The notes under the pieces were generated by a model that was not told the origin of the DNA, did not search any database, and saw only the letters and a list, made by a program, of their open reading frames with translations. The position numbers were made by a program, and so were the translations under genes. 64,000 bases of DNA from Microbacterium sp. ProA8 (GTDB taxonomy: Bacteria; Actinomycetota; Actinomycetes; Actinomycetales; Microbacteriaceae). Location of the stretch: assembly GCF_039905635.1 (NCBI RefSeq), contig NZ_CP157000.1, positions 1,488,001 through 1,552,000 on the forward strand, in the 5' to 3' direction. Shown piece after piece: positions 1 to 64,000 of the stretch (positions are counted from its first letter, which is position 1; every line of letters begins with the position of its first letter).

Positions 1-475
1 CGAAGCCCCCGGTGACACGCGCCTGTACGTCAGCGTCGACGGCGGGATGAGCGACAACGCCCGCCCTGCCCTGTACGGTGCGCAGTTCTCGGCGAGGATC
101 GCGTCGCGCACGAGCGACGCCGAGCCGGCGCTCGCGAGGGTGGTCGGAAAGCACTGCGAGTCGGGTGACATCGTGGTCGACGCCGAGTACCTTCCTGCCG
201 ATGTGTCGCCCGGCGACCTGCTCGCCGTCCCGGCGACCGGCGCCTACTGCTTCTCGCTCGCGAGCAACTACAACTACGTGCCCCGCCCGCCCGTCGTGGC
301 GCTGCGCGGGGGAGAGGCCCGCGTCATCGTGCGCGGCGAGACGATCGACGATCTTCTCGCCCGCGACGCCGGCGTCGATACCGCTGTGTTCGAAGCTGGG
401 CGCCCCTCCGGGGGCGCACCGATGGAAGGGAAACAACGTATGCCCGTACTGAGCGAGCGAAGCGAGTCGAAGTGA
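1..475 (+). CDS. lysA: Diaminopimelate decarboxylase, C-terminal part (5' end outside window)
   Basis: The reading frame enters at base 2 and ends with TGA at 473-475. It carries the LysA signature [18 protein letters not shown] near its start and the C-terminal segment around [13 protein letters not shown], which in this PLP enzyme family contributes the active site Tyr. The enzyme decarboxylates meso-diaminopimelate to L-lysine. The stop overlaps the GTG start of hom by four bases (GTGA), so hom is probably translationally coupled. The last residues, LSERSESK, are encoded by a dispersed GC-rich repeat rather than by conserved LysA sequence, so the natural C-terminus has probably been extended by repeat DNA. 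The N-terminal barrel is not in the window. Confidence 0.93.
449..472. repeat. Dispersed GC-rich repeat at the lysA/hom junction
   Basis: Bases 450-461 are the exact reverse complement of TTCGCTCGCTCA, which also occurs at 43388-43399 inside the tandem repeats between murE-like and ycnI. The element is G/C/A-patterned (GAGCGAGCGAAGCGAG core) and encodes the last codons of lysA up to the hom start. It looks like one member of a dispersed family in this genome; only these two loci are visible here. Confidence 0.5.
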
Positions 476-1809
476 CCGACTACCGCCGCCTCCGCGTCGC
501 GCTGCTGGGAGCCGGAGCCGTGGGCTCGCAGGTCGCGGCGCTGCTGCGCCAGCACGCCGACGAGCTCGCCGACCGGGCGGGAGCGCGACTGGAGCTGGTC
601 GGCATCGCGGTGCGCGACGTCGACGCCAAGCGCGACGTCGAGCTGCCTCAGGAGCTCTTCACGACGGACGCCGACGCGCTCATCGTCGGCTCCGACATCG
701 TCATCGAGCTGATGGGCGGCATCGAGCCGGCACGTACCTACCTGCTGCACGCGATCAACTCGGGCGCCGACGTCGTGACCGCCAACAAGGCGCTCCTGGC
801 GACGCACGGCCCTGAGATCTTCGACGCCGCCGACCAGGTGGGCGCCGAGGTCTACTACGAGGCCGCCGCCGCCGGCGCCATCCCGATCATCCGCCCGCTG
901 CGCGACTCGCTGGCCGGCGACCGCGTGCAGCGCATCATGGGCATCGTCAACGGCACCACGAACTACATCCTCGACCGCATGGACACCGAGGGCGCCGAGT
1001 TCTCGGACGTGCTCGCCGACGCGCAGCGCCTCGGGTACGCCGAGGCGGATCCGACGGCCGATGTCGAGGGCTACGACGCCGCCCAGAAGGCCGCGATCCT
1101 CGCGAGCCTCGCCTTCCACACGACGGTGCCGCTCGAGGCGGTGCACCGCGAGGGCATCACCGCGATCGACTCGTCGATGATGGATGCCGCGCGCCACGCC
1201 GGCTACGTCATCAAACTGCTGGCGGTCTGCGAGCGGCTGACCGAGGAATCCGGCGAGTCCATCTCGGTGCGCGTCTATCCCGCGCTCATCGACCGCGCCC
1301 ACCCGCTCGCCAGCGTGCACGGAGCCAACAACGCGGTGTTCGTGCAGGCCGAGGCCGCCGGCAACCTGATGTTCTACGGCGCGGGCGCCGGCGGCGTGCA
1401 GACCGCATCCGCGGTGCTCGGTGACGTCGTGTCGGCGGCCCGCCGCCACATCGCCGGCGGTGTCGGCGTCGGCGAGTCGACGCTGGCCAACCTCCCCATC
1501 GTGCCCGTGGGCCGCGTCACGACGCGCTACCAGATCACGCTCGAGGTCGACGACCAGCCGGGCGTGCTCGCGACGGTCGCCGGCATCCTCAGCGACGGTC
1601 GTGTCTCGATCGCCACCGTCGAGCAGACCGTCGAGCAGACGGTGGCGCAGGCAGTCGGGGACGCGCGCGACAGCGAGGGCGGCGTCGCGCGACTGGTGAT
1701 CGGCACGCACAAGGCGTTGGAGCAGGACCTGAGCGAGACGGTGGACCGACTGGCCGCCAGCGGCGTCGTGGAGCGCGTCGTCTCGGTCCTGCGGGTCGAA
1801 GGCAATTGA
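472..1809 (+). CDS. hom: Homoserine dehydrogenase
   Basis: A 445-residue protein, the normal length for the ACT-domain form. It reduces aspartate semialdehyde to homoserine, the branch point to threonine and methionine. The NAD(P)-binding loop GAGAVGS lies at residues 13-19, the NKA segment at about 105, and the substrate-binding [10 protein letters not shown] stretch near 130. The C-terminal ACT domain begins near residue 350 ([20 protein letters not shown]), the usual site of threonine feedback. GTG start at 472 overlaps the lysA stop; no strong Shine-Dalgarno is visible, which fits coupling. thrC follows 19 bases downstream, so lysA-hom-thrC-thrB reads as one operon. Confidence 0.97.
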
Positions 1810-1828
1810 GGGTCTGAAGGAGACTGAC

Positions 1829-2938
1829 ATGGCACATGTTTGGCGCGGAGTCCTCCGCGAGTACGCAGATCGTCTGGGCGTGACGGATGCCTCGACCGTG
1901 GTCACCCTGGGTGAAGGCGGGACGCCGCTCCTGCCCGCCCCGGCGCTGTCGCGCCGCACCGGCACGGACGTGTGGGTGAAGTTCGAGGGCATGAACCCCA
2001 CCGGCTCGTTCAAGGACCGCGGCATGACCGTCGCGGTGTCGCGTGCGATCGATCACGGCGCCAAGGCGGTGATCTGCGCGTCGACCGGCAACACGTCCGC
2101 CTCGGCCGCGGCCTACGCCGCGCACGCCGGCATCACGGCCGCCGTGCTCGTGCCCGAGGGCAAGATCGCGATGGGCAAGCTGAGCCAGGCCGTCGCCCAC
2201 AACGGCCGCCTCATCCAGATCCGCGGCAACTTCGACGACTGCCTCGAGATCGCCCGCGAACTGGCCGACAACTACCCCGTGCACCTCGTCAACTCGGTCA
2301 ACCCCGACCGCATCGACGGCCAGAAGACGGCCGCGTACGAGGTCGTCGAGCAGCTGGGCGACGCGCCCGACTTCCACTTCATCCCCGTCGGCAACGCCGG
2401 CAACTACACCGCCTACACGCGCGGCTACACCGAAGAGGCCGCGGCGAACGTCTCGACCCGCGTGCCGCGCATGTTCGGCTTCCAGGCCGAGGGCTCGGCA
2501 CCGCTCGTGCGCGGCGAGGTCGTGAAGCACCCGGAGACGGTGGCGAGCGCCATCCGCATCGGCAACCCGGCGTCGTGGGACCTCGCGCTCGAGGCCCGCG
2601 CGGCGACCGACGGCTACTTCGGGGCCATCGACGACGACCGCATCCTCGCGGCGCAGAAGCTCCTGTCCGGTGAGGTCGGGATCTTCGTCGAGCCGGCGTC
2701 GGCCATCAGCGTGGCAGGGCTCCTGGACCGCGTCGAGGCGGGCGTCGTGCCGCAGGGCGCGCGCGTCGTGCTGACGGTCACGGGCCACGGGCTCAAGGAC
2801 CCGCACTGGGCGCTGCGCAACGCGGACGGCTCGGAGGTCGAGCCCACCGTCGTCGACGCGACCACGTCGGAAGTGGCATCCGTTCTCGACCTCGTCCGCG
2901 CCGCCGAATCCGTCGACGCGCCGGGACCGCGCGCGTGA
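1829..2938 (+). CDS. thrC: Threonine synthase
   Basis: A 369-residue fold-type II PLP enzyme converting O-phosphohomoserine to threonine. The PLP lysine is K62 in [11 protein letters not shown], followed by the [13 protein letters not shown] loop and the phosphate-binding region [11 protein letters not shown]. The short length matches the actinobacterial/Bacillus type rather than the longer E. coli ThrC. ATG start has the Shine-Dalgarno GAAGGAG at 1816-1822. Its TGA stop overlaps the thrB GTG start by four bases (2935-2938), coupling translation of the last two threonine enzymes. Confidence 0.97.
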
Positions 2939-3900
2939 CTGCAGCCGTCGTGCCCGCGCCCGTCACGGACGCCCGCGAGGGGCGCCGGGTCGTGGTGCGG
3001 GTTCCGGCGACGAGCGCCAACCTCGGGCCCGGTTTCGACACCCTCGGCCTCGCGCTGAGCGTGTACGACGAGCTCGATGTCACGGCGCTCCCCGAAGGGC
3101 AGCTCGAGATCGAGGTCGAGGGGGCCGGCGCGGCCGACGTTCCTCGCGACGCCTCGCACCTGGTGGTGCGGGCCATCGCGTACGCCTTCGAATCCGTGGG
3201 ACGGCGGATGCCGGGGCTGCGCCTCGTCGCCAGGAACGTCATCCCGCACGGGCGCGGACTGGGCTCGTCGGGCGCGGCGGTGGTGTCGGGCCTGCTGGCC
3301 GCGAAGGGCCTGCTCGAGGGCGACGTGGAGCTCGGCCCGGACGCCCTGCTGCGGCTCGCGACCGAGCTCGAGGGACACCCCGACAACGTCGCGCCGGCGC
3401 TGTTCGGCGGTCTCACGATCGCCTGGGTCGACGACGGCGGCCCGCAGCACAAGAAGCTGCTGGTGCACCGCGGCGTGTCGCCCCTCGTGCTCGTGCCGGA
3501 GTTCACCATGTCGACGCAGCTCGCCCGGAGCCTGCAGCCCACGCAGGTGCCCCGTGAGGACGCCGTCTTCAACGTGTCCCGCTCGGCGCTGCTCATCGCG
3601 GCGCTCACGCAGAGCCCTGAGCTGCTGCAGGCGGCCACCGAGGACAAGCTCCACCAGAACTACCGCGCGAGCGCCATGCCCGACACCGACGCCCTCGTGC
3701 GGACGCTGCGCGCCCAGGGCTTCGCGGCGGTCGTTTCCGGAGCGGGCCCGAGCGTGCTCGTGCTCGCCGACGGACCCGGGCGACGGCTCGAAGCGGCGGC
3801 GCTCGCCGCGGCCACGACCGACACCCCGTGGGAGGCGCTCATGCTCGCCGTCGACTTCAAGGGTGGTACAGTGAGGGAGTACGCGGAGGGTTCCACGTAA
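2935..3900 (+). CDS. thrB: Homoserine kinase
   Basis: A 321-residue GHMP kinase that phosphorylates homoserine, supplying ThrC. Visible motifs are the N-terminal [21 protein letters not shown], the ATP-binding [22 protein letters not shown] loop near residue 105-125, and the C-terminal [10 protein letters not shown] motif 3. It starts with GTG inside the thrC stop (GTGA). It is the last gene of the threonine group; a 202-base leader separates it from rho. Confidence 0.97.
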
Positions 3901-4102
3901 TACGTGAATCTGGCCTCCGTCGCAAATCTGCGAAACCACCGCACGGCATTCTGACCTGCCGACGTCCGCTGAGCACCCTCGCGGTCCCTCACCCCGTCGG
4001 CGGGAGTTTCGACAGGCGTGACAACTGATCGAGACGGGCAGACGCCACCCGCAGTGCTGTGCGAGTCGTGCACATTCGTTCGTTTTTCACAAGGGAGAAC
4101 TC
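3901..4102 (+). promoter_or_regulatory. rho 5' leader with C-rich, G-poor stretch
   Basis: No gene is seen in this 202-base gap. Bases 3931-4000 contain about 32 C and 17 G by hand count, unlike the roughly even C/G of the surroundings. Such a bubble resembles a rut site and would fit the autoregulation by Rho known in several bacteria. A small inverted repeat TCGCA/TGCGA lies at 3920-3933. Bases 4091-4097 (AAGGGAG) are the rho ribosome-binding site. A TACAGT hexamer at 3867-3872, inside thrB, is a possible -10 box, but no good -35 is visible. Confidence 0.35.
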
Positions 4103-6250
4103 GTGGAGTCCATCTCCGAGGTCCATGCCGACGTTCCGGCCGACGAGCGCGCGGAAGCGCCCGAGGCTGTCGAGAACGCCGAGACCATCGAAGCCGCGGC
4201 TGAGGAAGCCGTGATCGAGGCCGTCGTGGCCGACACCGTCGCCGATGAGGCCGTCGTCGAGGCCGTCGCTGCAGAGGAGGCCGCCGAGGAGGCGGTCGCC
4301 GAGGCGATCGTCGCCGAGGACGCCGGTGACCCGGCGGCCGCCGCGGCTGCCGAAGCCGTCGCCGAAGAAGCCGTCGCCGAGGCCCTCGTGGCCGACGCCG
4401 TCGCCGAGGAAGCGGTCGCCGAAGCGGTCGTGGCCGACGCCGTGGCGGCGGAAGTCGTCGCGGAGGAGGTTCCGGCGGCACCGGTCAAGGCGCCGCGCAA
4501 GCGCGCGCCGCGCCGTGCCAAGAGCACCGACGTCCCGCCGGCCGAGCCCGTCGAGGCACCGGCCGAGGCTGCTGCCACCGAGACGCCGGCCGAGACCGCA
4601 CCTGCCGAGGCCGCGCCGGCCGAGAGCGCACCCGCCGAGGCGGCGCCTGCCGAGGGCGACGCCCAGGCAGCAGATGACGCTGCGGAGGCGGCATCCGCCC
4701 CCGCAGGCGACGCCGAGGCACCCGCCGAAGCAGCCGAGCAGTCCGCCGAGGGCGAGGCCGAGGGCACCGACACGCCGGCTCGTGGCCGCAGCCGCAGCCG
4801 CAGCCGCAGCCGCAACCGGAACGCGCAGGGCGGTCAGAACCAGAACGCCCAGAACTCCAACGCCCAGGGCGGTCAGGGCGCGCAGGCGCAGAACGCCCAG
4901 GGCGGTCAGAACCAGAACGCGCAGCCTGCCGTGGCCGAGCCCGCCAAGGCCGAGACGCCCGAGGACGACCAGCAGTCGCAGGGCAACGGCCGGGGCCGCC
5001 AGCGCAACAAGCGCCGTGGCACCCAGACGACCGGCGACGAGTTCGACACCGAGATCGGCGAGGACGACGTCCTCATCCCGATCGCCGGCATCCTCGACGT
5101 GCTCGACAACTACGCGTTCGTCCGCACCTCCGGCTACCTGCCCGGCCCGAGCGACGTCTACGTCTCGCTCGGCCAGGTCAAGAAGTACAACCTCCGCAAG
5201 GGCGACGCCGTCGTCGGCGCCATCAAGCAGCCGCGCGAGGGCGAGCAGTCCAGCCGCCAGAAGTACAACGCGCTCGTCAAGGTCGATGCCGTGAACGGCC
5301 TCTCGGTCGACGACGCCGCGACGCGTGTCGAGTTCGGCAAGCTGACGCCGCTGTACCCGCAGGAGCGCCTGCGCCTCGAGACGGGTCCCGAGAAGCTGAC
5401 CCAGCGCATCATCGACCTGGTCGCGCCGATCGGCAAGGGGCAGCGCGGACTCATCGTCGCCCCGCCGAAGGCCGGCAAGACGATCGTGCTGCAGCAGATC
5501 GCCAACGCGATCTCGATCAACAACCCCGAGGTCCACCTCATGGTCGTGCTGGTCGACGAGCGGCCCGAAGAGGTCACCGACATGCAGCGCACGGTGAAGG
5601 GCGAGGTCATCGCCTCGACCTTCGACCGTCCCGCCGAGGACCACACCACGGTCGCCGAGCTCGCCATCGAGCGCGCCAAGCGCCTCGTGGAGCTCGGTCG
5701 AGACGTCGTCGTTCTCCTGGACTCGATCACGCGTCTGGGCCGTGCGTACAACATCTCGGCGCCGACCTCGGGCCGCGTGCTCACCGGTGGCGTCGACGCG
5801 TCGGCGCTGTACCCGCCCAAGCGCTTCTTCGGCGCCGCGCGCAACATCGAGAACGGCGGATCGCTCACGATCCTCGCGACCGCGCTCGTCGAGACCGGCT
5901 CCAAGATGGACGACGTCATCTTCGAGGAGTTCAAGGGCACCGGCAACAGCGAGCTGCGCCTGTCGCGCCAGCTGGCCGACAAGCGCATCTTCCCGGCCGT
6001 CGACGTCAACGCGTCGAGCACCCGCCGCGAAGAGATGCTGCTGTCGCCCGACGAGGTCAAGATCACGTGGAAGCTGCGTCGCGCGCTGGCGGGTCTCGAC
6101 CCGCAGCAGGCCCTCGAGGTCGTGCTCGGCAAGCTCAAGGAGACGTCGTCCAACGTCGAGTTCCTCGTGCAGATGCAGAAGTCGATCCCGGCTCCGACCA
6201 CCGGTCACAGCGGCGGACGCAGCCACGCGGACGACAACAGCATCCGCTGA
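4103..6250 (+). CDS. rho: Transcription termination factor Rho with long low-complexity N-terminal region
   Basis: A 715-residue Rho. Residues from about 305 on are canonical: the RNA-binding OB fold (GILDVLDNYAFVRTSGYLPG, DVYVSLGQVKKYNLRKGD), Walker A APPKAGKT at 453-460, the Walker B strand DVVVLLDSITRLGRAYN, and the R-loop region near FFGAARNIENGGSLTILATAL. Residues 1-225 are almost wholly Ala/Glu/Val/Pro repeats. Residues 227-275 are an RSRSRSRNRN tract followed by tandem NAQGGQNQNAQ-type Asn/Gln/Gly repeats. I see no N-terminal helix-bundle (Rho_N) motif. E. coli Rho is 419 residues; actinobacterial Rho proteins often carry N-terminal inserts, but the missing helix bundle is unusual. GTG start with AAGGGAG five bases upstream. 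Confidence 0.96.
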   Translation: MESISEVHADVPADERAEAPEAVENAETIEAAAEEAVIEAVVADTVADEAVVEAVAAEEAAEEAVAEAIVAEDAGDPAAAAAAEAVAEEAVAEALVADAVAEEAVAEAVVADAVAAEVVAEEVPAAPVKAPRKRAPRRAKSTDVPPAEPVEAPAEAAATETPAETAPAEAAPAESAPAEAAPAEGDAQAADDAAEAASAPAGDAEAPAEAAEQSAEGEAEGTDTPARGRSRSRSRSRNRNAQGGQNQNAQNSNAQGGQGAQAQNAQGGQNQNAQPAVAEPAKAETPEDDQQSQGNGRGRQRNKRRGTQTTGDEFDTEIGEDDVLIPIAGILDVLDNYAFVRTSGYLPGPSDVYVSLGQVKKYNLRKGDAVVGAIKQPREGEQSSRQKYNALVKVDAVNGLSVDDAATRVEFGKLTPLYPQERLRLETGPEKLTQRIIDLVAPIGKGQRGLIVAPPKAGKTIVLQQIANAISINNPEVHLMVVLVDERPEEVTDMQRTVKGEVIASTFDRPAEDHTTVAELAIERAKRLVELGRDVVVLLDSITRLGRAYNISAPTSGRVLTGGVDASALYPPKRFFGAARNIENGGSLTILATALVETGSKMDDVIFEEFKGTGNSELRLSRQLADKRIFPAVDVNASSTRREEMLLSPDEVKITWKLRRALAGLDPQQALEVVLGKLKETSSNVEFLVQMQKSIPAPTTGHSGGRSHADDNSIR

Positions 6251-6256
6251 TCCCCC

Positions 6257-7351
6257 ATGGGCGAACCCGCGATGTTCGATTCCGTCCGGGCGCTGATCGA
6301 CGAGCACCGCGCGGTGCAGGAGGAGCTCTCCGACCCCGCGGTGCACGCCGATGCGGCGCGCGCGAAGCGGGTCAACCGGCGCTACGCCGAGCTGTCGCGC
6401 ATCGTGAAGGCGCACGAGGACTGGCTGGCGGCATCCGATGATCTGGATGCCGCCCGCGAGCTCGCCCGTGAAGACGAGGCGTTCGCCGAAGAGGTGCCGG
6501 CACTCGAGGCGCGCCTGGTTGAGGCGCACGAACGACTGCGACGGCTGCTGATCCCGCGGGACCCGGACGACGCGCGCGACGTGATCATGGAGATCAAGCA
6601 GGGCGAGGGCGGCGCCGAATCGGCGCTGTTCGCGGCCGACCTCCTGCGCATGTACCTGCAGTACGCCGCGTCGAAGGGCTGGAAGACGGAGCTCCTCGAG
6701 CGCAACGAGTCCGACCTCGGCGGCTACAAGGACGTCCAGGTCGCGATCAAGGGCTCCTCATCCGATCCCGCGCAAGGGGTGTGGGCGCACCTGAAGTACG
6801 AGGGCGGCGTGCATCGCGTGCAGCGCGTGCCGGCGACCGAGTCGCAGGGGCGGATCCACACCTCGACCACCGGCGTGCTGGTGTTCCCCGAGGTCGACGA
6901 GCCCGAAGAGATCCACATCGACCCAAACGACCTCAAGATCGACGTGTTCCGGTCGTCGGGTCCCGGCGGGCAGTCGGTCAACACGACCGACTCCGCGGTG
7001 CGCATCACGCACGTGCCGACGGGGATCGTGGTCTCGATGCAGAACGAGAAGTCGCAGCTGCAGAACCGCGAGGCCGGCATGCGCGTGCTGCGTGCGCGCC
7101 TGCTCGCCAAGCAGCAGGAGGAGCTCGACGCGGCGGCATCCGACGCCCGCCGCTCACAGATCCGCGGCATGGACCGGTCCGAGCGCATCCGCACCTACAA
7201 CTTCCCCGAGAACCGCATCGCCGACCACCGCACCGGCTACAAGTCGTACAACCTCGACCAGGTCATGGACGGCGCGCTCGAGCCGATCATCGAGTCGGCG
7301 ATCACCGCCGACGAAGAGGCGCGGCTCGCCGCCCTCGGCGGCGACGCCTGA
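6257..7351 (+). CDS. prfA: Peptide chain release factor 1
   Basis: A 364-residue class I release factor reading UAA and UAG. The codon-recognition tripeptide PAT is in [14 protein letters not shown], which marks RF1 rather than RF2 (SPF), and the catalytic GGQ is at residues 237-239 in [20 protein letters not shown]. The first in-frame ATG is 6257; the ATG at 6272 ([12 protein letters not shown]) matches the usual RF1 N-terminus better and may be the true start. Neither has a strong ribosome-binding site. It is six bases after rho. Its usual partner prmC, which methylates the GGQ glutamine, is 7.5 kb downstream. Confidence 0.96.
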
Positions 7352-7381
7352 CCCCGGTCTTCGGCCACGCCCCCGCCCCCC

Positions 7382-7419
7382 CCGCGCGCCTCGCCTTCCC
7401 CCGCGCGCCTCGCCTTCCC
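7382..7419. repeat. Two-copy 19-bp tandem repeat
   Basis: Two identical 19-base units (7382-7400 and 7401-7419) of CCGCGCGCCTCGCCTTCCC lie just after prfA. They are pyrimidine-rich on + and precede the first palindrome. No coding role is seen. Confidence 0.6.
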
Positions 7420-7440
7420 CCGCGGGGACCGTTCAACCCT

Positions 7441-7501
7441 GTTCACTTGCGCTGAACGTACGCGAAATCGGGCGATCGGTGTACGTTCAGCGCAAGTGAA
7501 C
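7441..7501. repeat. 61-bp palindromic repeat, copy A
   Basis: Perfect 21-bp inverted arms at 7441-7461 and 7481-7501 share the core CACTTGCGCTGAACGTAC and flank a 19-base centre at 7462-7480. Copy B at 8586-8646 has identical arms, the same 19-base centre length and a related centre. The two copies bracket one gene (7589-8539). Copy A begins 89 bases after prfA and could also act as a terminator in either direction, although no U-tract follows. The pairing suggests a REP- or MITE-like element. Confidence 0.85.
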
Positions 7502-7544
7502 TGGATCGGATCGCCTGCGGAGCGGCCAAGCGACGGGGACTGTG

Positions 7545-7550
7545 GATAAT
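7545..7550 (+). promoter_or_regulatory. Probable -10 box for the nuclease-like gene
   Basis: GATAAT preceded by TGTG (extended -10 like) lies about 38 bases before the ATG at 7589. It is one of the most AT-rich spots in the region. A -35 is not obvious. Confidence 0.4.
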
Positions 7551-7588
7551 TCAACGGATGCCCCGCCGCGAAGTGGCAAGGTTCACAG

Positions 7589-8539
7589 ATGCCCGCGATC
7601 GACGGTCCGGCCTTTCGTGTCGGGGATGCGCTCCGTTCTGGCATGCCGCGTCGAGCGGTGGACGCCCGCACACTTGACCGGCCGTTCGCCGGGCTGCGGG
7701 CGCATCCCGCCGCTGATAGCGACCAAGAGGGGCGGCATCCGCTCGAGGTCGCGCGAGACGCGCATCGCCGCGCAGCGCGGCAGTTCACCACGCACATGCA
7801 TGTCCACGAGTTCTTCTCGCACGCCACGGCGGCGCTGTTGTGGGACCTGCCCCTGCCGTCGGTGCCGGATGGCATCGACGTGTCGGTCATCGCCCCCCAT
7901 CGCGCGCCATCAGGCCGAGGGGTGCGAGGTCACCAGCTCGCCGGCGCGCAGGTCACGACGACAGAGCACGACGAGGGTTTCTCGATCACCTCTCCCGGGT
8001 CGACATGGGCGCAGCTCGGCGCGGCCGTCAAGCACCCGTACGACCTCACAGCGCTCGCGGACGCGGTGATCCGTACGCCGCGCATCCCCGGTCCGCACGG
8101 GCGTCTGCTGAGAGCCGCGCACTCGACGGTCGCCGAGCTCGCCGTCGAACTGGGACGGGGCCGGCGGATCGGAATACGCAGCCTCGAGGAGGCCCTGCAC
8201 CGCGCGCGGCCCGGCGCAGCGTCGCGCCCTGAGACGTGGACCCGGCTGACCATCGTCGACGCGGGGTTGCCGGAGCCGACGCTCGACCATGACGTGTACG
8301 ACGAGCGGGGCGTCTTCATCGGCTGCGTCGACCTCGCCTACGTCGCGCTGAAGATCGCCATCGAGTACGAGGGCGACCACCACCGCGTCGAGGCTGCGCA
8401 GTGGGCGCGCGACATCCAGAAGCACGATCGACTCGCAGAGCTCGGATGGCGGGTGATCCGCGTCACCCGGGCGGACGTGTTCGAGCACCCAGGAGAACTG
8501 GTCGGCCGGGTCCGCAGCGCCCTCCGTTCACGCGCCTGA
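7589..8539 (+). CDS. DUF559-like protein with C-terminal PD-(D/E)XK nuclease motif
   Basis: A 316-residue protein of the kind often annotated in Microbacteriaceae as DUF559 or AbiEi-antitoxin-domain protein. The C-terminal part has a Vsr/PD-(D/E)XK-like pattern: D in CVDLAY, then IAIEYEGDHHR, then QWARDIQKHDRLAELGWRVIRVT. This fits a small metal-dependent endonuclease fold. The N-terminal 200 residues look like a DNA-binding or regulatory region but have no motif I can name. ATG start with CAAGG at 7577-7581. The gene is alone, and identical-arm palindromes lie 87 bases upstream and 46 bases downstream. Function is unknown; a defence, homing or antitoxin-like role is inference only. Confidence 0.7.
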   Translation: MPAIDGPAFRVGDALRSGMPRRAVDARTLDRPFAGLRAHPAADSDQEGRHPLEVARDAHRRAARQFTTHMHVHEFFSHATAALLWDLPLPSVPDGIDVSVIAPHRAPSGRGVRGHQLAGAQVTTTEHDEGFSITSPGSTWAQLGAAVKHPYDLTALADAVIRTPRIPGPHGRLLRAAHSTVAELAVELGRGRRIGIRSLEEALHRARPGAASRPETWTRLTIVDAGLPEPTLDHDVYDERGVFIGCVDLAYVALKIAIEYEGDHHRVEAAQWARDIQKHDRLAELGWRVIRVTRADVFEHPGELVGRVRSALRSRA

Positions 8540-8585
8540 CGCGCCCGACTGCGCGCCCGGCCGCCATCAGCGGAGCATCGTCGCA

Positions 8586-8646
8586 GTTCACTTGCGCTGA
8601 ACGTACGCAGAAACGGGCCTCCGGCGTACGTTCAGCGCAAGTGAAC
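8586..8646. repeat. 61-bp palindromic repeat, copy B
   Basis: Arms at 8586-8606 and 8626-8646 are identical to copy A. Here pairing extends two more bases (GC/GC), giving a 23-bp stem and a 15-base loop. The centres of A and B both fit a GAAA-C-CGGGC-like pattern. It lies 46 bases after the stop of the nuclease-like gene. Confidence 0.85.
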
Positions 8647-8722
8647 CATGCCGCGGAGGAAGCACCGCGCGCGGGGACGGACGCCGGGGCACGGATGCCG
8701 GGGGCGGGGGATGCCGCGGCGC

Positions 8723-8728
8723 TAGGCT
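8723..8728 (+). promoter_or_regulatory. Leaderless -10 box (holin-like gene)
   Basis: TAGGCT followed by exactly six bases and the GTG start at 8735. Transcription should begin at or next to the start codon. The same layout recurs many times in this window. Confidence 0.55.
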
Positions 8729-8734
8729 TCGAGC

Positions 8735-9133
8735 GTGCTCACGTTCCTGATCCGCGCTCTGATCTTCCTCGTGTCGGCGGCACTCGGCCTCATCGTGGCC
8801 GACCTGATCCTGCCGGGCTTCTCGCTGCACTGGGACGACTGGTGGGGGATCCTCCTCGCGGTGGTGATCTTCGCGGTGCTGCAGAGCATCCTGGCGCCGT
8901 GGCTGTTCAAGATCACCCGGCGGCATGCCAACGCGCTCATCGGCGGCATCGGCCTGCTCTCGACGTTCGTCGCACTGCTCATCGCGGTGCTCATCCCGGC
9001 GGCCGGCATCGGCATCGACGGGCCGGTGGCGTGGATCATCGGCACGCTGATCGTCTGGCTCGTCACGGCGCTCGCGACGTGGCTTCTGCCACCCCTGTTC
9101 ATCAAGAACAAGGTGCAGGACCGCCGCGGCTGA
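8735..9133 (+). CDS. Phage-holin-family-like small membrane protein
   Basis: A 132-residue, highly hydrophobic protein with four predicted membrane segments (about residues 3-25, 32-55, 65-87 and 93-115) and a basic C-terminus (KNKVQDRRG). It resembles the holin 4-2/YvlD group of small chromosomal membrane proteins, mostly of unknown function. No lysin or phage gene is nearby, so a lytic role is unlikely. GTG start follows a TAGGCT box by six bases, indicating a leaderless message. Confidence 0.65.
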   Translation: MLTFLIRALIFLVSAALGLIVADLILPGFSLHWDDWWGILLAVVIFAVLQSILAPWLFKITRRHANALIGGIGLLSTFVALLIAVLIPAAGIGIDGPVAWIIGTLIVWLVTALATWLLPPLFIKNKVQDRRG

Positions 9134-9207
9134 CGACGCGAAGATAGGGATTTCGCCCGATCCGCCCCGAGCGCCGGGGGCACCAGGCTGGTGGGATGAT
9201 GGGCGGT

Positions 9208-12009
9208 ATGCAGATCGGCCGGGTTCCTCTCGTCGGCCGTCAGGCGGATCTCGACGCGCTGCGCGCGGAGATCGCCGCCGTGGATGCGCACGGACGCGCC
9301 GTGGTGGTGTCGGGCGACGCGGGTATGGGCAAGACGCGCCTGCTGCGCGATTTCACGGAGGGCCTCGACGACGACGTCGTCGTCGTCCGCGGCGCCTCGG
9401 TCGACTCCGGCTCGGGCCCCGCCCCGCTGACCGCGATCACCGACCTCGTGCGCGACCTCGTGGATCAGCTGGGCCCGGAGGCGGTGCGCGAGGCGGCGGG
9501 CCCCGCGGTCGACGCGCTGGGCGTGCTCGTCCCCACGCTGGCGGAGGCTCCGGGCGATACCGAGCGGCTCGCCGATGTCGTGGTGGAGCTGTTCTCGAAC
9601 CTCGCGCGGACGCATCGCCTGGTCGTGATCATCGAGGACCTCCACTGGTCCGACAGCACCACGTGCGAGATCGCGGCACGCCTGGTGCGCCGCACTGCCG
9701 CCCTCCCGCTGTTCGTGCTGGTGTCGTACCGCACCGATGACGTGGGCCGCGGGCACCCGCTTCGCCCTGTCCTCGCTGAGCTCGACCGCGCGCGACTGCT
9801 GACGCATCGCCCGCTCGCACGGCTCAGCCCGGCCGAGGTGGGTGCGCTCGCCACGGCGGTGCATGGCGACACGCTCGCCGCCGAGGTGCTGAACGACATC
9901 GCGGCCCGCAGCGACGGCATCCCGTTCTATGTCGAAGAGCTGGCGAGCTTCTCGGGCGAGCGGCTGCCGGTTTCGCTGCGCGACGTCCTGCTGCTGCGTT
10001 ACGAGCGATTGGATGCCGAGGCCCGCCGTTTCACCCGCGTGCTGGCGACCGGCGGGGTCGAGGTGCCCGACCCGGTGCTCCGGGCCGTCTTCGATGGCAA
10101 TGAGCCGGTGCTGGAGTCGGCGGTGCGCTCCGCCGTCGACGCGCAGATCGTCGTGATCAGGGGCGATGCGTACGCGTTCCGCCACGCGCTCATGCAGGAG
10201 GCGGTGTACGCCGAGCTGCTTCCGACGGAGCGTACGCGGCTGCACACCGCCTACGCGGTGGCGCTCGAGGCGGCCGCCCCCACCGCGCGCGTGCTCGCCG
10301 ACATCGCCCACCACTGGCGGGCTGCCCACGTCCCCGACCGGGCGCTGGCTGCTGCGGTCGCCGCGCAGCGTGCCGCGAGCGGAGCGTCGGCGTGGTCGAC
10401 GGCTGCGGAGGCGGGGGAGCGGGCCATGGAGCTGTGGGATGCCGTGCCCGATCCCGAGACGGTCAGCGGGATGCCGCGCGTCGATGTGCTGCGGAGCACC
10501 TCTGCGGCGCTCCTCGCCGCCAACCGGAACGATCGCGCGCTCGCGTTCGCGCGGGAGGCGGTCGGCCTCTGGCCGGAGGAGGACGTCGTCGGGCGCGCGG
10601 AGATGCTCGGGGACCTGGCCACGATCGAGTTCCAGGCCGGTGTGTCGGACGGGGTGGAGAGCCTCGACCAGGCGCTCGCAATCCTCGGCGACGATCCGCG
10701 ACACGATGTGCAGCGTGCCGGGCTCCTGCTCAGCTCTGCCCGAGCCCACATGCTCAACGGGCGCCATGGCCTGGGCACCGAGGTGGCGGCGCGCGCCGGT
10801 GCCACCGCTGAGGCTGCCGCCGCGGCCGGAGACCGAGACGCCGCCGAGATCCTCGTACAGGCGCTGCTCATCGCGGCGACCTGCCGGACCACCACCGGCG
10901 ACGTCGGCGGTCTCGCGCTGTTCGAGCAGGCCCGTGCGCGTGCGGACGGGTTCGTCCGCGCCATGATGCGGTACTTCATCAACTGCTCCAACGCCCTCAT
11001 GCTGCTCGGTCGGTATGACGACGCGGTCGCGGTGGCGCAGGAGGGGCAGGAGTACGGCCGCACCCACGTGGCGGACCTCGGCCCGCTCATGATGATCCAG
11101 GCCAACATGATCGAGGCGCACATCTACGCCGGCCGGCTGCGCGAGGCGGAGGAGCTGGGAGGGCTGCTCCCGCTGGTCGAGCCGGGCCTGTACTCGGCCT
11201 TCCTGCGCGAGCGCCTGGTATGGCTCGCGATCTGGCGGGGGCATGTCGACGACGCCCAGGCCGCGCTCGCGTCCGCCCGCCGCGAGCTCGACATGTTCGG
11301 CGCCTACGAGTTCCAGACCCGGTTCGGCATGGCGTACGACCTCGGCGAGCTGGCGCTCGCGCGCGGCGACGCGCACGAGGCGCTGTCGCACGCGCGGGCC
11401 GCGTGGGAGACGCCCGCCGGCGGCGTGCTCGCACTGCCGCTGACGGCCGTCGCGGCGCGTGCCGTCGCGATGCTCCGCGAGAGCGGCGAGGGCGGCGAGG
11501 ACGCCGACATCGAGCCGTACCGCGCGGTGTTGGGCAGGTTCGCCGACTGGCCGGTGACGCCGCTGTGGGCGGCCGTGTTCGCGGCGGAGCTCGGCGAGAA
11601 TTCCTGGGCCCCGGCCGTCGACGCCGTCGGCCCGGCGTACATCCGCGCCTATGCCCGCGTGCGGCACGGCGAGGAACTGCTGGCCGAGGGCGACCGGACG
11701 GCGGCGCGCGAGGCGCTCGCGGCGGCAGCATCCTTCGCCGAGGAGCTCGGCGCGGACGGCCTCGTCGCGCGTGCCCGCGCGGTGATGACGGATGCCGGAC
11801 TCGCCGGCGAGACGCCGCGCTCCCTGCTCACCTCGCGCGAGGAGCAGGTGCTCGAGCTGGTCGCCGAGGGACTCACCAACGGCCAGATCGCGGAGCGCCT
11901 GTACATCAGTGTGAAGACCGTCTCAGTGCACGTGTCGGCAATCCTGCGCAAGCTCGACGCGCCGTCACGCACCGCCGCCGCGGCGATCCATCGGCGCAAC
12001 GCGGCCTGA
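9208..12009 (+). CDS. LAL-type (large ATP-binding LuxR family) transcriptional regulator
   Basis: A 933-residue STAND-type regulator. Walker A GDAGMGKT is at residues 36-43 and the Walker B-like LVVIIEDLHWSD is near 145. The middle is a long Ala/Leu-rich helical (TPR-like) region, and the C-terminus is a LuxR helix-turn-helix (LTSREEQVLELVAEGLTNGQIAERLYISVKTVSVHVSAILRKL). The family couples ligand/ATP sensing to DNA binding, often for sugar or secondary-metabolite genes. ATGs also occur at 9196 and 9199; 9208 is preferred because GATGAT lies seven bases upstream and homologues start close to the VGR-D motif. It has no operon partner here, so its target is unknown. Confidence 0.85.
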   Translation: MQIGRVPLVGRQADLDALRAEIAAVDAHGRAVVVSGDAGMGKTRLLRDFTEGLDDDVVVVRGASVDSGSGPAPLTAITDLVRDLVDQLGPEAVREAAGPAVDALGVLVPTLAEAPGDTERLADVVVELFSNLARTHRLVVIIEDLHWSDSTTCEIAARLVRRTAALPLFVLVSYRTDDVGRGHPLRPVLAELDRARLLTHRPLARLSPAEVGALATAVHGDTLAAEVLNDIAARSDGIPFYVEELASFSGERLPVSLRDVLLLRYERLDAEARRFTRVLATGGVEVPDPVLRAVFDGNEPVLESAVRSAVDAQIVVIRGDAYAFRHALMQEAVYAELLPTERTRLHTAYAVALEAAAPTARVLADIAHHWRAAHVPDRALAAAVAAQRAASGASAWSTAAEAGERAMELWDAVPDPETVSGMPRVDVLRSTSAALLAANRNDRALAFAREAVGLWPEEDVVGRAEMLGDLATIEFQAGVSDGVESLDQALAILGDDPRHDVQRAGLLLSSARAHMLNGRHGLGTEVAARAGATAEAAAAAGDRDAAEILVQALLIAATCRTTTGDVGGLALFEQARARADGFVRAMMRYFINCSNALMLLGRYDDAVAVAQEGQEYGRTHVADLGPLMMIQANMIEAHIYAGRLREAEELGGLLPLVEPGLYSAFLRERLVWLAIWRGHVDDAQAALASARRELDMFGAYEFQTRFGMAYDLGELALARGDAHEALSHARAAWETPAGGVLALPLTAVAARAVAMLRESGEGGEDADIEPYRAVLGRFADWPVTPLWAAVFAAELGENSWAPAVDAVGPAYIRAYARVRHGEELLAEGDRTAAREALAAAASFAEELGADGLVARARAVMTDAGLAGETPRSLLTSREEQVLELVAEGLTNGQIAERLYISVKTVSVHVSAILRKLDAPSRTAAAAIHRRNAA

Positions 12010-12091
12010 CCCGGCCGGCTCACGCCCGGCACGACGATCGCGCCGGCGGCGAGTGGCTCGGCGCCGCCAGGGCCCCCGGGCAGCGCCCGCG

Positions 12092-12676
12092 TCAGATGTG
12101 GTACTCGGGTGTCGTCAGCAGGGCGCGCGTGTCCTCGCCGCTGCGGCGGGCTCGCGGCTTGGCGGGCACGCCGACCAGCACGGAGTCGGCCGGAGCGTCC
12201 TTGGTCACGACGGCATTGGCGCCGACGACGGATCCCGCGCCGATCGTGATGGGCCCAAGGATCTTCGCGCCCGCGCCGACGGCGACGCCGTCCTCGAGCG
12301 TGGGGTGCCGCTTGCCACCCTCGCGCTGCCGGCCGCCGAGCGTCACGCCGTGGTAGAGCATGACGTCGTCGCCGACCTCGGCGGTCTCGCCGATCACGAC
12401 GCCCATGCCGTGGTCGATGAAGAAGCGGCGGCCGATGGTGGCCCCGGGGTGGATCTCGATGCCGGTGAGCCAGCGCGTGACCTGGGAGCCTGCACGGGCC
12501 ACGAACCGCACGTCCCGGGACCACAGGGCGTGCCACACCCGGTGCGCCCAGATGGCGTGCAGGCCCGGGTACAGCACGGCGATCTCGAGGCCGCCGCGTG
12601 CGGCGGGATCGCGCAGCTTGGCTGCGGCGACGTCCTCGCGCACGCGCGCGACGAATCCGATGCGCTCGTCGGTCAT
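12092..12676 (-). CDS. cysE: Serine O-acetyltransferase
   Basis: A 194-residue, short actinobacterial-type CysE that makes O-acetylserine from serine and acetyl-CoA. The left-handed beta-helix hexapeptide repeats are clear ([41 protein letters not shown]), including the catalytic HGMGVVIGE histidine region. It ends in [10 protein letters not shown]; a C-terminal Ile is what CysE typically inserts into the CysK active site to form the cysteine synthase complex. The ATG at 12676 has GAGGAG upstream and overlaps the preceding cysK stop (ATGA). A longer in-frame extension from 12811 is not conserved and was not used. Confidence 0.94.
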
Positions 12677-13626
12677 TTCGACTCCTCCTCGGGGTCGCGC
12701 AGGTGCGCATACAGTGCCGTCGACAGGTAGCGCTCGCCCGAATCGGGCACGATCACGACGATGCGCTGACCGGCGGCCTCGGGGCGTGCCGCGATCTGGA
12801 GTGCGGCCCACACGGCCGCGCCCGCCGACATCCCACCGAGGATGCCCTCGCGGGTTGCCAGCTCGCGCGCGACGCTGATGGCGTCGTCGAACTCCACGTC
12901 GAAGATCTCGTCGACGACCGAGCGGTCGAGCACGTCGGGCACGAAGTTCGGGCCGATGCCCTGGATGCGGTGGCCGCCCGCGCGGCCCTCGGTGAGGACG
13001 GGGGAGTCCTTGGGCTCGACGAGGACGATCTTGACGGCGGGGTTGCGCTCCTTCAGCACCTGGCCGACGCCGGTGATCGTCCCGCCCGTGCCCGAGCCTG
13101 CGACGAACCAGTCGACATGGCCGTCGGTATCGCGCCAGATCTCCTCTGCCGTGGTCTGTCGATGGATCGCCGCGTTCGCCTCGTGCTCGAACTGGCGGGC
13201 GAGGATCGCGCCGGGCGTCTCATCGACGATGCGCTTGGCGGCGTCGACCGCCTCGGTCATGCCCTTGTACGGGTCGGTCAGCACGAGCTCGGCGCCGAAG
13301 GCCTTCAGCAGCGTGCGGCGCTCCTTCGACATCGAGGCGGGCATCGTGAGGATGACCTTGTAGCCGCGGGCCGCGCCGATGAGGGCGAGCGCGATGCCGG
13401 TGTTGCCGCTGGTGGACTCGACGATCGTGCCGCCCGGCTGCAGTTCTCCGGACGACTCGGCGGCCTCGACCAGCGCGTAGCCCAGACGGTCCTTCACCGA
13501 CGAGCCGGGGTTGTAGAACTCGAGCTTCGCGAGCACCTCCGCGCCGAGACCCTCCGTGAGCGCGTTGAGGCGCACGAGCGGGGTCTCACCGAACGCGGTG
13601 GTGATGTCGGGATGGATGCCGGGCAC
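12673..13626 (-). CDS. cysK: Cysteine synthase A (copy adjacent to cysE)
   Basis: A 317-residue PLP enzyme (O-acetylserine sulfhydrylase). The PLP lysine is K45 in [11 protein letters not shown], with [11 protein letters not shown] and the phosphate-binding [15 protein letters not shown] at 13626 is chosen because GAGGAG precedes it and the product ([20 protein letters not shown]) aligns from residue 1 with the second cysK; the frame itself opens at 13722. It overlaps cysE by four bases, so the two products are made together. A near-duplicate cysK lies immediately upstream. Confidence 0.95.
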
Positions 13627-13665
13627 GTGGTGCTCCTCGGTTCGGGCGGCGCGGGGACGACGGCG

Positions 13666-13709
13666 ACGGCGCGCCGGCACCCGAACGGGTCGGGGTGCCG
13701 GCGCGCCGT
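13666..13709 (-). terminator. Hairpin between the two cysK genes
   Basis: A perfect 15-bp inverted repeat (13666-13680 and 13695-13709, core GGCGCGCCGG) with a 14-base centre lies just after the stop of the upstream cysK. No U-tract follows on the minus strand, so it may be a Rho-assisted terminator, a processing site or an mRNA stabiliser separating expression of the two paralogues. Confidence 0.6.
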
Positions 13710-13718
13710 CGTGACGTG

Positions 13719-14657
<939 letters not shown>

Positions 14658-14695
14658 TTCGGGGCCTTTCGCGGGTTCACGGCTGGTCGAGCAAC

Positions 14696-14701
14696 AGCCT
14701 A
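14696..14701 (-). promoter_or_regulatory. Probable -10 box of the cysK-cysK-cysE transcription unit
   Basis: TAGGCT on the minus strand, 38 bases before the cysK ATG, leaves room for a short leader containing the AAAGG ribosome-binding site. No clear -35 match is seen. Confidence 0.4.
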
Positions 14702-14826
14702 TGGTGCACGTTTTCCTGTGAGTCCTTCTGTGACGACGGGCTGGTCTCACGGGGGTACCCTTCCCGCCCCGCCTTCACCCGAGGGGTCGGGATCTCCCGC
14801 GGCGCGGGGAGTGCCGCATCCCGAAA

Positions 14827-14832
14827 TAGAGT
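14827..14832 (+). promoter_or_regulatory. -10 box before prmC
   Basis: TAGAGT nine bases before the prmC ATG, giving a leaderless or nearly leaderless transcript. Confidence 0.45.
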
Positions 14833-14841
14833 GGACCGGTC

Positions 14842-15714
14842 ATGAACACCCCCGCACCGTCTGTCGCCGACGCGCTCCGCTCCGCCGCCGATCGCCTCGC
14901 CGCGGCCGGCATCGCCGACCCGGCGGTCGACGCCGAGCTGCTCGCCGCCTTCGTGCTCGGCAGCGGGCGCGGGGGAGTGCAGGCCGCCGCCATCCGCGGC
15001 GACGCGCTGACGCAGGCAGACTCCGACCGCCTCGAGCAGCTGGTCACCCGGCGCGCCACCCGCGAGCCGCTGCAGCACATCACCGGCACGGCGCCTTTCC
15101 GCCACCTCGAGCTGCGCGTCGGGCCGGGCGTGTTCGTGCCGCGCCCCGAGACCGAGATGGTCGCGCAGCTGGCGATCGACGCGCTGCGGGCCGCGGCATC
15201 CGCTTCTCCCGTGGCCGTCGATCTCGGCACCGGCAGCGGCGCGATCGCCCTCGCGATGGCGACCGAGGTGCCCCACGCGCAGGTGTTCGCCGCCGAGAAC
15301 TCCGTCGACGCCTACGTCTGGACGAAGGAGAACTTCGCGCACGTCGGCGCCGACAACGCGACCCTCGCCTTCATCGACCTCGCCCACGCGTTCCCCGAGC
15401 TCGACGGAACGGTCTCGGTCGTGGCATCCAACCCGCCGTATGTTCCGGATGCCGCCATCCCGCGCGACCCGGAGGTGCGGTTCTTCGACCCGCCGGCCGC
15501 TCTCTACGGCGGTGAGGACGGCCTCGACGTCGTCCGCGTGCTGAGCCGGGTGGGCCTGCGCCTGGCGCACCCGGGCGGCACGCTCGTGATCGAGCACGGC
15601 GAGTGGCAGGGCGAGGCGATCCGCGCCATCCTGACCGCCGACGGCTGGCGCGCGGCGGCGACGCACCCCGATCTCACGCAGCGCGACCGCGCCACGACCG
15701 CCCTGCGCCCCTGA
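14842..15714 (+). CDS. prmC: Release factor glutamine methyltransferase
   Basis: A 290-residue SAM-dependent methyltransferase that modifies the GGQ glutamine of RF1 and RF2. It has the SAM-binding VDLGTGSGAIALAMA motif near residue 130 and the catalytic NPPY at 197-200. The N-terminal helical domain that contacts the release factor is present. It is normally next to prfA; here accessory genes separate them. tsaC follows, as in many actinobacteria. Confidence 0.96.
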   Translation: MNTPAPSVADALRSAADRLAAAGIADPAVDAELLAAFVLGSGRGGVQAAAIRGDALTQADSDRLEQLVTRRATREPLQHITGTAPFRHLELRVGPGVFVPRPETEMVAQLAIDALRAAASASPVAVDLGTGSGAIALAMATEVPHAQVFAAENSVDAYVWTKENFAHVGADNATLAFIDLAHAFPELDGTVSVVASNPPYVPDAAIPRDPEVRFFDPPAALYGGEDGLDVVRVLSRVGLRLAHPGGTLVIEHGEWQGEAIRAILTADGWRAAATHPDLTQRDRATTALRP

Positions 15715-15751
15715 CCACGCCGTCTCGCATCGTTCCTGCCGGACGCCCAAT

Positions 15752-15757
15752 TAGACT
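15752..15757 (+). promoter_or_regulatory. -10 box before tsaC
   Basis: TAGACT ten bases before the ATG at 15768, in the 53-base gap after prmC. It supports 15768 rather than the upstream in-frame codon at 15603 as the start. Confidence 0.45.
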
Positions 15758-15767
15758 GTCGGGCGAC

Positions 15768-16670
15768 ATGTCCCCCATCTTCGACTGCCGTGACGAGGCG
15801 CAGCTTCTCACCGGCATGCGCCAGGCGCGCCAGGCCATCGCCCGTGGCGAGCTCGTCGTCGTTCCCACCGACACCGTCTACGGTGTCGCCGCGGACGCCT
15901 TCGACCATCAGGCGGTCGCCCGCCTGCTCGCCGCGAAGGGTCGGGGGCGCCAGTCGCCGCCCCCGGTGCTCGTCGCCGGGATCACGACGCTCCGCGCGCT
16001 CGTGGCCGAGGTGCCCGAGCCGGTCGAGCGCCTCGTCCAGGAGTTCTGGCCGGGCGGGCTCACCATCGTGCTGCCGTCGCAGCCGTCGCTGTCCTGGGAC
16101 CTGGGCGAGACGCGGGGAACCGTCGCCGTGCGCATGCCCGCCCACCGCATCGCCCTCGAGCTCCTCGAAGAGACCGGGCCGCTCGCCGTCTCGAGCGCCA
16201 ACCTCACCGGCATGGCCGCCGGCATCACCGCCGAGGACGCACAGGGGATGCTGCAGGACAGCGTCGCCGTCTACCTCGGCGACGGCCCCTCGAAGACCGG
16301 CATCCCGTCGACGATCATCGACGCCACCAGTCTGGTCGGCGGGGACGAACCGCGCGTGCGCGTGCTGCGCGAGGGCGCCGTGAGCCGAGCGCAGCTGCGC
16401 GACGTGCTCGGCGACCTGCTCGAGCCCGACCCCGGTACTGAGCCGGAGTCCGAGCCGGAGCGGGACGGCGGGTCCGTCTCCGAACCCGAGTCCGAGCTCG
16501 AGCGCGACGGGGGCTCCTCCGAGCCTGGTGAGTCCGTCTCCGGGTCGCAGGATGAGACCGGCTCCGGGCCCGAGACCGGCGACGCCACGGAGACGCCTGC
16601 CGTGCCCGGTGCGGCCCCCGTTTCGGAAGCGGCGGCCGCGTCCGAGGCGCCGGAACCCGGTCGCTCGTGA
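15768..16670 (+). CDS. tsaC: L-threonylcarbamoyladenylate synthase with acidic C-terminal tail
   Basis: A 300-residue YrdC/Sua5-family enzyme that makes threonylcarbamoyl-AMP for the t6A37 modification of ANN-decoding tRNAs. The catalytic domain is residues 1 to about 220 (VVPTDTVYGVAADA, KGRGRQSPPPVL, WPGGLTIVLPSQ, VRMPAH, SSANLTG). From about residue 222 the protein becomes a Glu/Pro/Ser/Gly/Asp tail with repeated EPESE-ERDGGS blocks encoded by imperfect tandem DNA repeats. The tail has no detectable domain. The TGA stop overlaps the GTG of the next gene (GTGA). Confidence 0.93.
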   Translation: MSPIFDCRDEAQLLTGMRQARQAIARGELVVVPTDTVYGVAADAFDHQAVARLLAAKGRGRQSPPPVLVAGITTLRALVAEVPEPVERLVQEFWPGGLTIVLPSQPSLSWDLGETRGTVAVRMPAHRIALELLEETGPLAVSSANLTGMAAGITAEDAQGMLQDSVAVYLGDGPSKTGIPSTIIDATSLVGGDEPRVRVLREGAVSRAQLRDVLGDLLEPDPGTEPESEPERDGGSVSEPESELERDGGSSEPGESVSGSQDETGSGPETGDATETPAVPGAAPVSEAAAASEAPEPGRS

Positions 16671-17869
16671 AGCAATACGTCTTCACGATCCTCCTCACGG
16701 CGGCCGTCACCTTCATCCTGTCGTGGGCGGTGTGGCGACTCAGCCTGAGATACAAGCTGTATCCCGGCATCCGCGAACGCGACGTCCACAAGACGCCGAC
16801 ACCACGCCTCGGCGGCATCGCCATGTTCCTCGGCGTGCTGGCGGCGTTCGCCATGTCGTCGGCGCACCCCTACTTCTCCATCGTCTGGTCCAACCCCCAG
16901 CAGATGTATGCGCTGCTGGGCGCGACTGCGCTCATCGTGGTCGTCGGCGTGCTGGACGACCTGTGGGACCTGGACTGGATGATCAAGCTCGGTGCGCAGT
17001 TCCTCGCCGCCGGCGTGATCGCGTGGTTCGGGCAGCTGCAGATCTACACCTTGCCGCTCGGCGGCATGACGATCTTCTCGAGCTGGGCGAGCTTCACCCT
17101 CACCGTGTTCTCGATCGTCGTGGTGATGAACGCCGTGAACTTCGTCGACGGGCTCGACGGTCTCGTCGCCGGCGTGTGCCTGATCGCGAACGCGGTGTTC
17201 TTCGCGTACTCGTACATGGTCTTCCGCGACTTCGGCTCGAGCACCTACTTCACGCTGTCCTCCCTCATCGCGGCGGTGCTCGTCGGCGCGTGCATCGGCT
17301 TCCTCCCGCTGAACTGGAGCCCCGCGCGACTGTTCATGGGGGATGCCGGCGCCCTCATGCTGGGTCTCCTCATGGCGTGCTCGGCGATCTCGATCACGGG
17401 CAACTTCGACCCCGCGATGGTCGCCGACAACGACGCGTTCGGCCGCTCGCAGCTGCTCGGTGCGTTCATCCCGATCCTGCTGCCGGTCGTGGTGGTGCTG
17501 CTGCCGCTGCTGGACTTCGGCCTCGCCGTGGTGCGGCGCATGAGCCGCGGCAAGTCGCCGTTCTCGCCCGACCGCAAGCACCTGCACCACCGCATGCTCG
17601 ACATGGGGCACACCGACCGCGCCGCCGTGCTGATCTTCTACGCCTGGACCGCGCTGGTCAGCCTGTCGGTGCTGCTCATGTACATCGGCACCACCCTCGA
17701 GTGGCCGGGGGACTACCTCTTCGGCGTGCTCTACGGCGCGGTCGGCATCGCCGCCTGCCTCGTCGTGACGTTCCTTCCCTCCCACCGCCGTGCCGCGCGT
17801 CCGTCGCCCGCGCCCGCATCACCCGAACCGCAGCCCGATCCTGCGCCCGCCCAGGAGGACGCCCGATGA
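16667..17869 (+). CDS. wecA: Undecaprenyl/decaprenyl-phosphate GlcNAc-1-phosphate transferase (WecA/TagO-like)
   Basis: A 400-residue polytopic membrane enzyme of the MraY/WecA family that starts lipid-linked cell-wall glycan synthesis. Motifs: RERDVHKTPTPRLGGIA, the Asp-rich GVLDDLWDLDW, NFVDGLDGLVAG, the catalytic FMGDAGALMLG and the cytoplasmic His motif HLHHRMLDMGHT that marks WecA/TagO rather than MraY. About 11 hydrophobic segments, then a Pro/Ala-rich C-terminal tail of about 30 residues. It overlaps tsaC upstream and atpI downstream by four bases each, tying wall precursor synthesis to the atp region transcriptionally. Confidence 0.92.
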   Translation: MKQYVFTILLTAAVTFILSWAVWRLSLRYKLYPGIRERDVHKTPTPRLGGIAMFLGVLAAFAMSSAHPYFSIVWSNPQQMYALLGATALIVVVGVLDDLWDLDWMIKLGAQFLAAGVIAWFGQLQIYTLPLGGMTIFSSWASFTLTVFSIVVVMNAVNFVDGLDGLVAGVCLIANAVFFAYSYMVFRDFGSSTYFTLSSLIAAVLVGACIGFLPLNWSPARLFMGDAGALMLGLLMACSAISITGNFDPAMVADNDAFGRSQLLGAFIPILLPVVVVLLPLLDFGLAVVRRMSRGKSPFSPDRKHLHHRMLDMGHTDRAAVLIFYAWTALVSLSVLLMYIGTTLEWPGDYLFGVLYGAVGIAACLVVTFLPSHRRAARPSPAPASPEPQPDPAPAQEDAR

Positions 17870-18354
17870 GCGCCAGCCCCGTATCCAGCACCCCGATCCT
17901 GCGCACCGTCCTGGTGTGGTCCGGGGCCGTGACGGCGGTCCTCGCCGTCGTCGGCGCCGTCGTCGGCTTCCTCGTCGCCGGCACCGACGGCCTGTGGAGC
18001 GCGCTCGCCGGAGTGGTCATCGCGGCGCTGTTCCTCGCGATCACCGCGGCCAGCATCCTGATCGCGAACCGCTGGTTCGGAGACGCGCTCTACGTGCCGA
18101 TCTTCTTCGGCATCGTGCTCGGCGGATGGATCCTGAAGTTCGTCGTCTTCCTCATCGCGCTGTTCGTGCTCCGTGACCAGCCGTGGATCGTCGGCCCGGT
18201 CTTCTTCCTCGCCCTCGTCGCGAGCGTCCTGGCGTCGCTCGCGATCGATGTCGTGGTCCTGATGAGGATGCGGGTGCCGCATGTGAGCGATGTCGCGCTT
18301 CCGACGGATCCGGATGCCGGCGACCGCAGGGACGACGCGCCCGGCGCGATCTGA
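17866..18354 (+). CDS. atpI: ATP synthase protein I-like membrane protein
   Basis: A 162-residue protein with four hydrophobic segments and a short charged C-terminus. It occupies the position just before atpB, where AtpI is found in actinobacteria. AtpI has been proposed to assist c-ring assembly or cation handling. ATG at 17866 overlaps the wecA stop (ATGA). Sequence similarity within the family is low, so the call rests mainly on position, length and topology. Confidence 0.75.
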   Translation: MSASPVSSTPILRTVLVWSGAVTAVLAVVGAVVGFLVAGTDGLWSALAGVVIAALFLAITAASILIANRWFGDALYVPIFFGIVLGGWILKFVVFLIALFVLRDQPWIVGPVFFLALVASVLASLAIDVVVLMRMRVPHVSDVALPTDPDAGDRRDDAPGAI

Positions 18355-18370
18355 GCCCGCCCCGCGCGGA

Positions 18371-18398
18371 TTCAGCGTGCTCACAAGTTTGATAGGCT
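18371..18398 (+). promoter_or_regulatory. Promoter of the atp operon
   Basis: TTCAGC at 18371-18376 and TAGGCT at 18393-18398 are 16 bases apart, in the 199-base gap between atpI and atpB. The gap holds no gene. The start point would be near 18405, leaving a leader of about 150 bases. Confidence 0.45.
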
Positions 18399-18423
18399 GA
18401 ACGAGCGCCCGCCCGCTCGCCTT

Positions 18424-18449
18424 GTGAGCGCTTGCGGAGTGACGCTCAC
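18424..18449 (+). promoter_or_regulatory. Stem-loop in the atpB leader
   Basis: GTGAGCG at 18424-18430 and CGCTCAC at 18443-18449 form a perfect 7-bp stem with a 12-base loop, shortly after the predicted transcription start. It may affect mRNA stability or translation of atpB, or be an operator. Confidence 0.35.
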
Positions 18450-18553
18450 CGACCATCGTCGCAACGGTCTTTACCGGTGCCCCGAAGCTGGAGCCAGCGC
18501 TGTCTATACATGCTGCGACCCTGATCGCCCCCTTTGCCGCGGATGAACCGCCC

Positions 18554-19595
<1,042 letters not shown>

Positions 19596-19624
19596 TCGCC
19601 GATACACAGTCCTAAGGAGACAGG

Positions 19625-20179
19625 ATGCTGAACGCTCTTGTCGCGTACGCGGCGGAAGAGGGGGAGACTCACAATCCCCTCATCCCCGCCTGGTACGACA
19701 TCATCTGGTCGTCGGTGTGTTTCATCGTCATCCTCTTCATCTTCTGGAAGGTCGCCCTTCCCCGCATGAAGAAGCTGCTCGATGAGCGCTCTGCGGCGAT
19801 CGAGGGCAACATCGCCAAGGCCGACGAGGCTCAGCGAAAGGCCGAGGCGGCACTGGTGGAGTACACCGCCCAGCTCGCCGAGGCTCGCCAGGAGGCCGGT
19901 GAGATCCGCGATGCCGCCCGTGAGGACGGCAAGAAGATCGTCGCCGAGGCCAAGGAGACCGCTGCGGCGGAAGCCACGCGCCTGACGACCACGGCACACG
20001 CCCAGATCGAGGCCGAGCGCCAGACCGCTCTCGTCTCGCTGCGCAGCGAGGTGGGCACGCTCGCCCTCGACCTCGCCGGCGGTGTCATCGGCGAGACGCT
20101 GTCCGACGACAAGAAGGCCCAGGCCGTCGTCGACCGCTTCCTCGCCGAGCTCGAAGAGTCCGAAGGGGCGAAGGCGTAA
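19625..20179 (+). CDS. atpF: F1Fo ATP synthase subunit b
   Basis: A 184-residue stator subunit: one N-terminal membrane helix (WYDIIWSSVCFIVILFIFWKVALP) followed by a long charged helix (KKLLDERSAAIEGNIAKADEAQRKAEAAL) that forms the peripheral stalk. AAGGAGAC precedes the ATG. Its TAA stop overlaps the atpH ATG by one base (TAATG). Confidence 0.95.
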   Translation: MLNALVAYAAEEGETHNPLIPAWYDIIWSSVCFIVILFIFWKVALPRMKKLLDERSAAIEGNIAKADEAQRKAEAALVEYTAQLAEARQEAGEIRDAAREDGKKIVAEAKETAAAEATRLTTTAHAQIEAERQTALVSLRSEVGTLALDLAGGVIGETLSDDKKAQAVVDRFLAELEESEGAKA

Positions 20180-20970
20180 TGGGCAGCGCGTCCACTCAGG
20201 CCCTGGCGGCGACGACCGCGGCGCTGCGCGCCGCGTCGGGCGTCGACCTCGACGTGGCAGGCGAGCTGTTCGCCGTGGCGCGCGCCGTGGGCGACTCGTC
20301 GCAGCTGAGCGGCGCGCTCGCCGACTCCGCCGCGCCCGACGAGGCCCGCCGACAGGTCGTCGCCGACGTGTTCGGCGCGGCCGTGAGCCCCACGACCGCG
20401 TCGCTGCTGACCACCGCCGTCGCACAGCGCTGGTCGTCGGCCGACGACCTCGTCGACGCCATCGAGGAGCTCGCGGTGCGGGCAGCTGCGGTGGCGGATG
20501 GGCAGGCCGACGTCGAGGCCGAGCTCTTCGCCTTCACGCGCACCGTGGCCGACAACCCCGAGCTCGAGCTGGCGCTGGGAAGCCGGCTGGGCGACCCGGC
20601 AGCGAAGGGGGCGCTCGTCGAGACCCTGCTGCAGGGCCGCGCGAGCGCGGGGGCGACGCTCATCGCGTCATCCCTGGTCCGCGAGCCGCGGGAGCGGCGC
20701 GTCCGGCAGCTGCTGACGCGCGCGACGCGAATCGTCGCCGATCAGCGCAACCGCGCGGTGGCGACGGTCGTCGCTGCCGCGCCCCTGAGCGCCGCACAGA
20801 GCGAGCGGCTCACGGCGGCGCTGTCCAAGCGCTACGGCACCCCGGTGTCGCTGAACACCATCGTCGACCCGACCGTCGTGGGCGGCGTGCGCGTGCAGAT
20901 CGCGGACGACGTGATCGACGCCAGCGTGTCGGCGCGACTGGCCGACCTCCGTCAGCGGCTCGCCGGCTGA
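20179..20970 (+). CDS. atpH: F1Fo ATP synthase subunit delta
   Basis: A 263-residue stator subunit joining the b stalk to the top of F1. It is longer than the roughly 180 residues of E. coli, as usual in actinobacteria, with an N-terminal extension. The conserved C-terminal part is RYGTPVSLNTIVDPTVVGGVRVQIADDVIDASVSARLADLRQRL. Translationally coupled to atpF. Confidence 0.94.
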   Translation: MGSASTQALAATTAALRAASGVDLDVAGELFAVARAVGDSSQLSGALADSAAPDEARRQVVADVFGAAVSPTTASLLTTAVAQRWSSADDLVDAIEELAVRAAAVADGQADVEAELFAFTRTVADNPELELALGSRLGDPAAKGALVETLLQGRASAGATLIASSLVREPRERRVRQLLTRATRIVADQRNRAVATVVAAAPLSAAQSERLTAALSKRYGTPVSLNTIVDPTVVGGVRVQIADDVIDASVSARLADLRQRLAG

Positions 20971-21048
20971 CACAGACTTCCCGCACGGGGCCGAGACAGG
21001 AACCGCGCGGAGCTTTCGGGGCCGAGGCCCCATGAACGAAGGAAAACA

Positions 21049-22686
21049 ATGGCAGATCTCTCTATCAGCCCCGACGTCATCCGTGACGCGCTGAAGGACT
21101 TCGTCGCCGCTTACGAGCCCACCGGGGCTGCGGCCACCGAGGTCGGCACCGTCGTCGACGCCGCGGACGGCATCGCCCACGTCGAGGGCCTGCCCGGCGT
21201 CATGGCGAACGAGCTCGTGACGTTCGCCGACGGCACGAGCGGCCTCGCGCTGAACCTCGACGAGCACGAGATCGGTGTCGTCGTCCTCGGCGAGTTCTCG
21301 GGCGTCGAGGCCGGCCAGCAGGTCACCCGCACGGGTGAGGTGCTCTCGGTCGCCGTCGGCGACGGCTACCTGGGCCGCGTCGTCGACCCGCTCGGCAACC
21401 CGATCGACGGACTCGGCGAGGTCGCCACCGTCGGCCGTCGCGCCCTCGAGCTTCAGGCGCCCGGCGTCATGCAGCGCAAGAGCGTGCACGAGCCGCTGCA
21501 GACCGGCATCAAGGCGATCGACGCGATGATCCCGGTCGGCCGCGGCCAGCGCCAGCTCATCATCGGCGACCGCCAGACCGGCAAGACGGCCATCGCGATC
21601 GACACGATCATCAACCAGAAGGCCAACTGGGAGTCGGGCGACGTCAGCAAGCAGGTCCGCTGCATCTATGTCGCGATCGGCCAGAAGGGCTCCACGATCG
21701 CGGCCGTCAAGGGCGCCCTCGAGGACGCCGGTGCGATGGAGTACACCACCATCGTCGCCGCCCCCGCGTCGGACCCCGCCGGCTTCAAGTACCTGGCGCC
21801 GTACACCGGCTCGGCCATCGGCCAGCACTGGATGTACGAGGGCAAGCACGTCCTCGTCATCTTCGACGACCTGACCAAGCAGGCCGAGGCCTACCGTGCC
21901 GTCTCGCTGCTGCTGCGCCGCCCGCCGGGCCGCGAGGCCTACCCGGGCGACGTCTTCTACCTGCACTCGCGTCTGCTCGAGCGCTGCGCGAAGCTGTCGG
22001 ACGAGCTGGGTGCGGGCTCGATGACGGGCCTGCCCATCATCGAGACGAAGGCCAACGACGTCTCGGCGTACATCCCGACCAACGTGATCTCGATCACCGA
22101 CGGCCAGATCTTCCTGCAGTCCGACCTCTTCAACGCCAACCAGCGCCCCGCGGTCGACGTCGGCATCTCGGTGTCCCGCGTCGGCGGCGACGCCCAGGTG
22201 AAGTCGATCAAGAAGGTGTCGGGCACGCTCAAGCTCGAGCTCGCCCAGTACCGCTCGCTCGAGGCGTTCGCGATGTTCGCGAGCGACCTGGATGCGGCAT
22301 CCCGTCGCCAGCTCGCCCGCGGCGCGCGTCTGACCGAGCTGCTCAAGCAGCCGCAGTACTCGCCGTACCCGGTGGAGGAGCAGGTCGTCTCGATCTGGGC
22401 CGGCACCAACGGCAAGCTGGACTCGATCGAGGTCGAGGACGTGCTGTCGTTCGAGCGCGAGCTGCTGGACTACCTCCGCCGCAACACCACGATCCTCGAC
22501 ACGCTCCGCGACACGAACGTCCTCGACGACGACACCGTCGCCGAGCTCACCAAGCGGACCGACGACTTCATCCTCGAATTCCAGGCCGGCAAGGGCCAGG
22601 CGATCGGCAAGCCGGGGCACGAAGAGGTCGCGGCAGCCGAGGCCGAGGACGTCAACCAGGAGAAGATCGTCAAGGGCCGCCGCTAA
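21049..22686 (+). CDS. atpA: F1Fo ATP synthase subunit alpha
   Basis: A 545-residue, non-catalytic nucleotide-binding subunit. Walker A GDRQTGKT lies at residues 173-180 and the signature [17 protein letters not shown] near 365. The C-terminus has an acidic/Lys extension typical of actinobacteria. GAAGGAA precedes the ATG. The 78-base gap before it holds a small GGGGCC/GGCCCC-type hairpin near 21017-21031. Confidence 0.97.
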
Positions 22687-22706
22687 GGCGACACCGGACT
22701 ACCACA

Positions 22707-23603
22707 ATGGGCGCACAACTCCGGGTCTACAAGCAGAAGATCAGCACTGCTCAGACGACCAAGAAGATCACGAAGGCGATGGAACTCATCGCGGCTTCGC
22801 GCATCCAGAAGGCGATGGCGCGCGTGCGCGCGTCCTCGCCCTTCGCGCGGGCTGTGACGCGTGCCGTCTCCGCCGTGGCGACGCACTCCAACGTCGACCA
22901 TCCGCTCACCGTCGAACGAGAGACGATCCGCCGCTCCGCGGTCGTGATCTTCTCGTCCGACCGCGGCCTCGCGGGCGCATTCAACTCGCAGATCCTCCGC
23001 GAGGGTCTCGAGCTGGCTGAGCTGATCCGCCGGCAGGGCAAGGAGCCGGTGTTCTACCTCGTCGGGCGCAAGGCCGTCGGCTTCTTCCAGTTCCGTCGCA
23101 TGGAAAGCGCGGCGGAGTGGACGGGCGACACCGACACGCCGCACTTCACGACGGCCGAGGAGATCGCCGCCACCCTGCTCGACGCGTACGACCGCGGCGG
23201 CGACGAGAACGGCGTCGACGAGATCCACCTCGTCTACAACCGCTTCGTCAGCATGATGACGCAGTCGCCCGAGACGGTCCGCCTGCTTCCGCTCGAGGTC
23301 GTCGAGGCCGAGGAGCAGTCGTCGGCGCAGGTGTACCCGCTGTACGAGTTCGAGCCGGACGCCGAGACCGTGCTCGACGCGCTGCTGCCGGTGTACATCC
23401 AGAGCCGCGTCTTCAACGCCCTCCTGCAGTCGTCGGCCGCGAAGCACGCCGCGACGCAGAAGGCGATGAAGTCGGCCAGCGACAACGCCGACAAGCTCAT
23501 CACCGACTACACCCGCCTGCGCAACAACGCGCGCCAGGCCGAGATCACGCAGCAGATCGCCGAGATCGTCGGCGGCGCCGACGCCCTTTCCTCGGGCAAG
23601 TAG
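22707..23603 (+). CDS. atpG: F1Fo ATP synthase subunit gamma
   Basis: A 298-residue rotor shaft. N-terminal [33 protein letters not shown] and C-terminal [38 protein letters not shown] are the paired coiled-coil helices seated in F1. The Shine-Dalgarno is weak. Confidence 0.96.
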
Positions 23604-25091
<1,488 letters not shown>

Positions 25092-25092
25092 C

Positions 25093-25353
25093 ATGCCGCT
25101 CAAGGTGAGCCTCGTCTCCGCGGACGCGGAGGTCTGGTCGGGTGAGGCGTCGCTCGTCGTCGCCAAGACCGTCGAGGGCGAGATCGGCTTCATGTCCGGT
25201 CACGAGCCGGTGCTCGCGATCCTCGCCGAGGGTCAGGTGCGCATCACCGAGACCTCGGGCACCAAGATCATCGCCAACGCGCAGGACGGCTTCCTGTCGA
25301 TGGAGGGTGACGACCTCACCATCGTCGCCGGAAACGCCGCGCTGATCTCCTGA
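25093..25353 (+). CDS. atpC: F1Fo ATP synthase subunit epsilon
   Basis: An 86-residue protein, made only of the N-terminal beta-sandwich (MPLKVSLVSADAEVWSGEASLVVAKTVEGEIGFMSGHEPVLAILAEGQVRI). The C-terminal helical hairpin that inhibits ATP hydrolysis in E. coli epsilon (about 139 residues) is absent, as in other short actinobacterial forms. The longer open frame from 24829 lies inside atpD and was rejected as the start. Confidence 0.94.
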   Translation: MPLKVSLVSADAEVWSGEASLVVAKTVEGEIGFMSGHEPVLAILAEGQVRITETSGTKIIANAQDGFLSMEGDDLTIVAGNAALIS

Positions 25354-25368
25354 CACACCAGCGTTCGA

Positions 25369-25400
25369 ACTCGGCCGGTCCCCTCGGGGGCCGGCCGAGT
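25369..25400 (+). terminator. Intrinsic terminator of the atp operon
   Basis: Perfect 10-bp arms ACTCGGCCGG / CCGGCCGAGT with additional inner C/G pairing lie 15 bases after atpC and are followed by CGTTT. It is the clearest factor-independent terminator in the window. Confidence 0.8.
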
Positions 25401-25453
25401 CGTTTCCCCGCATCGCCGTCCGTCGCGTCGGCGCGCACGACCCACGGAGAGTC

Positions 25454-26203
25454 ATGCTGATCCTTCTCCCACCGTCCGAGACCAAGCGGGCGGGTGGTTC
25501 GCGGCGCCCCCTGGACGCGGCGGGCCTGGCGCTTCCGCAGCTGACGGCGCAGCGCGAAGCGGTGATCGCCGCGCTCGTCGGCCTGTCCGCCGACGCCGAC
25601 GAGGCGGCCCGCGTGCTGAAGCTGGGCCCGACCCAACGCGGCGAGATCGCCGTCAACGCCGCGCTGCGCGAGGCGCCGACGATGCCCGCGATCGATCGCT
25701 ACACCGGTGTGCTCTACGACGCGCTGGATGCGGCATCCGTCTCGGCCGCCGGTCGTCGCTGGCTGGGTGCGCACGTGCTCGTGCATTCGGCCCCGTTCGG
25801 CCCCGTGGGCGCCCTCGACGCCATCCCGGCCTACCGCCTCGGCGCCGCCACCTCGGTGCCGGGCATCGCGCCGCTGCGGCGGCTGTGGGCGCAGGGGGTC
25901 TCCGCCGCGATCGAGGGTCTCGACCCCCGCTTCGTCCTCGACCTCCGCTCCGAGGCGTACGTGGGACTCGGGCCGGTACCGGCCGGCACCGCGTCGCGCT
26001 ACGTCCGCGTCGTGAGCGAGGCACCCGACGGTGCGGTGCGCGCGCTGAACCACTTCAACAAGCACGCCAAGGGGGCACTCGTGCGCCGGCTCGCCGAGGA
26101 TCGCCCGCGCATCGGGTCTGCCGCGGCTTTCGTACGGTGGGCGGATGCCGCGGGTCTGCGTGTGCGCGACATCGGCGGCGGTGAGCTCCAGCTCTTCGCC
26201 TGA
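25454..26203 (+). CDS. yaaA: YaaA (DUF328) family protein, peroxide stress response
   Basis: A 249-residue protein beginning MLILLPPSETKR, the family hallmark, and ending with the conserved FNKHAKGALVR-like segment. In E. coli YaaA lowers intracellular iron-dependent damage under hydrogen peroxide and binds DNA. No motif for a specific reaction is visible. It starts 100 bases after atpC beyond the terminator, so it is a separate unit, and it converges with the GNAT gene. Confidence 0.88.
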   Translation: MLILLPPSETKRAGGSRRPLDAAGLALPQLTAQREAVIAALVGLSADADEAARVLKLGPTQRGEIAVNAALREAPTMPAIDRYTGVLYDALDAASVSAAGRRWLGAHVLVHSAPFGPVGALDAIPAYRLGAATSVPGIAPLRRLWAQGVSAAIEGLDPRFVLDLRSEAYVGLGPVPAGTASRYVRVVSEAPDGAVRALNHFNKHAKGALVRRLAEDRPRIGSAAAFVRWADAAGLRVRDIGGGELQLFA

Positions 26204-26209
26204 GCCCGG

Positions 26210-26935
26210 CTACGCCGGCGTGCGCACCGCAGCGAACCGGTTGCGGCGCCGCAGCGCGAACCCGAGGCGCTCATAGGCCGCGATCGCGCCGACGTTGGAC
26301 GCGGCGGCGTGCAGCAGCGCCCGATCCCCGCGTTCCTGGATGTGGAAGGCGACGTCCAGCACCAGGCGCGACCCGAGGCCCTGCCGTCGGTGATCGGCAT
26401 CCACGGCGACGGCGCTGATCTCGGTCCACCCCTCGGGATGCAGACGCTCGCCGGCCATCGCGATCAGCCGACCCTCCCGGCGGATGCCGACATAGCGGCC
26501 GAGTTCGTAGGTGCGGGGCCGGAACGGGCCGGGCTGGTTGCGCTCGACGATGGCGAGCATGTCGGCCACGTCATCGGCCCCCAGCAGGATCGCCTCGGGA
26601 TCAGGGCGCGGCCGGAGCGTGTCTGTCTCGACCAGCTGCACGCCCTCGCCCTCTCCGACGACCTCCCAGCCGTCGGGGAGGTCGCCGTCATACCCGGACA
26701 GGCCGATCTCGGTACCGGGACCGACGAGCTCGGCGAGCGCCGGCCAGACGCGCGGATGGTCCCAGGTGCGCACCGCGACGAAGGGGGCGACCTCCTCGGG
26801 GTACCGGCGCACCAGGTCGTCGCCGATCGCTAACGAGGCGTGCGGCCCCGTCAGCGCGTGCCAGGGCGCGTTGTCGAGAACCGTGGCGTCGGCGTGGGGA
26901 ACGTCGAGGATCGTGGCGGGGGCGGGATCAGGCAT
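26210..26935 (-). CDS. GNAT-family N-acetyltransferase
   Basis: A 241-residue protein. The C-terminal half is a GNAT fold: ISAVAVDADHRRQGLGSRLVLDV contains the acetyl-CoA loop (RRQGLGS), followed by ERGDRALLHAAASNVGAIAAYERLGF. The N-terminal half (about 110 residues) is a degenerate acyltransferase-like region, giving a two-domain layout. ATG at 26935 is chosen because CAGAGT lies exactly six bases upstream; the frame extends further but the extension is basic and repetitive. Substrate unknown. Stop codon is six bases from the convergent yaaA stop. Confidence 0.85.
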   Translation of the reverse strand: MPDPAPATILDVPHADATVLDNAPWHALTGPHASLAIGDDLVRRYPEEVAPFVAVRTWDHPRVWPALAELVGPGTEIGLSGYDGDLPDGWEVVGEGEGVQLVETDTLRPRPDPEAILLGADDVADMLAIVERNQPGPFRPRTYELGRYVGIRREGRLIAMAGERLHPEGWTEISAVAVDADHRRQGLGSRLVLDVAFHIQERGDRALLHAAASNVGAIAAYERLGFALRRRNRFAAVRTPA

Positions 26936-26941
26936 CCGTCC

Positions 26942-26947
26942 ACTCTG
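26942..26947 (-). promoter_or_regulatory. Leaderless -10 box (GNAT gene)
   Basis: CAGAGT on the minus strand, six bases before the ATG at 26935. Confidence 0.4.
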
Positions 26948-27066
26948 CACCTCCTGCCCGAGGGTCGCAAAACGCCGCCCGTCGCCGCCCGGGGTGGGCG
27001 TCTCTGCCGCGGGGGCGAGGACGCTGCCGCGGGGCGACGACGAGGCGGTGGACCAGCGTGCGGCGC

Positions 27067-27519
27067 TCAGCGCCGGGTGTGCTGTGCGGTGCGCTCGGTG
27101 TTCTCGGCGATCGCGATGAGGGCGACCACGGCCTCGATGATGAACCGGAGCATGATGATCGCGAGGAACGTCAGCACCGGTACGACGATGATCGTCGCGA
27201 CGAGGCCGCTGATGCCGGCGCCGACGTCGAACCACATGATCGAGACGGCGCCCATGATCCCGCCGACGAAATAGACGATGAAGCCGATGGCGATGGCGAT
27301 CAGCCCCACGAAGTAGAACACGCTGGCGAGGCGCCGCGTGATGAACGTGCGGAACGACAGGTCGAACAGGGCCGCGAAGAAGCCCTTGCCGACGTCGGCC
27401 GCCTCGCCGCGGACGGTCGGGACGCCGGTGTCGTCGGGGTCGGCGCCGCGGGCCGCCTCCGCGGCGGATTGCGGCGGCAGCGGCGGGGGAGTGGGAGCGG
27501 AAGGAGTCTGGTCGGTCAT
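27067..27519 (-). CDS. DUF4282 domain membrane protein
   Basis: A 150-residue protein with a Pro/Ala-rich cytosolic N-terminus of about 50 residues, then FFAALFDLSFRTFITRRLASVFYFVGLIAI, the DUF4282 hallmark, and two to three membrane helices ending in ALIAIAENTERTAQHTRR. Function is unknown. ATG at 27519 has GAAGGG upstream; the earlier in-frame start at 27564 lacks a site. Transcribed away from the next gene. Confidence 0.82.
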   Translation of the reverse strand: MTDQTPSAPTPPPLPPQSAAEAARGADPDDTGVPTVRGEAADVGKGFFAALFDLSFRTFITRRLASVFYFVGLIAIAIGFIVYFVGGIMGAVSIMWFDVGAGISGLVATIIVVPVLTFLAIIMLRFIIEAVVALIAIAENTERTAQHTRR

Positions 27520-27703
27520 GGCGGCCCTTCGATCGGGTTGTGTGCTCAGGCTATCCACCGGCACCCGAGGGGGTCATCCCCCCGATATGACCTCAATGCT
27601 GACAGGAAGCTGTGAGCGTCGCTAGCATGTGTCGAGCGGAGCAGGGGCTCCGCGGGCGCGTCCCGATGCGTCACGAATCGACTCTCTCGGAGGTCGCTCC
27701 ACC

Positions 27704-28528
27704 ATGGCCATGGACTACAACGACGGCGGCGGCGCGGGAGCGCTCATCGCCTGGCTCGTGCTCGCTCCCTTCTTCTTCCTGCTCGCCATCGCCGGATACG
27801 TCATCGGCTCGTGGTTCCTGATGAAGATCTTCGACAAGGCGGGAGTGCAGGGCCGCTGGCGCGCGTGGGTGCCGGTCTACAACACCCTGATCTTCGTCAA
27901 GCTCGGCGACCTCAACCCGTGGTGGCTGCTGGTGCTGTGGGGTGGCGGGATCGTGCTCGGCTGGGTGCCGGTGCTCGGCTCGCTGATCGGCCTCGCCGCC
28001 TTCCTCTACACGCTCCTGGCCGCCTGGCGGGTGGGGCTGAAGCTGCAGAAGGAAGCCGTCTGGCTGATCCTCTACTTCTTCCTGGCCATCGTCTGGCTCG
28101 GCATCAACGCGTTCGACCGCTCGCGGTGGAACACCGCCATCCCGGCGGCGCCGTGGGCGGGCAACTTCCTCGCCGACACCACCGTGTGGTCGGGCGTCCC
28201 CTCGCAGACATCGGCCGCGGGCTACCCCGCCGCCCCGGCGAGCGCGCCCGGCTACGGTGCTCCTGCGGGCTACCAGCCGCCCGCGGGATACACCCCGCCG
28301 CCGGCCCCGCCGGCCGGGTACACCGCGCCGCCGGCCCCGCCCGCCGGCTACACGCCGCCGCCCGCCGCTCCGGCTGCGCCCGCTGCACCGGTGCCGCCAC
28401 CCGCCGCTCCGGCCGCGCCGCCCGCGGCTGCGGAGCCGCCCGTGTCTCCGCCCACCCAGCCGGACGCACCGTCCGCTCCCGAGCCGCCGGCCACCCAGCC
28501 TCCGGCACCGGAGGCTCCCAAGCAGTAG
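27704..28528 (+). CDS. DUF5684-like membrane protein with Pro-rich repeat tail
   Basis: A 274-residue protein. Residues 1-150 have about four membrane helices including KIFDKAGVQGRWRAWVPVYNTLIFVKLGDLNPWWLL, the pattern of the DUF5684 group. Residues 170-274 are low complexity with GYTPPPAPPAGYTAPP-type tandem repeats and then Ala/Pro runs. The tail resembles Pro-rich wall-spanning or protein-binding tails. GGAGG at 27689-27693 precedes the ATG at 27704; a second ATG at 27710 is possible. Function unknown. Confidence 0.75.
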   Translation: MAMDYNDGGGAGALIAWLVLAPFFFLLAIAGYVIGSWFLMKIFDKAGVQGRWRAWVPVYNTLIFVKLGDLNPWWLLVLWGGGIVLGWVPVLGSLIGLAAFLYTLLAAWRVGLKLQKEAVWLILYFFLAIVWLGINAFDRSRWNTAIPAAPWAGNFLADTTVWSGVPSQTSAAGYPAAPASAPGYGAPAGYQPPAGYTPPPAPPAGYTAPPAPPAGYTPPPAAPAAPAAPVPPPAAPAAPPAAAEPPVSPPTQPDAPSAPEPPATQPPAPEAPKQ

Positions 28529-28533
28529 CACTC

Positions 28534-28570
28534 CACGACAGCCCCCGCCGCCCGGCGAGGGGCTGTCGTG
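28534..28570 (+). terminator. Hairpin terminator after the DUF5684-like gene
   Basis: Perfect 12-bp arms CACGACAGCCCC (28534-28545) and GGGGCTGTCGTG (28559-28570) six bases after the stop codon. No U-tract follows. Confidence 0.65.
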
Positions 28571-28660
28571 CTGTGCGCCGCCGGCGGTCGGCACGGGGGA
28601 TCGGCCGGTCGGAGCTGTGCCTGTCGTCCGCGCCCGGGCAGCGGCATCCGTGTGCGGGGA

Positions 28661-28666
28661 TAACGT
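28661..28666 (+). promoter_or_regulatory. Leaderless -10 box (aldo/keto reductase)
   Basis: TAACGT, six bases before the ATG at 28673. Confidence 0.5.
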
Positions 28667-28672
28667 GGACGC

Positions 28673-29653
28673 ATGACCTCGACTGTTCCGCTGCGCCGGG
28701 CCGGCGCGTCCGGCCTCCTCGTCTCCGCTGTCGGCCTCGGCTGCAACAACTTCGGGCGCGACGGCACGCGCACCGAGACGCTCGAGGGCACCCGCGCCGT
28801 GCTGGATGCCGCGATCGACGCCGGCGTGACCTTCCTCGACACGGCCGACATGTACGGCGGCGAGCCGGGCCAGTCCGAGACCCTCATGGGCGAGGCGCTC
28901 CGCGGCCGTCGCGATCAGGTCACCCTGGCGACCAAGTTCGGGCATCCCGGTCGCGACATGGGCTACCCGCCGTCGGGTGCGAAGGGCTCGCGGTCGTACG
29001 TGCGGCGCGCGGTCGAGGCATCCCTCACACGTCTGCAGACCGACTGGATCGACCTGTACCAGCTGCACGTGCCGGACGACGACACCCCGCTCGAAGAGAC
29101 CCTCGACGCGCTCGGCGACCTGGTGCGGGAGGGCAAGGTGCGCTACATCGGCCACTCGAACTTCGCGGGGTGGCAGATCGCCGAGGGACACTTCGCCGCG
29201 CTCATGCGCCACGGTGTGCCGTTCGTCTCGGCGCAGAACCAGTACAGCCTGCTCTCGCGCGGCGCGGAGCGCGACGTGCTGCGCGCGGTCGAGCGGTACC
29301 GCCTGGGGTTCTTCCCCTACTTCCCGCTGCACAACGGACTGCTGACGGGCAAGTTCACGCGGGATGTCGCACCCGCCGACACGCGCATCATCCGGCAGCG
29401 CCGCCACCTCTACGACGACGCGCCCTGGGACGCGCTCGAGGCGTTCCAGGCGTTCTGCGACGACCGTGGCATCACGATGCTCGAGGCCACCTTCGGGTGG
29501 CTGCTGTCGCACCCCGCGCTCTCGAGCGTCATCGCCGGCGCGACGACACCCGAGCAGGTGCGGGCCAACGCGGCAGCGGCCTCGGCATGGACGCCGTCGC
29601 AGGCCGACCTCGACGCGATCGACGCGCTGTTCCCGGTTCCCGAGAGCACCTGA
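28673..29653 (+). CDS. Aldo/keto reductase
   Basis: A 326-residue NADPH-dependent oxidoreductase of the YhdN/Tas-like AKR group. The catalytic tetrad is visible as D56, Y61 (DTADMYGG), K88 (ATKFG) and H132 (LYQLHVPD). The phosphate-binding segment LLSHPALSSVIAGATTPEQVRANAAA lies near residue 275-300. Substrate cannot be read from sequence. The mRNA is probably leaderless and is followed by a hairpin. Confidence 0.9.
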   Translation: MTSTVPLRRAGASGLLVSAVGLGCNNFGRDGTRTETLEGTRAVLDAAIDAGVTFLDTADMYGGEPGQSETLMGEALRGRRDQVTLATKFGHPGRDMGYPPSGAKGSRSYVRRAVEASLTRLQTDWIDLYQLHVPDDDTPLEETLDALGDLVREGKVRYIGHSNFAGWQIAEGHFAALMRHGVPFVSAQNQYSLLSRGAERDVLRAVERYRLGFFPYFPLHNGLLTGKFTRDVAPADTRIIRQRRHLYDDAPWDALEAFQAFCDDRGITMLEATFGWLLSHPALSSVIAGATTPEQVRANAAAASAWTPSQADLDAIDALFPVPEST

Positions 29654-29656
29654 CCG

Positions 29657-29683
29657 CCACGACGACGGCGCAGATCGTCGTGG
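29657..29683 (+). terminator. Hairpin after the aldo/keto reductase
   Basis: Perfect 9-bp arms CCACGACGA / TCGTCGTGG with a 9-base loop start three bases after the stop codon. Confidence 0.55.
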
Positions 29684-29723
29684 AAGCACTCGCCGAGTCC
29701 GAGGACGCCGCGGAGTAACCCAC

Positions 29724-29729
29724 TAGTAT
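29724..29729 (+). promoter_or_regulatory. -10 box before the PP2C gene
   Basis: TAGTAT lies 52 bases before the GTG at 29782. The leader contains GGGGAGG at 29768-29774 as the ribosome-binding site, so this unit, unlike many neighbours, is leadered. Confidence 0.4.
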
Positions 29730-29781
29730 GTGATGACGCGGGGGCGAAGGGCCACCGTGCACCGGACGGGGAGGACACCGC

Positions 29782-30609
29782 GTGCCCGAGGTTTCCACCG
29801 AGTCTCTCGCCGTCCCGGTTCCCGGTGGTGTGTTGGAGCTCTCGTGGGCCGCCGTGACCGACACCGGTCGCCGGCGCGAGGTGAACCAGGACGCGATGTT
29901 CGCGTCGTACCCGCTCTTCGTCGTCGCCGACGGAATGGGCGGGCACGTCGGCGGCGAGATCGCCAGTGCGAGCACGATCGATCGCCTCCGCGCAGTCGCC
30001 GACGGCGGCCAGGTGTCGCCGAAGACGATCGAGAAGGCGCTGGCTCGGGCGGTCAAAGACATCGCGTCGCATCCGGAGGCCACCGACGACGGCACCGGCA
30101 CCACCGTGACGGGGGTCTTCCTCGACACCACGGGGGAGGCCGCGCACTGGGTGACCCTCAACATCGGCGACTCGCGCGTGTACCTGCTCCGCGACGGTGC
30201 GATCGTCCAGATCACGACCGACCACTCCGTCGTGCAGGAACTGGTTGCGGCCGGCCGGCTCAGTCCGGAAGAGGCCGAGAACCATCCGTACGGCAACGTG
30301 ATCACGCGCGCCGTGGGGCCGAGCGAGGGCGTCACGCCCGACTACGTCCGCCTCGACGTGACCGAGGGCGACCGGTTCGTCATCTGCTCGGACGGGCTGA
30401 CGAAAGAGCTCACCGACTACGGCATCCGTCACTTCCTGGAAGAGAATTCCGATCCCGCCGACGCCGCGTCCGCCATGCTCGAGGCGGCACTCGAGAACGG
30501 CGGGCGCGACAACATCACGATCATCGTGCTCGACGTCGGTCGTCCGGTGGATGCCGCGGCCCAGCGCGATTCGACGGCTGACGACGACTCCTCCCCAGCG
30601 GGGGAGTGA
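29782..30609 (+). CDS. PP2C-family serine/threonine protein phosphatase
   Basis: A 275-residue soluble phosphatase. The metal-binding signatures TDTGRRREVNQDAMF, VADGMGGHVGGEIAS, NIGDSRVYLLRDG, and the C-terminal ICSDGLTKELTD and GGRDNITIIVLDVG are intact, so it should be active on phosphoserine/threonine proteins. There is no membrane anchor, unlike PstP. It sits 66 bases before an EccC-like ATPase, a pairing that hints at phosphorylation control of that system. No kinase or FHA gene is in the window. Confidence 0.9.
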   Translation: MPEVSTESLAVPVPGGVLELSWAAVTDTGRRREVNQDAMFASYPLFVVADGMGGHVGGEIASASTIDRLRAVADGGQVSPKTIEKALARAVKDIASHPEATDDGTGTTVTGVFLDTTGEAAHWVTLNIGDSRVYLLRDGAIVQITTDHSVVQELVAAGRLSPEEAENHPYGNVITRAVGPSEGVTPDYVRLDVTEGDRFVICSDGLTKELTDYGIRHFLEENSDPADAASAMLEAALENGGRDNITIIVLDVGRPVDAAAQRDSTADDDSSPAGE

Positions 30610-30675
30610 GCAGGGGGATCCACAGATCCCCGTCTTCGCCGTCCACGGCAGCCGTGGCGGCGATGGACTGGGCGC

Positions 30676-33579
30676 ATGCGCTCGACCGCTTTCCCGACCC
30701 TCGGGGCCGCCACCGCCACCGCCACGGGCACCGCTGCCGTCTCTGTCGCCGACGACGAACCGCTGACGCTTCCCGCAGCATGGCGGCCGCCCGCACGCCC
30801 GCCGCTGCCCATCGTGGCGGCCGTCGTCCCCGTGGTCGGCGCGGTGGCCCTCTGGCTCGTCACCGGCTCGGTGTACTCGCTCTGGTTCGCACTGCTGGGG
30901 CCGGTGATCGCGGCGGCGACGGTGCTGGACGCACACCGCGCAGCCAGAAAAGACGGCAGGCGCGCCGCGGCAGAGGCCGCCCACGCCCGCGACGCCGTCG
31001 CATCGGCCGTCGCCGCGCGCCACACCGGCGAGCGTGCGCAGTTGTGGACCCTGCATCCCGATGTCGCCCGCCTCGTCGCCGGCGGCGGCGACATCTGGCG
31101 CAGCGGTCGCGCCGCCTCGATCGTGGTGGGCGAGGGGGAACGCACGAGCAGCGTGCGCGTCACCGGCGGCGACGGAGACCGGGATGCCGCAGACCTGCGC
31201 CGCCGCGCCGGTCGCTTGACGGGTGCGCCTGTCACGCTGCCGCTCTCGGCGGGAATCGCCGTCGTCGGCGGCGAAACGCTCGCCGTCGCGGTGCAGCGGG
31301 CCCTGGTGCTGCAGCTGTGCCTGGCGCTCGCGCCGGGCGATCTGCGCATCGTGGGAGCGCTCGGCCCGGCGCTCGAGTGGATCGAGGCGCTTCCACATCG
31401 CGGCGCAGGCGGCGGTGCGGCGCTCGCGGTGATCGGTCCGGGCGAGCTCGCGCCGGCTGAAGCCGACATCGTCATCGCACGATGCCGCCCGGGCGAACCG
31501 CTGCCGCCGCGGTGCCAGGCGGTCCTGACCGTGGCCGCACCGGGTGTCGCGCGGATGGAACACGCCGGCGAGGCGCTGCCGTTGCACGTCGAGGCCGTCG
31601 CCCGGGCACAGGCGGAGGACATCGCCGCTGACCTCGCAGCCCGGGCGGAGAGCAGTCTCGGCCTCGTCCGCGACGGCGGCGAACCCCTCGCGCTCGCGCC
31701 TCTTCTCGAAGGCGTTCCCCAGACGACGCGAGGTCTTCCCGCGCCGATCGGCGTCGGCGGTGGGCGGACGGCCGTCATCGATCTCGTGGCGGACGGGCCG
31801 CATGCGGTGGTCGCGGGGGTCACCGGCGCAGGCAAGAGCGAGCTGCTCATCACCTGGATCCTCTCGCTGTGCGCGACCCGCACCACCGACGAGGTGACCT
31901 TCCTGCTCGCGGACTTCAAGGGCGGCACCGCCTTCGACGGCCTCGCCGGCGTGCCGCACGTCACCGGCGTCATCACCGATCTCGACGGCTCGGGAGCGCG
32001 ACGGGCGATCGACAGCCTGCGAGCCGAGCTGCGCCGCCGGGAGGCCACCATCGCCGCGGCCGGGGCCCGCGACATCGCGGACCCCCGGGTGCGGCTCCCG
32101 CGGCTGGTGGTTGTGGTCGACGAGTTCGCCGCGCTGCTCGCCGACCAGCCCGAGCTGCACGGGCTCTTCGCCGACATCGCGGCGCGCGGCCGCGCGCTCG
32201 GCATCCATCTCATCCTCGGCACGCAGCGGGCTGCGGGTGTGATCCGCGACAATCTGCTCGCGAACTGCCCCTTGCGGATCAGCCTGCGCGTCACGGATCC
32301 CGCCGACAGCCGGGCGCTGCTGGGCACCGACGACGCCGCTCGACTGCCGGGCGGAGCGGCCGGGCGGGGAGCCGCGTTCGTGCGGCGCGCCGGCGACGCC
32401 GCGCCGCAACAGGTGCGCATCGCCCTGTCGGATGCCCGGGACGTCGCGGCCGCGGCTCTCCGCACCGGGCATCGCGCCCCCACGCGTCCGTGGTTGCCCG
32501 CGCTTCCCCCGCTGATGACGGTCGACGAGCTCGCCGCACGCGCCGCGACGGGCAGGGAGGCTCCGCCACCGGGAGGCGTGGTCCTCGGCCTGGCGGACGA
32601 GCCCGAGCGCCAGCGGCAGCCGGTCGCCTTCGTGGGTGCGGCCGACCGCGCGCTGCTCGTGCTCGGCGGACCGGGATCCGGCGTCTCCAACGTGCTCGAG
32701 GTCATCGCGATGCAGACCCAGGGTCACACCGTGCGGGTGCCGGCACACCCGGAACGCCTGTGGGACGCGGTCTCCGCCCTGCACGACGAGCTGCCCCCGC
32801 CGGGGTCCGTCGTGCTGATCGACGACCTCGACGCCGTCGCGCTGCGCCTGCCCCCCGAGTACGCGCACGTGGTGCTCGAACGCATCGAGGGTCTCGTCCG
32901 CCGCGCCGGCGACGCCGGGGTGCTCGTCGTGGCCGGCGCCCACCGCATGACAGGCCCGGTGTCGCGGCTCGCCGAACTCTTCGCGCGACGGCTCGTGCTG
33001 CCGTACCCCACGCGCGTCGACCACGCCGCAGCAGGTGGCGATCCCTCGACGTTCGACCCTGCGGCGCCGCCGGGCCGCGGGCGGCTCGACGGGCGTGCGG
33101 TGCAGATCGCCGCGGCCCCGGCGGCGTCGCCCCTGCCTGCGCCCGTGGAGGAGCAGTGGATGCCGGCGGCCCGGCTCACCGGTGTGGTCGCGCGCCGATC
33201 ACCGGCGGGCCGGCGGGCGCTCGCCGTCTGGCGGCAGCAGGGCGTGCGGGTGCTGGAGGTCGACGACTACGTGGTGGATCCGGCATCCACGGCGGACGCG
33301 CGCGTCGTCATCGTGGGCGAGCCGGACGACTGGCAGCGCCATTGGCGTCTGCTCGCCGATGTGCGGGGCGACCACGACCTGGTCATCGACACGTCCTGCG
33401 CCGCGGAACTGCGGGTCGTTGCGGGGTACCGCGGCGTGCCGCCCTACTGCGAGCCCGGCGCGGGGCGCGCCTGGCTCATCGCGGCGGGAGCGGAGCCCGT
33501 GCGCATTGTCCTTCCCTCCGGCGATGTCCGGCCGAACCGTCGGGGCGCTGTGTTGACCGGCTCTTCGCCCACCGCTTAG
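30676..33579 (+). CDS. EccC/EssC-like FtsK/SpoIIIE-family ATPase
   Basis: A 967-residue protein. Two membrane segments (about 45-62 and 66-84) are followed by a basic/Ala-rich region and two RecA-like domains. Domain 1 is intact: Walker A GVTGAGKS at 381-388, FLLADFKGGTAFDGL, Walker B VVVVDEF ending at 484, and the GTQRAAGVI sensor. Domain 2 has GGPGSGVS at 664-671 in place of Walker A, with Val where the Lys should be, but keeps a Walker B-like VVLIDDLDAV. An active first and degenerate later ATPase is typical of type VII secretion motors. No WXG100 substrate or EccB/D/E gene is present here. It is not a chromosome translocase: there is no gamma domain. Stop codon TAG begins the next gene's -10. 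Confidence 0.82.
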   Translation: MRSTAFPTLGAATATATGTAAVSVADDEPLTLPAAWRPPARPPLPIVAAVVPVVGAVALWLVTGSVYSLWFALLGPVIAAATVLDAHRAARKDGRRAAAEAAHARDAVASAVAARHTGERAQLWTLHPDVARLVAGGGDIWRSGRAASIVVGEGERTSSVRVTGGDGDRDAADLRRRAGRLTGAPVTLPLSAGIAVVGGETLAVAVQRALVLQLCLALAPGDLRIVGALGPALEWIEALPHRGAGGGAALAVIGPGELAPAEADIVIARCRPGEPLPPRCQAVLTVAAPGVARMEHAGEALPLHVEAVARAQAEDIAADLAARAESSLGLVRDGGEPLALAPLLEGVPQTTRGLPAPIGVGGGRTAVIDLVADGPHAVVAGVTGAGKSELLITWILSLCATRTTDEVTFLLADFKGGTAFDGLAGVPHVTGVITDLDGSGARRAIDSLRAELRRREATIAAAGARDIADPRVRLPRLVVVVDEFAALLADQPELHGLFADIAARGRALGIHLILGTQRAAGVIRDNLLANCPLRISLRVTDPADSRALLGTDDAARLPGGAAGRGAAFVRRAGDAAPQQVRIALSDARDVAAAALRTGHRAPTRPWLPALPPLMTVDELAARAATGREAPPPGGVVLGLADEPERQRQPVAFVGAADRALLVLGGPGSGVSNVLEVIAMQTQGHTVRVPAHPERLWDAVSALHDELPPPGSVVLIDDLDAVALRLPPEYAHVVLERIEGLVRRAGDAGVLVVAGAHRMTGPVSRLAELFARRLVLPYPTRVDHAAAGGDPSTFDPAAPPGRGRLDGRAVQIAAAPAASPLPAPVEEQWMPAARLTGVVARRSPAGRRALAVWRQQGVRVLEVDDYVVDPASTADARVVIVGEPDDWQRHWRLLADVRGDHDLVIDTSCAAELRVVAGYRGVPPYCEPGAGRAWLIAAGAEPVRIVLPSGDVRPNRRGAVLTGSSPTA

Positions 33580-33582
33580 CGT
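33577..33582 (+). promoter_or_regulatory. Leaderless -10 box overlapping the upstream stop codon (APC permease)
   Basis: TAGCGT: its first three bases are the stop codon of the EccC-like gene, and the GTG start of the permease is exactly six bases downstream. Confidence 0.5.
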
Positions 33583-33588
33583 CGCTCT

Positions 33589-35154
33589 GTGGCTACAACC
33601 CCGATCGATCTGCAACGGCCTGAGGGCAAGGGACTCGCCGCCGGCACGCTGGGTCTGTGGGGCTCCACCGTCATCGGCCTCGCGTCCACCGCTCCGGTCT
33701 ACTCCCTGGTGGCGACCCTCGGGTTCGTCGTCCTCGCCGTCGGGGCCCAGGCGCCCATCGCGTTCGTCATCGCGTTCATCCCGATGCTCTTCATCGCGTT
33801 CGCCTACCGCGAGCTCAACAACGCCGTGCCGGACTGCGGCACCACGTTCACGTGGGGCACGAAGGCGTTCGGTCCGTGGGTGGGCTGGATGGGCGGATGG
33901 GGCGTCGCCGTCGCGGGCATGGTCGTGCTCGCCAACCTCGCGCAGATCGCGGGCATCTACTTCTGGGCGCTCGTCGACGGGATCGTGGGCAGCGCCGAGG
34001 ACGCACTCCTCTCGGACAACGTCCCCCTCGTCACGGCGACCGGTGTCGCGTTCATCGCGGCGATGACCTGGGTCAGCTGGCGCGGGGTCGAGATCGGCGA
34101 GCGGATCCAGAACATCCTGCTCGGCATCCAGTACCTCGCTCTGGCCATCTTCGTCGTCGCCGCGCTGTGGCACTTCTTCGCCGGCACCGCTCCGGACCCG
34201 ACCCCGTTCGACTGGTCGTGGTTCAACCCCTTCGCGTTCACCGAGTGGGGCGGATTCGTCGAGTCGATCCTCCTCGCGCTCTTCATCTACTGGGGCTGGG
34301 ACACCTGTCTCGCGCTCAACGAGGAGACCAAGGACCCCAAGCGCATCCCCGGTCGGGCGGCGCTGCTGACCACGGTGATCCTGCTGGTGACCTACGTCGG
34401 TGTCACCGTCGCAGCGATGATGTACGCCGGGCTCGGCAGCGAGGGCACGGGCCTGGGCAACGAGGCGAATGCCGACGACTTCTTCCTTGCGATCAAGGAC
34501 GGACTCCTCGGCCCCCTCGGCTGGGTGCTGGTGGTCGCGGTCATGATCTCGGCGATCTCGTCGACGCAGACCACGATCCTGCCCACGGCGCGGGGAACGC
34601 TGTCGATGGCGGCCTACAAGGCGCTCCCGCGGCGGTTCGCCTCGGTGCACCCGCGGTACAAGACGCCGTCGTTCTCCACGCTCGTCATGGGCATCGTCGC
34701 CTCGCTCTACTACATCGGGATGACCCTGATCAGCGACAACATCCTGCAGGACTCCATCCTCTCGCTCGGACTGGCCATCGCGTTCTACTACGCGATCACC
34801 GGCTATGCCTGCGTCTGGTACTTCCGCCGCGAGCTGTTCACGTCGGCGCGGAACTTCTTCTACCGGTTCCTGTTCCCGCTGCTGGGGGCGCTCATGCTGA
34901 CCTACGCGTTCGTGCAGTCGGCGATCGACATGTACGACGTCGACTACGGCTACACCGTCCTCCTCGGAATCGGCGGCACGTTCGTCCTCGGAATCGGCTC
35001 ACTCGCGTTCGGCGTGCTGCTGATGTTCCTGTGGTTCGCCTTCCCGCGCGCCAAGCCGTTCTTCCGCGGCGAGAGCCTGAACCGCGACACCGAGGTGCTC
35101 GTGCCGGAGGATCCCGCCGATTTCTCCCGGTCGATCGACGGCGGGCTCGCCTGA
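33589..35154 (+). CDS. APC-superfamily amino acid permease
   Basis: A 521-residue transporter with about 12 membrane helices. The N-terminal GLWGSTVIGLASTAPVYSLVATLGF helix has the APC unwound-helix pattern, and YRELNNAVPDCGTTFTWGTKAFGPWVGWMGGW follows. It resembles actinobacterial amino acid/polyamine carriers; substrate is not deducible. GTG start with leaderless layout ten bases after the EccC-like stop. Confidence 0.88.
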   Translation: MATTPIDLQRPEGKGLAAGTLGLWGSTVIGLASTAPVYSLVATLGFVVLAVGAQAPIAFVIAFIPMLFIAFAYRELNNAVPDCGTTFTWGTKAFGPWVGWMGGWGVAVAGMVVLANLAQIAGIYFWALVDGIVGSAEDALLSDNVPLVTATGVAFIAAMTWVSWRGVEIGERIQNILLGIQYLALAIFVVAALWHFFAGTAPDPTPFDWSWFNPFAFTEWGGFVESILLALFIYWGWDTCLALNEETKDPKRIPGRAALLTTVILLVTYVGVTVAAMMYAGLGSEGTGLGNEANADDFFLAIKDGLLGPLGWVLVVAVMISAISSTQTTILPTARGTLSMAAYKALPRRFASVHPRYKTPSFSTLVMGIVASLYYIGMTLISDNILQDSILSLGLAIAFYYAITGYACVWYFRRELFTSARNFFYRFLFPLLGALMLTYAFVQSAIDMYDVDYGYTVLLGIGGTFVLGIGSLAFGVLLMFLWFAFPRAKPFFRGESLNRDTEVLVPEDPADFSRSIDGGLA

Positions 35155-35170
35155 GCTGAGTGGGAGCCTG

Positions 35171-35189
35171 GCCCCGCCGGTCGCGGGGC
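35171..35189 (+). terminator. Hairpin after the APC permease
   Basis: GCCCCGC / GCGGGGC arms with a 5-base loop, 16 bases after the stop codon; faces the convergent DUF5655-like gene. Confidence 0.45.
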
Positions 35190-35229
35190 GCAGCGCGTCG
35201 GCGTCCCGGGGGGCGTGACGGCCGGGGCG

Positions 35230-35610
35230 TCAGGGGCCGAGGTGCGCTCCGCAGCCCACGTCGTACGCCTCGCGCAGCCAGGAGGCGACGGTCTCGTCGA
35301 ACTCGCTCTCGTCGGCGAGGCGGAACTGGTGCACGAAGAGTCGCCGCCCGTAGGGTGAGGCGCCGAGGATCCTCGGGTCGGGCGGCAGTTCGCGCATCAG
35401 GTCGAAGTAGCCGCGCACCCCCTGGCGCATCGGCCGGGCGCCCGCGAACCCGCGCCGAGGACCGCGGAAGGTGATCGTGGTCTTCGCCACCGAGTGCGTC
35501 ACCGGGCCGAAAGAGCCGATCAGCTCGTCGATGCGGTGCCACAGGCGAACGGCGTCGGGATCGGCGCCTCGCAGATGGTCCTCCACCGTCCATTCCCGGT
35601 CGTCCGTCAT
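35230..35610 (-). CDS. DUF5655-like small protein
   Basis: A 126-residue soluble protein starting MTDDREWTVEDHLRGADPDAVRLWHRIDELIGSFGPVTHSVAKTTITFRG, the pattern of DUF5655/YdeI-like proteins; FDLMRELPPDPRI and RRLFVHQFRLADESEFDETVASWLREAYDVG follow. Function unknown. ATG at 35610 chosen because the frame upstream of it runs into the terminator of ald and is not conserved. Confidence 0.72.
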   Translation of the reverse strand: MTDDREWTVEDHLRGADPDAVRLWHRIDELIGSFGPVTHSVAKTTITFRGPRRGFAGARPMRQGVRGYFDLMRELPPDPRILGASPYGRRLFVHQFRLADESEFDETVASWLREAYDVGCGAHLGP

Positions 35611-35641
35611 CACACCAGTGTCGCGCGAGCCACCGACGTAG

Positions 35642-35684
35642 GCAGCCCGCCGCGGACCTCGGCGCAGCCCGCCGCGGACCTCGG
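35642..35684. repeat. Two-copy 22-bp tandem repeat
   Basis: The 21-base sequence beginning GCAGCCCGCCGCGGACC occurs at 35642-35662 and again at 35664-35684, one base apart, in the gap between the DUF5655-like gene and the ald terminator. No function seen. Confidence 0.6.
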
Positions 35685-35722
35685 TGCCCGCGACGGCACA
35701 GGCAGGAGCACCGGACGGACAG

Positions 35723-35761
35723 AGCAGAAGCCCCGGACGCGAGGCATCCGGGGCTTCTGCT
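35723..35761 (-). terminator. Terminator of ald
   Basis: Perfect 15-bp arms AGCAGAAGCCCCGGA (35723-35737) and TCCGGGGCTTCTGCT (35747-35761) with a 9-base loop, six bases after the ald stop codon. The stem is very stable; no strong U-tract. Confidence 0.7.
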
Positions 35762-35767
35762 GTGCGC

Positions 35768-36883
35768 TCAGACGAGTGCGACGTCCAGCGGTGCGAGCTC
35801 GAGATCGTGCGCCGTCGCGACGCCCGCGTTCGCGACGTGGCCGCCGACGGTGTTGAGGCCCGCCGCGAGGGCGGCGTCCGACCGCAGCGCCGCCTGCCAC
35901 CCATGCCGGGCGATCTGGCGGACATAGGGGAGCGTCGCGTTCGTGAGCGCCGAGGTCGACGTGTTCGGGACGGCGCCGGGCATGTTGGCCACGCAGTAGA
36001 AGATGCTCCCGTGCACGGGGAACGTCGGGTCGGCGTGCGTCGTCGGGTGCGTGTCTTCGAAGCAGCCGCCCTGGTCGACCGCGATGTCGACGAGCACCGA
36101 CCCCGGCCGCATGCGCGCGACCATGTCGTTGGTGACGAGCTTCGGGGCCTTGGCCCCGGGGATCAGCACGGATCCGATGACGAGGTCCGAAGCCACGACC
36201 GCGCGGTCGAGATCGAGCGGGTTGGAGGCCGCGGTCTTCACCCGGCCCTGGAAGTGGTCGTCGAGGTAACGGAGCCGCTGGACGTTGGTGTCGAACACGG
36301 TGACGTCGGCGCCCAGCCCGACTGCGATGACGGCCGCGTTCGCGCCCGCGACACCGCCGCCGATGACGGTCACCGTCGCCGGCCGCGTGCCGGGCACTCC
36401 CGACATCAACAGGCCGAGGCCGCCCGCGGAGCGCATCAGCGTCGCGGCGCCGACGGTCGGTGCGAGCCGGCCGGCGACCTCGCTCATCGGCGCGAGGAGC
36501 GGCAGCCCGCCGCCCGGAAGCTGCACCGTCTCGTACGCGATGGCGGTGACCCGGTCGGAGACCAGGCGCTCGGTGAGCGGGCGGTCGGCGGCGAGGTGCA
36601 GGTAGGTGAACAGCACGAGGTCGTCGCGGAAGTAGCCGTACTCGCTCGCGATCGGCTCCTTGACCTTCAGCAGCAGCTCCGCCCGCGCCCACACCTCCGC
36701 GGCCTCGTCGAGCATGACCGCTCCGGCCGCCTCGTACTCGGCGTCCGGCATGGACGAGCCCGCGCCGGCGCCGCGCTGCACGAACACCTCGTGGCCGGAG
36801 GCCACCAGATCGTGCACTCCCGCGGGGGTGAGGGCGACCCGGTATTCGTTGTTCTTGATCTCGGTGGGGACGCTGATCCGCAT
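35768..36883 (-). CDS. ald: Alanine dehydrogenase
   Basis: A 371-residue NAD-dependent enzyme interconverting pyruvate plus ammonium and L-alanine. All catalytic residues known from the Mycobacterium tuberculosis enzyme are at the same numbers: R15, K75, H96 and D270. The NAD-binding loop is VIGGGVAGANAA at 173-184. AAAGGAT precedes the ATG. It lies downstream of an asparaginase on the same strand (56-base gap), which suggests a shared role in ammonium/amino-acid catabolism. Confidence 0.96.
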   Translation of the reverse strand: MRISVPTEIKNNEYRVALTPAGVHDLVASGHEVFVQRGAGAGSSMPDAEYEAAGAVMLDEAAEVWARAELLLKVKEPIASEYGYFRDDLVLFTYLHLAADRPLTERLVSDRVTAIAYETVQLPGGGLPLLAPMSEVAGRLAPTVGAATLMRSAGGLGLLMSGVPGTRPATVTVIGGGVAGANAAVIAVGLGADVTVFDTNVQRLRYLDDHFQGRVKTAASNPLDLDRAVVASDLVIGSVLIPGAKAPKLVTNDMVARMRPGSVLVDIAVDQGGCFEDTHPTTHADPTFPVHGSIFYCVANMPGAVPNTSTSALTNATLPYVRQIARHGWQAALRSDAALAAGLNTVGGHVANAGVATAHDLELAPLDVALV

Positions 36884-36939
36884 CGTGTGATCCTTTCCGC
36901 TCCGCCGTTGGAGCGCTCGGGCTCCTCGTGGGAGCGCCT

Positions 36940-37929
36940 CTAGAAGGCGGGGCGGATGGCCCCGACGTCCTGTCCGCCGCCGGTGACGGTCAGCGGAAGC
37001 TTCGACAGCGTGTCGGCGACGTCGGCGGACGCGAGCGCGCCGTGGCGCTCCAGCAGCCGCAGAGCGACGGCGGTCGCGGCGCGACCGCTGCCGTCCAGCA
37101 TCTTGAGCGTCACCGTGGTGCCGTTGGGGGCCACCATCACCATGACGCCCTCGGCCCCGCCCTTGGCGAAGACGCCCAGCCGCTCGATGGCGATCGTGTC
37201 GGCGCGTCCGGGCCCGTCGATCGTCCAGGGGTTCGCGCGCACGGCGTCGACGAGCGCGCCGGCGCTGCGATGCAGCGCGAACGGCGAGGTGGTCGAGGAG
37301 TTGCCGATGCGGTGGATGGCGCGGGCCAGCCCGAAGAGGGTCGTGGCGTACACGGGGGCCCCGCAGCCGTCGACGGCGGTGGCGGCGATCTTCTCGCCGA
37401 TGAGACGCTCGATGGTCTCGCGGATGAGGATCTGCACCGGATGCCCCGGCGCGAGGTAGCCGTCAGTATCCCAGCCGTTCACGACGCTGGTGAGGAGCAT
37501 GGTGGCGTGCTTGCCCGAGCAGTTCATGCGGATGCGTGCCGGCTGACCGAGCTCGCGCACCAGCTCGTCGCGGGTGGCGGTGTCGCCGGGCCACGCGGGC
37601 GGACACCCGAGATCCTCCTCGCTCAGCTGGGCGAGCGAGAGGATGTCGCGCACGACCGCGACGTGACGGTCGGTGCCCGAGTGGCTCGCCGTGGAGAGTC
37701 CGAGCTTCTCGCCCTCCAGCGGCGCGCCGGCCGAGAGGCACGCGAGCGCTTGGAGGGGCTTGAGGCTCGAGCGGGGGAGGATCAGTGCCGACGGATCGCC
37801 CAGCTTCTCGGCGATGGTGCCGTCGGCGGCCAGCACGATGGCGATGCCCGCGTGTCGCGACTCGATGAAACCGCTGCGTTCGACAACGGCGAGTTCGACG
37901 GCGTCGGCTGCGGCGAAGGTCTGCGGCAC
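36940..37929 (-). CDS. Asparaginase (type resembling Rhizobium etli AnsA, PF06089 family)
   Basis: A 329-residue protein of the asparaginase family that is unrelated to E. coli AnsA/B. Typical segments: AVVERSGFIESRHAG, ILPRSSLKPLQALACL (catalytic Ser/Lys pair), SHSGTDRHV, MNCSGKHATML (conserved Cys/Lys) and VDGCGAPVYATTLFGLARA. It would hydrolyse L-asparagine to aspartate and ammonia. GTG at 37929 follows TAGGCT by six bases. Divergent from osmC. Confidence 0.88.
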   Translation of the reverse strand: MPQTFAAADAVELAVVERSGFIESRHAGIAIVLAADGTIAEKLGDPSALILPRSSLKPLQALACLSAGAPLEGEKLGLSTASHSGTDRHVAVVRDILSLAQLSEEDLGCPPAWPGDTATRDELVRELGQPARIRMNCSGKHATMLLTSVVNGWDTDGYLAPGHPVQILIRETIERLIGEKIAATAVDGCGAPVYATTLFGLARAIHRIGNSSTTSPFALHRSAGALVDAVRANPWTIDGPGRADTIAIERLGVFAKGGAEGVMVMVAPNGTTVTLKMLDGSGRAATAVALRLLERHGALASADVADTLSKLPLTVTGGGQDVGAIRPAF

Positions 37930-37935
37930 CTCGTC

Positions 37936-37975
37936 AGCCTACCGCCGGAGTCGACCTCGGCCTGCATGACAGACT
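37936..37975. promoter_or_regulatory. Divergent leaderless promoters for asparaginase (-) and osmC (+)
   Basis: On minus, TAGGCT (37941 down to 37936) is six bases before the asparaginase GTG. On +, CAGACT (37970-37975) is six bases before the osmC ATG. The two -10 boxes are 28 bases apart, so the -35 regions overlap and the genes probably compete or are co-controlled. Confidence 0.5.
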
Positions 37976-37981
37976 GTGCTC

Positions 37982-38458
37982 ATGTGGGGCGAGCATCGAT
38001 ACTCCGTCCGGACGACCTGGACGGGTGACCGCGGCACCGGCACCTCCGGCTACCGGGACTACGACCGGGCCGTGACGATCGAGATCGACGGCAAGCCCGC
38101 CCTGCAGGCCTCTGCTGACAAGCCGTTCCGGGGCGATCCCTCCCGCTGGAACCCCGAGGACATGCTGCTCGCCGCTCTCAGCGAGTGCCATCTGCTGTCG
38201 TATCTCCACGCCTGCGTGCAGGCGGGCGTGGTGGTCGTCGGCTACGAGGACGAGGCATCCGGTCTGATGGTCGAAGACGGCCGCGGGGGCGGCGCCTTCC
38301 GTGAGGTCGTGCTGCGGCCTCGCGTGACCGTCGCGGATGCATCGATGACGGATGCCGCGACCGCCGCGCATGCGCAGGCGAACGAGTGGTGCTTCATCGC
38401 GAACTCGGTGAACTTCCCGGTGCGCCACGAGCCCACGACCCTCGTCGCCGGCGCCTGA
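37982..38458 (+). CDS. OsmC-family protein
   Basis: A 158-residue protein of the OsmC/Ohr fold, which reduces organic hydroperoxides with two redox cysteines. Candidate cysteines are C69 in LSECHLLSYLHA and C137 in NEWCFIANSVNFPV; C78 is also present. The N-terminal strand pattern (SYRDYDRAVTIEIDGKPALQASADKPFRGDPSRWNPEDML) is typical. The ATG at 37982 is preferred over GTG at 37976, because the latter would lie inside the spacer after the -10. Confidence 0.85.
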   Translation: MWGEHRYSVRTTWTGDRGTGTSGYRDYDRAVTIEIDGKPALQASADKPFRGDPSRWNPEDMLLAALSECHLLSYLHACVQAGVVVVGYEDEASGLMVEDGRGGGAFREVVLRPRVTVADASMTDAATAAHAQANEWCFIANSVNFPVRHEPTTLVAGA

Positions 38459-38510
38459 CTGCCGGCCGCCGCGCTCGACGACCGGTGGGATCGGCCGGGG
38501 GAGCCACGCC

Positions 38511-39299
38511 TCAGCGTCGCTCGTGCGGGAGGACCTGCTTGATGCGGTCGATCGGGTTCTGCGCCGGGACCTCGTTGTAGGCGTTGGCGAGCTCCTGCCC
38601 CGACAGGGCGTGGATCGCGGCCATGATCTCGTCGGTGGCGAGCCGGCGGGCCTTGCCCGACGAGGCCGGCCCGTGGTGTGCCAGGTCGAGCGGTTCGCCG
38701 AACCTGACCGTGATGCGGTGGCTGAGCGAAGGCATCTTCGCACCGACCGGCATCACGTCGTCGGTGCCGATGAGTCCGACGGGGACGACCGGCGCGCCGG
38801 TCTGCAGCGCGAGGAAGGCCACGCCCGTCCGCCCCTTGTAGAGGCGGCCGTCCAGCGATCGCGTGCCCTCGGGGTACAGCGCGACGGCGCTGCCCTCTTC
38901 GAGCAGGGTGCGCTGCTGATCGAGAGCGTCGAGCGCCGCCTGCCCGGCGCCGCGCTGGACCGGGATGGCTCCGATGGCGGTGAAGAACCAGCGGGAGAGG
39001 CCCGTCTCGAAATAGCTCGCCTTGGCAAGGAAATGCACGGGCCGGGGTGAGGCCACGGGGATCGCGATCGAGTCGATGAACGACAGGTGATTGCTGGCGA
39101 AGATGACCGGTCCCGACTTCGGGACGTTCGCCTTCCCGTCCACACGAGGGCGGTACACGATGCGCGCGAGGGGCCGGATGATCTGGCGTCCCAGAGCGTA
39201 GGTGAAGCCCATCCGGCGAGCCGGAGCGGCGGAGGATTCGGGCGCTTCCGGCGATTCGCCGGCGTTGTCATCGGCGCCGGGTACGAGGTCGGAAGTCAC
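38511..39299 (-). CDS. plsC: 1-acyl-sn-glycerol-3-phosphate acyltransferase
   Basis: A 262-residue PlsC-family membrane-associated acyltransferase making phosphatidic acid. The catalytic HX4D box is H71-D76 (NHLSFID), the glycerol-phosphate motif is YPEGTRSLDG, and VPVGLIGTDDVMPVG is motif IV. A disordered, acidic N-terminus of about 28 residues precedes it. GTG at 39299 chosen because TACCCT lies exactly six bases upstream; an ATG at 39338 is also in frame. Confidence 0.88.
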   Translation of the reverse strand: MTSDLVPGADDNAGESPEAPESSAAPARRMGFTYALGRQIIRPLARIVYRPRVDGKANVPKSGPVIFASNHLSFIDSIAIPVASPRPVHFLAKASYFETGLSRWFFTAIGAIPVQRGAGQAALDALDQQRTLLEEGSAVALYPEGTRSLDGRLYKGRTGVAFLALQTGAPVVPVGLIGTDDVMPVGAKMPSLSHRITVRFGEPLDLAHHGPASSGKARRLATDEIMAAIHALSGQELANAYNEVPAQNPIDRIKQVLPHERR

Positions 39300-39305
39300 C
39301 CGTAG

Positions 39306-39311
39306 AGGGTA
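39306..39311 (-). promoter_or_regulatory. Leaderless -10 box (plsC)
   Basis: TACCCT on minus, six bases before the GTG at 39299. Confidence 0.45.
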
Positions 39312-39412
39312 CCCCCGATTGCATTCCGGTATCGGCATAGGGCTTTCTCAGCGCGAACGGAGCAAAGATGCGAAAAGATGGAGACTTCCCTTCCACGTCT
39401 CGAGGTTGTTCC

Positions 39413-40384
39413 GTGCGCATTCGCCCGCTCGCCGCCCTGTCCGTCGCCGCGATGTCGGCCCTCCTGCTGGCCGGCTGCGCCGGCTCCGCCGAGCCGGACG
39501 CCACTCCCAGCCCGTCGTCGAGTGCGGCCGCCTCGGACTGCGGACTCGATCCGCAGCCCGGCGCCGACTCCGACGCGATCACCGTCTCCGGAGCCGCCCC
39601 CGAACTCGCGGCCGAGGTCCCGGCCGATCTCGAGTTCGCGGAGCTCCAGCGGACCATCGCGGAAGATAGTGACGGTGAAGAGCTCGCGGTCGGGGAGCTC
39701 GTCTCCGGCCAGTACCTCATCATCGACCCGGCCACGGGCGAGGTCCTGCTCGACTCGGCCACCACCACGCCTGACGACTCGGGCCTGGTTCCGATCATCG
39801 TCGACGGCAACGGCATCTTCGGCAGCAGCGTGCTCTGCACGCCGCTCGGCTCCTCCACGGCGTTCACCATCCCCGGCTCCATGCTGGGCGAGGGCGCCGC
39901 CAATGCCGTCGTCATCGCGCAGTCGATCGACCAGCTGCCCACCGTCGCCACCGGCGCGGAGCAGGACCCGGTGGAAGGGATGCCGGAGGTCGAGCTCGAC
40001 GATGACGGCGCGCCGACGATCACGGTTCCCGACGAGGAGCCGCCGGCCGAGGTGCAGATGGCCGATCTCAAGCTCGGTGAGGGCGCGACCGTGGAGTCGG
40101 GCGACACCGTGTTCGTCCAGTACCGCGGCGTCAAGTGGTCGGACGGCACCGAGTTCGACTCCAGCTGGAGCCGCGGAACGCCCGCGCAGTTCCAGACGAC
40201 CGGCGTGGTCGCGGGCTTCCAGCAGGCGCTCGAGGGTCAGACGGTCGGCTCGCAGGTGCTCGTGGTGATCCCGCCGGCGGCCGGCTACGGCGAGGGCGAG
40301 ATCAACGACCAGGACCTCAAGGGCGAGACGCTCGTCTTCGTCATCGACATCCTGGGCGTTCAGCGCGCCGCCGCCGCCGAGTAG
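39413..40384 (+). CDS. FKBP-type peptidyl-prolyl isomerase lipoprotein
   Basis: A 323-residue exported lipoprotein. The signal peptide MRIRPLAALSVAAMSALL ends in lipobox LAGC with the lipidated Cys at 22. A Ser/Ala/Pro linker, a degenerate first FKBP-like domain (around FTIPGSMLGEG) and a C-terminal FKBP domain follow (GDTVFVQYRGVKWSDGTEFDSSW, VVAGFQQALEGQTVGSQVLVVIPPAAGYG). It should help fold proteins outside the membrane. GTG at 39413 has GAGG upstream and gives a standard signal peptide; ATG at 39368 with GGAG is an alternative adding 15 residues. Confidence 0.88.
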   Translation: MRIRPLAALSVAAMSALLLAGCAGSAEPDATPSPSSSAAASDCGLDPQPGADSDAITVSGAAPELAAEVPADLEFAELQRTIAEDSDGEELAVGELVSGQYLIIDPATGEVLLDSATTTPDDSGLVPIIVDGNGIFGSSVLCTPLGSSTAFTIPGSMLGEGAANAVVIAQSIDQLPTVATGAEQDPVEGMPEVELDDDGAPTITVPDEEPPAEVQMADLKLGEGATVESGDTVFVQYRGVKWSDGTEFDSSWSRGTPAQFQTTGVVAGFQQALEGQTVGSQVLVVIPPAAGYGEGEINDQDLKGETLVFVIDILGVQRAAAAE

Positions 40385-40422
40385 TCGACCCGCAGAGACG
40401 GCGACCGCATCCGGCCCGGCGA

Positions 40423-40428
40423 TAGGCT
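40423..40428 (+). promoter_or_regulatory. Leaderless -10 box (dxr)
   Basis: TAGGCT, exactly six bases before the dxr ATG at 40435. Confidence 0.55.
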
Positions 40429-40434
40429 GGCCGG

Positions 40435-41520
40435 ATGCGGCGCGTCCTGATCCTCGGCTCGACCGGTTCCATCGGCACGCAGGCGCTCGACGTCGTGCGG
40501 GCCAACCCCCGGCGGTTCGAGATCGTCGGCCTGGCTGCGGGCTCGGATCGCGCCGGGCTCGACGCGCAGGCGGCTGAGTTCGGAGTCGACAGCACGGCCC
40601 TTGGCGCGGTGGAGGCCGAGCAGCTGGTCCGCGATGTCGAGGCCGATGTCGTGCTCAACGGCATCACCGGCTCCGTCGGCCTCGGCCCGACTCTCGCGGC
40701 CCTCGAGACGGGCCGCATCCTCGCGCTCGCGAACAAGGAGTCGCTGATCGTGGGCGGCGACCTCGTCACCGCACTCGCGCGCCCCGGACAGATCGTGCCG
40801 GTCGACTCCGAGCACTCGGCGATCGCACAGGCGCTGCGGTCCGGCGAGCGCGGCGAGGTGCGCCGGCTCGTGCTGACGGCATCCGGCGGTCCGTTCCGGG
40901 GCCGCAGCCGCGCTTCGCTCGACGCCGTCACGCCCGCCGAGGCGCTCGCACATCCCACCTGGGACATGGGCCGCGTCGTGACGACGAATTCGGCGACGCT
41001 CGTCAACAAAGGGCTCGAGGTGATCGAGGCGCACCTTCTCTTCGGCGTCTCCTACTCGGACATCGACGTGGTGGTGCACCCGCAGTCGATCGTGCACTCG
41101 ATGGTCGAGTTCGTCGACGGATCCACGATCGCGCAGGCCTCGCCGCCCGACATGCGCCTGCCGATCTCGCTAGGGCTCGACTGGCCGAACCGCATCGCGG
41201 GTGTCGGCCGGCCGCTGGACTGGACGACGGCGACCTCGTGGACGTTCGAGCCCCTCGACGGCGCCGCGTTCCCCGCGGTGCGCCTGGCGAAGCAGGTCGG
41301 TCGCGCCGGCGGAACCTACCCCGCCGTGTTCAACGCCGCCAACGAGCAGGCCGTGGATGCCTTCCACGAGGGCCGGCTGAGCTTCCTCGGGATCATCGAT
41401 GTCATCGAGCGCGTCGTCGACGCCCACGACGCACCTGACGCGCTGACGCGGGCCGCGCTCGCCGACGCCGAGGATTGGGCTCGCCGCGCCGCCGACAAGG
41501 CGATCGCCGCAGCAGCCTGA
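40435..41520 (+). CDS. dxr: 1-deoxy-D-xylulose 5-phosphate reductoisomerase
   Basis: A 361-residue NADPH-dependent enzyme, second step of the MEP isoprenoid pathway. The nucleotide loop is [10 protein letters not shown] at 7-16; [10 protein letters not shown] and [12 protein letters not shown] bind substrate and metal; TASGGPFRG and [23 protein letters not shown] are the flexible loop and catalytic region. In many actinobacteria it is followed directly by the site-2 protease gene and ispG; here those lie 3.5 and 10 kb away on the same strand. Converges with the murE-like gene. Confidence 0.96.
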
Positions 41521-41552
41521 TCCCACGTCTCCAGAGAGGGGAAGGGAACGCC

Positions 41553-43217
41553 TCAGGCGTCGGGATACACCGGGCGGAGGGGGTCGGATGCCGGGGTCTC
41601 GTGCTCCGGGTACGGCACCGACCAGTGCGGCTCGGGCACGGGCCAGCCGGCCTCGCGCAAGGCGCGACGGGCCAGCTCCCGCGCCGAGTAGGGCGTGCGG
41701 ACGCCGCGGATGTCGCGATAGTCCTGGTGTCCGGGTCCGGCCCACAGGATCGCGTCGCCGTCGCCGACCAGGGCGACGGCCTCGATGATCGCGCGCTCGG
41801 GTGGGGAGTACTCGTGGATCTCGGCATCCGGCTGCGCCCGGCGTGCGCCCTCGACGAGGGTCGCGCGGATCGAATCGGGATCCTCGTGGCGCGGGTGGTG
41901 GTCGGTGATGACGAGGATGTCGCTGCCCTCGACCCCCGTGCGCCCCATGTCGTGCCGCTTCGTGGCGTCGCGGTCGCCGTCGGCGCCGAACAGCATGACG
42001 ACCTTGCCGGGTGTCACCCGGCGCACCGCGGCGAGCGTCTTCTCGAACGCGTCGGGCGAGTGCCCGAAGTCGACGTAGACAGCCGGGCCCGTCTCTCCCG
42101 AGACCAGCTCGGTGCGCCCCGGCAGGTAGGCCTCGATGCGCTCGCCGTCGAGCGCCGCCACGAGCCGCTCCCATGCGTAGCCGCCCTCCAGGATCATCAC
42201 GATCGCGAGGCCGGCGTTGGCGGCCATGTGGCGTCCGATCACCGGGACGAGGGTCGTCAGGGTGCGGCCGTCGCGGGCCGTGAGGCGGAACTCGGTGCCG
42301 ACCTGTCGCTCGTCGAGGATGTCGACGACCCAGTCCGCGGCGGCCGCGGCATCCGGATCCGAGGCGAGGGCGGGCGTGCCCACCGTGACCGTCGGTACCT
42401 CGCTGCGCGCCACGACCTCCGCGCCGGGTTCCGAGTCGATGCAGACGACGGCGCGGCGCGCGCGGTCGGGACGGAAGAGCGGCAGCTTCGCCTCGAAGTA
42501 CTCGCGCATGTCGGCGTAGTCGTCGAGGTGGTCGTGGGTGAGGTTGGTGAAGCCGGCCACGTCGAACACGATGCCGTCGACGCGACGGCGGCTGAGCGCC
42601 TGCGCGCTCACCTCGACCGCGACGGCCTCGACGCCGCGCTCGCGCATGAGGGCGAGGAGGGCGTGCATCTCGTAGGCCTCGGGCGTCGTCAGCCGCGAGA
42701 CCACGATCTGGCCGGCGATGTGGCGTTCGGCGGTGGAGGAGAGGCCGGTGGTCGCCCCGAGCTGGCCGAGGATGCCCTCGAGCAGGTGCGAGACGCTCGT
42801 CTTGCCGTTGGTGCCGGTCGTGCCGAACAGGAGGGGCAGGTCGTCGTCGCGGCCCGTGCTGTACACCCACGCCGACAGCTCGCCGAGCAGACCTCGGGGG
42901 TTGTCGACCAGCACCACCGGCAGCCCGCTCGCGGCGGCGACGTCGGCGCCGGCGGCGTCGGTCACGACCGCGACGGCGCCCTTCTCAGCCGCCATCGCGG
43001 CGAACTCCGCGCCGTGGCGATTGACGCCCTGGACGGCGACGAAGACGTCGCCCGGGCGAAGATCGGCGGTGGCGAGGGTGATGCCGGTGAGTGCGACGTC
43101 GGCGAGGTCGCCGCGGACATCGACGGCGAAGCGCGCCGCGAGATCCGCGAGGGAGTGAGTCGGCGGCGCGTCGGGGCGGAGTACCGGGGGCAGGTTGGAA
43201 GGCGCGTCGGTCGGCAT
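41553..43217 (-). CDS. MurE-like Mur ligase (UDP-MurNAc-tripeptide synthetase paralogue)
   Basis: A 554-residue Mur ligase with MurE domain order. The ATP loop FGTTGTNGKT is at 131-140, the carbamylated-lysine region REYFEAKLPLF contains K244, and VPVIGRHMAANAGLAIVM starts the third domain. At the position of the DNPR motif that selects meso-diaminopimelate, this protein reads DHHPRHEDP (439-447), so its amino acid substrate cannot be assumed. It lies outside any dcw cluster and has no mur neighbours. Microbacteriaceae build B-type peptidoglycan with unusual third residues, so this may be a specialised or second MurE. ATG at 43217; upstream in-frame sequence is repeat DNA. Confidence 0.82.
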   Translation of the reverse strand: MPTDAPSNLPPVLRPDAPPTHSLADLAARFAVDVRGDLADVALTGITLATADLRPGDVFVAVQGVNRHGAEFAAMAAEKGAVAVVTDAAGADVAAASGLPVVLVDNPRGLLGELSAWVYSTGRDDDLPLLFGTTGTNGKTSVSHLLEGILGQLGATTGLSSTAERHIAGQIVVSRLTTPEAYEMHALLALMRERGVEAVAVEVSAQALSRRRVDGIVFDVAGFTNLTHDHLDDYADMREYFEAKLPLFRPDRARRAVVCIDSEPGAEVVARSEVPTVTVGTPALASDPDAAAAADWVVDILDERQVGTEFRLTARDGRTLTTLVPVIGRHMAANAGLAIVMILEGGYAWERLVAALDGERIEAYLPGRTELVSGETGPAVYVDFGHSPDAFEKTLAAVRRVTPGKVVMLFGADGDRDATKRHDMGRTGVEGSDILVITDHHPRHEDPDSIRATLVEGARRAQPDAEIHEYSPPERAIIEAVALVGDGDAILWAGPGHQDYRDIRGVRTPYSARELARRALREAGWPVPEPHWSVPYPEHETPASDPLRPVYPDA

Positions 43218-43327
43218 GGCGCATCCATCTTCGCACGGCGCCCGCGCCCCGACGGGCGTCGGATCGAGGGCGTGGGGGAGGCGGCGAGACAAAACGCCTC
43301 GAGTCAACGGACTGCGCCGGGTGCGGG

Positions 43328-43446
43328 GCGTTTCGTCTCGCTCGTTCCTCGCTCGCTCAACGACCGGGGCCAGTTGCAGCGTCTCGTTTCGCTCGCTCAA
43401 CGACCGGGGCCCGTGCAGCGTTTCGTCCCCCCGCCCGACGACCGGG
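43328..43446. repeat. Degenerate tandem array of about 40-bp repeats
   Basis: Three decaying units share GCGTTTCGT/GCGTCTCGT starts and ACGACCGGG ends. The 23 bases 43349-43371 and 43389-43411 are identical, 40 bases apart; the third unit at 43415-43446 is partial. The 12-mer TTCGCTCGCTCA at 43388-43399 also occurs, inverted, at 450-461. The 274-base gap otherwise contains only the ycnI terminator. Confidence 0.75.
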
Positions 43447-43447
43447 A

Positions 43448-43483
43448 AGCCCCCGCGGGCCACGGCGTGGCACCGCGGGGGCT
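43448..43483 (-). terminator. Terminator of ycnI-like gene
   Basis: Perfect 11-bp arms AGCCCCCGCGG / CCGCGGGGGCT with a nested GCCAC/GTGGC stem lie nine bases after the ycnI-like stop on minus. Confidence 0.65.
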
Positions 43484-43491
43484 CGGGCGGG

Positions 43492-44202
43492 TCAGGCCTT
43501 TCGGCGTCCGCGCACCAGGACGATCACGAGCGCTGCGAGTCCGGCGGCGAGCCCGCCGGCGGCGAGCCAGCGCGCCACCGGGTCGGGGGAGGAGACGGAT
43601 GCCGCATCCCCCGTACCCGACGAGGCCGCGGCATCCTCGTCGGACGTGTGCTCGGTGGCCCCGGCGGTGTCGTGGCCGGTGTCGGCCGCGACGGCGCCCA
43701 CCTCGACCAGCGGCGCCGGCGCGTCGAGGTCGTCAGGATCCTCCCCCTCTTCGGCGATCTGCGTCCACGCCGTCTCGCCCTCGGCGCACGTCTGGGTCAC
43801 CGGGAAGGCGAGCGTCGTGCCGGCCGCGTCCTCGGTGAAGAGCACATCCATCGAGACGGTCGCCTTGAGGCCGTCCTCGACGGGAGTGGCGGCGGTGTAG
43901 ACGACGCGGGTCGGCACGCCGTCCGCGCCGAGTTCGCGCGTGATGCTCCAGCCGCCCTGGACAGCCGGCGTCACGTTGCCGACTCCGTCGGGGATGTCGA
44001 TGGCAAGCGCGGTCGTGGGGGAGCCGTCGCAGCCGTGCGAGAACGAGAACGCGAGCGTCTCGGTGCCGCCGGCGGACGCCGTCCCGGGGTTCACGTGGAC
44101 GTGCGCGGAGGCGGCGAGCGGAACACCGAGCGCCAGGGCGAGACCGGCGGTCGCACCGATCGCGATGCGGCGGCTGCGGGACAGGGGGGAGTGCATGGTC
44201 AT
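43492..44202 (-). CDS. YcnI-like (DUF1775) exported copper-associated protein
   Basis: A 236-residue exported, membrane-anchored protein. The signal peptide ends in ASA, leaving mature N-terminus H34 in HVHVNPGTAS; an N-terminal histidine is the copper ligand known for Bacillus YcnI. The DUF1775 core includes LAFSFSHGCDGSPTTALAIDIPDGV and a late pair of conserved Cys/Trp (TCAEGETAWTQIAEEGE). The C-terminus has a Ser/Asp/Thr-rich linker, one membrane helix and RGRRKA. ATG at 44202. It is downstream of a His-rich membrane protein gene on the same strand, likely co-transcribed. Confidence 0.85.
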   Translation of the reverse strand: MTMHSPLSRSRRIAIGATAGLALALGVPLAASAHVHVNPGTASAGGTETLAFSFSHGCDGSPTTALAIDIPDGVGNVTPAVQGGWSITRELGADGVPTRVVYTAATPVEDGLKATVSMDVLFTEDAAGTTLAFPVTQTCAEGETAWTQIAEEGEDPDDLDAPAPLVEVGAVAADTGHDTAGATEHTSDEDAAASSGTGDAASVSSPDPVARWLAAGGLAAGLAALVIVLVRGRRKA

Positions 44203-44338
44203 GAGTGTGCTTTCGTCTTTCGTCGGGGTGGTCGGCGCGGACGGCCGACCGACGCATCGCGGCGAGTGCGCGTACGCGAGTGAACCCGGCGCGCGCATCG
44301 GACGCGGCCGGCGACGGGTGCGGCGCGCGAGGCGCCGC

Positions 44339-44902
44339 TCAGACGAAGGCGGGCGGTCCGCGCCGGGAGACGTCGGACAGGAGGATGCGCGGAGGCGCGC
44401 CGAGGGCGCGTGACTGCGAGGCAGTGAGCCTGGGCGCGGCCACGCGCGGCGCGATGCCCCGGAGCCGCGTGAAGATCGATCGGATGCCGCTGCCCAGGGC
44501 GCGCAGCATCCGCTCTCCGCCGTGGAGTGCCAGGAGGGTGCCGAACGCGGCGAGCACATGGGCGGCGAGCATCGGGGCGTCGGGGACGACGACGGCGCTC
44601 AGATCGCCGCCGAGGTGGGTCACATGGTGCCCGTGCAGGGCCGCCGCATCCGCGTCTGCCGTGACGGCGAAGGCGAGGTGGAAGAGCGCCTGGCTCGCCA
44701 GCACGGTCGCACCCACCCGCCACGCGGACAGGCGCCGCCCGATCACGCCGACCGCGAACGGCGAGGCGAGGACGCCGACGGCGGCCACCAGCGCGGGGGA
44801 GGGCGCTCCGCCGCCCGCGAGCGTGTGGGCGGTGGCGGCGACGACGGTCGCACCCCAGGCGGCGGCAGTGCCGCGCAGCGCGCGCACATGGCGTGGGGTC
44901 AC
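44339..44902 (-). CDS. Polytopic membrane protein, probable YcnI partner
   Basis: A 187-residue protein with about four membrane helices and a histidine-rich loop (ALHGHHVTHLGGDL) plus further membrane His and Met residues, which would suit metal handling. The C-terminal 50 residues are basic and soluble. I do not recognise a named family; its position directly before the ycnI-like gene suggests a copper-related role. GTG start with GAGGAGG just upstream and TAGGCT at 44920-44925 on minus. Confidence 0.65.
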   Translation of the reverse strand: MTPRHVRALRGTAAAWGATVVAATAHTLAGGGAPSPALVAAVGVLASPFAVGVIGRRLSAWRVGATVLASQALFHLAFAVTADADAAALHGHHVTHLGGDLSAVVVPDAPMLAAHVLAAFGTLLALHGGERMLRALGSGIRSIFTRLRGIAPRVAAPRLTASQSRALGAPPRILLSDVSRRGPPAFV

Positions 44903-44919
44903 GGCTCCTCCTCGTCTCG

Positions 44920-44925
44920 AGCCTA
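44920..44925 (-). promoter_or_regulatory. -10 box of the membrane protein/ycnI-like unit
   Basis: TAGGCT on minus, 17 bases before the GTG at 44902, with GAGGAGG between them; a short-leadered promoter. Confidence 0.45.
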
Positions 44926-44985
44926 GGGGAGGAGCGCGACACCGCTCGCGTGCACCGTCACACCCAACTCAAAGCATCACGCGGG

Positions 44986-44991
44986 TACCGT
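44986..44991 (+). promoter_or_regulatory. Leaderless -10 box (site-2 protease)
   Basis: TACCGT, exactly six bases before the GTG at 44998, supporting that start over upstream in-frame codons. Confidence 0.5.
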
Positions 44992-44997
44992 GGGCGT

Positions 44998-46293
44998 GTG
45001 GAGATCCTCGCGTTCGTCATCGGTGTCGTGCTCATGGTCGTGGGCCTCGCCGTGTCGATCGCGCTGCACGAGCTCGGCCACCTGTGGCCCGCCAAGAAGT
45101 TCGGCGTCCGCGTCGGTCAGTACATGATCGGCTTCGGGCCCACGCTGTGGTCGCGCCGCTTCCGCGGCACCGAGTACGGCTTCAAGGCCTTCCCGCTGGG
45201 CGGCTACATCTCGATGGCGGGGATGTATCCGCCCTCTCCCCAGGCCGCGACCCGAGGTGGACGCGCCGCCGGCGGCTTCTTCGCCACGATGGTGCAGGAC
45301 GCCCGCGACGCCAACGACGAAACGGTGCACGGGGACGACGACGCACACGTCTTCTACCGGCTGCCCGTCTGGAAGCGCATCGTCGTGATGCTCGGCGGCC
45401 CGACCATGAACCTCCTGTTCGCGATGGTCCTGTTCGCGATCCTCCTGACCGGCATCGGCGTGCAGACCGCGACGACCACCGTGGCCCGGCTCTCGGAGTG
45501 CGTCCCGACGACGAGCTCGAGCGAATGCGCCGAGTCCGCGCCGGCCGCCCCCGCCGAGGAGGCGGGCATCCAGGCCGGCGACACGATCGTGTCCATCGAC
45601 GGGGAGCCGGTCGCCGACTTCGACGAGGCGTCCGCCATCATCCGCTCCTCACCCGGCGAGCAGCTGACGTTCGTCGTCGAGCGCGACGGCACCGAGCAGA
45701 CCCTGCAGGTGACGCCCGCGACGATCCAGGCCGAGGTGACCTCAGCCGACGGCACGACGACCACCGAGGAGGTCGGCTTCGTCGGCATCGGCCCATCCGT
45801 CGACTACGTCACGCAGCCGATCTGGGCCGGACCGCAGATGGCGCTGCAGAACGTCGGAGCCGTCGCGGGGATCATCTGGCAGCTTCCCGCGAAGGTGTGG
45901 GAGACGGGCGTCGACCTCGTCACCGGCGAAGAGCGCGACCCGAACGGCCCGCTCAGCATCGTGGGGGCCGGGCGGCTCTCGGGCGAGGTGGCCGCAGCGG
46001 ACTCGCCGGTCCTGAACCGGGTCGCCGGCTTCCTCTCGCTCCTGGCGTCGCTCAACATCGCCCTCTTCGTCTTCAACCTCATCCCGCTGCTGCCGCTGGA
46101 CGGCGGGCACGTCGCCGTCGCGCTGTGGGACGGTCTCAAGCGCGCATGGGCGAAGCTGTTCAACCGGCCGCCGCCGAAGCCGGTCGATGCGACCAAGCTC
46201 GTGCCGGTCACCTTCGCCGTCTTCATCGCGCTGCTCGTCATGGGCGGCATCCTGATCCTCGCCGACCTCTTCAACCCGGTCTCGCTGATCTGA
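44998..46293 (+). CDS. rip1: Site-2 intramembrane metalloprotease (M50, RseP/Rip1 type)
   Basis: A 431-residue membrane protease. The zinc motif HELGH is at 24-28 in the first helix, a PDZ domain follows (EEAGIQAGDTIVSIDGEPVADFDEASAIIRSSPGEQLTFVVERDG), and the second zinc ligand is in NLIPLLPLDGGHVAVAL. Such enzymes cleave membrane-embedded anti-sigma factors and signal peptides. In this window candidate clients include the membrane partner of the ECF sigma gene at 58500; this is only inference. It is placed between dxr and ispG as in other actinobacteria, with extra genes inserted. Confidence 0.92.
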   Translation: MEILAFVIGVVLMVVGLAVSIALHELGHLWPAKKFGVRVGQYMIGFGPTLWSRRFRGTEYGFKAFPLGGYISMAGMYPPSPQAATRGGRAAGGFFATMVQDARDANDETVHGDDDAHVFYRLPVWKRIVVMLGGPTMNLLFAMVLFAILLTGIGVQTATTTVARLSECVPTTSSSECAESAPAAPAEEAGIQAGDTIVSIDGEPVADFDEASAIIRSSPGEQLTFVVERDGTEQTLQVTPATIQAEVTSADGTTTTEEVGFVGIGPSVDYVTQPIWAGPQMALQNVGAVAGIIWQLPAKVWETGVDLVTGEERDPNGPLSIVGAGRLSGEVAAADSPVLNRVAGFLSLLASLNIALFVFNLIPLLPLDGGHVAVALWDGLKRAWAKLFNRPPPKPVDATKLVPVTFAVFIALLVMGGILILADLFNPVSLI

Positions 46294-46354
46294 CGCCGGG
46301 TGCCTCGGCCTTCCTGAGGATCTTCGCCTGCGTTCTGAGGAATCTTCGTCGTCC

Positions 46355-46360
46355 TGTCGA
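46355..46360 (+). promoter_or_regulatory. Possible ECF42-type -35 element
   Basis: TGTCGA lies 62 bases before the DGPF gene start. TGTCGA is the -35 described for ECF42 promoters in Streptomyces. A matching -10 (CGAC/CGTC) at normal spacing is not clear; only CGTT occurs 13 bases on. The 128-base gap also has a direct repeat, CTGAGGATCTTCG at 46314-46326 and CTGAGGAATCTTCG at 46335-46348. Confidence 0.3.
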
Positions 46361-46421
46361 AATCGGCCTTGTCCGTTCGCTGTGGGGATGCAACGGTTCC
46401 ACTGATGAAAGGACGACGACC

Positions 46422-46787
46422 GTGAAGTACGTGATCATGTTCACCTCGACACCGGAGCTCGACGACGCCGTGCCCGAGGAACGCGCCAAAGAGGTGTACG
46501 GGCGGATCTGGGACTGGTTCCAGACCAACTCCGACAAGATCTCCGACGGCGGCGCCGAGCTGATGCCGGTCTCGACGGCGACGACCGTGAAGTACGGGCC
46601 GGACGGGCCGGTCGTCGTCGACGGCCCGTTCTCGGAGGCCAAGGAGGTCGTCGGCGGGTTCAGCGTGCTGGACGTTCCCGACCTCGACGACGCGATCGCC
46701 CTGGTCAAGACCTGGCCCTCGATGGAGCTGCCCGGCATCGCGATCGAGATCCGCCCCATGGTGACCGACTACAGCCAGTTCGAGTGA
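46422..46787 (+). CDS. YCII/DGPF-domain protein
   Basis: A 121-residue protein with the DGPF signature VVVDGPFSEAKEVVGGFSVLDVPDLDDAIALVKTWPS. DGPF proteins are small ferredoxin-like folds genetically linked to ECF42 sigma factors, and expression of such proteins by the sigma is known in Streptomyces. Function is otherwise unknown. GTG start with AAAGGA upstream; the TGA stop overlaps the sigma ATG by one base (TGATG). Confidence 0.9.
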   Translation: MKYVIMFTSTPELDDAVPEERAKEVYGRIWDWFQTNSDKISDGGAELMPVSTATTVKYGPDGPVVVDGPFSEAKEVVGGFSVLDVPDLDDAIALVKTWPSMELPGIAIEIRPMVTDYSQFE

Positions 46788-48118
46788 TGGCCGAACGGGT
46801 CCCCGCGCCTCCTCCGGACGCCGCCGGCGCGCCGTACGGAGATCCCGGGCGCGTGGGCCCGGCCGCGGTCGGCCCGCACGCGGATGACCCGGACGCGGGG
46901 GAGCACGTCGCGGCATCCGACCGCCTGCTCGCCGCGGTGGTGCGCGAGGAGTCCGCGCGCATCACCGCGGCGCTCACCCTGTCGTTCGGCAGCTTCGACA
47001 TCGCCGAGGAGGCCGTGGCCGAGGCGGTGGAGGAGGGGCTGCGCGACTGGCGGGCGCGGGGCATCCCGCCGAAGCCCGGCGCCTGGCTGATGCAGGCGGC
47101 ACGGCACAACGCGCTGGATCGGGTCCGCCGGGACCGCGTGCTGCGAGACCGCGTGCTGCCGGACCGCGCCACGCTGCTCGCACCGGGGACGTCGGCCGGC
47201 GGGGCGGCGGCCGACGAGCGGCTGCCGCTGCTGTTCGGCTGCTGCCACCCGGCGCTCGCACCTGATGCGCAGCTCGCCCTGACCCTGCGGGCGGTGTGCG
47301 GGCTGACCACCGCGCAGATCGCCCGGGCGACGTTCTCGACCGAGGCGACCACCGGACAGCGGATCTCGCGCGCGAAGCGCAAGATCGCCGCCAGCGGCAT
47401 CCCGCTGCGGGTTCCCGAAGGGGCGGACGCCGCCGCGCGGCTCGACCTCGTGCTCACCATCGTGTCGGTGATGTACAGCGAGGCGCACTTCGTGCCGGGA
47501 GCGGATGCCGCGGCCGACCGCGATCTCGCCGATGACGCGCTGTGGCTGGCGCGGGTGGTCGCCGAGGCCCTGCCGCGTGCCGCCGAGGCGCAGGGCGTCC
47601 TGGCGCTCCTGCAGTTCCATCGCGCCCGGGAATCCGCGCGGTCGGTGGACGGGGAGCTGGTGCTCCTGGCCGACCAGGACCGCTCGCGGTGGGACGCCGC
47701 ACTCCTCCGGAAGGCGCATGAGTCCCTCGAGCGCGCCGCACGGCTGCGCCGTCCGGGACGCTGGCAGCTGCACGCGGCGATCGCCGCGTGCCACGCGGAT
47801 GCCCCGGACGCACCGTCGACCGACTGGCTGCAGGTGCTGACGCTCTACGACATGCTGCTCGCCTACGATCGCTCGCCGGTGGTGCGGCTCAATCGCGCCG
47901 TCGCGCTGGCCCGGGTCGAGGGGCCGGCCGTCGCACTCGCCGAGGTCGAGGGGCTGGAGGCTCCGCTGGCGCGGTCGCACCTCTGGCACGCCCTGCGCGC
48001 GTCGCTGCTGCGGGAGCTCGGCCGCGACGACGAAGCTCTCGCTGCGGACGTCCGCGCGCTCGAGCTCACGGCGAACGAGGCCGAGCGGCGCCTGCTCGCA
48101 GCCCGCGCCGGCCGCTGA
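46787..48118 (+). CDS. ECF42-type RNA polymerase sigma factor with C-terminal extension
   Basis: A 443-residue ECF sigma. Region 2 (AALTLSFGSFDIAEEAVAEAVEEGLRDW, LMQAARHNALDRVRRDR) and region 4 (LTTAQIARATFSTEATTGQRISRAKRKI) are followed by about 200 residues of helical, TPR-like DUF6596-type sequence (DWLQVLTLYDMLLAYDRSPVVRLNRAVALARVEG). This extension and the DGPF gene directly upstream define the ECF42 group, which has no anti-sigma factor and whose C-terminal domain is needed for activity. ATG 46787 is coupled to the DGPF stop. Confidence 0.9.
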   Translation: MAERVPAPPPDAAGAPYGDPGRVGPAAVGPHADDPDAGEHVAASDRLLAAVVREESARITAALTLSFGSFDIAEEAVAEAVEEGLRDWRARGIPPKPGAWLMQAARHNALDRVRRDRVLRDRVLPDRATLLAPGTSAGGAAADERLPLLFGCCHPALAPDAQLALTLRAVCGLTTAQIARATFSTEATTGQRISRAKRKIAASGIPLRVPEGADAAARLDLVLTIVSVMYSEAHFVPGADAAADRDLADDALWLARVVAEALPRAAEAQGVLALLQFHRARESARSVDGELVLLADQDRSRWDAALLRKAHESLERAARLRRPGRWQLHAAIAACHADAPDAPSTDWLQVLTLYDMLLAYDRSPVVRLNRAVALARVEGPAVALAEVEGLEAPLARSHLWHALRASLLRELGRDDEALAADVRALELTANEAERRLLAARAGR

Positions 48119-48191
48119 GCCGCGGCATCCGTCTGCCTCGCGCGTCGTCGGCGCGCACGACCGGGGCCGAACGGACGGCGGATGCCTCGGC

Positions 48192-50159
48192 TCAGGCGCT
48201 GACGGGCGTGAGCGCCTGTGCGACCAGGCGCTGCAGCGTCGTCATGCCGTCGCGCGACAGGATCGACTCCAGGTGGCCCTGCACGGACGCGAAGCCCGGT
48301 CCGCGCAGCGCGTAGACATCGCCCATGGCATCGGCCGCGATCTCCGCCTCGCCGGCGCGCGTGGTGCCGGCGGGCACACGGGCCGTGAAGGTGTTGTAGA
48401 AGCCGATGGATGCCGGCGTCCCGAAGACGTCGACGGACTTCTGCAGTCCCTGGTGCGGCGCGTCGAGCGGTGCGAGACCGATCCCGAAGGTGTCGGCGAG
48501 GATCTGGTGGCTGAGGCACACGGCGAGGAGCGGCCGGCCGGCTTCGCGTCGTCGCGCGACGACCTCCCGCATACGACGGATGCGAGGGCTCGACGCGTCC
48601 CGCGGGTCGCCCGGCCCCGGTCCGGAGACCAGCAGCTCGGCGCCATCGACCTGGGAGTCGGTGACCGCGTCCCACGGCGCGATCTCGACGTCGAGTCCGA
48701 GATGGCGGAGCTGGTGCGCGAGCATCGTGGTGAAGCGATCCTCGGCGTCCACGACGAGTGCCGACCGGCCCGCGAACGGTGCGGGGCCGTCGGCGCCCTG
48801 CGGGTTCAGCCAGAACTCGGCGAGGCGCCCGTTGCGCGAGGCCAGCAGCTCGGCGATCGCCGGGTCGTCTGCGAGCCGGCGCGGGGCGGGAGCAGGGGCG
48901 TCCTCGTCGATGACGTAGGCCGCCGCCGCATCCGCCACGGCGACGTTCGTCACCGCGGCGACGGCGGCTTCTGCCGCCGCGTCACGGGGAACGGCGCCGA
49001 TCGCGCCGAGCACTCCGGCCGCCTTCCCGTGCGTCTCGCCGACCTCGCCGTAGGGGTCGGAGTGGCGGACCAGCGTCGCGCCCACCGGGACGCGCAGGCG
49101 GCCGTCCTGGAGGTAGGCGGTGCGGATCAGGATCGGGGCGTCGAGGTCGTGCGTCGCCTCGTCGGCGGCGAGTGTCAGGCGCGGGGTGAACAGCGCCGCC
49201 ACGCCGGAGTAGTAGCCGCGGGGCGTCGTCTCGTGCCGGCTGATGACGGTGCAGGCGTTCTGCATCGGGGAGCCGGTCACGGTCGGCGCGAACATCGTCT
49301 CGCGGAGGATGTCGCGGGGATCCAGCCGGCTGCGTCCCCGCAGGACGTACTCGGTGTGTGTGAGCCGCGACATCTCCTTGAGATGCGGGCCGGTGATGCG
49401 GCCGCCGTCGGAGCAGACGGCGCTCATCATCTTGAGCTCCTCGTCGACGACCATGAACAGCTCCTCGGTCTCCTTCGTGGAGCGGAGGAACTCGGTGAGC
49501 GTCTCGGCGGTCGCGCCCCCGGCCGGGTGGCGGAACGTCCCCGAGATCGGGTTCATGGTGACGACGCCGTCACGGGCGCTGACATGCGCCTCGGGGCTCG
49601 CGCCGACGGCGACATGGCCCGGGGTGACGACCGCGAAGGTCCAGTAGGCGCCCCGCTCGTGCTCGAGGAGAGCCCGGAACCACGTGAGGGCGGCGGTGGC
49701 GGCATCCGTCGACACGCCCGCGGTGAAGTCGCGGCGGATGACGAAATTGGCGCCCTCGCCCCGCCCGATCTCGTCGGCGATCACCCGCCGGACGATGTCG
49801 GCGTACTCCTCGTCGGCGATGTCGAAGCCCGCGTCCTGCAGGGCCACCGGCTCGGTCGGCAGCTGCGCGAGCGCCTCCTCACGGGGGAGCGCCGTCCGCT
49901 CGCGGACGATGAGGCAGCGCAGCGGCGCGCCGTCGTCGTGGCACTCGAACCCGCGCTCGCGGACTTGGCGGAACGGCACCAGCGCCAGCACCTCTCGGGG
50001 TGCTCCCGTGTCATCGGCGAGCGGGATGTCGGACAGCAGGTCGACGTCGACGACGTCTCCCGTGAGCAGCTCGACGGTCGCGTCATCACGGGCGATGAGG
50101 GCGAAGGGGATGCCGCGGTCGGCGATCTCGCGGAGCGAGGGGTGGGCGGGCCCGGTCAT
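48192..50159 (-). CDS. trpEG: Anthranilate synthase, fused TrpE-TrpG (PhzE-like architecture)
   Basis: A 655-residue fusion. The chorismate-binding part (about 1-420) has GANFVIRRDFTAGV, NPISGTFRHPAGG, KETEELFMVVDEELKMMS and the ETMFAPTVTGSPMQNACTVI signature. The C-terminal glutamine amidotransferase has nucleophile Cys in LLAVCLSHQILADTFG and the His/Glu pair in VQGHLESIL. PhzE, which makes ADIC for phenazines, has the same architecture, but no phz genes are nearby and the gene is preceded by a trp attenuator (two Trp codons), so tryptophan supply is the likelier role. ATG at 50159, AAAGAA upstream. Upstream in-frame extension runs through the attenuator and is rejected. Confidence 0.88.
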   Translation of the reverse strand: MTGPAHPSLREIADRGIPFALIARDDATVELLTGDVVDVDLLSDIPLADDTGAPREVLALVPFRQVRERGFECHDDGAPLRCLIVRERTALPREEALAQLPTEPVALQDAGFDIADEEYADIVRRVIADEIGRGEGANFVIRRDFTAGVSTDAATAALTWFRALLEHERGAYWTFAVVTPGHVAVGASPEAHVSARDGVVTMNPISGTFRHPAGGATAETLTEFLRSTKETEELFMVVDEELKMMSAVCSDGGRITGPHLKEMSRLTHTEYVLRGRSRLDPRDILRETMFAPTVTGSPMQNACTVISRHETTPRGYYSGVAALFTPRLTLAADEATHDLDAPILIRTAYLQDGRLRVPVGATLVRHSDPYGEVGETHGKAAGVLGAIGAVPRDAAAEAAVAAVTNVAVADAAAAYVIDEDAPAPAPRRLADDPAIAELLASRNGRLAEFWLNPQGADGPAPFAGRSALVVDAEDRFTTMLAHQLRHLGLDVEIAPWDAVTDSQVDGAELLVSGPGPGDPRDASSPRIRRMREVVARRREAGRPLLAVCLSHQILADTFGIGLAPLDAPHQGLQKSVDVFGTPASIGFYNTFTARVPAGTTRAGEAEIAADAMGDVYALRGPGFASVQGHLESILSRDGMTTLQRLVAQALTPVSA

Positions 50160-50205
50160 GGCTGTGGTTCTTTCGTCGTGGGGGAGGCATCCCTTACGAA
50201 GAAGA

Positions 50206-50226
50206 AGACCGCCCCGAGGGCGGTCT
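50206..50226 (-). terminator. trp attenuator terminator
   Basis: On minus, AGACCGCCC and GGGCGGTCT form a perfect 9-bp stem with a 3-base loop, followed by TCTTCTTC. It lies between the leader peptide stop and trpEG, 46 bases before the trpEG start. A second small stem CACCGC/GCGGTG at about 50241-50256 overlaps the leader stop codon and could be the competing structure. Confidence 0.75.
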
Positions 50227-50247
50227 GGGTCGCGCGAAACCCACCGC

Positions 50248-50286
50248 CTATGCGGTGAGCCACCAGGTGGTGAGGCGTGCGGACAT
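50248..50286 (-). CDS. trpL: trp leader peptide (12 residues, two adjacent Trp codons)
   Basis: Reading minus from ATG at 50286: MSARLTTWWLTA then TAG. Two consecutive TGG codons in a 12-codon ORF just upstream of an intrinsic terminator and an anthranilate synthase gene is the classic arrangement for ribosome-mediated attenuation: stalling at Trp codons when charged tRNA-Trp is scarce would prevent terminator formation. A TAGGTT -10 box ends six bases before its ATG, so the leader peptide itself would be translated from a leaderless mRNA. Confidence 0.8.
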   Translation of the reverse strand: MSARLTTWWLTA

Positions 50287-50292
50287 GCGCCG

Positions 50293-50298
50293 AACCTA
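50293..50298 (-). promoter_or_regulatory. Leaderless -10 box of the trpL-trpEG unit
   Basis: TAGGTT on minus, exactly six bases before the leader peptide ATG. The -35 region is not a good match. It lies 41 bases after the ltrA stop. Confidence 0.5.
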
Positions 50299-50338
50299 CC
50301 ACACCGCCCATGGCCCTCGTCGGCCGCCGTCGCGGACG

Positions 50339-51574
50339 TCACGTCTGCCGCGCGCGCTCCAGGATCTCGGCACCGTGACGCCAGCCGATCGTCTCGTAGC
50401 CGACCACCACCACGGCGGGCGCGCACGCGATGAGCAGCAGCGCCACTCCGAGTGACGCGCCCGCCAACACGGCGATGACGCTCGCGGCGAGGAACGCGAC
50501 CGAGCCCACGTAGAGCCAGATGTGGAACGGATCGAACTGCATGACGGTCAGCGCGTAGATGCCGAACAGGAACGTCTCGTAGACGAGCACCGGGATCGCG
50601 ATGCTCAGCACGGCGAACGTCTCATCGACGTGCGCGTGGTGTGAGATGACGTTCGCGGCGACGTGGAGTCCGGCGCCGACGGCGATCAGCGACCCGAAGA
50701 CGAAGAGGTGCAGATATCCCCACGGGAACCCGCGCCAGCGATGATGCGTGAGCACCTCGCCGAACGGGATGACGAAGTAGCTCCACCACATGCCGAACGC
50801 CAGCGCGGTCCCGGCGAAGGCGATGAGGGCGGCCTCCATTGACCAGACGTCGTCCTGCACGACGGCGGAGATCGCGAGGATGGTGCCGAGGATCACCTCG
50901 CCCAGGGTGATGATGACGAGCAGGCCGTAGCGCTCCGCGATGTGGTGGGCATGCCAGGGCGTGGGTCCGAACCGCTTCTCGGCGAACAGCGGTCCCGCGA
51001 GTTCGAACAGCATGAGCAGCGTGGTGAACACCAGCGTCGTGCCGACGGGCAGGTTCAGGAAGATCAGCACGATCCAGCCGAGTTGGGCGATCGACACGTT
51101 GACGATGTACGCCAGACAGGTCTTGCGGCGCTTCTCGTCCTGCACGGCAGCGCGGATCCAGAGCGCGATGGTCGCCACGCGCATGACGACGTACCCGACC
51201 ACCATGACGGTGTTGTCCAGGTAGTGGCCCTCGTCGATCGAGTGGAACACGTCCGGCACGCCGAGCGCCACGATCAGCACGCCGACCATCACGACCAGCG
51301 TCGAGACGCGGAAGTAGGCGTCGTCGGTGTCGTAGGCCGACGCCAGCCACGAGTAGTTGATCCACGCCCACGTGACGGCGAATGTCGAGAAGGCGAAGCC
51401 GATGAGGGCCGACGAGACGTGGCCGAGCTCCAGGTAGTGGGCCATCTGCGACGAGATCTGGCTGAAGGCGACGACGAACGTCAGGTCGAACAGCAGCTCC
51501 AGCGGGGTCGCTGCCCGATGGGCCTCGTTCGGGTCCCTGCCGGTCATGCGTCCGAGGTGGTGGCTCAGGCTCAT
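50339..51574 (-). CDS. LtrA-family (low temperature requirement A) membrane protein
   Basis: A 411-residue protein with about 11 membrane helices. The family signature TPLELLFDLTFVVAFSQISSQMAHYL is near the N-terminus, and the conserved EKRFGPTPWHAHHIAERYGLLVIITLGEVILGT is central. LtrA was named from a Listeria cold-growth mutant; its biochemical role is unknown. Transcribed toward the trp leader, 53 bases away, with its own upstream region near 51600. Confidence 0.9.
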   Translation of the reverse strand: MSLSHHLGRMTGRDPNEAHRAATPLELLFDLTFVVAFSQISSQMAHYLELGHVSSALIGFAFSTFAVTWAWINYSWLASAYDTDDAYFRVSTLVVMVGVLIVALGVPDVFHSIDEGHYLDNTVMVVGYVVMRVATIALWIRAAVQDEKRRKTCLAYIVNVSIAQLGWIVLIFLNLPVGTTLVFTTLLMLFELAGPLFAEKRFGPTPWHAHHIAERYGLLVIITLGEVILGTILAISAVVQDDVWSMEAALIAFAGTALAFGMWWSYFVIPFGEVLTHHRWRGFPWGYLHLFVFGSLIAVGAGLHVAANVISHHAHVDETFAVLSIAIPVLVYETFLFGIYALTVMQFDPFHIWLYVGSVAFLAASVIAVLAGASLGVALLLIACAPAVVVVGYETIGWRHGAEILERARQT

Positions 51575-51701
51575 GGCGGGAAAGATACACCGTCTGCGCG
51601 ACGCACCTGCACGCGAGCGGGTCTCGTCGATCGCGGCATCCGCTCAGCACTTCGGCAGGCTCCTCCCCGGCGACGCCGGGCCTGGCGGGCTCCGCGCCGC
51701 G

Positions 51702-51707
51702 TAGGCT
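51702..51707 (+). promoter_or_regulatory. Leaderless -10 box (ispG)
   Basis: TAGGCT, exactly six bases before the ispG GTG at 51714. Confidence 0.55.
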
Positions 51708-51713
51708 GGGGGC

Positions 51714-52865
51714 GTGCCAGCCGTCAATCTCGGGATGCCCAAGGTCCCCGAAACGCTCGCCCCCCGCCGCAAGACCCGCCAGATCAAGGTGGGCAAAGTG
51801 CTGGTGGGCGGCGACGCCCCGGTGAGCGTGCAGTCGATGACGACGACGCCCACGACCAACATCAACGCGACGCTCCAGCAGATCGCCGAGCTCACCGCCT
51901 CGGGCTGCGAGATCGTGCGCGTCGCGGTGCCGTCGCAGGACGACGCCGATGTGCTGCACATCATCGCGGCGAAGAGCCAGATCCCGGTGATCGCCGACAT
52001 CCACTTCCAGCCCAAGTACGTGTTCCAGGCCATCGACGCCGGCTGCGGCGCGGTGCGCGTGAACCCGGGCAACATCCGCAAGTTCGACGATCAGGTGGGT
52101 GCGATCGCCGCCGCGGCGAAGGCCGCCGGGGTGTCGCTGCGCATCGGCGTCAACGCCGGTTCGCTCGACCGGCGCCTGCTGGAGAAGTACGGCAAGGCGA
52201 CTCCCGAGGCGCTCGTCGAGAGCGCCGTGTGGGAGGCGTCCCTCTTCGAGGAGCACGACTTCCACGACTTCAAGATCTCGGTCAAGCACAACGACCCGAT
52301 CGTCATGGTGAAGGCCTACCGGCTGCTCGCCGAGCGGGGCGACTGGCCGCTCCACCTCGGCGTGACCGAGGCCGGCCCCGCATTCCAGGGCACCATCAAG
52401 TCCGCGACGGCGTTCGGCATCCTGCTCTCCGAGGGCATCGGCGACACGATCCGGGTCTCGCTGTCGGCGCCGCCCGCCGAAGAGGTCAAGGTCGGCCACC
52501 AGATCCTGCAGTCCCTCAATCTGCGCGAGCGCAAGCTCGAGATCGTCTCGTGCCCGTCCTGCGGGCGTGCCCAGGTCGACGTCTACACGCTGGCCGACAA
52601 CGTCACCGAGGGCCTCAAGGACATGACCGTGCCGCTGCGCGTGGCCGTCATGGGCTGCGTCGTCAACGGGCCGGGCGAAGCGCGCGAGGCCGACCTCGGC
52701 GTCGCCTCGGGCAACGGCAAGGGCCAGATCTTCGTGAAGGGGCAGGTCATCAAGACCGTGCCCGAGGCCGACATCGTCGCCACCCTCATCGAAGAGGCGA
52801 ACCGCCTCGCCGCCGAGATGGGGCCTGACGCGGCGATCGGCACGGCGCAGGTCGTCACGTCCTGA
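51714..52865 (+). CDS. ispG: 4-hydroxy-3-methylbut-2-en-1-yl diphosphate synthase
   Basis: A 383-residue iron-sulfur enzyme, penultimate step of the MEP pathway. The [4Fe-4S] ligands are in [12 protein letters not shown] and [17 protein letters not shown]. The TIM-barrel half has [20 protein letters not shown] and [18 protein letters not shown] segments. Short two-domain bacterial form. An APH-like gene follows after 16 bases. Confidence 0.96.
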
Positions 52866-52881
52866 CGGTCTCGGCGAACTG

Positions 52882-53763
52882 ATGGGCCTCGACCGGCTGT
52901 CGCTCGTGCAGCGGAGTCTGGTCGACGAGTGGATGCCGGGAGCCGAGGTCGTCGCCGACCTCAGCTGGAACCAGGTGGAGACGGTCGTCCTCCGGGTCCG
53001 CCACGGCGAGCGGGACCTGATCGTCAAGGCGTCCGGCGACGCCGACCACCACCTGGGCCGCGAGCTCGACGCTCACGAGGGCGGCTTCGTCGCGCCGTGG
53101 CAGCACGGCGGCGATGCGGCGCGTCTGCGGCACGCCGACCGCGCAGCACGTGTGCTGGTGCTCGACTGGCTGCCCGGCGTGCTCGCGTACCGGACGCCCG
53201 CGGGAGTGGACCCCGAGGTGCACCGGCGTGCGGGAGAGCTCCTGCGGCGGTTCCACGATCAGGCTTGCCGCCCGTCGGACGGAACGGATGCCGCGGCCAC
53301 GCGCCGCGCCCTGCTCTGGCTCGACACAACCGACGCCATCGAGCCGGACATGCAGGTACGGCTGCGTCACGCGCTCGCCGCACTGCCGCCGGCCGAGGAC
53401 GACCTCGTTCCGACGCACGGGGACTGGCAGCCTCGCAACTGGCTCGTCGACGGCGGCGTCGTGCGGGTGATCGACTTCGGGAGGTTCGCCTTCCGCCCCG
53501 CCGCGACGGACTTCGTGCGGCTCGCGGCACAGGAGTGGCGTGAGAGCCCCGCCTGCGAGACCGCGTTCTTCGAGGGATACGGCGACGATCCGAGGTTCGG
53601 CTCCGGCGCGTCCGACCGAGCCTCCGGGACGCCGCACTGGCTCCTCCTGCGGCTGCGCGAAGCCATCGGCACCGCCTGCTGGGCGCACCAGGTGGGCGAC
53701 GCGGCGTTCGAGGCGCAGGGTCACCGGATGATCGCCGACGCGCTCGCCGAGTTCGAGCGCTGA
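52882..53763 (+). CDS. APH-family phosphotransferase
   Basis: A 293-residue kinase-fold protein. Brenner's motif is THGDWQPRNWLVD and the metal-binding motif IDFGRFAF; a lysine candidate is in RDLIVKASG and the hinge follows VLDWLPG. All core residues are present, so it should be active, but aminoglycosides, homoserine, fructosamine or other small molecules are equally possible substrates. The Shine-Dalgarno is weak. Close spacing to ispG suggests co-transcription. Confidence 0.82.
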   Translation: MGLDRLSLVQRSLVDEWMPGAEVVADLSWNQVETVVLRVRHGERDLIVKASGDADHHLGRELDAHEGGFVAPWQHGGDAARLRHADRAARVLVLDWLPGVLAYRTPAGVDPEVHRRAGELLRRFHDQACRPSDGTDAAATRRALLWLDTTDAIEPDMQVRLRHALAALPPAEDDLVPTHGDWQPRNWLVDGGVVRVIDFGRFAFRPAATDFVRLAAQEWRESPACETAFFEGYGDDPRFGSGASDRASGTPHWLLLRLREAIGTACWAHQVGDAAFEAQGHRMIADALAEFER

Positions 53764-53789
53764 CGTCCGCTCTCGCTCCGCAGCCGTGG

Positions 53790-53795
53790 CATGAT
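53790..53795 (+). promoter_or_regulatory. Leaderless -10 box (metallophosphoesterase)
   Basis: CATGAT, six bases before the GTG at 53802. Confidence 0.4.
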
Positions 53796-53801
53796 CCGAA
53801 G

Positions 53802-54548
53802 GTGCCCCTCGACCGGATCGCCGTCATCTCCGACGTCCATGGCAACCTGACTGCGCTGGAGGCGGTGCTCGGCGACATCGCCGGGCGCGGCATCCGACAG
53901 ATCGTCAATCTCGGCGACAACATCGGCAAGGGCCCGCGGGGTGCGGCGGCCACCGACCGGGTGCGCGAGGCGTGCGAGGTCAACATCCGCGGCAACTGGG
54001 ACGACTTCATCGATGCCGTCGGCGACGACCAGCCGGAGGAGATGCGCTGGTGGCGGGACGAGCTCTCGGTCGACCAGCGGCAGTGGCTCGGTGGTCTCGC
54101 GCTCAGCCACGACCTCGTGATGAGCGGCCGGCGCATCCGGCTGTTCCACGCGTCGGCCGAGAGCCCGCATGTCCGGGTGCACTTCCATCACACCGACGAG
54201 GAGTTCGACGGCATGTTCCGCGCCACCCCGATGACCGGCGACGGCCCCGCGCCGACGGTCGTCGGCTACGGCGACATCCACGATGCGTACATCGAGTCGC
54301 GCGACGGCCGCACCCTCTTCAACACCGGAAGCGTCGGCAATCCGCTCGACGAGCCGACGCCGAGCTATGTGATCCTCGAGGGCATCCGCGGCGCGACCGC
54401 CCCCGCGCCGTTCGAGGTGCGCTTCGTGCGGGTGCCGTACGACGTCGACGCCGAGATCGCCGTCGCGCACCAGGTCGGGATGCCCGCACGCGACGTCTGG
54501 GAGGTCGAGCTCCGCACCGCCGTCTACCGCGGACGGCAGAACGCATGA
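53802..54548 (+). CDS. Calcineurin-like metallophosphoesterase
   Basis: A 248-residue phosphodiesterase of the YfcE/ApaH-like group. Metal-binding motifs: ISDVHGNLTALEAVL (DXH), NLGDNIGKGP (GD), IRGNWDDF (GNxD, with Trp for the usual His), LALSHD and VGYGDIHDAY (usually GHTH). The Trp and Tyr-Gly-Asp changes are atypical and may alter metal or substrate preference. GTG start, leaderless layout. Its stop overlaps the next gene's ATG (ATGA). Confidence 0.82.
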   Translation: MPLDRIAVISDVHGNLTALEAVLGDIAGRGIRQIVNLGDNIGKGPRGAAATDRVREACEVNIRGNWDDFIDAVGDDQPEEMRWWRDELSVDQRQWLGGLALSHDLVMSGRRIRLFHASAESPHVRVHFHHTDEEFDGMFRATPMTGDGPAPTVVGYGDIHDAYIESRDGRTLFNTGSVGNPLDEPTPSYVILEGIRGATAPAPFEVRFVRVPYDVDAEIAVAHQVGMPARDVWEVELRTAVYRGRQNA

Positions 54549-55747
54549 GCACCGCCGTGCCCGCGCCCCCGGACGCCGGCGCGCCGCTCTCGCGCCCCAT
54601 CGTCGCGGGCATCGTGACCGCGCTGGTGGGTGTCACGAGCTCGTTCGCGGTCGTGCTGACGGGACTCGACGCTGTCGGCGCCACGCGTGCCCAGGCGGCG
54701 AGCGGACTGCTGGTGCTGTGCCTCACCATGGGCGCCTCAGCCATCCTGCTCGCCTGGCGGTACCGGATGCCGATCACGGTCGCCTGGTCCACGCCCGGGG
54801 CCGCCGTGCTCGCCGCGACGGGCTCGGTCGAGGGAGGATGGCCGGCGGCCGTGGGAGCCTTCCTCGTGACGTCGGCGCTCATCCTGCTGACGGCGCTGTG
54901 GCCGCAGTTGGGCCGGCTCATTGCCCGGATCCCGCCGTCCATCGCCCAGGCGATGCTCGCGGGTGTGCTGCTGCCGCTCTGCCTGGCACCGGTCAGCGGA
55001 ATCGTGGTGAATCCGTGGGGCGTCATCCCCGTCCTGATCACCTGGCTGGTGTTCGTGCGGATCGCCCCCCGATGGGCCGTGCCGCTCGCGTTCGTCGCGG
55101 CATCCGTCGTCGTGGGAGTGGATGTCGCCCTCACGGGCGCGACGATCGACCCGGCGCTCCTCGTGCCGCGGCTCGAGTTCACGGCGCCCACGCTCACCTT
55201 CGGAGCCGTCGCCGGGCTGGCGCTGCCGCTCTTCCTCGTGACGATGGCATCGCAGAACGTGCCGGGTGTCGCGATCATGCGCAGCTTCGGCTATGCGGTG
55301 CCGTGGCGGCCGGCGATGCTCGTGACCGGCGTCGGCACCGCCATCGGCGCGACGGCGGGCGGGCACGCGATCAACCTCGCGGCGATCAGCGCCGCGCTCG
55401 CCGCGGCGCCCGACGCCGATCCCGACCCGAAGCGACGGTGGGTCGCCGGTGTGTCGACCGGTGCCGCCGGCATCGTGCTCGGCGGGCTTTCGGCGGCGCT
55501 GGTCGCGCTGGTGGTGGTGGCTCCGGCGGCCGTGATCCCGGCGGTCGCCGGCATCGCGCTGTTCGGTGCGTTCGGCTCGGCGGTGCAGCAGGCGATCGAC
55601 GACCCGGGGGAGCGGCTGCCGGCTGTGGTGACATTCCTCGTCGCCGCATCGGGCATCGCGATCGCGGGCGTCAGCGCGGCGTTCTGGGCGCTGGTGGGCG
55701 GGCTCGTGGTGCGCGAAGTGCTCCATGCGGGGCGCCGCTCGCGCTGA
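54545..55747 (+). CDS. BenE-family transporter (benzoate/H+ symporter-like)
   Basis: A 400-residue membrane protein with about 12 helices. The BenE pattern is visible: GIVTALVGVTSSFAVVLTGLDAVGATRAQAASGLL, ITVAWSTPGAAVLAATG, TMASQNVPGVAIMRSFGYAVP and GGHAINLAAISAALAA. It likely imports benzoate or another aromatic or organic acid, although no aromatic degradation genes are in the window. Coupled to the phosphoesterase gene by an ATGA overlap. Confidence 0.88.
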   Translation: MSTAVPAPPDAGAPLSRPIVAGIVTALVGVTSSFAVVLTGLDAVGATRAQAASGLLVLCLTMGASAILLAWRYRMPITVAWSTPGAAVLAATGSVEGGWPAAVGAFLVTSALILLTALWPQLGRLIARIPPSIAQAMLAGVLLPLCLAPVSGIVVNPWGVIPVLITWLVFVRIAPRWAVPLAFVAASVVVGVDVALTGATIDPALLVPRLEFTAPTLTFGAVAGLALPLFLVTMASQNVPGVAIMRSFGYAVPWRPAMLVTGVGTAIGATAGGHAINLAAISAALAAAPDADPDPKRRWVAGVSTGAAGIVLGGLSAALVALVVVAPAAVIPAVAGIALFGAFGSAVQQAIDDPGERLPAVVTFLVAASGIAIAGVSAAFWALVGGLVVREVLHAGRRSR

Positions 55748-55759
55748 CGGCGGCGGGCG

Positions 55760-56395
55760 TCAGTGGAGCGTGCCGCCCGGCGTGGCGGCGTCGGCCGCCA
55801 CCTCGACGCTCGTCCGCACGGCGATCTCGAGCCCCTGGGCGATGTCGGCGAGGGGGAGAGCGGCGGAATCGGCCGCCGGCGCGTGCTCCGCCGACCAGGG
55901 GACATGGACGAATCCGGCGCGGGTTCCGGTTGCCGCCGCTTCGAGCGCCGTGAAGAACACGTGGTTGCAGACGAACGTGCCCGCCGAGTACGACACCTCG
56001 GCAGGGATCCCCGCGGCGGCGATGCGCCGAGCGATCTCCTTCACCGGCAGCGTGGCGAAGTGCGCCGCCGCGGCGCCCGGCACGCTCGGCACGTCGACCG
56101 GCTGCTCGCCGTCGTTGTCGGGGATGCGGGCATCCACCAGGTTCACGGCGACCCGCTCCACCCCGATCGCTGCTCGTCCACCGGCGAGGCCGGCGCCGAG
56201 CACGATGTCGGGTCGGTGCGCGGCGAGGAGCTCCCTGAGGCGCCCCGCCGCACCGGCGAAGGTGACCGGCAGAACGGCGGTGACGAGCACGTCGGGTCCC
56301 TCCCAGCGGGAGGCGACGCGGTGGACCGCCTCCCCGGACGGGTTGACGGCGTCGCCGCCGAAGGGCTCGAACCCGGTCAGCAGCACGGTGGTCAC
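55760..56395 (-). CDS. pcp: Pyroglutamyl-peptidase I
   Basis: A 211-residue cysteine peptidase removing N-terminal pyroglutamate. The catalytic E80 (GVERVAVN), C143 (GTFVCNHVFF) and a His at 164 (FVHVPW) are in place. GTG start at 56395 lies six bases after a TAGCGT box, whose TAG is the stop codon of the upstream RNB gene. Confidence 0.93.
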   Translation of the reverse strand: MTTVLLTGFEPFGGDAVNPSGEAVHRVASRWEGPDVLVTAVLPVTFAGAAGRLRELLAAHRPDIVLGAGLAGGRAAIGVERVAVNLVDARIPDNDGEQPVDVPSVPGAAAAHFATLPVKEIARRIAAAGIPAEVSYSAGTFVCNHVFFTALEAAATGTRAGFVHVPWSAEHAPAADSAALPLADIAQGLEIAVRTSVEVAADAATPGGTLH

Positions 56396-56401
56396 GACAC
56401 C

Positions 56402-56407
56402 ACGCTA
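56402..56407 (-). promoter_or_regulatory. Leaderless -10 box overlapping the RNB stop codon (pcp)
   Basis: On minus, TAGCGT begins with the TAG stop (56407-56405) of the RNB ribonuclease gene and ends six bases before the pcp GTG. The same TAGCGT/stop fusion is seen at 33577-33582. Confidence 0.5.
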
Positions 56408-57847
56408 GGCGCTCGGCTCCAGGACGATCGCACCCGTCGCGATCGAGGCGCTTGTGAGACGCAGGTGCACGGTCTCTCCCGGAGCGGCGTCGAGCCCGCT
56501 CACCTTCGCCGTCACCGGAGGATCGGTCAGCTGAACGCGGGCGCCGTCGTTGCGCCGACCGAGCACCACCGCCTCGAAGACCTGCCCTTCATGCCGTGAG
56601 AGCAGCGCGGCCTCGACCCTGTCGAGCGTGGCGGCATCCAGCCGGTTCGCCACGCCGTCGCTGCGCGCCATGATCTTCGGAACGCTGGGAAGGCTCTCGC
56701 GCACCCACGCCGGAACCTCACGTTCATTCGCCAGCGCTTCGCACGTGACGAGAGACCAGCGATCGACCAGCCGGCGCAGGGGAGCGGTGGCGTGCGCGTA
56801 CGGCGCGCCGATCGCGGCCTGCAGCGGGTCGGCGGGCGGTTCGCCGTCGAATGACACGTACCCGGCGCCGCGGAAAAGTCCGGCGGCGGCGTCCAGGATC
56901 GCCAGCGCGGCGGGCAGATCCCGGTCGAGCGCACGCAGATAGTCGCCGTACGAGACGTCTGCCGGCCAGGGGATGCCGAGCGCCACCGTCTGCGCACGGA
57001 ACGCGGTGACGTCCTCGGGCTCGGCAGCAGGCATGGTGCGGAGGATGCCGACGCCGCCCCGGAGCATGAACTCTGCGGCCGCCATGCCCGTCAGCAGGGA
57101 GGCCTGCGCGTTCCAGTCCTCCACCGCCAACGGCGCCTCCCGTTCGAGGCGGTAGCCATCATCGTCGGCGACGATGCGGGCTTGCGGCACGTTGAGGCTC
57201 ACACCGCCGCGCTCCGCCTCGCGTTCCCGGCGCAGCGGCCCGAACCAGGCGAGCGCCCGCAGCGCTTCCGGTGCGGTACCCGTGTCGATCGCGGCCTGCG
57301 CATCCACGTAGGTCCACTGAGCGCGCGAGCGGATCACCGCGCGGCGCAGGGTGGTCTCGACCGGTCGTGCGCCGTCGTCGAGCACGAAGCGCCAGACGAA
57401 CGCGCGCCGCTCCCGCCCGGGCAGCAGCGAGGCGGCGTCCTCGCTGAGGGCGACGGGATGCAGCGGGATCCTGCCGTCGGCCGCGTACAGCGTCTGCCCC
57501 CGCAGACGCGCTTCGCCGTCGACGGCGCCGCCCGGTGTCACGAACGCCGGCAGATCGGCGATGGCGTAGTGGAGCACCGCCCCGGTCGCCGTGCGCTCGA
57601 GATGCAGCGCCTGATCGAGATCGGTGGAGCCCGCGGGGTCGATCGTGAGGAACTCGACGTCGCGCAGGTCGTCGAGGTGCGCGAGGGCCGGTTCGGTCGG
57701 GACGCTTGCCACCGCCTGCTGTGCCTCGGCCTCGACCTCCACCGGGAAGCCGGCCAGGAGATCGAGCTCCGTCCGCAGCTGCGCGAGCGATTCGATCAGG
57801 TCGTCGTGGGCCCGTGCCGGGACCACCCTTGGGCGACGTGCGGTCAC
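56405..57847 (-). CDS. RNB-domain (RNase II/R-like) exoribonuclease
   Basis: A 480-residue short RNB protein without obvious cold-shock domains at the N-terminus. The catalytic region reads IDPAGSTDLDQALHLE (69-84): D70, D76 and D78 match E. coli RNase II D201, D207 and D209, but the fourth aspartate (D210) is Gln79. GTG at 57847 follows TACACT by six bases. It likely degrades single-stranded RNA 3' to 5', if the variant site is active. C-terminal OB-like S1 strand pattern (FEAVVLGRRNDGARVQLTDPPV) present. Confidence 0.85.
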   Translation of the reverse strand: MTARRPRVVPARAHDDLIESLAQLRTELDLLAGFPVEVEAEAQQAVASVPTEPALAHLDDLRDVEFLTIDPAGSTDLDQALHLERTATGAVLHYAIADLPAFVTPGGAVDGEARLRGQTLYAADGRIPLHPVALSEDAASLLPGRERRAFVWRFVLDDGARPVETTLRRAVIRSRAQWTYVDAQAAIDTGTAPEALRALAWFGPLRREREAERGGVSLNVPQARIVADDDGYRLEREAPLAVEDWNAQASLLTGMAAAEFMLRGGVGILRTMPAAEPEDVTAFRAQTVALGIPWPADVSYGDYLRALDRDLPAALAILDAAAGLFRGAGYVSFDGEPPADPLQAAIGAPYAHATAPLRRLVDRWSLVTCEALANEREVPAWVRESLPSVPKIMARSDGVANRLDAATLDRVEAALLSRHEGQVFEAVVLGRRNDGARVQLTDPPVTAKVSGLDAAPGETVHLRLTSASIATGAIVLEPSA

Positions 57848-57853
57848 CCGCTC

Positions 57854-57859
57854 AGTGTA
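57854..57859 (-). promoter_or_regulatory. Leaderless -10 box (RNB gene)
   Basis: TACACT on minus, six bases before the GTG at 57847. Confidence 0.45.
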
Positions 57860-57966
57860 GGCAGACGACAGGCCGCGTGCCTCCGCACCCTGCGGGTGGC
57901 CCAGCAGTCTGCGCTCGTCGCTCGGTGGGATATGAACCATCCACGCGAACGCGGACACTACAGAGT

Positions 57967-58503
57967 ATGGAAGATGACGACGCCTCCCTCTGGGAGCGGG
58001 TCCTCGCCGGCGACGAGGCCGCGCTGGCGATGCTGTTCGACCGCCATGAGGCACGTCTCTTCCGGCACGCCCGCCGTCTGCTGACCGCGCGGGAGGATGC
58101 CAAGGATGCGGTGACTCTCGGGTTCTTCGAGCTCTGGCGCAAGCGCGAATCGGTGCGCCTCGTGGACGGCTCGCCACTGCCGTGGCTGCTGAACACCGTC
58201 TCGAACTGCGCCCGCAATCTCGAGCGCTCCGGCCGCCGCTACCGGTCGCTCCTGGCCCGGACGCCGGTCGCCGCGAACCCCGGAGCACCCGATGGACCGG
58301 ACGAGACCGGTGTGCTCGCCGCCCTGAAGAGGCTGCCCGCCCGCGAGCAGAGCGTCGTCGTGCTGACCGTCCTCGAGGGTTATCCCGACCGGGCGGCGGC
58401 GGAGACGCTCGGCATCCCTGTGGGCACCGTGAAGTCGCGGCTGGCCCGCGCCAAGGCCAAGCTACGCGAAGACATGGCTTCGATCGAGGGAGCATGGGCA
58501 TGA
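57967..58503 (+). CDS. ECF RNA polymerase sigma factor
   Basis: A 178-residue ECF sigma with region 2 (EAALAMLFDRHEARLFRHARRLLTAREDAKDAVTLGFFELWRKRE) and region 4 (LPAREQSVVVLTVLEGYPDRAAAETLGIPVGTVKSRLARAKAKLRED). ATG at 57967; GACACT lies seven bases upstream. The next gene overlaps by four bases (ATGA) and encodes a membrane protein, the usual place of an anti-sigma factor. Confidence 0.9.
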   Translation: MEDDDASLWERVLAGDEAALAMLFDRHEARLFRHARRLLTAREDAKDAVTLGFFELWRKRESVRLVDGSPLPWLLNTVSNCARNLERSGRRYRSLLARTPVAANPGAPDGPDETGVLAALKRLPAREQSVVVLTVLEGYPDRAAAETLGIPVGTVKSRLARAKAKLREDMASIEGAWA

Positions 58504-59714
58504 ACGACGACCTCACCCCGAGCGAGCGCATCGAGATGCGCGATCTCGTTCTGGCGGGCGCCCAGCGCATCCGCCCCGCGGGCAAGCGCCAGATGCGCAT
58601 CGCCGCCGGCGCGATCGCGCTCGTGCTGATCGGCGTCGTGAGCGGGGGAGCCATCACGACGGCCGCACTGCTCGGCTCGGACGCGCGGCCGGCGCCCGCG
58701 CCCACGACGAGCGAGACCCGGCCGGCGCCGTCTCCGTCTCCGTCGCCGACCCTCGAGACGACGCCCACCCCGACCCCCACTCCGACACCCGCACCCAGCA
58801 CTCCGGCGGCACCGGCCGCCGGCGTCACTCCGTTCGGCGGAGAATGTGGGAATGCCCTCGAGGAGGCGGACGTGGAGGCGGTCGCCAAGATCGACATGAT
58901 GCTGTCGGACTACCGCTGGAAGACCGGCGCCAACGAGGTTCTCGGGGGAATCGACTGCGTCTGGGTCTCGGACGGCGTGTACCTGGCGGCCACCGCACAC
59001 CTGATGGCCTATCCCGAGGCCGTGGTCGGCGACGCTCTGCGGTCGGGCACTGCGACCGGGTGCGTGCCCGTCACGGCGGACGGGACGCGCGTCGAGTGCA
59101 CGGAGGCGGGCGTCGTCGGCGGCACATGGATGGTCGTCCGAGCCGGCGGCGAGAAGGATTCCGTGACGGCGGCTGGTGTCGCCGGGCTCTTCGGCGAGGC
59201 GTCGCGCAGGCTGGCCGATCACCCGGCCCCGAGCCCCGCGGCCCGCACGGCCGAGTGGTGGGCGCTGCCCGACTGCACCGCGATCGCCGCAGCGATCGAC
59301 CCGGCGGTCTACGGCTTCGAGCGGATCGCACTGCTCGGGCAGAGCAGTGCCGGCGAGGCGACCGAGCGACTGGAGGGCATCGCGCTGTTCGCGGGAGTCA
59401 CGAACTGGTGCGAGCTGCATTTCACCTCGGGGAGCGGAGACGCGACCTCGGGTGAGGTGGTTCGGATCGACGTCGTCCCCGGCGGCGCGATCGCCTTCCA
59501 GACGGCGCTCGATGCGACGGACGCTCAGCCGGTGACGGTCGACGGGGCACAGGGCGCCGTCGTCGCCCCCGGACTCGACCGTTACGAGGGATCCGGCTCC
59601 GTGATCGTCGCGACCGACGGCGTCAACGTCCTCATGGTGACTCCCGACATCATCCGGAGCACGACCGACGCACTGCCGCTCACCGCGGCGGTGCTCGCGC
59701 TGATGCGTCCCTGA
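58500..59714 (+). CDS. Membrane-anchored protein with extracytoplasmic domain, probable regulator of the preceding sigma factor
   Basis: A 404-residue protein: a cytosolic N-terminus of about 38 residues ([20 protein letters not shown]), one membrane helix (about 39-62), a Pro/Thr/Ser linker (about 65-105) with [12 protein letters not shown], and an exported domain of about 290 residues with six to eight cysteines in [38 protein letters not shown] and NWCELHF. No zinc anti-sigma HXXXCXXC motif is seen in the short cytosolic part. Overlap with the sigma gene and GAGGGAG eight bases before the ATG support co-expression. Anti-sigma or sensor function is inferred from position only. Confidence 0.7.
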
Positions 59715-59774
59715 CTCCGGGAGGCGCCGAGGCGTACCCGCGGTGCGGGGAGAGGCCGCGGCATCCGCTCGCCC

Positions 59775-59780
59775 TAGACT
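59775..59780 (+). promoter_or_regulatory. -10 box before proS
   Basis: TAGACT, eight bases before the GTG at 59789; leaderless or nearly so. Confidence 0.45.
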
Positions 59781-59788
59781 TGACCCTC

Positions 59789-61585
59789 GTGGTCACCCGT
59801 CTGTCGCACTTCTTCCTCCGCACGCTCCGTGAAGACCCCGCCGACGCGGAGGTCACGAGCCACCGGCTGCTCGTGCGCGCCGGCTACATCCGGCGGGCCG
59901 CGCCCGGCATCTTCACCTGGCTGCCGCTGGGGCTCAAGGTCAAGGCCAAGATCGAGAAGGTCATCCGCGACGAGATGACCAGCGCGGGCGCCTACGAGGT
60001 GCACTTCCCGGCTCTGCTGCCGCGCGAGCCCTACGAGGCCTCGGGCCGCTGGACCTCCTACGGCGACGGCATCTTCCGGCTGCAGGACCGCAGAGGCGCC
60101 GACTATCTCCTCGCGCCGACCCACGAGGAGATGTTCACGCTCCTCGTGAAGGACCTGTACTCGTCGTACAAGGACCTCCCGCTGACGATCTACCAGATCC
60201 AGGACAAGTACCGCGACGAGGCCCGCCCTCGCGCCGGACTCCTGCGCGGCCGCGAGTTCACGATGAAGGACGCGTACTCGTTCGATTACACCGACGAGGG
60301 ACAGGATGCCTCGTACCAGTCGCAGCGCGACGCCTACGAGCGGATCTTCCAGAAGCTCGGACTGGAATACGTCATCGTCGCGGCCGACAACGGCTTGATG
60401 GGCGGCGCGCGGTCGGAGGAGTTCCTGCACCCGACCCCGGTCGGCGAGGACACCTTCGTCCGCTCAGCCGGCGGCTACGCCGCCAACGTGGAGGCCTATA
60501 CGACGACCCCGCCCGCGTCGATCCCGTTCGACGGGCTGGGCGCACCGGTGATCTTCGACTCGCCCGACACGCCCACCATCCAGACGCTCGTCGACCACGC
60601 CAACGCCCACCTCGACGACCCCGCGTCGGGGATCGCCGGACCGGCGACCGACGGCGCCCAGTCGTGGACGGCGGCGCACACCCTCAAGAACGTGGTGCTC
60701 GCCCTCACCCACCTCGACGGCACGAGGGAGCTCGTGATCGTCGGCGTGCCCGGTGATCGCGACATCGACGACAAGCGCGCCGAGGTCGCCTTCGCGCCCG
60801 CCGCCGTGGAGCCCGCCACCGACCAGGACTTCGAGAAGCACCCGCTGCTCGTCAAGGGCTACATCGGCCCGTGGTCCGAGACCGGCGCGGTGCTCGGCGA
60901 GGAGTCGGCCACCGGCATCCGCTTCCTGCTCGACCCGCGCGTGGCGGACGGCACCGCGTGGATCACCGGCGCCAACATCGACCAGAAGCACGTCCACACG
61001 CTGGTGGCCGGACGGGACTTCGCCGGCGATGGCTTCGTCGAGGTCGCGAACGTGCGCGCGGGGGATCCCGCACCCGACGGTTCCGGCCCGGTCGAGCTCG
61101 CTCGCGGCATGGAGATCGGGCACGTCTTCCAGCTCGGCCGCTTCTTCGCCGAGACGCTGGGCCTCAAGGTCCTGGACGAGAACGGCAAGCTCGTCACCGT
61201 CACGATGGGCTCTTACGGCATCGGCGTCACCCGCATCCTCGCGATCATCGCCGAGCTCAACAACGACGACAAGGGCCTCATCTGGCCGGCGTCGGTGGCG
61301 CCGTTCGACGTCCACGTGGTCGCTGCAGGTCGCGACGCTGTCGTGTTCGACGTCGCTGCGCAGCTGTCGGCCGATCTCGAGGCATCCGGTCTGGACGTGC
61401 TCTACGACGACCGCCCCAAGGTCTCGCCGGGTGTGAAGTTCGGCGATGCCGAGCTCGTCGGCGTGCCGAAGATCGTCATCGTCGGCCGCGGGGCCGCCGA
61501 GGGGCAGGTCGAGCTCTGGGACCGCAGCACCGGTGACCGCGAGGTCGTTCCGGCCGCCGAGGTCGTCGCCCGCCTCCGCGGCTGA
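59789..61585 (+). CDS. proS: Prolyl-tRNA synthetase
   Basis: A 598-residue class II aminoacyl-tRNA synthetase of the bacterial type with an inserted editing domain (about 225-400) between motifs 2 and 3. Motif 2 is [26 protein letters not shown], motif 3 [17 protein letters not shown], and the anticodon domain ends [11 protein letters not shown] at 59789 gives the normal N-terminus [21 protein letters not shown]; the TTG at 59780 in frame overlaps the -10 and is rejected. Confidence 0.96.
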
Positions 61586-61594
61586 TCCGCACCG

Positions 61595-61618
61595 CCTGAT
61601 CAGCGGCGGCTGATCAGG
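61595..61618 (+). terminator. Inverted repeat after proS
   Basis: CCTGATCAG and CTGATCAGG form a 9-bp stem with a 6-base loop ten bases after the stop. Each arm is itself a CTGATCAG palindrome. It may terminate proS or be a protein-binding site. Confidence 0.4.
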
Positions 61619-61684
61619 TCGGCGTCGCGCCGCGGCATCAGGAATCGGTGGACCCCTGGCGCGCGGTCCTCGCGACCCGCCAGG

Positions 61685-62962
61685 ATGACCACCATGGGTA
61701 GGTTCCTGCTCACCGCGATGCCGTTCACCGGGCACGTCGCACCGCTGACGGCGATCGCGCGGCAGCTGGTGGAGCGCGGGCACGATGTGCGCTTCTACAC
61801 GGGATCCCGGTTCCGCTCTCGGGTGGAGGCGACGGGTGCGCGCCTGGTGCCGTGGCGCGAGGCACCCGATTTCGACGAGAACGACGTGTCCGCCACGTTC
61901 CCGCGCCTCGTGGGCAAGAAAGGCATGCGGCAGCTCTTCATCAACGTGATCGACTGCTTCATCGGTACCGCCCCGGCGCAGGTCGCCGACCTCACGGGGG
62001 AGTGGGAGCGTGAGCCGTGGGAGGTGCTCGCCGCCGACGAGATGTCGCTCGGCGCGGTGCTCTTCAGCGAGCGGATTCGGATGCCGTGGGCCACGGTCGC
62101 GGTGCTCCCGCTGAATCTGCCCGGGCCGGCCGGCCCGCCGAGCGGCATGGGGCTGCGGCCGGGGACCAACGCTCTCACGCGGGTGCGCGACGCCGCGCTG
62201 CGCGGGCTGGTTCCGCTCATCTCGCGGCCGCTCACCGGCGCGATCGCCGACGCCGAGCGCGCGGTGGGGCTCACTCCACGCGGCCTCACCATGGACCGGC
62301 TGGTCTTCTCGCCCACGCTCATCGCGGCGAGCGGCGCGCCGGTCCTCGACTATGGGCGCACCGATCGTCCGAGGCACGTCCATTTCGTCGGCGAGCTGGC
62401 GGGGCGTTCGGCGTCGGCGGGGCCCGACGGGCTGCCGTCGTGGTGGGGTGATCTGGACGGGCGCCGCGTCGTGCTGTTGACCCAGGGCACGCACAACATC
62501 GACCCGGAGGACCTCGTGCGCCCGGCCCTGGAAACGCTGAAGGAGCGCGACGTGCTCGTCGTGGCGACGACCGGGGTGGCCGGACGTGACGCGTTCCCCT
62601 TTCCGGTGCCGTCGAATGCTCGCGTCATCGGGTTCGCCCCGTTCGCCGCCCTGCTGCCGCGTGTCGAGCTGGCGATCACGAACGGCGGGTGGGGCGGCAC
62701 GATCGCCGCGCTCAGGCAGGGCGTCCCGCTCGTCATCGCCGGCGGCGACCTGGACAAGCCCGAAGTGGCGTCCCGGGTGGCGTGGAGCGGGGCAGGTGTG
62801 AACCTCCGCACCGGCACGCCGTCTGCGGCGGCGGTCGGCGCGGCGGTCGACCGCGTGCTCGCCGCCCCGTCGTTCCGCGAGTCGGCCTCCCGCGTCCGCG
62901 CCGAGCTGCAGTCGCTCGGCGGCGCCGCGCGCGCCGCGGAGCTTCTGGAGAGCATGCGCTGA
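61685..62962 (+). CDS. MGT/UGT-type glycosyltransferase (GT1-like)
   Basis: A 425-residue GT-B glycosyltransferase. N-terminal FLLTAMPFTGHVAPLTAIARQLVERGHDVRFYTGSRF is the acceptor domain, and the C-terminal donor site includes ITNGGWGGTIAALRQGVPLVIAGGDLDKPEVASRVAWSGAGVNL (the usual THGG reads TNGG). Relatives glycosylate macrolides, flavonoids or lipids. ATGs at 61685 and 61694 are both possible. No biosynthetic cluster is adjacent, so a detoxifying role is possible. Confidence 0.85.
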   Translation: MTTMGRFLLTAMPFTGHVAPLTAIARQLVERGHDVRFYTGSRFRSRVEATGARLVPWREAPDFDENDVSATFPRLVGKKGMRQLFINVIDCFIGTAPAQVADLTGEWEREPWEVLAADEMSLGAVLFSERIRMPWATVAVLPLNLPGPAGPPSGMGLRPGTNALTRVRDAALRGLVPLISRPLTGAIADAERAVGLTPRGLTMDRLVFSPTLIAASGAPVLDYGRTDRPRHVHFVGELAGRSASAGPDGLPSWWGDLDGRRVVLLTQGTHNIDPEDLVRPALETLKERDVLVVATTGVAGRDAFPFPVPSNARVIGFAPFAALLPRVELAITNGGWGGTIAALRQGVPLVIAGGDLDKPEVASRVAWSGAGVNLRTGTPSAAAVGAAVDRVLAAPSFRESASRVRAELQSLGGAARAAELLESMR

Positions 62963-63096
62963 TGCCGGCGCCGGCTGCAACGGGCTCGAGCCCATCCCGC
63001 CGGCCGCGTGCAGATTCGACCTCACCGGCACGCGAATTCGCGGTGCTGCGGCATCCGTTGTTCAGACGTCGCTCACCGCGCAGCCGCTGATCGTGG

Positions 63097-63102
63097 CACG
63101 CT
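63097..63102 (+). promoter_or_regulatory. Possible leaderless -10 box (LOG gene)
   Basis: CACGCT, six bases before the ATG at 63109; a weak match. The rest of the gap 62963-63108 holds no supported feature. Confidence 0.25.
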
Positions 63103-63108
63103 GGCGTC

Positions 63109-64000
63109 ATGGGCCAGAGCGACACGGGAACCATCTCGCACACCGTCACCGAGGAGCTGCGCGCGACCATCGCCGCGGCGGGGATCACCGAGAACGAGGA
63201 TCTCATCGCGAGGATCCTCGCGACCGGCATCGGCCTGGGGCTGGACCACGCCGACCGGCTCGATCTGAAGATCGCAAGCTCCGCGCTCACCGAGATGCGC
63301 GCAGCCTTCCGGCTCTTCGCACCCTATGAGGACGTGCCGAAGGTCACGATCTTCGGATCTGCCCGCACGCTTCCCGAGGACGCGCTCTACCGGCAGGCGT
63401 CGGATGTCGCGGCGGCGCTCGCCCAGCACGGCTGGATGGTCGTCACCGGCGCCGGCCCCGGCATCATGCAGGCCGCGGCGGAGGGCGCGGGACCGCACAA
63501 CTCGCTCGGCGTCTCGATCCGGCTGCCCTTCGAGGAGAAGCCGAACGCGATCGTCGGCGAGAACGCCCGCAACGTCGCGATGAAGTACTTCTTCACCCGC
63601 AAGCTCATGCTCGTGAAGGAGTCGAGCGGCTTCGTCTGCGTGCCCGGCGGCTTCGGCACGCTGGATGAGATGTTCGAGCTGTTGACTCTCCAGCAGACCG
63701 GCAAGGCGGATCCCACGCCCATCGTGCTGCTCGATGCCCCCGGCGGCACGTTCTGGTCGGGACTGCGGCGCTTCATCGACGACCACCTTCGCCCGGGCGG
63801 CGTCATCTCCGACGGCGACTTCGATCGCGTGCTCGTCACCGATTCGGTGACGGAGGCGGTCGAGGAGCTCTCCGGGTTCTACCGCAACTACTCGTCGCTG
63901 CGGTGGGTCGGCAAGCGGCTCGTGCTGCGGCTGAAGGCCGAGCCGACGGATGCCGAGGTCGAGGCGCTCAACGCCGCGTTCGGCGATCTCGTGATCGAGG
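63109..64000 (+). CDS. LOG-family (TIGR00730-like) protein, 3' end outside window
   Basis: At least 297 residues; no stop before the window end. The phosphoribohydrolase signature PGGFGTLDEMFE is intact and the Rossmann-like segment VTGAGPGIMQAAAEGA precedes it, with ENARNVAMKYFFTRKLMLV between. LOG proteins release free cytokinin-type bases or hydrolyse nucleoside monophosphates at the N-glycosidic bond. An N-terminal extension of about 80 residues is helical, as in larger actinobacterial members. Incomplete C-terminus. Confidence 0.85.
   Translation, partial: MGQSDTGTISHTVTEELRATIAAAGITENEDLIARILATGIGLGLDHADRLDLKIASSALTEMRAAFRLFAPYEDVPKVTIFGSARTLPEDALYRQASDVAAALAQHGWMVVTGAGPGIMQAAAEGAGPHNSLGVSIRLPFEEKPNAIVGENARNVAMKYFFTRKLMLVKESSGFVCVPGGFGTLDEMFELLTLQQTGKADPTPIVLLDAPGGTFWSGLRRFIDDHLRPGGVISDGDFDRVLVTDSVTEAVEELSGFYRNYSSLRWVGKRLVLRLKAEPTDAEVEALNAAFGDLVIE

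Follow-up and report, generated by a model that had tools for sequence, protein, structure and literature searches.

A ribosome-mediated trp attenuator (trpL) on a leaderless transcript very probably controls a fused TrpEG in Microbacterium sp. ProA8, and this enzyme is most likely the sole anthranilate synthase of the cell. The reading is built on the sequence elements, their conservation and the computed energies of the ribosome states; from these we infer the transcription start, leaderless translation, ribosome stalling, the response to tryptophan and the production of anthranilate. The model proposes that transcription would begin with the A of the leader's ATG and that a ribosome would load on the resulting 5'-terminal AUG without a Shine-Dalgarno site. 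When charged tRNA-Trp is scarce, the ribosome would stall at TGG TGG and cover RNA segment 1, so that segment 2 could pair with segment 3 and the gene would be transcribed. When tryptophan is ample, the ribosome would reach the stop codon and mask segment 2, whereupon segments 3 and 4 would pair and transcription would end; with no ribosome, segment 2 would be held by upstream RNA and the terminator would form as well. A broader proposal, on which our judgement is evenly divided, is that the attenuator requires its start codon at the very 5' end in order to work, with promoter, start codon and sensor codons in a fixed layout for immediate ribosome loading, and that PhzE-like TrpEG displaced TrpE in Microbacterium and some relatives, moving the entry into tryptophan synthesis out of the his-trp cluster, where the gene is apparently unattenuated, to an unlinked gene under attenuation.

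Architecture of the Leader Region

The window, which is the whole 64,000-nucleotide stretch that was analysed, lies within one 4.37-Mb contig, and the element occupies the intergenic region on its minus strand that runs from the ltrA stop codon, ending at 50339, to the ATG of the fused gene at 50159 (Table 1). The first-pass annotation, which was made from the sequence alone, had described a minus-strand TAGGTT six bases before the ATG of the leader, and was right in coordinates and description; the two adjacent Trp codons followed by a stop, and the terminator stem with its tail, were likewise found where it had placed them. The competing small stem that it named is better described as a system of four segments. 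The window thus holds a short tandem-Trp ORF before a gene with an inferred role in tryptophan synthesis, as expected of an attenuator, together with an intrinsic terminator whose hairpin is followed by a U-rich tail, TTCTTCTTC; RNAfold extends the hairpin by a ninth pair, A-U, formed with the tail's first T. A search of Rfam returned sub-threshold matches only, Trp_leader (RF00513) among them at 20 bits (E 0.37) against a gathering cut-off of 41. The element is not a member of that model, although it would work like the attenuators that the model describes.

Table 1. Elements of the putative attenuator and the gene downstream of it, in window positions.
Feature	Position	Strand	Remarks
Extended -10 promoter element TGG-TAGGTT	50293..50301	-	From sequence and conserved TANNNT; predicted start site is the A of the leader ATG
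TAGGTT box	50298-50293	-	From sequence; spacer CGGCGC (six bases) to the ATG
Leader start codon ATG	50286-50284	-
trpL leader ORF MSARLTTWWLTA*	50248..50286	-	12 residues; presumably translated from leaderless mRNA
Tandem Trp codons TGG TGG	50265-50260	-	Putative sensor; invariant in 88 of 88 aligned rows, all preselected for WW
Leader stop codon TAG	50250-50248	-
Segment 1, CACCGC	50257-50252	-	Within the codons after WW; pairs with segment 2
Segment 2, GGCGGTGGGT	50248-50239	-	Includes last base of stop codon; 5' half of antiterminator
Segment 3, ACCCAGACCGCCC	50230-50218	-	Common to antiterminator and terminator
Segment 4	50214-50207	-	3' part of terminator hairpin
Intrinsic terminator hairpin	50225-50207	-	8 bp, 3-nt loop
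T-rich tract TTCTTCTTC	50206-50198	-	From sequence
Fused chorismate-binding and glutamine-amidotransferase gene (trpEG, PhzE-like)	48192..50159	-	655 aa

Predicted RNA Pairing

The RNA was folded as far as segment 3, with the leading edge of the ribosome assumed to lie at +13 from the A site. With the ribosome placed on the first or the second Trp codon, the 2:3 antiterminator then came out at -17.1 kcal/mol, compared with -2.9 kcal/mol for the fold with the ribosome at the stop codon, and the ribosome-free RNA folded at -28.1 kcal/mol with segment 2 paired upstream. Once segment 4 was included, the minimum-energy fold contained the terminator in every ribosome state, and antitermination must therefore be kinetic. 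In relatives, segment 1 falls within the codons downstream of WW, and segment 2 either shares bases with the leader stop codon or comes after it, the geometry on which such a switch depends. The 2:3 and 3:4 pairings are thus predicted to be mutually exclusive and are placed for selection by a ribosome at the Trp codons or at the stop codon, this exclusivity being based on conserved complementarity with little covariation. Conservation of the pairing was assessed in an alignment of 88 rows, obtained from 105 leader-bearing loci by dropping L031 (no terminator match) and identical sequences. Every cell (100%) of the terminator stem held a standard pair, two double changes were seen, and the pairing exceeded that of all but 2 of 500 shuffles. 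Segments 2 and 3 were paired in 93.9% of cells, a level that shuffles also reach since these columns show hardly any variation, and the 1:2 pairing, held to one register, was present in 81.6%, also no better than shuffles and with no covariation signal. When any register was allowed, a helix of at least 5 bp was found in 102 of 105 loci both for 1:2 (against 50 of 105 letter-shuffled) and for 2:3 (against 30 of 105). Covariation of the stems, which the first-pass annotation had put forward as a check, was tried as proof of the RNA structure and set aside: the conserved pairing and the two double changes in the terminator were there, but the covariation was thin, since the true columns are nearly invariant and sliding the partners by 3 columns raised the score for the terminator (0.035 true, 0.075 slid), 2:3 and 1:2 alike. 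An automatic terminator scan with a fixed T threshold accepted 82 of the 105 loci and missed 23, and chose a weak, wrong hairpin for some loci, such as L045 and L070.

Conservation Across Relatives

Loci homologous to the fused gene were gathered in two sets. The first comprised 110 loci, 30 from the family Microbacteriaceae and 80 named loci; the second comprised 60, 24 from a class survey and 36 fetched by place, three of which (L115, L175, L176) are also family members. Two class survey matches (G388:C85 and G358:C1:7966019) were left out, and among the total of 170 one gene (G227) is counted twice, as L033 without and as L175 with a leader. A WW leader ORF was found at 142 of the 170 loci, and a TANNNT box stands 6-8 bases before the start codon of all 142, at 6, 7 and 8 nt in 80, 61 and 1 of them; leaders were picked with a box at 5-8 nt, and the same listings, which also reported WW ORFs without a box, gave none of these among the loci of either set. 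In the first set, 105 of 110 loci carried the leader with its box (at 6 bases in 69 and 7 in 36), and in the second, 37 of 60 had a WW or WWW leader with a box (at 6, 7 and 8 bases in 11, 25 and 1). A promoter element placed for transcription to start at the start codon, as expected of a leaderless mRNA, is thus present in every leader, compared with 3 of 1246 other ATG or GTG codons upstream of the 105 leader-bearing first-set loci with a box at 6-7 nt. The extended form, TGnTAnnnT, was found at 80 of these 105 loci, in whose base counts no clear -35 element appeared. SD-like tetramers at -16 to -4 were found in 0 of 105 first-set and 0 of 37 second-set leaders, an absence that is partly forced, since the box occupies much of the stretch searched; the counts in four more distant upstream control stretches ranged from 6 to 15 of 105. 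The leader-bearing loci are spread over many genera and six families (f1, f21, f22, f23, f30 and f38), and the 60-base stretches upstream were distinct in all 105, although the loci are related and their counts are therefore not independent. The attenuation proposed by the first-pass annotation is thus supported, both by the leaders and by the 2:3 helices at the loci tested, and the leaderless reading of the ORF is likewise supported by comparative sequence across the 142 loci. That annotation had also stated beforehand that lack of conservation of the WW codons in relatives would count against it; they are conserved. A genome-wide WW-to-stop pattern proved too loose to be of use, giving 69 and 72 matches against 119 and 111 in the control, and its TRR also admits TGG.

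The Fused Gene and the Canonical trpE

The product of the gene joins PF00425 (Chorismate_bind) and PF00117 (GATase) in one chain of 655 aa, as expected of a fused TrpEG, and its closest named relatives are in M. yannicii DSM 23203 (93%) and Microbacterium sp. B35-30 (96% in the best segment). Its nearest solved relative is 3r74, which we take to be PhzE, an ADIC synthase. The fused anthranilate synthase gene of the first-pass annotation therefore stands as a fused, two-domain gene, but because the enzyme is PhzE-like in sequence, the name anthranilate synthase is a putative one. It has been reported that sequence gives no indication of the difference between ADIC and anthranilate synthases (PMC5958127). 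The PF04715 (Anth_synt_I_N) domain of TrpE was not found in the own genome and was present in 14 of 14 control genomes. Three chorismate-binding proteins are encoded there, namely the fused one, a PabB-like one, which at 322.5 comes slightly short of its cut-off of 328.4, and an isochorismate synthase. The cut-offs of the TrpB, TrpC and TrpD models were passed; a second Glycos_transf_3 protein is thymidine phosphorylase, and a putative trpA, which follows trpB, was recognised only by its start. In 20 of 20 family genomes hand-picked from those listed with a canonical trpE, 11 of which also carry the fused gene, trpE follows shortly after hisI, the distance from the end of the hisI match to the TrpE domain match being roughly 70 to 170 bases as worked out by hand. 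In the own genome (L004, C1:2061477-2061480), at the place that trpE occupies in the relatives, the last four bases of hisI (PRA-CH) are instead shared with the start of Trp_oprn_chp, so that trpE looks to have been excised from the his-trp cluster. Since the canonical TrpE is missing and hisI overlaps the gene expected after trpE, the attenuated PhzE-like TrpEG seems to have displaced TrpE in this genome. No boxed WW leader was found upstream of the canonical trpE in any of the 20 Microbacteriaceae genomes (L207-L226), which gave one WW ORF, without a box.

Across the family, the fused gene occurs in 31 of 249 genomes (E below 1e-100). PF04715 is absent from 15 of the 249, of which 10 are carriers of the fused gene (Fisher p = 4e-7, with relatedness ignored); the five non-carriers without it (G015, G061, G206, G219, G247) are small or incomplete genomes, and three further carriers (G050, G175, G224) have weak PF04715 matches only. 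A PF04715 match is kept in 21 of the 31 carriers, and displacement of TrpE is therefore not general; among the four genomes of the own genus in the 249, three are without it.

Alternative Explanations

The attenuator could be real and a longer transcript, such as read-through from ltrA, nevertheless be the main template for translation of its leader, with TANNNT secondary or coincidental. The ltrA gene has the same orientation and stops 40 bases short of the box, so that transcription continuing past it could yield a leadered transcript as well. However, the box stands 6-8 nt before all 142 leaders and was rare at 6-7 nt before background start codons, and Table 4 of PMC8079986 reports S. lividans TrpL1 as leaderless, which makes it quite improbable that the longer transcript is the main one. 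As for a short ORF that arose by chance beside an ordinary intergenic terminator, when the 350 upstream bases were dinucleotide-shuffled 20000 times, 260 of the shuffles held a WW ORF of up to 25 codons and a single one held such an ORF with TANNNT at 6-7 nt. Chance alone may thus produce the arrangement once in a great while, but conservation over many genera and several families contradicts it, and the idea is hardly credible.

A different possibility concerns the product: the gene may make ADIC for a secondary product, as PhzE does, with its tryptophan control incidental or a relic. This would fit the choice of 3r74 as best solved relative, the fact that no NCBIfam TrpE equivalog cut-off was reached among the best 25 models listed, and the unattenuated paralogues in six genomes. 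A scan of three neighbours, however, gave GcpE, LtrA and a sigma-factor-like protein, conservation extends to the Trp codons, and the own genome has TrpB, TrpC and TrpD with no canonical TrpE and with trpE missing from its usual place. We regard a dedicated ADIC role as highly improbable, and the fused enzyme as most likely serving tryptophan synthesis under the leaderless attenuator.

Relation to Known Attenuators

Trp attenuators and leaderless trpL are already known, so that the novelty of the element itself is small. Classical trp attenuators with double or triple UGG codons were predicted in Corynebacterium and Streptomyces in 2005 (PMC1262725), where experiments in C. glutamicum and S. 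venezuelae are cited; the S. venezuelae attenuator is that of Lin et al. 1998, as cited in PMC4833913 and PMC1262725, and a fused anthranilate synthase of S. venezuelae appears as a reference title in PMC5958127. The first-pass annotation had called the leaderless leader unusual, which does not hold, as leaderless trpL was already reported in Actinobacteria: according to Table 4 of PMC8079986, TrpL1 of S. lividans (MFAHSTRNWWWTAHPAAH), which precedes a monocistronic trpE, is leaderless by RNA-seq. Given this report and the conservation of box and leader in relatives, the leaderless layout appears to be the pattern of the element in the loci seen and no oddity. The leaders of L143 (MFAHSTQNWWWTAHPAAH) and L125 differ from TrpL1 by one to three residues and precede homologues of the window gene, such TrpL1-like leaders occurring in genomes of family f22, and the S. 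lividans trpE is therefore probably also a homologue of the fused gene. The Streptomyces trpL-trpE system resembles the present one in its adjacent Trp codons, leaderless leader (S. lividans), hairpins, uridine-rich stretch and monocistronic trpE; TrpL1 has 18 residues with three Trp, whereas the window leader has 12 with two, and, unlike in that system, canonical trpE seems to have been lost from the own genome.

The Corynebacterium attenuators, as outlined in PMC1262725, share classical attenuation and tandem UGG codons with the window element, but control trp operons. For the C. diphtheriae trp leader (MTNMNAHNWWWRA) no start site was identified (PMC5784534), and in C. glutamicum the trp start is placed in front of trpL (PMC11995493), so that a leaderless trpL may not be general for Actinobacteria. 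Outside the phylum, the 5' end of Sinorhizobium meliloti trpL-trpE(G) (rnTrpL/peTrpL) is reported at the ATG of a leader ORF of 14 aa (PMC7298713), a likeness to the present layout, although trans action of the attenuated RNA and of the peptide is described there. Leaderless cysteine attenuators have also been reported (PMC9031893), and the mycobacterial polycysteine ORFs of Canestrari 2020, as cited in PMC9031893 and PMC13236596, likewise use a short leaderless ORF as an amino-acid sensor, but for cysteine and other operons. The open-licence literature searched yielded nothing direct on SCO2117, on Microbacterium trp attenuators or on PhzE with Trp biosynthesis. The element is thus a further, well conserved case of a type of switch that related soil bacteria were known to have, and what the present data add is that an attenuated fused enzyme has apparently taken the place of trpE. 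This suggests that a leaderless sensor ORF is a conserved design of the attenuator and not a curiosity, so that the part which leaderless initiation plays in coupling transcription to translation becomes testable on a single small element. The data also point to genomes without the usual trpE in which a PhzE-like fused enzyme, apparently attenuated by tryptophan, looks like the sole entry to tryptophan synthesis.

Loci Without the Leader

The five exceptions among the 110 first-set loci were two contig ends (L066, L113), L033, a partial match for which the same gene refetched as L175 does have a leader, L027, whose leader has a single W, ends RWPAS and stands behind a TAGACT box, and L014, in a 1.4-Mb genome, where the WW leader has been lost. 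At L014:3370-3355 (minus), a TAGCAT box stands 7 bases before the ATG of trpEG itself; with the leader gone and the box so placed, this gene looks to be both leaderless and unattenuated. In the second set, 23 of 60 fused homologues lacked a WW leader (L126, L129, L130, L136, L138, L144, L152-L156, L158, L163-L166, L168-L174). Six genomes (G287, G337, G358, G386, G387, G396) hold one copy with the leader and a second copy without it, so that unattenuated paralogues exist. In a tree of 63 rows, in which the named loci were represented by a sample and the LEAD label took in the single-W leader of L027, 5 of 6 leader-lacking rows fell outside Microbacteriaceae, and no claim on origin is made because the deep branches are weak. 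At L164, a box precedes a leader with a single Trp codon (SSWRAA). At L028, where the leader is present, the frame of the homologue ends 153 codons from the match start, with one TAG inside the match, and this may be either a broken gene or a sequence error.
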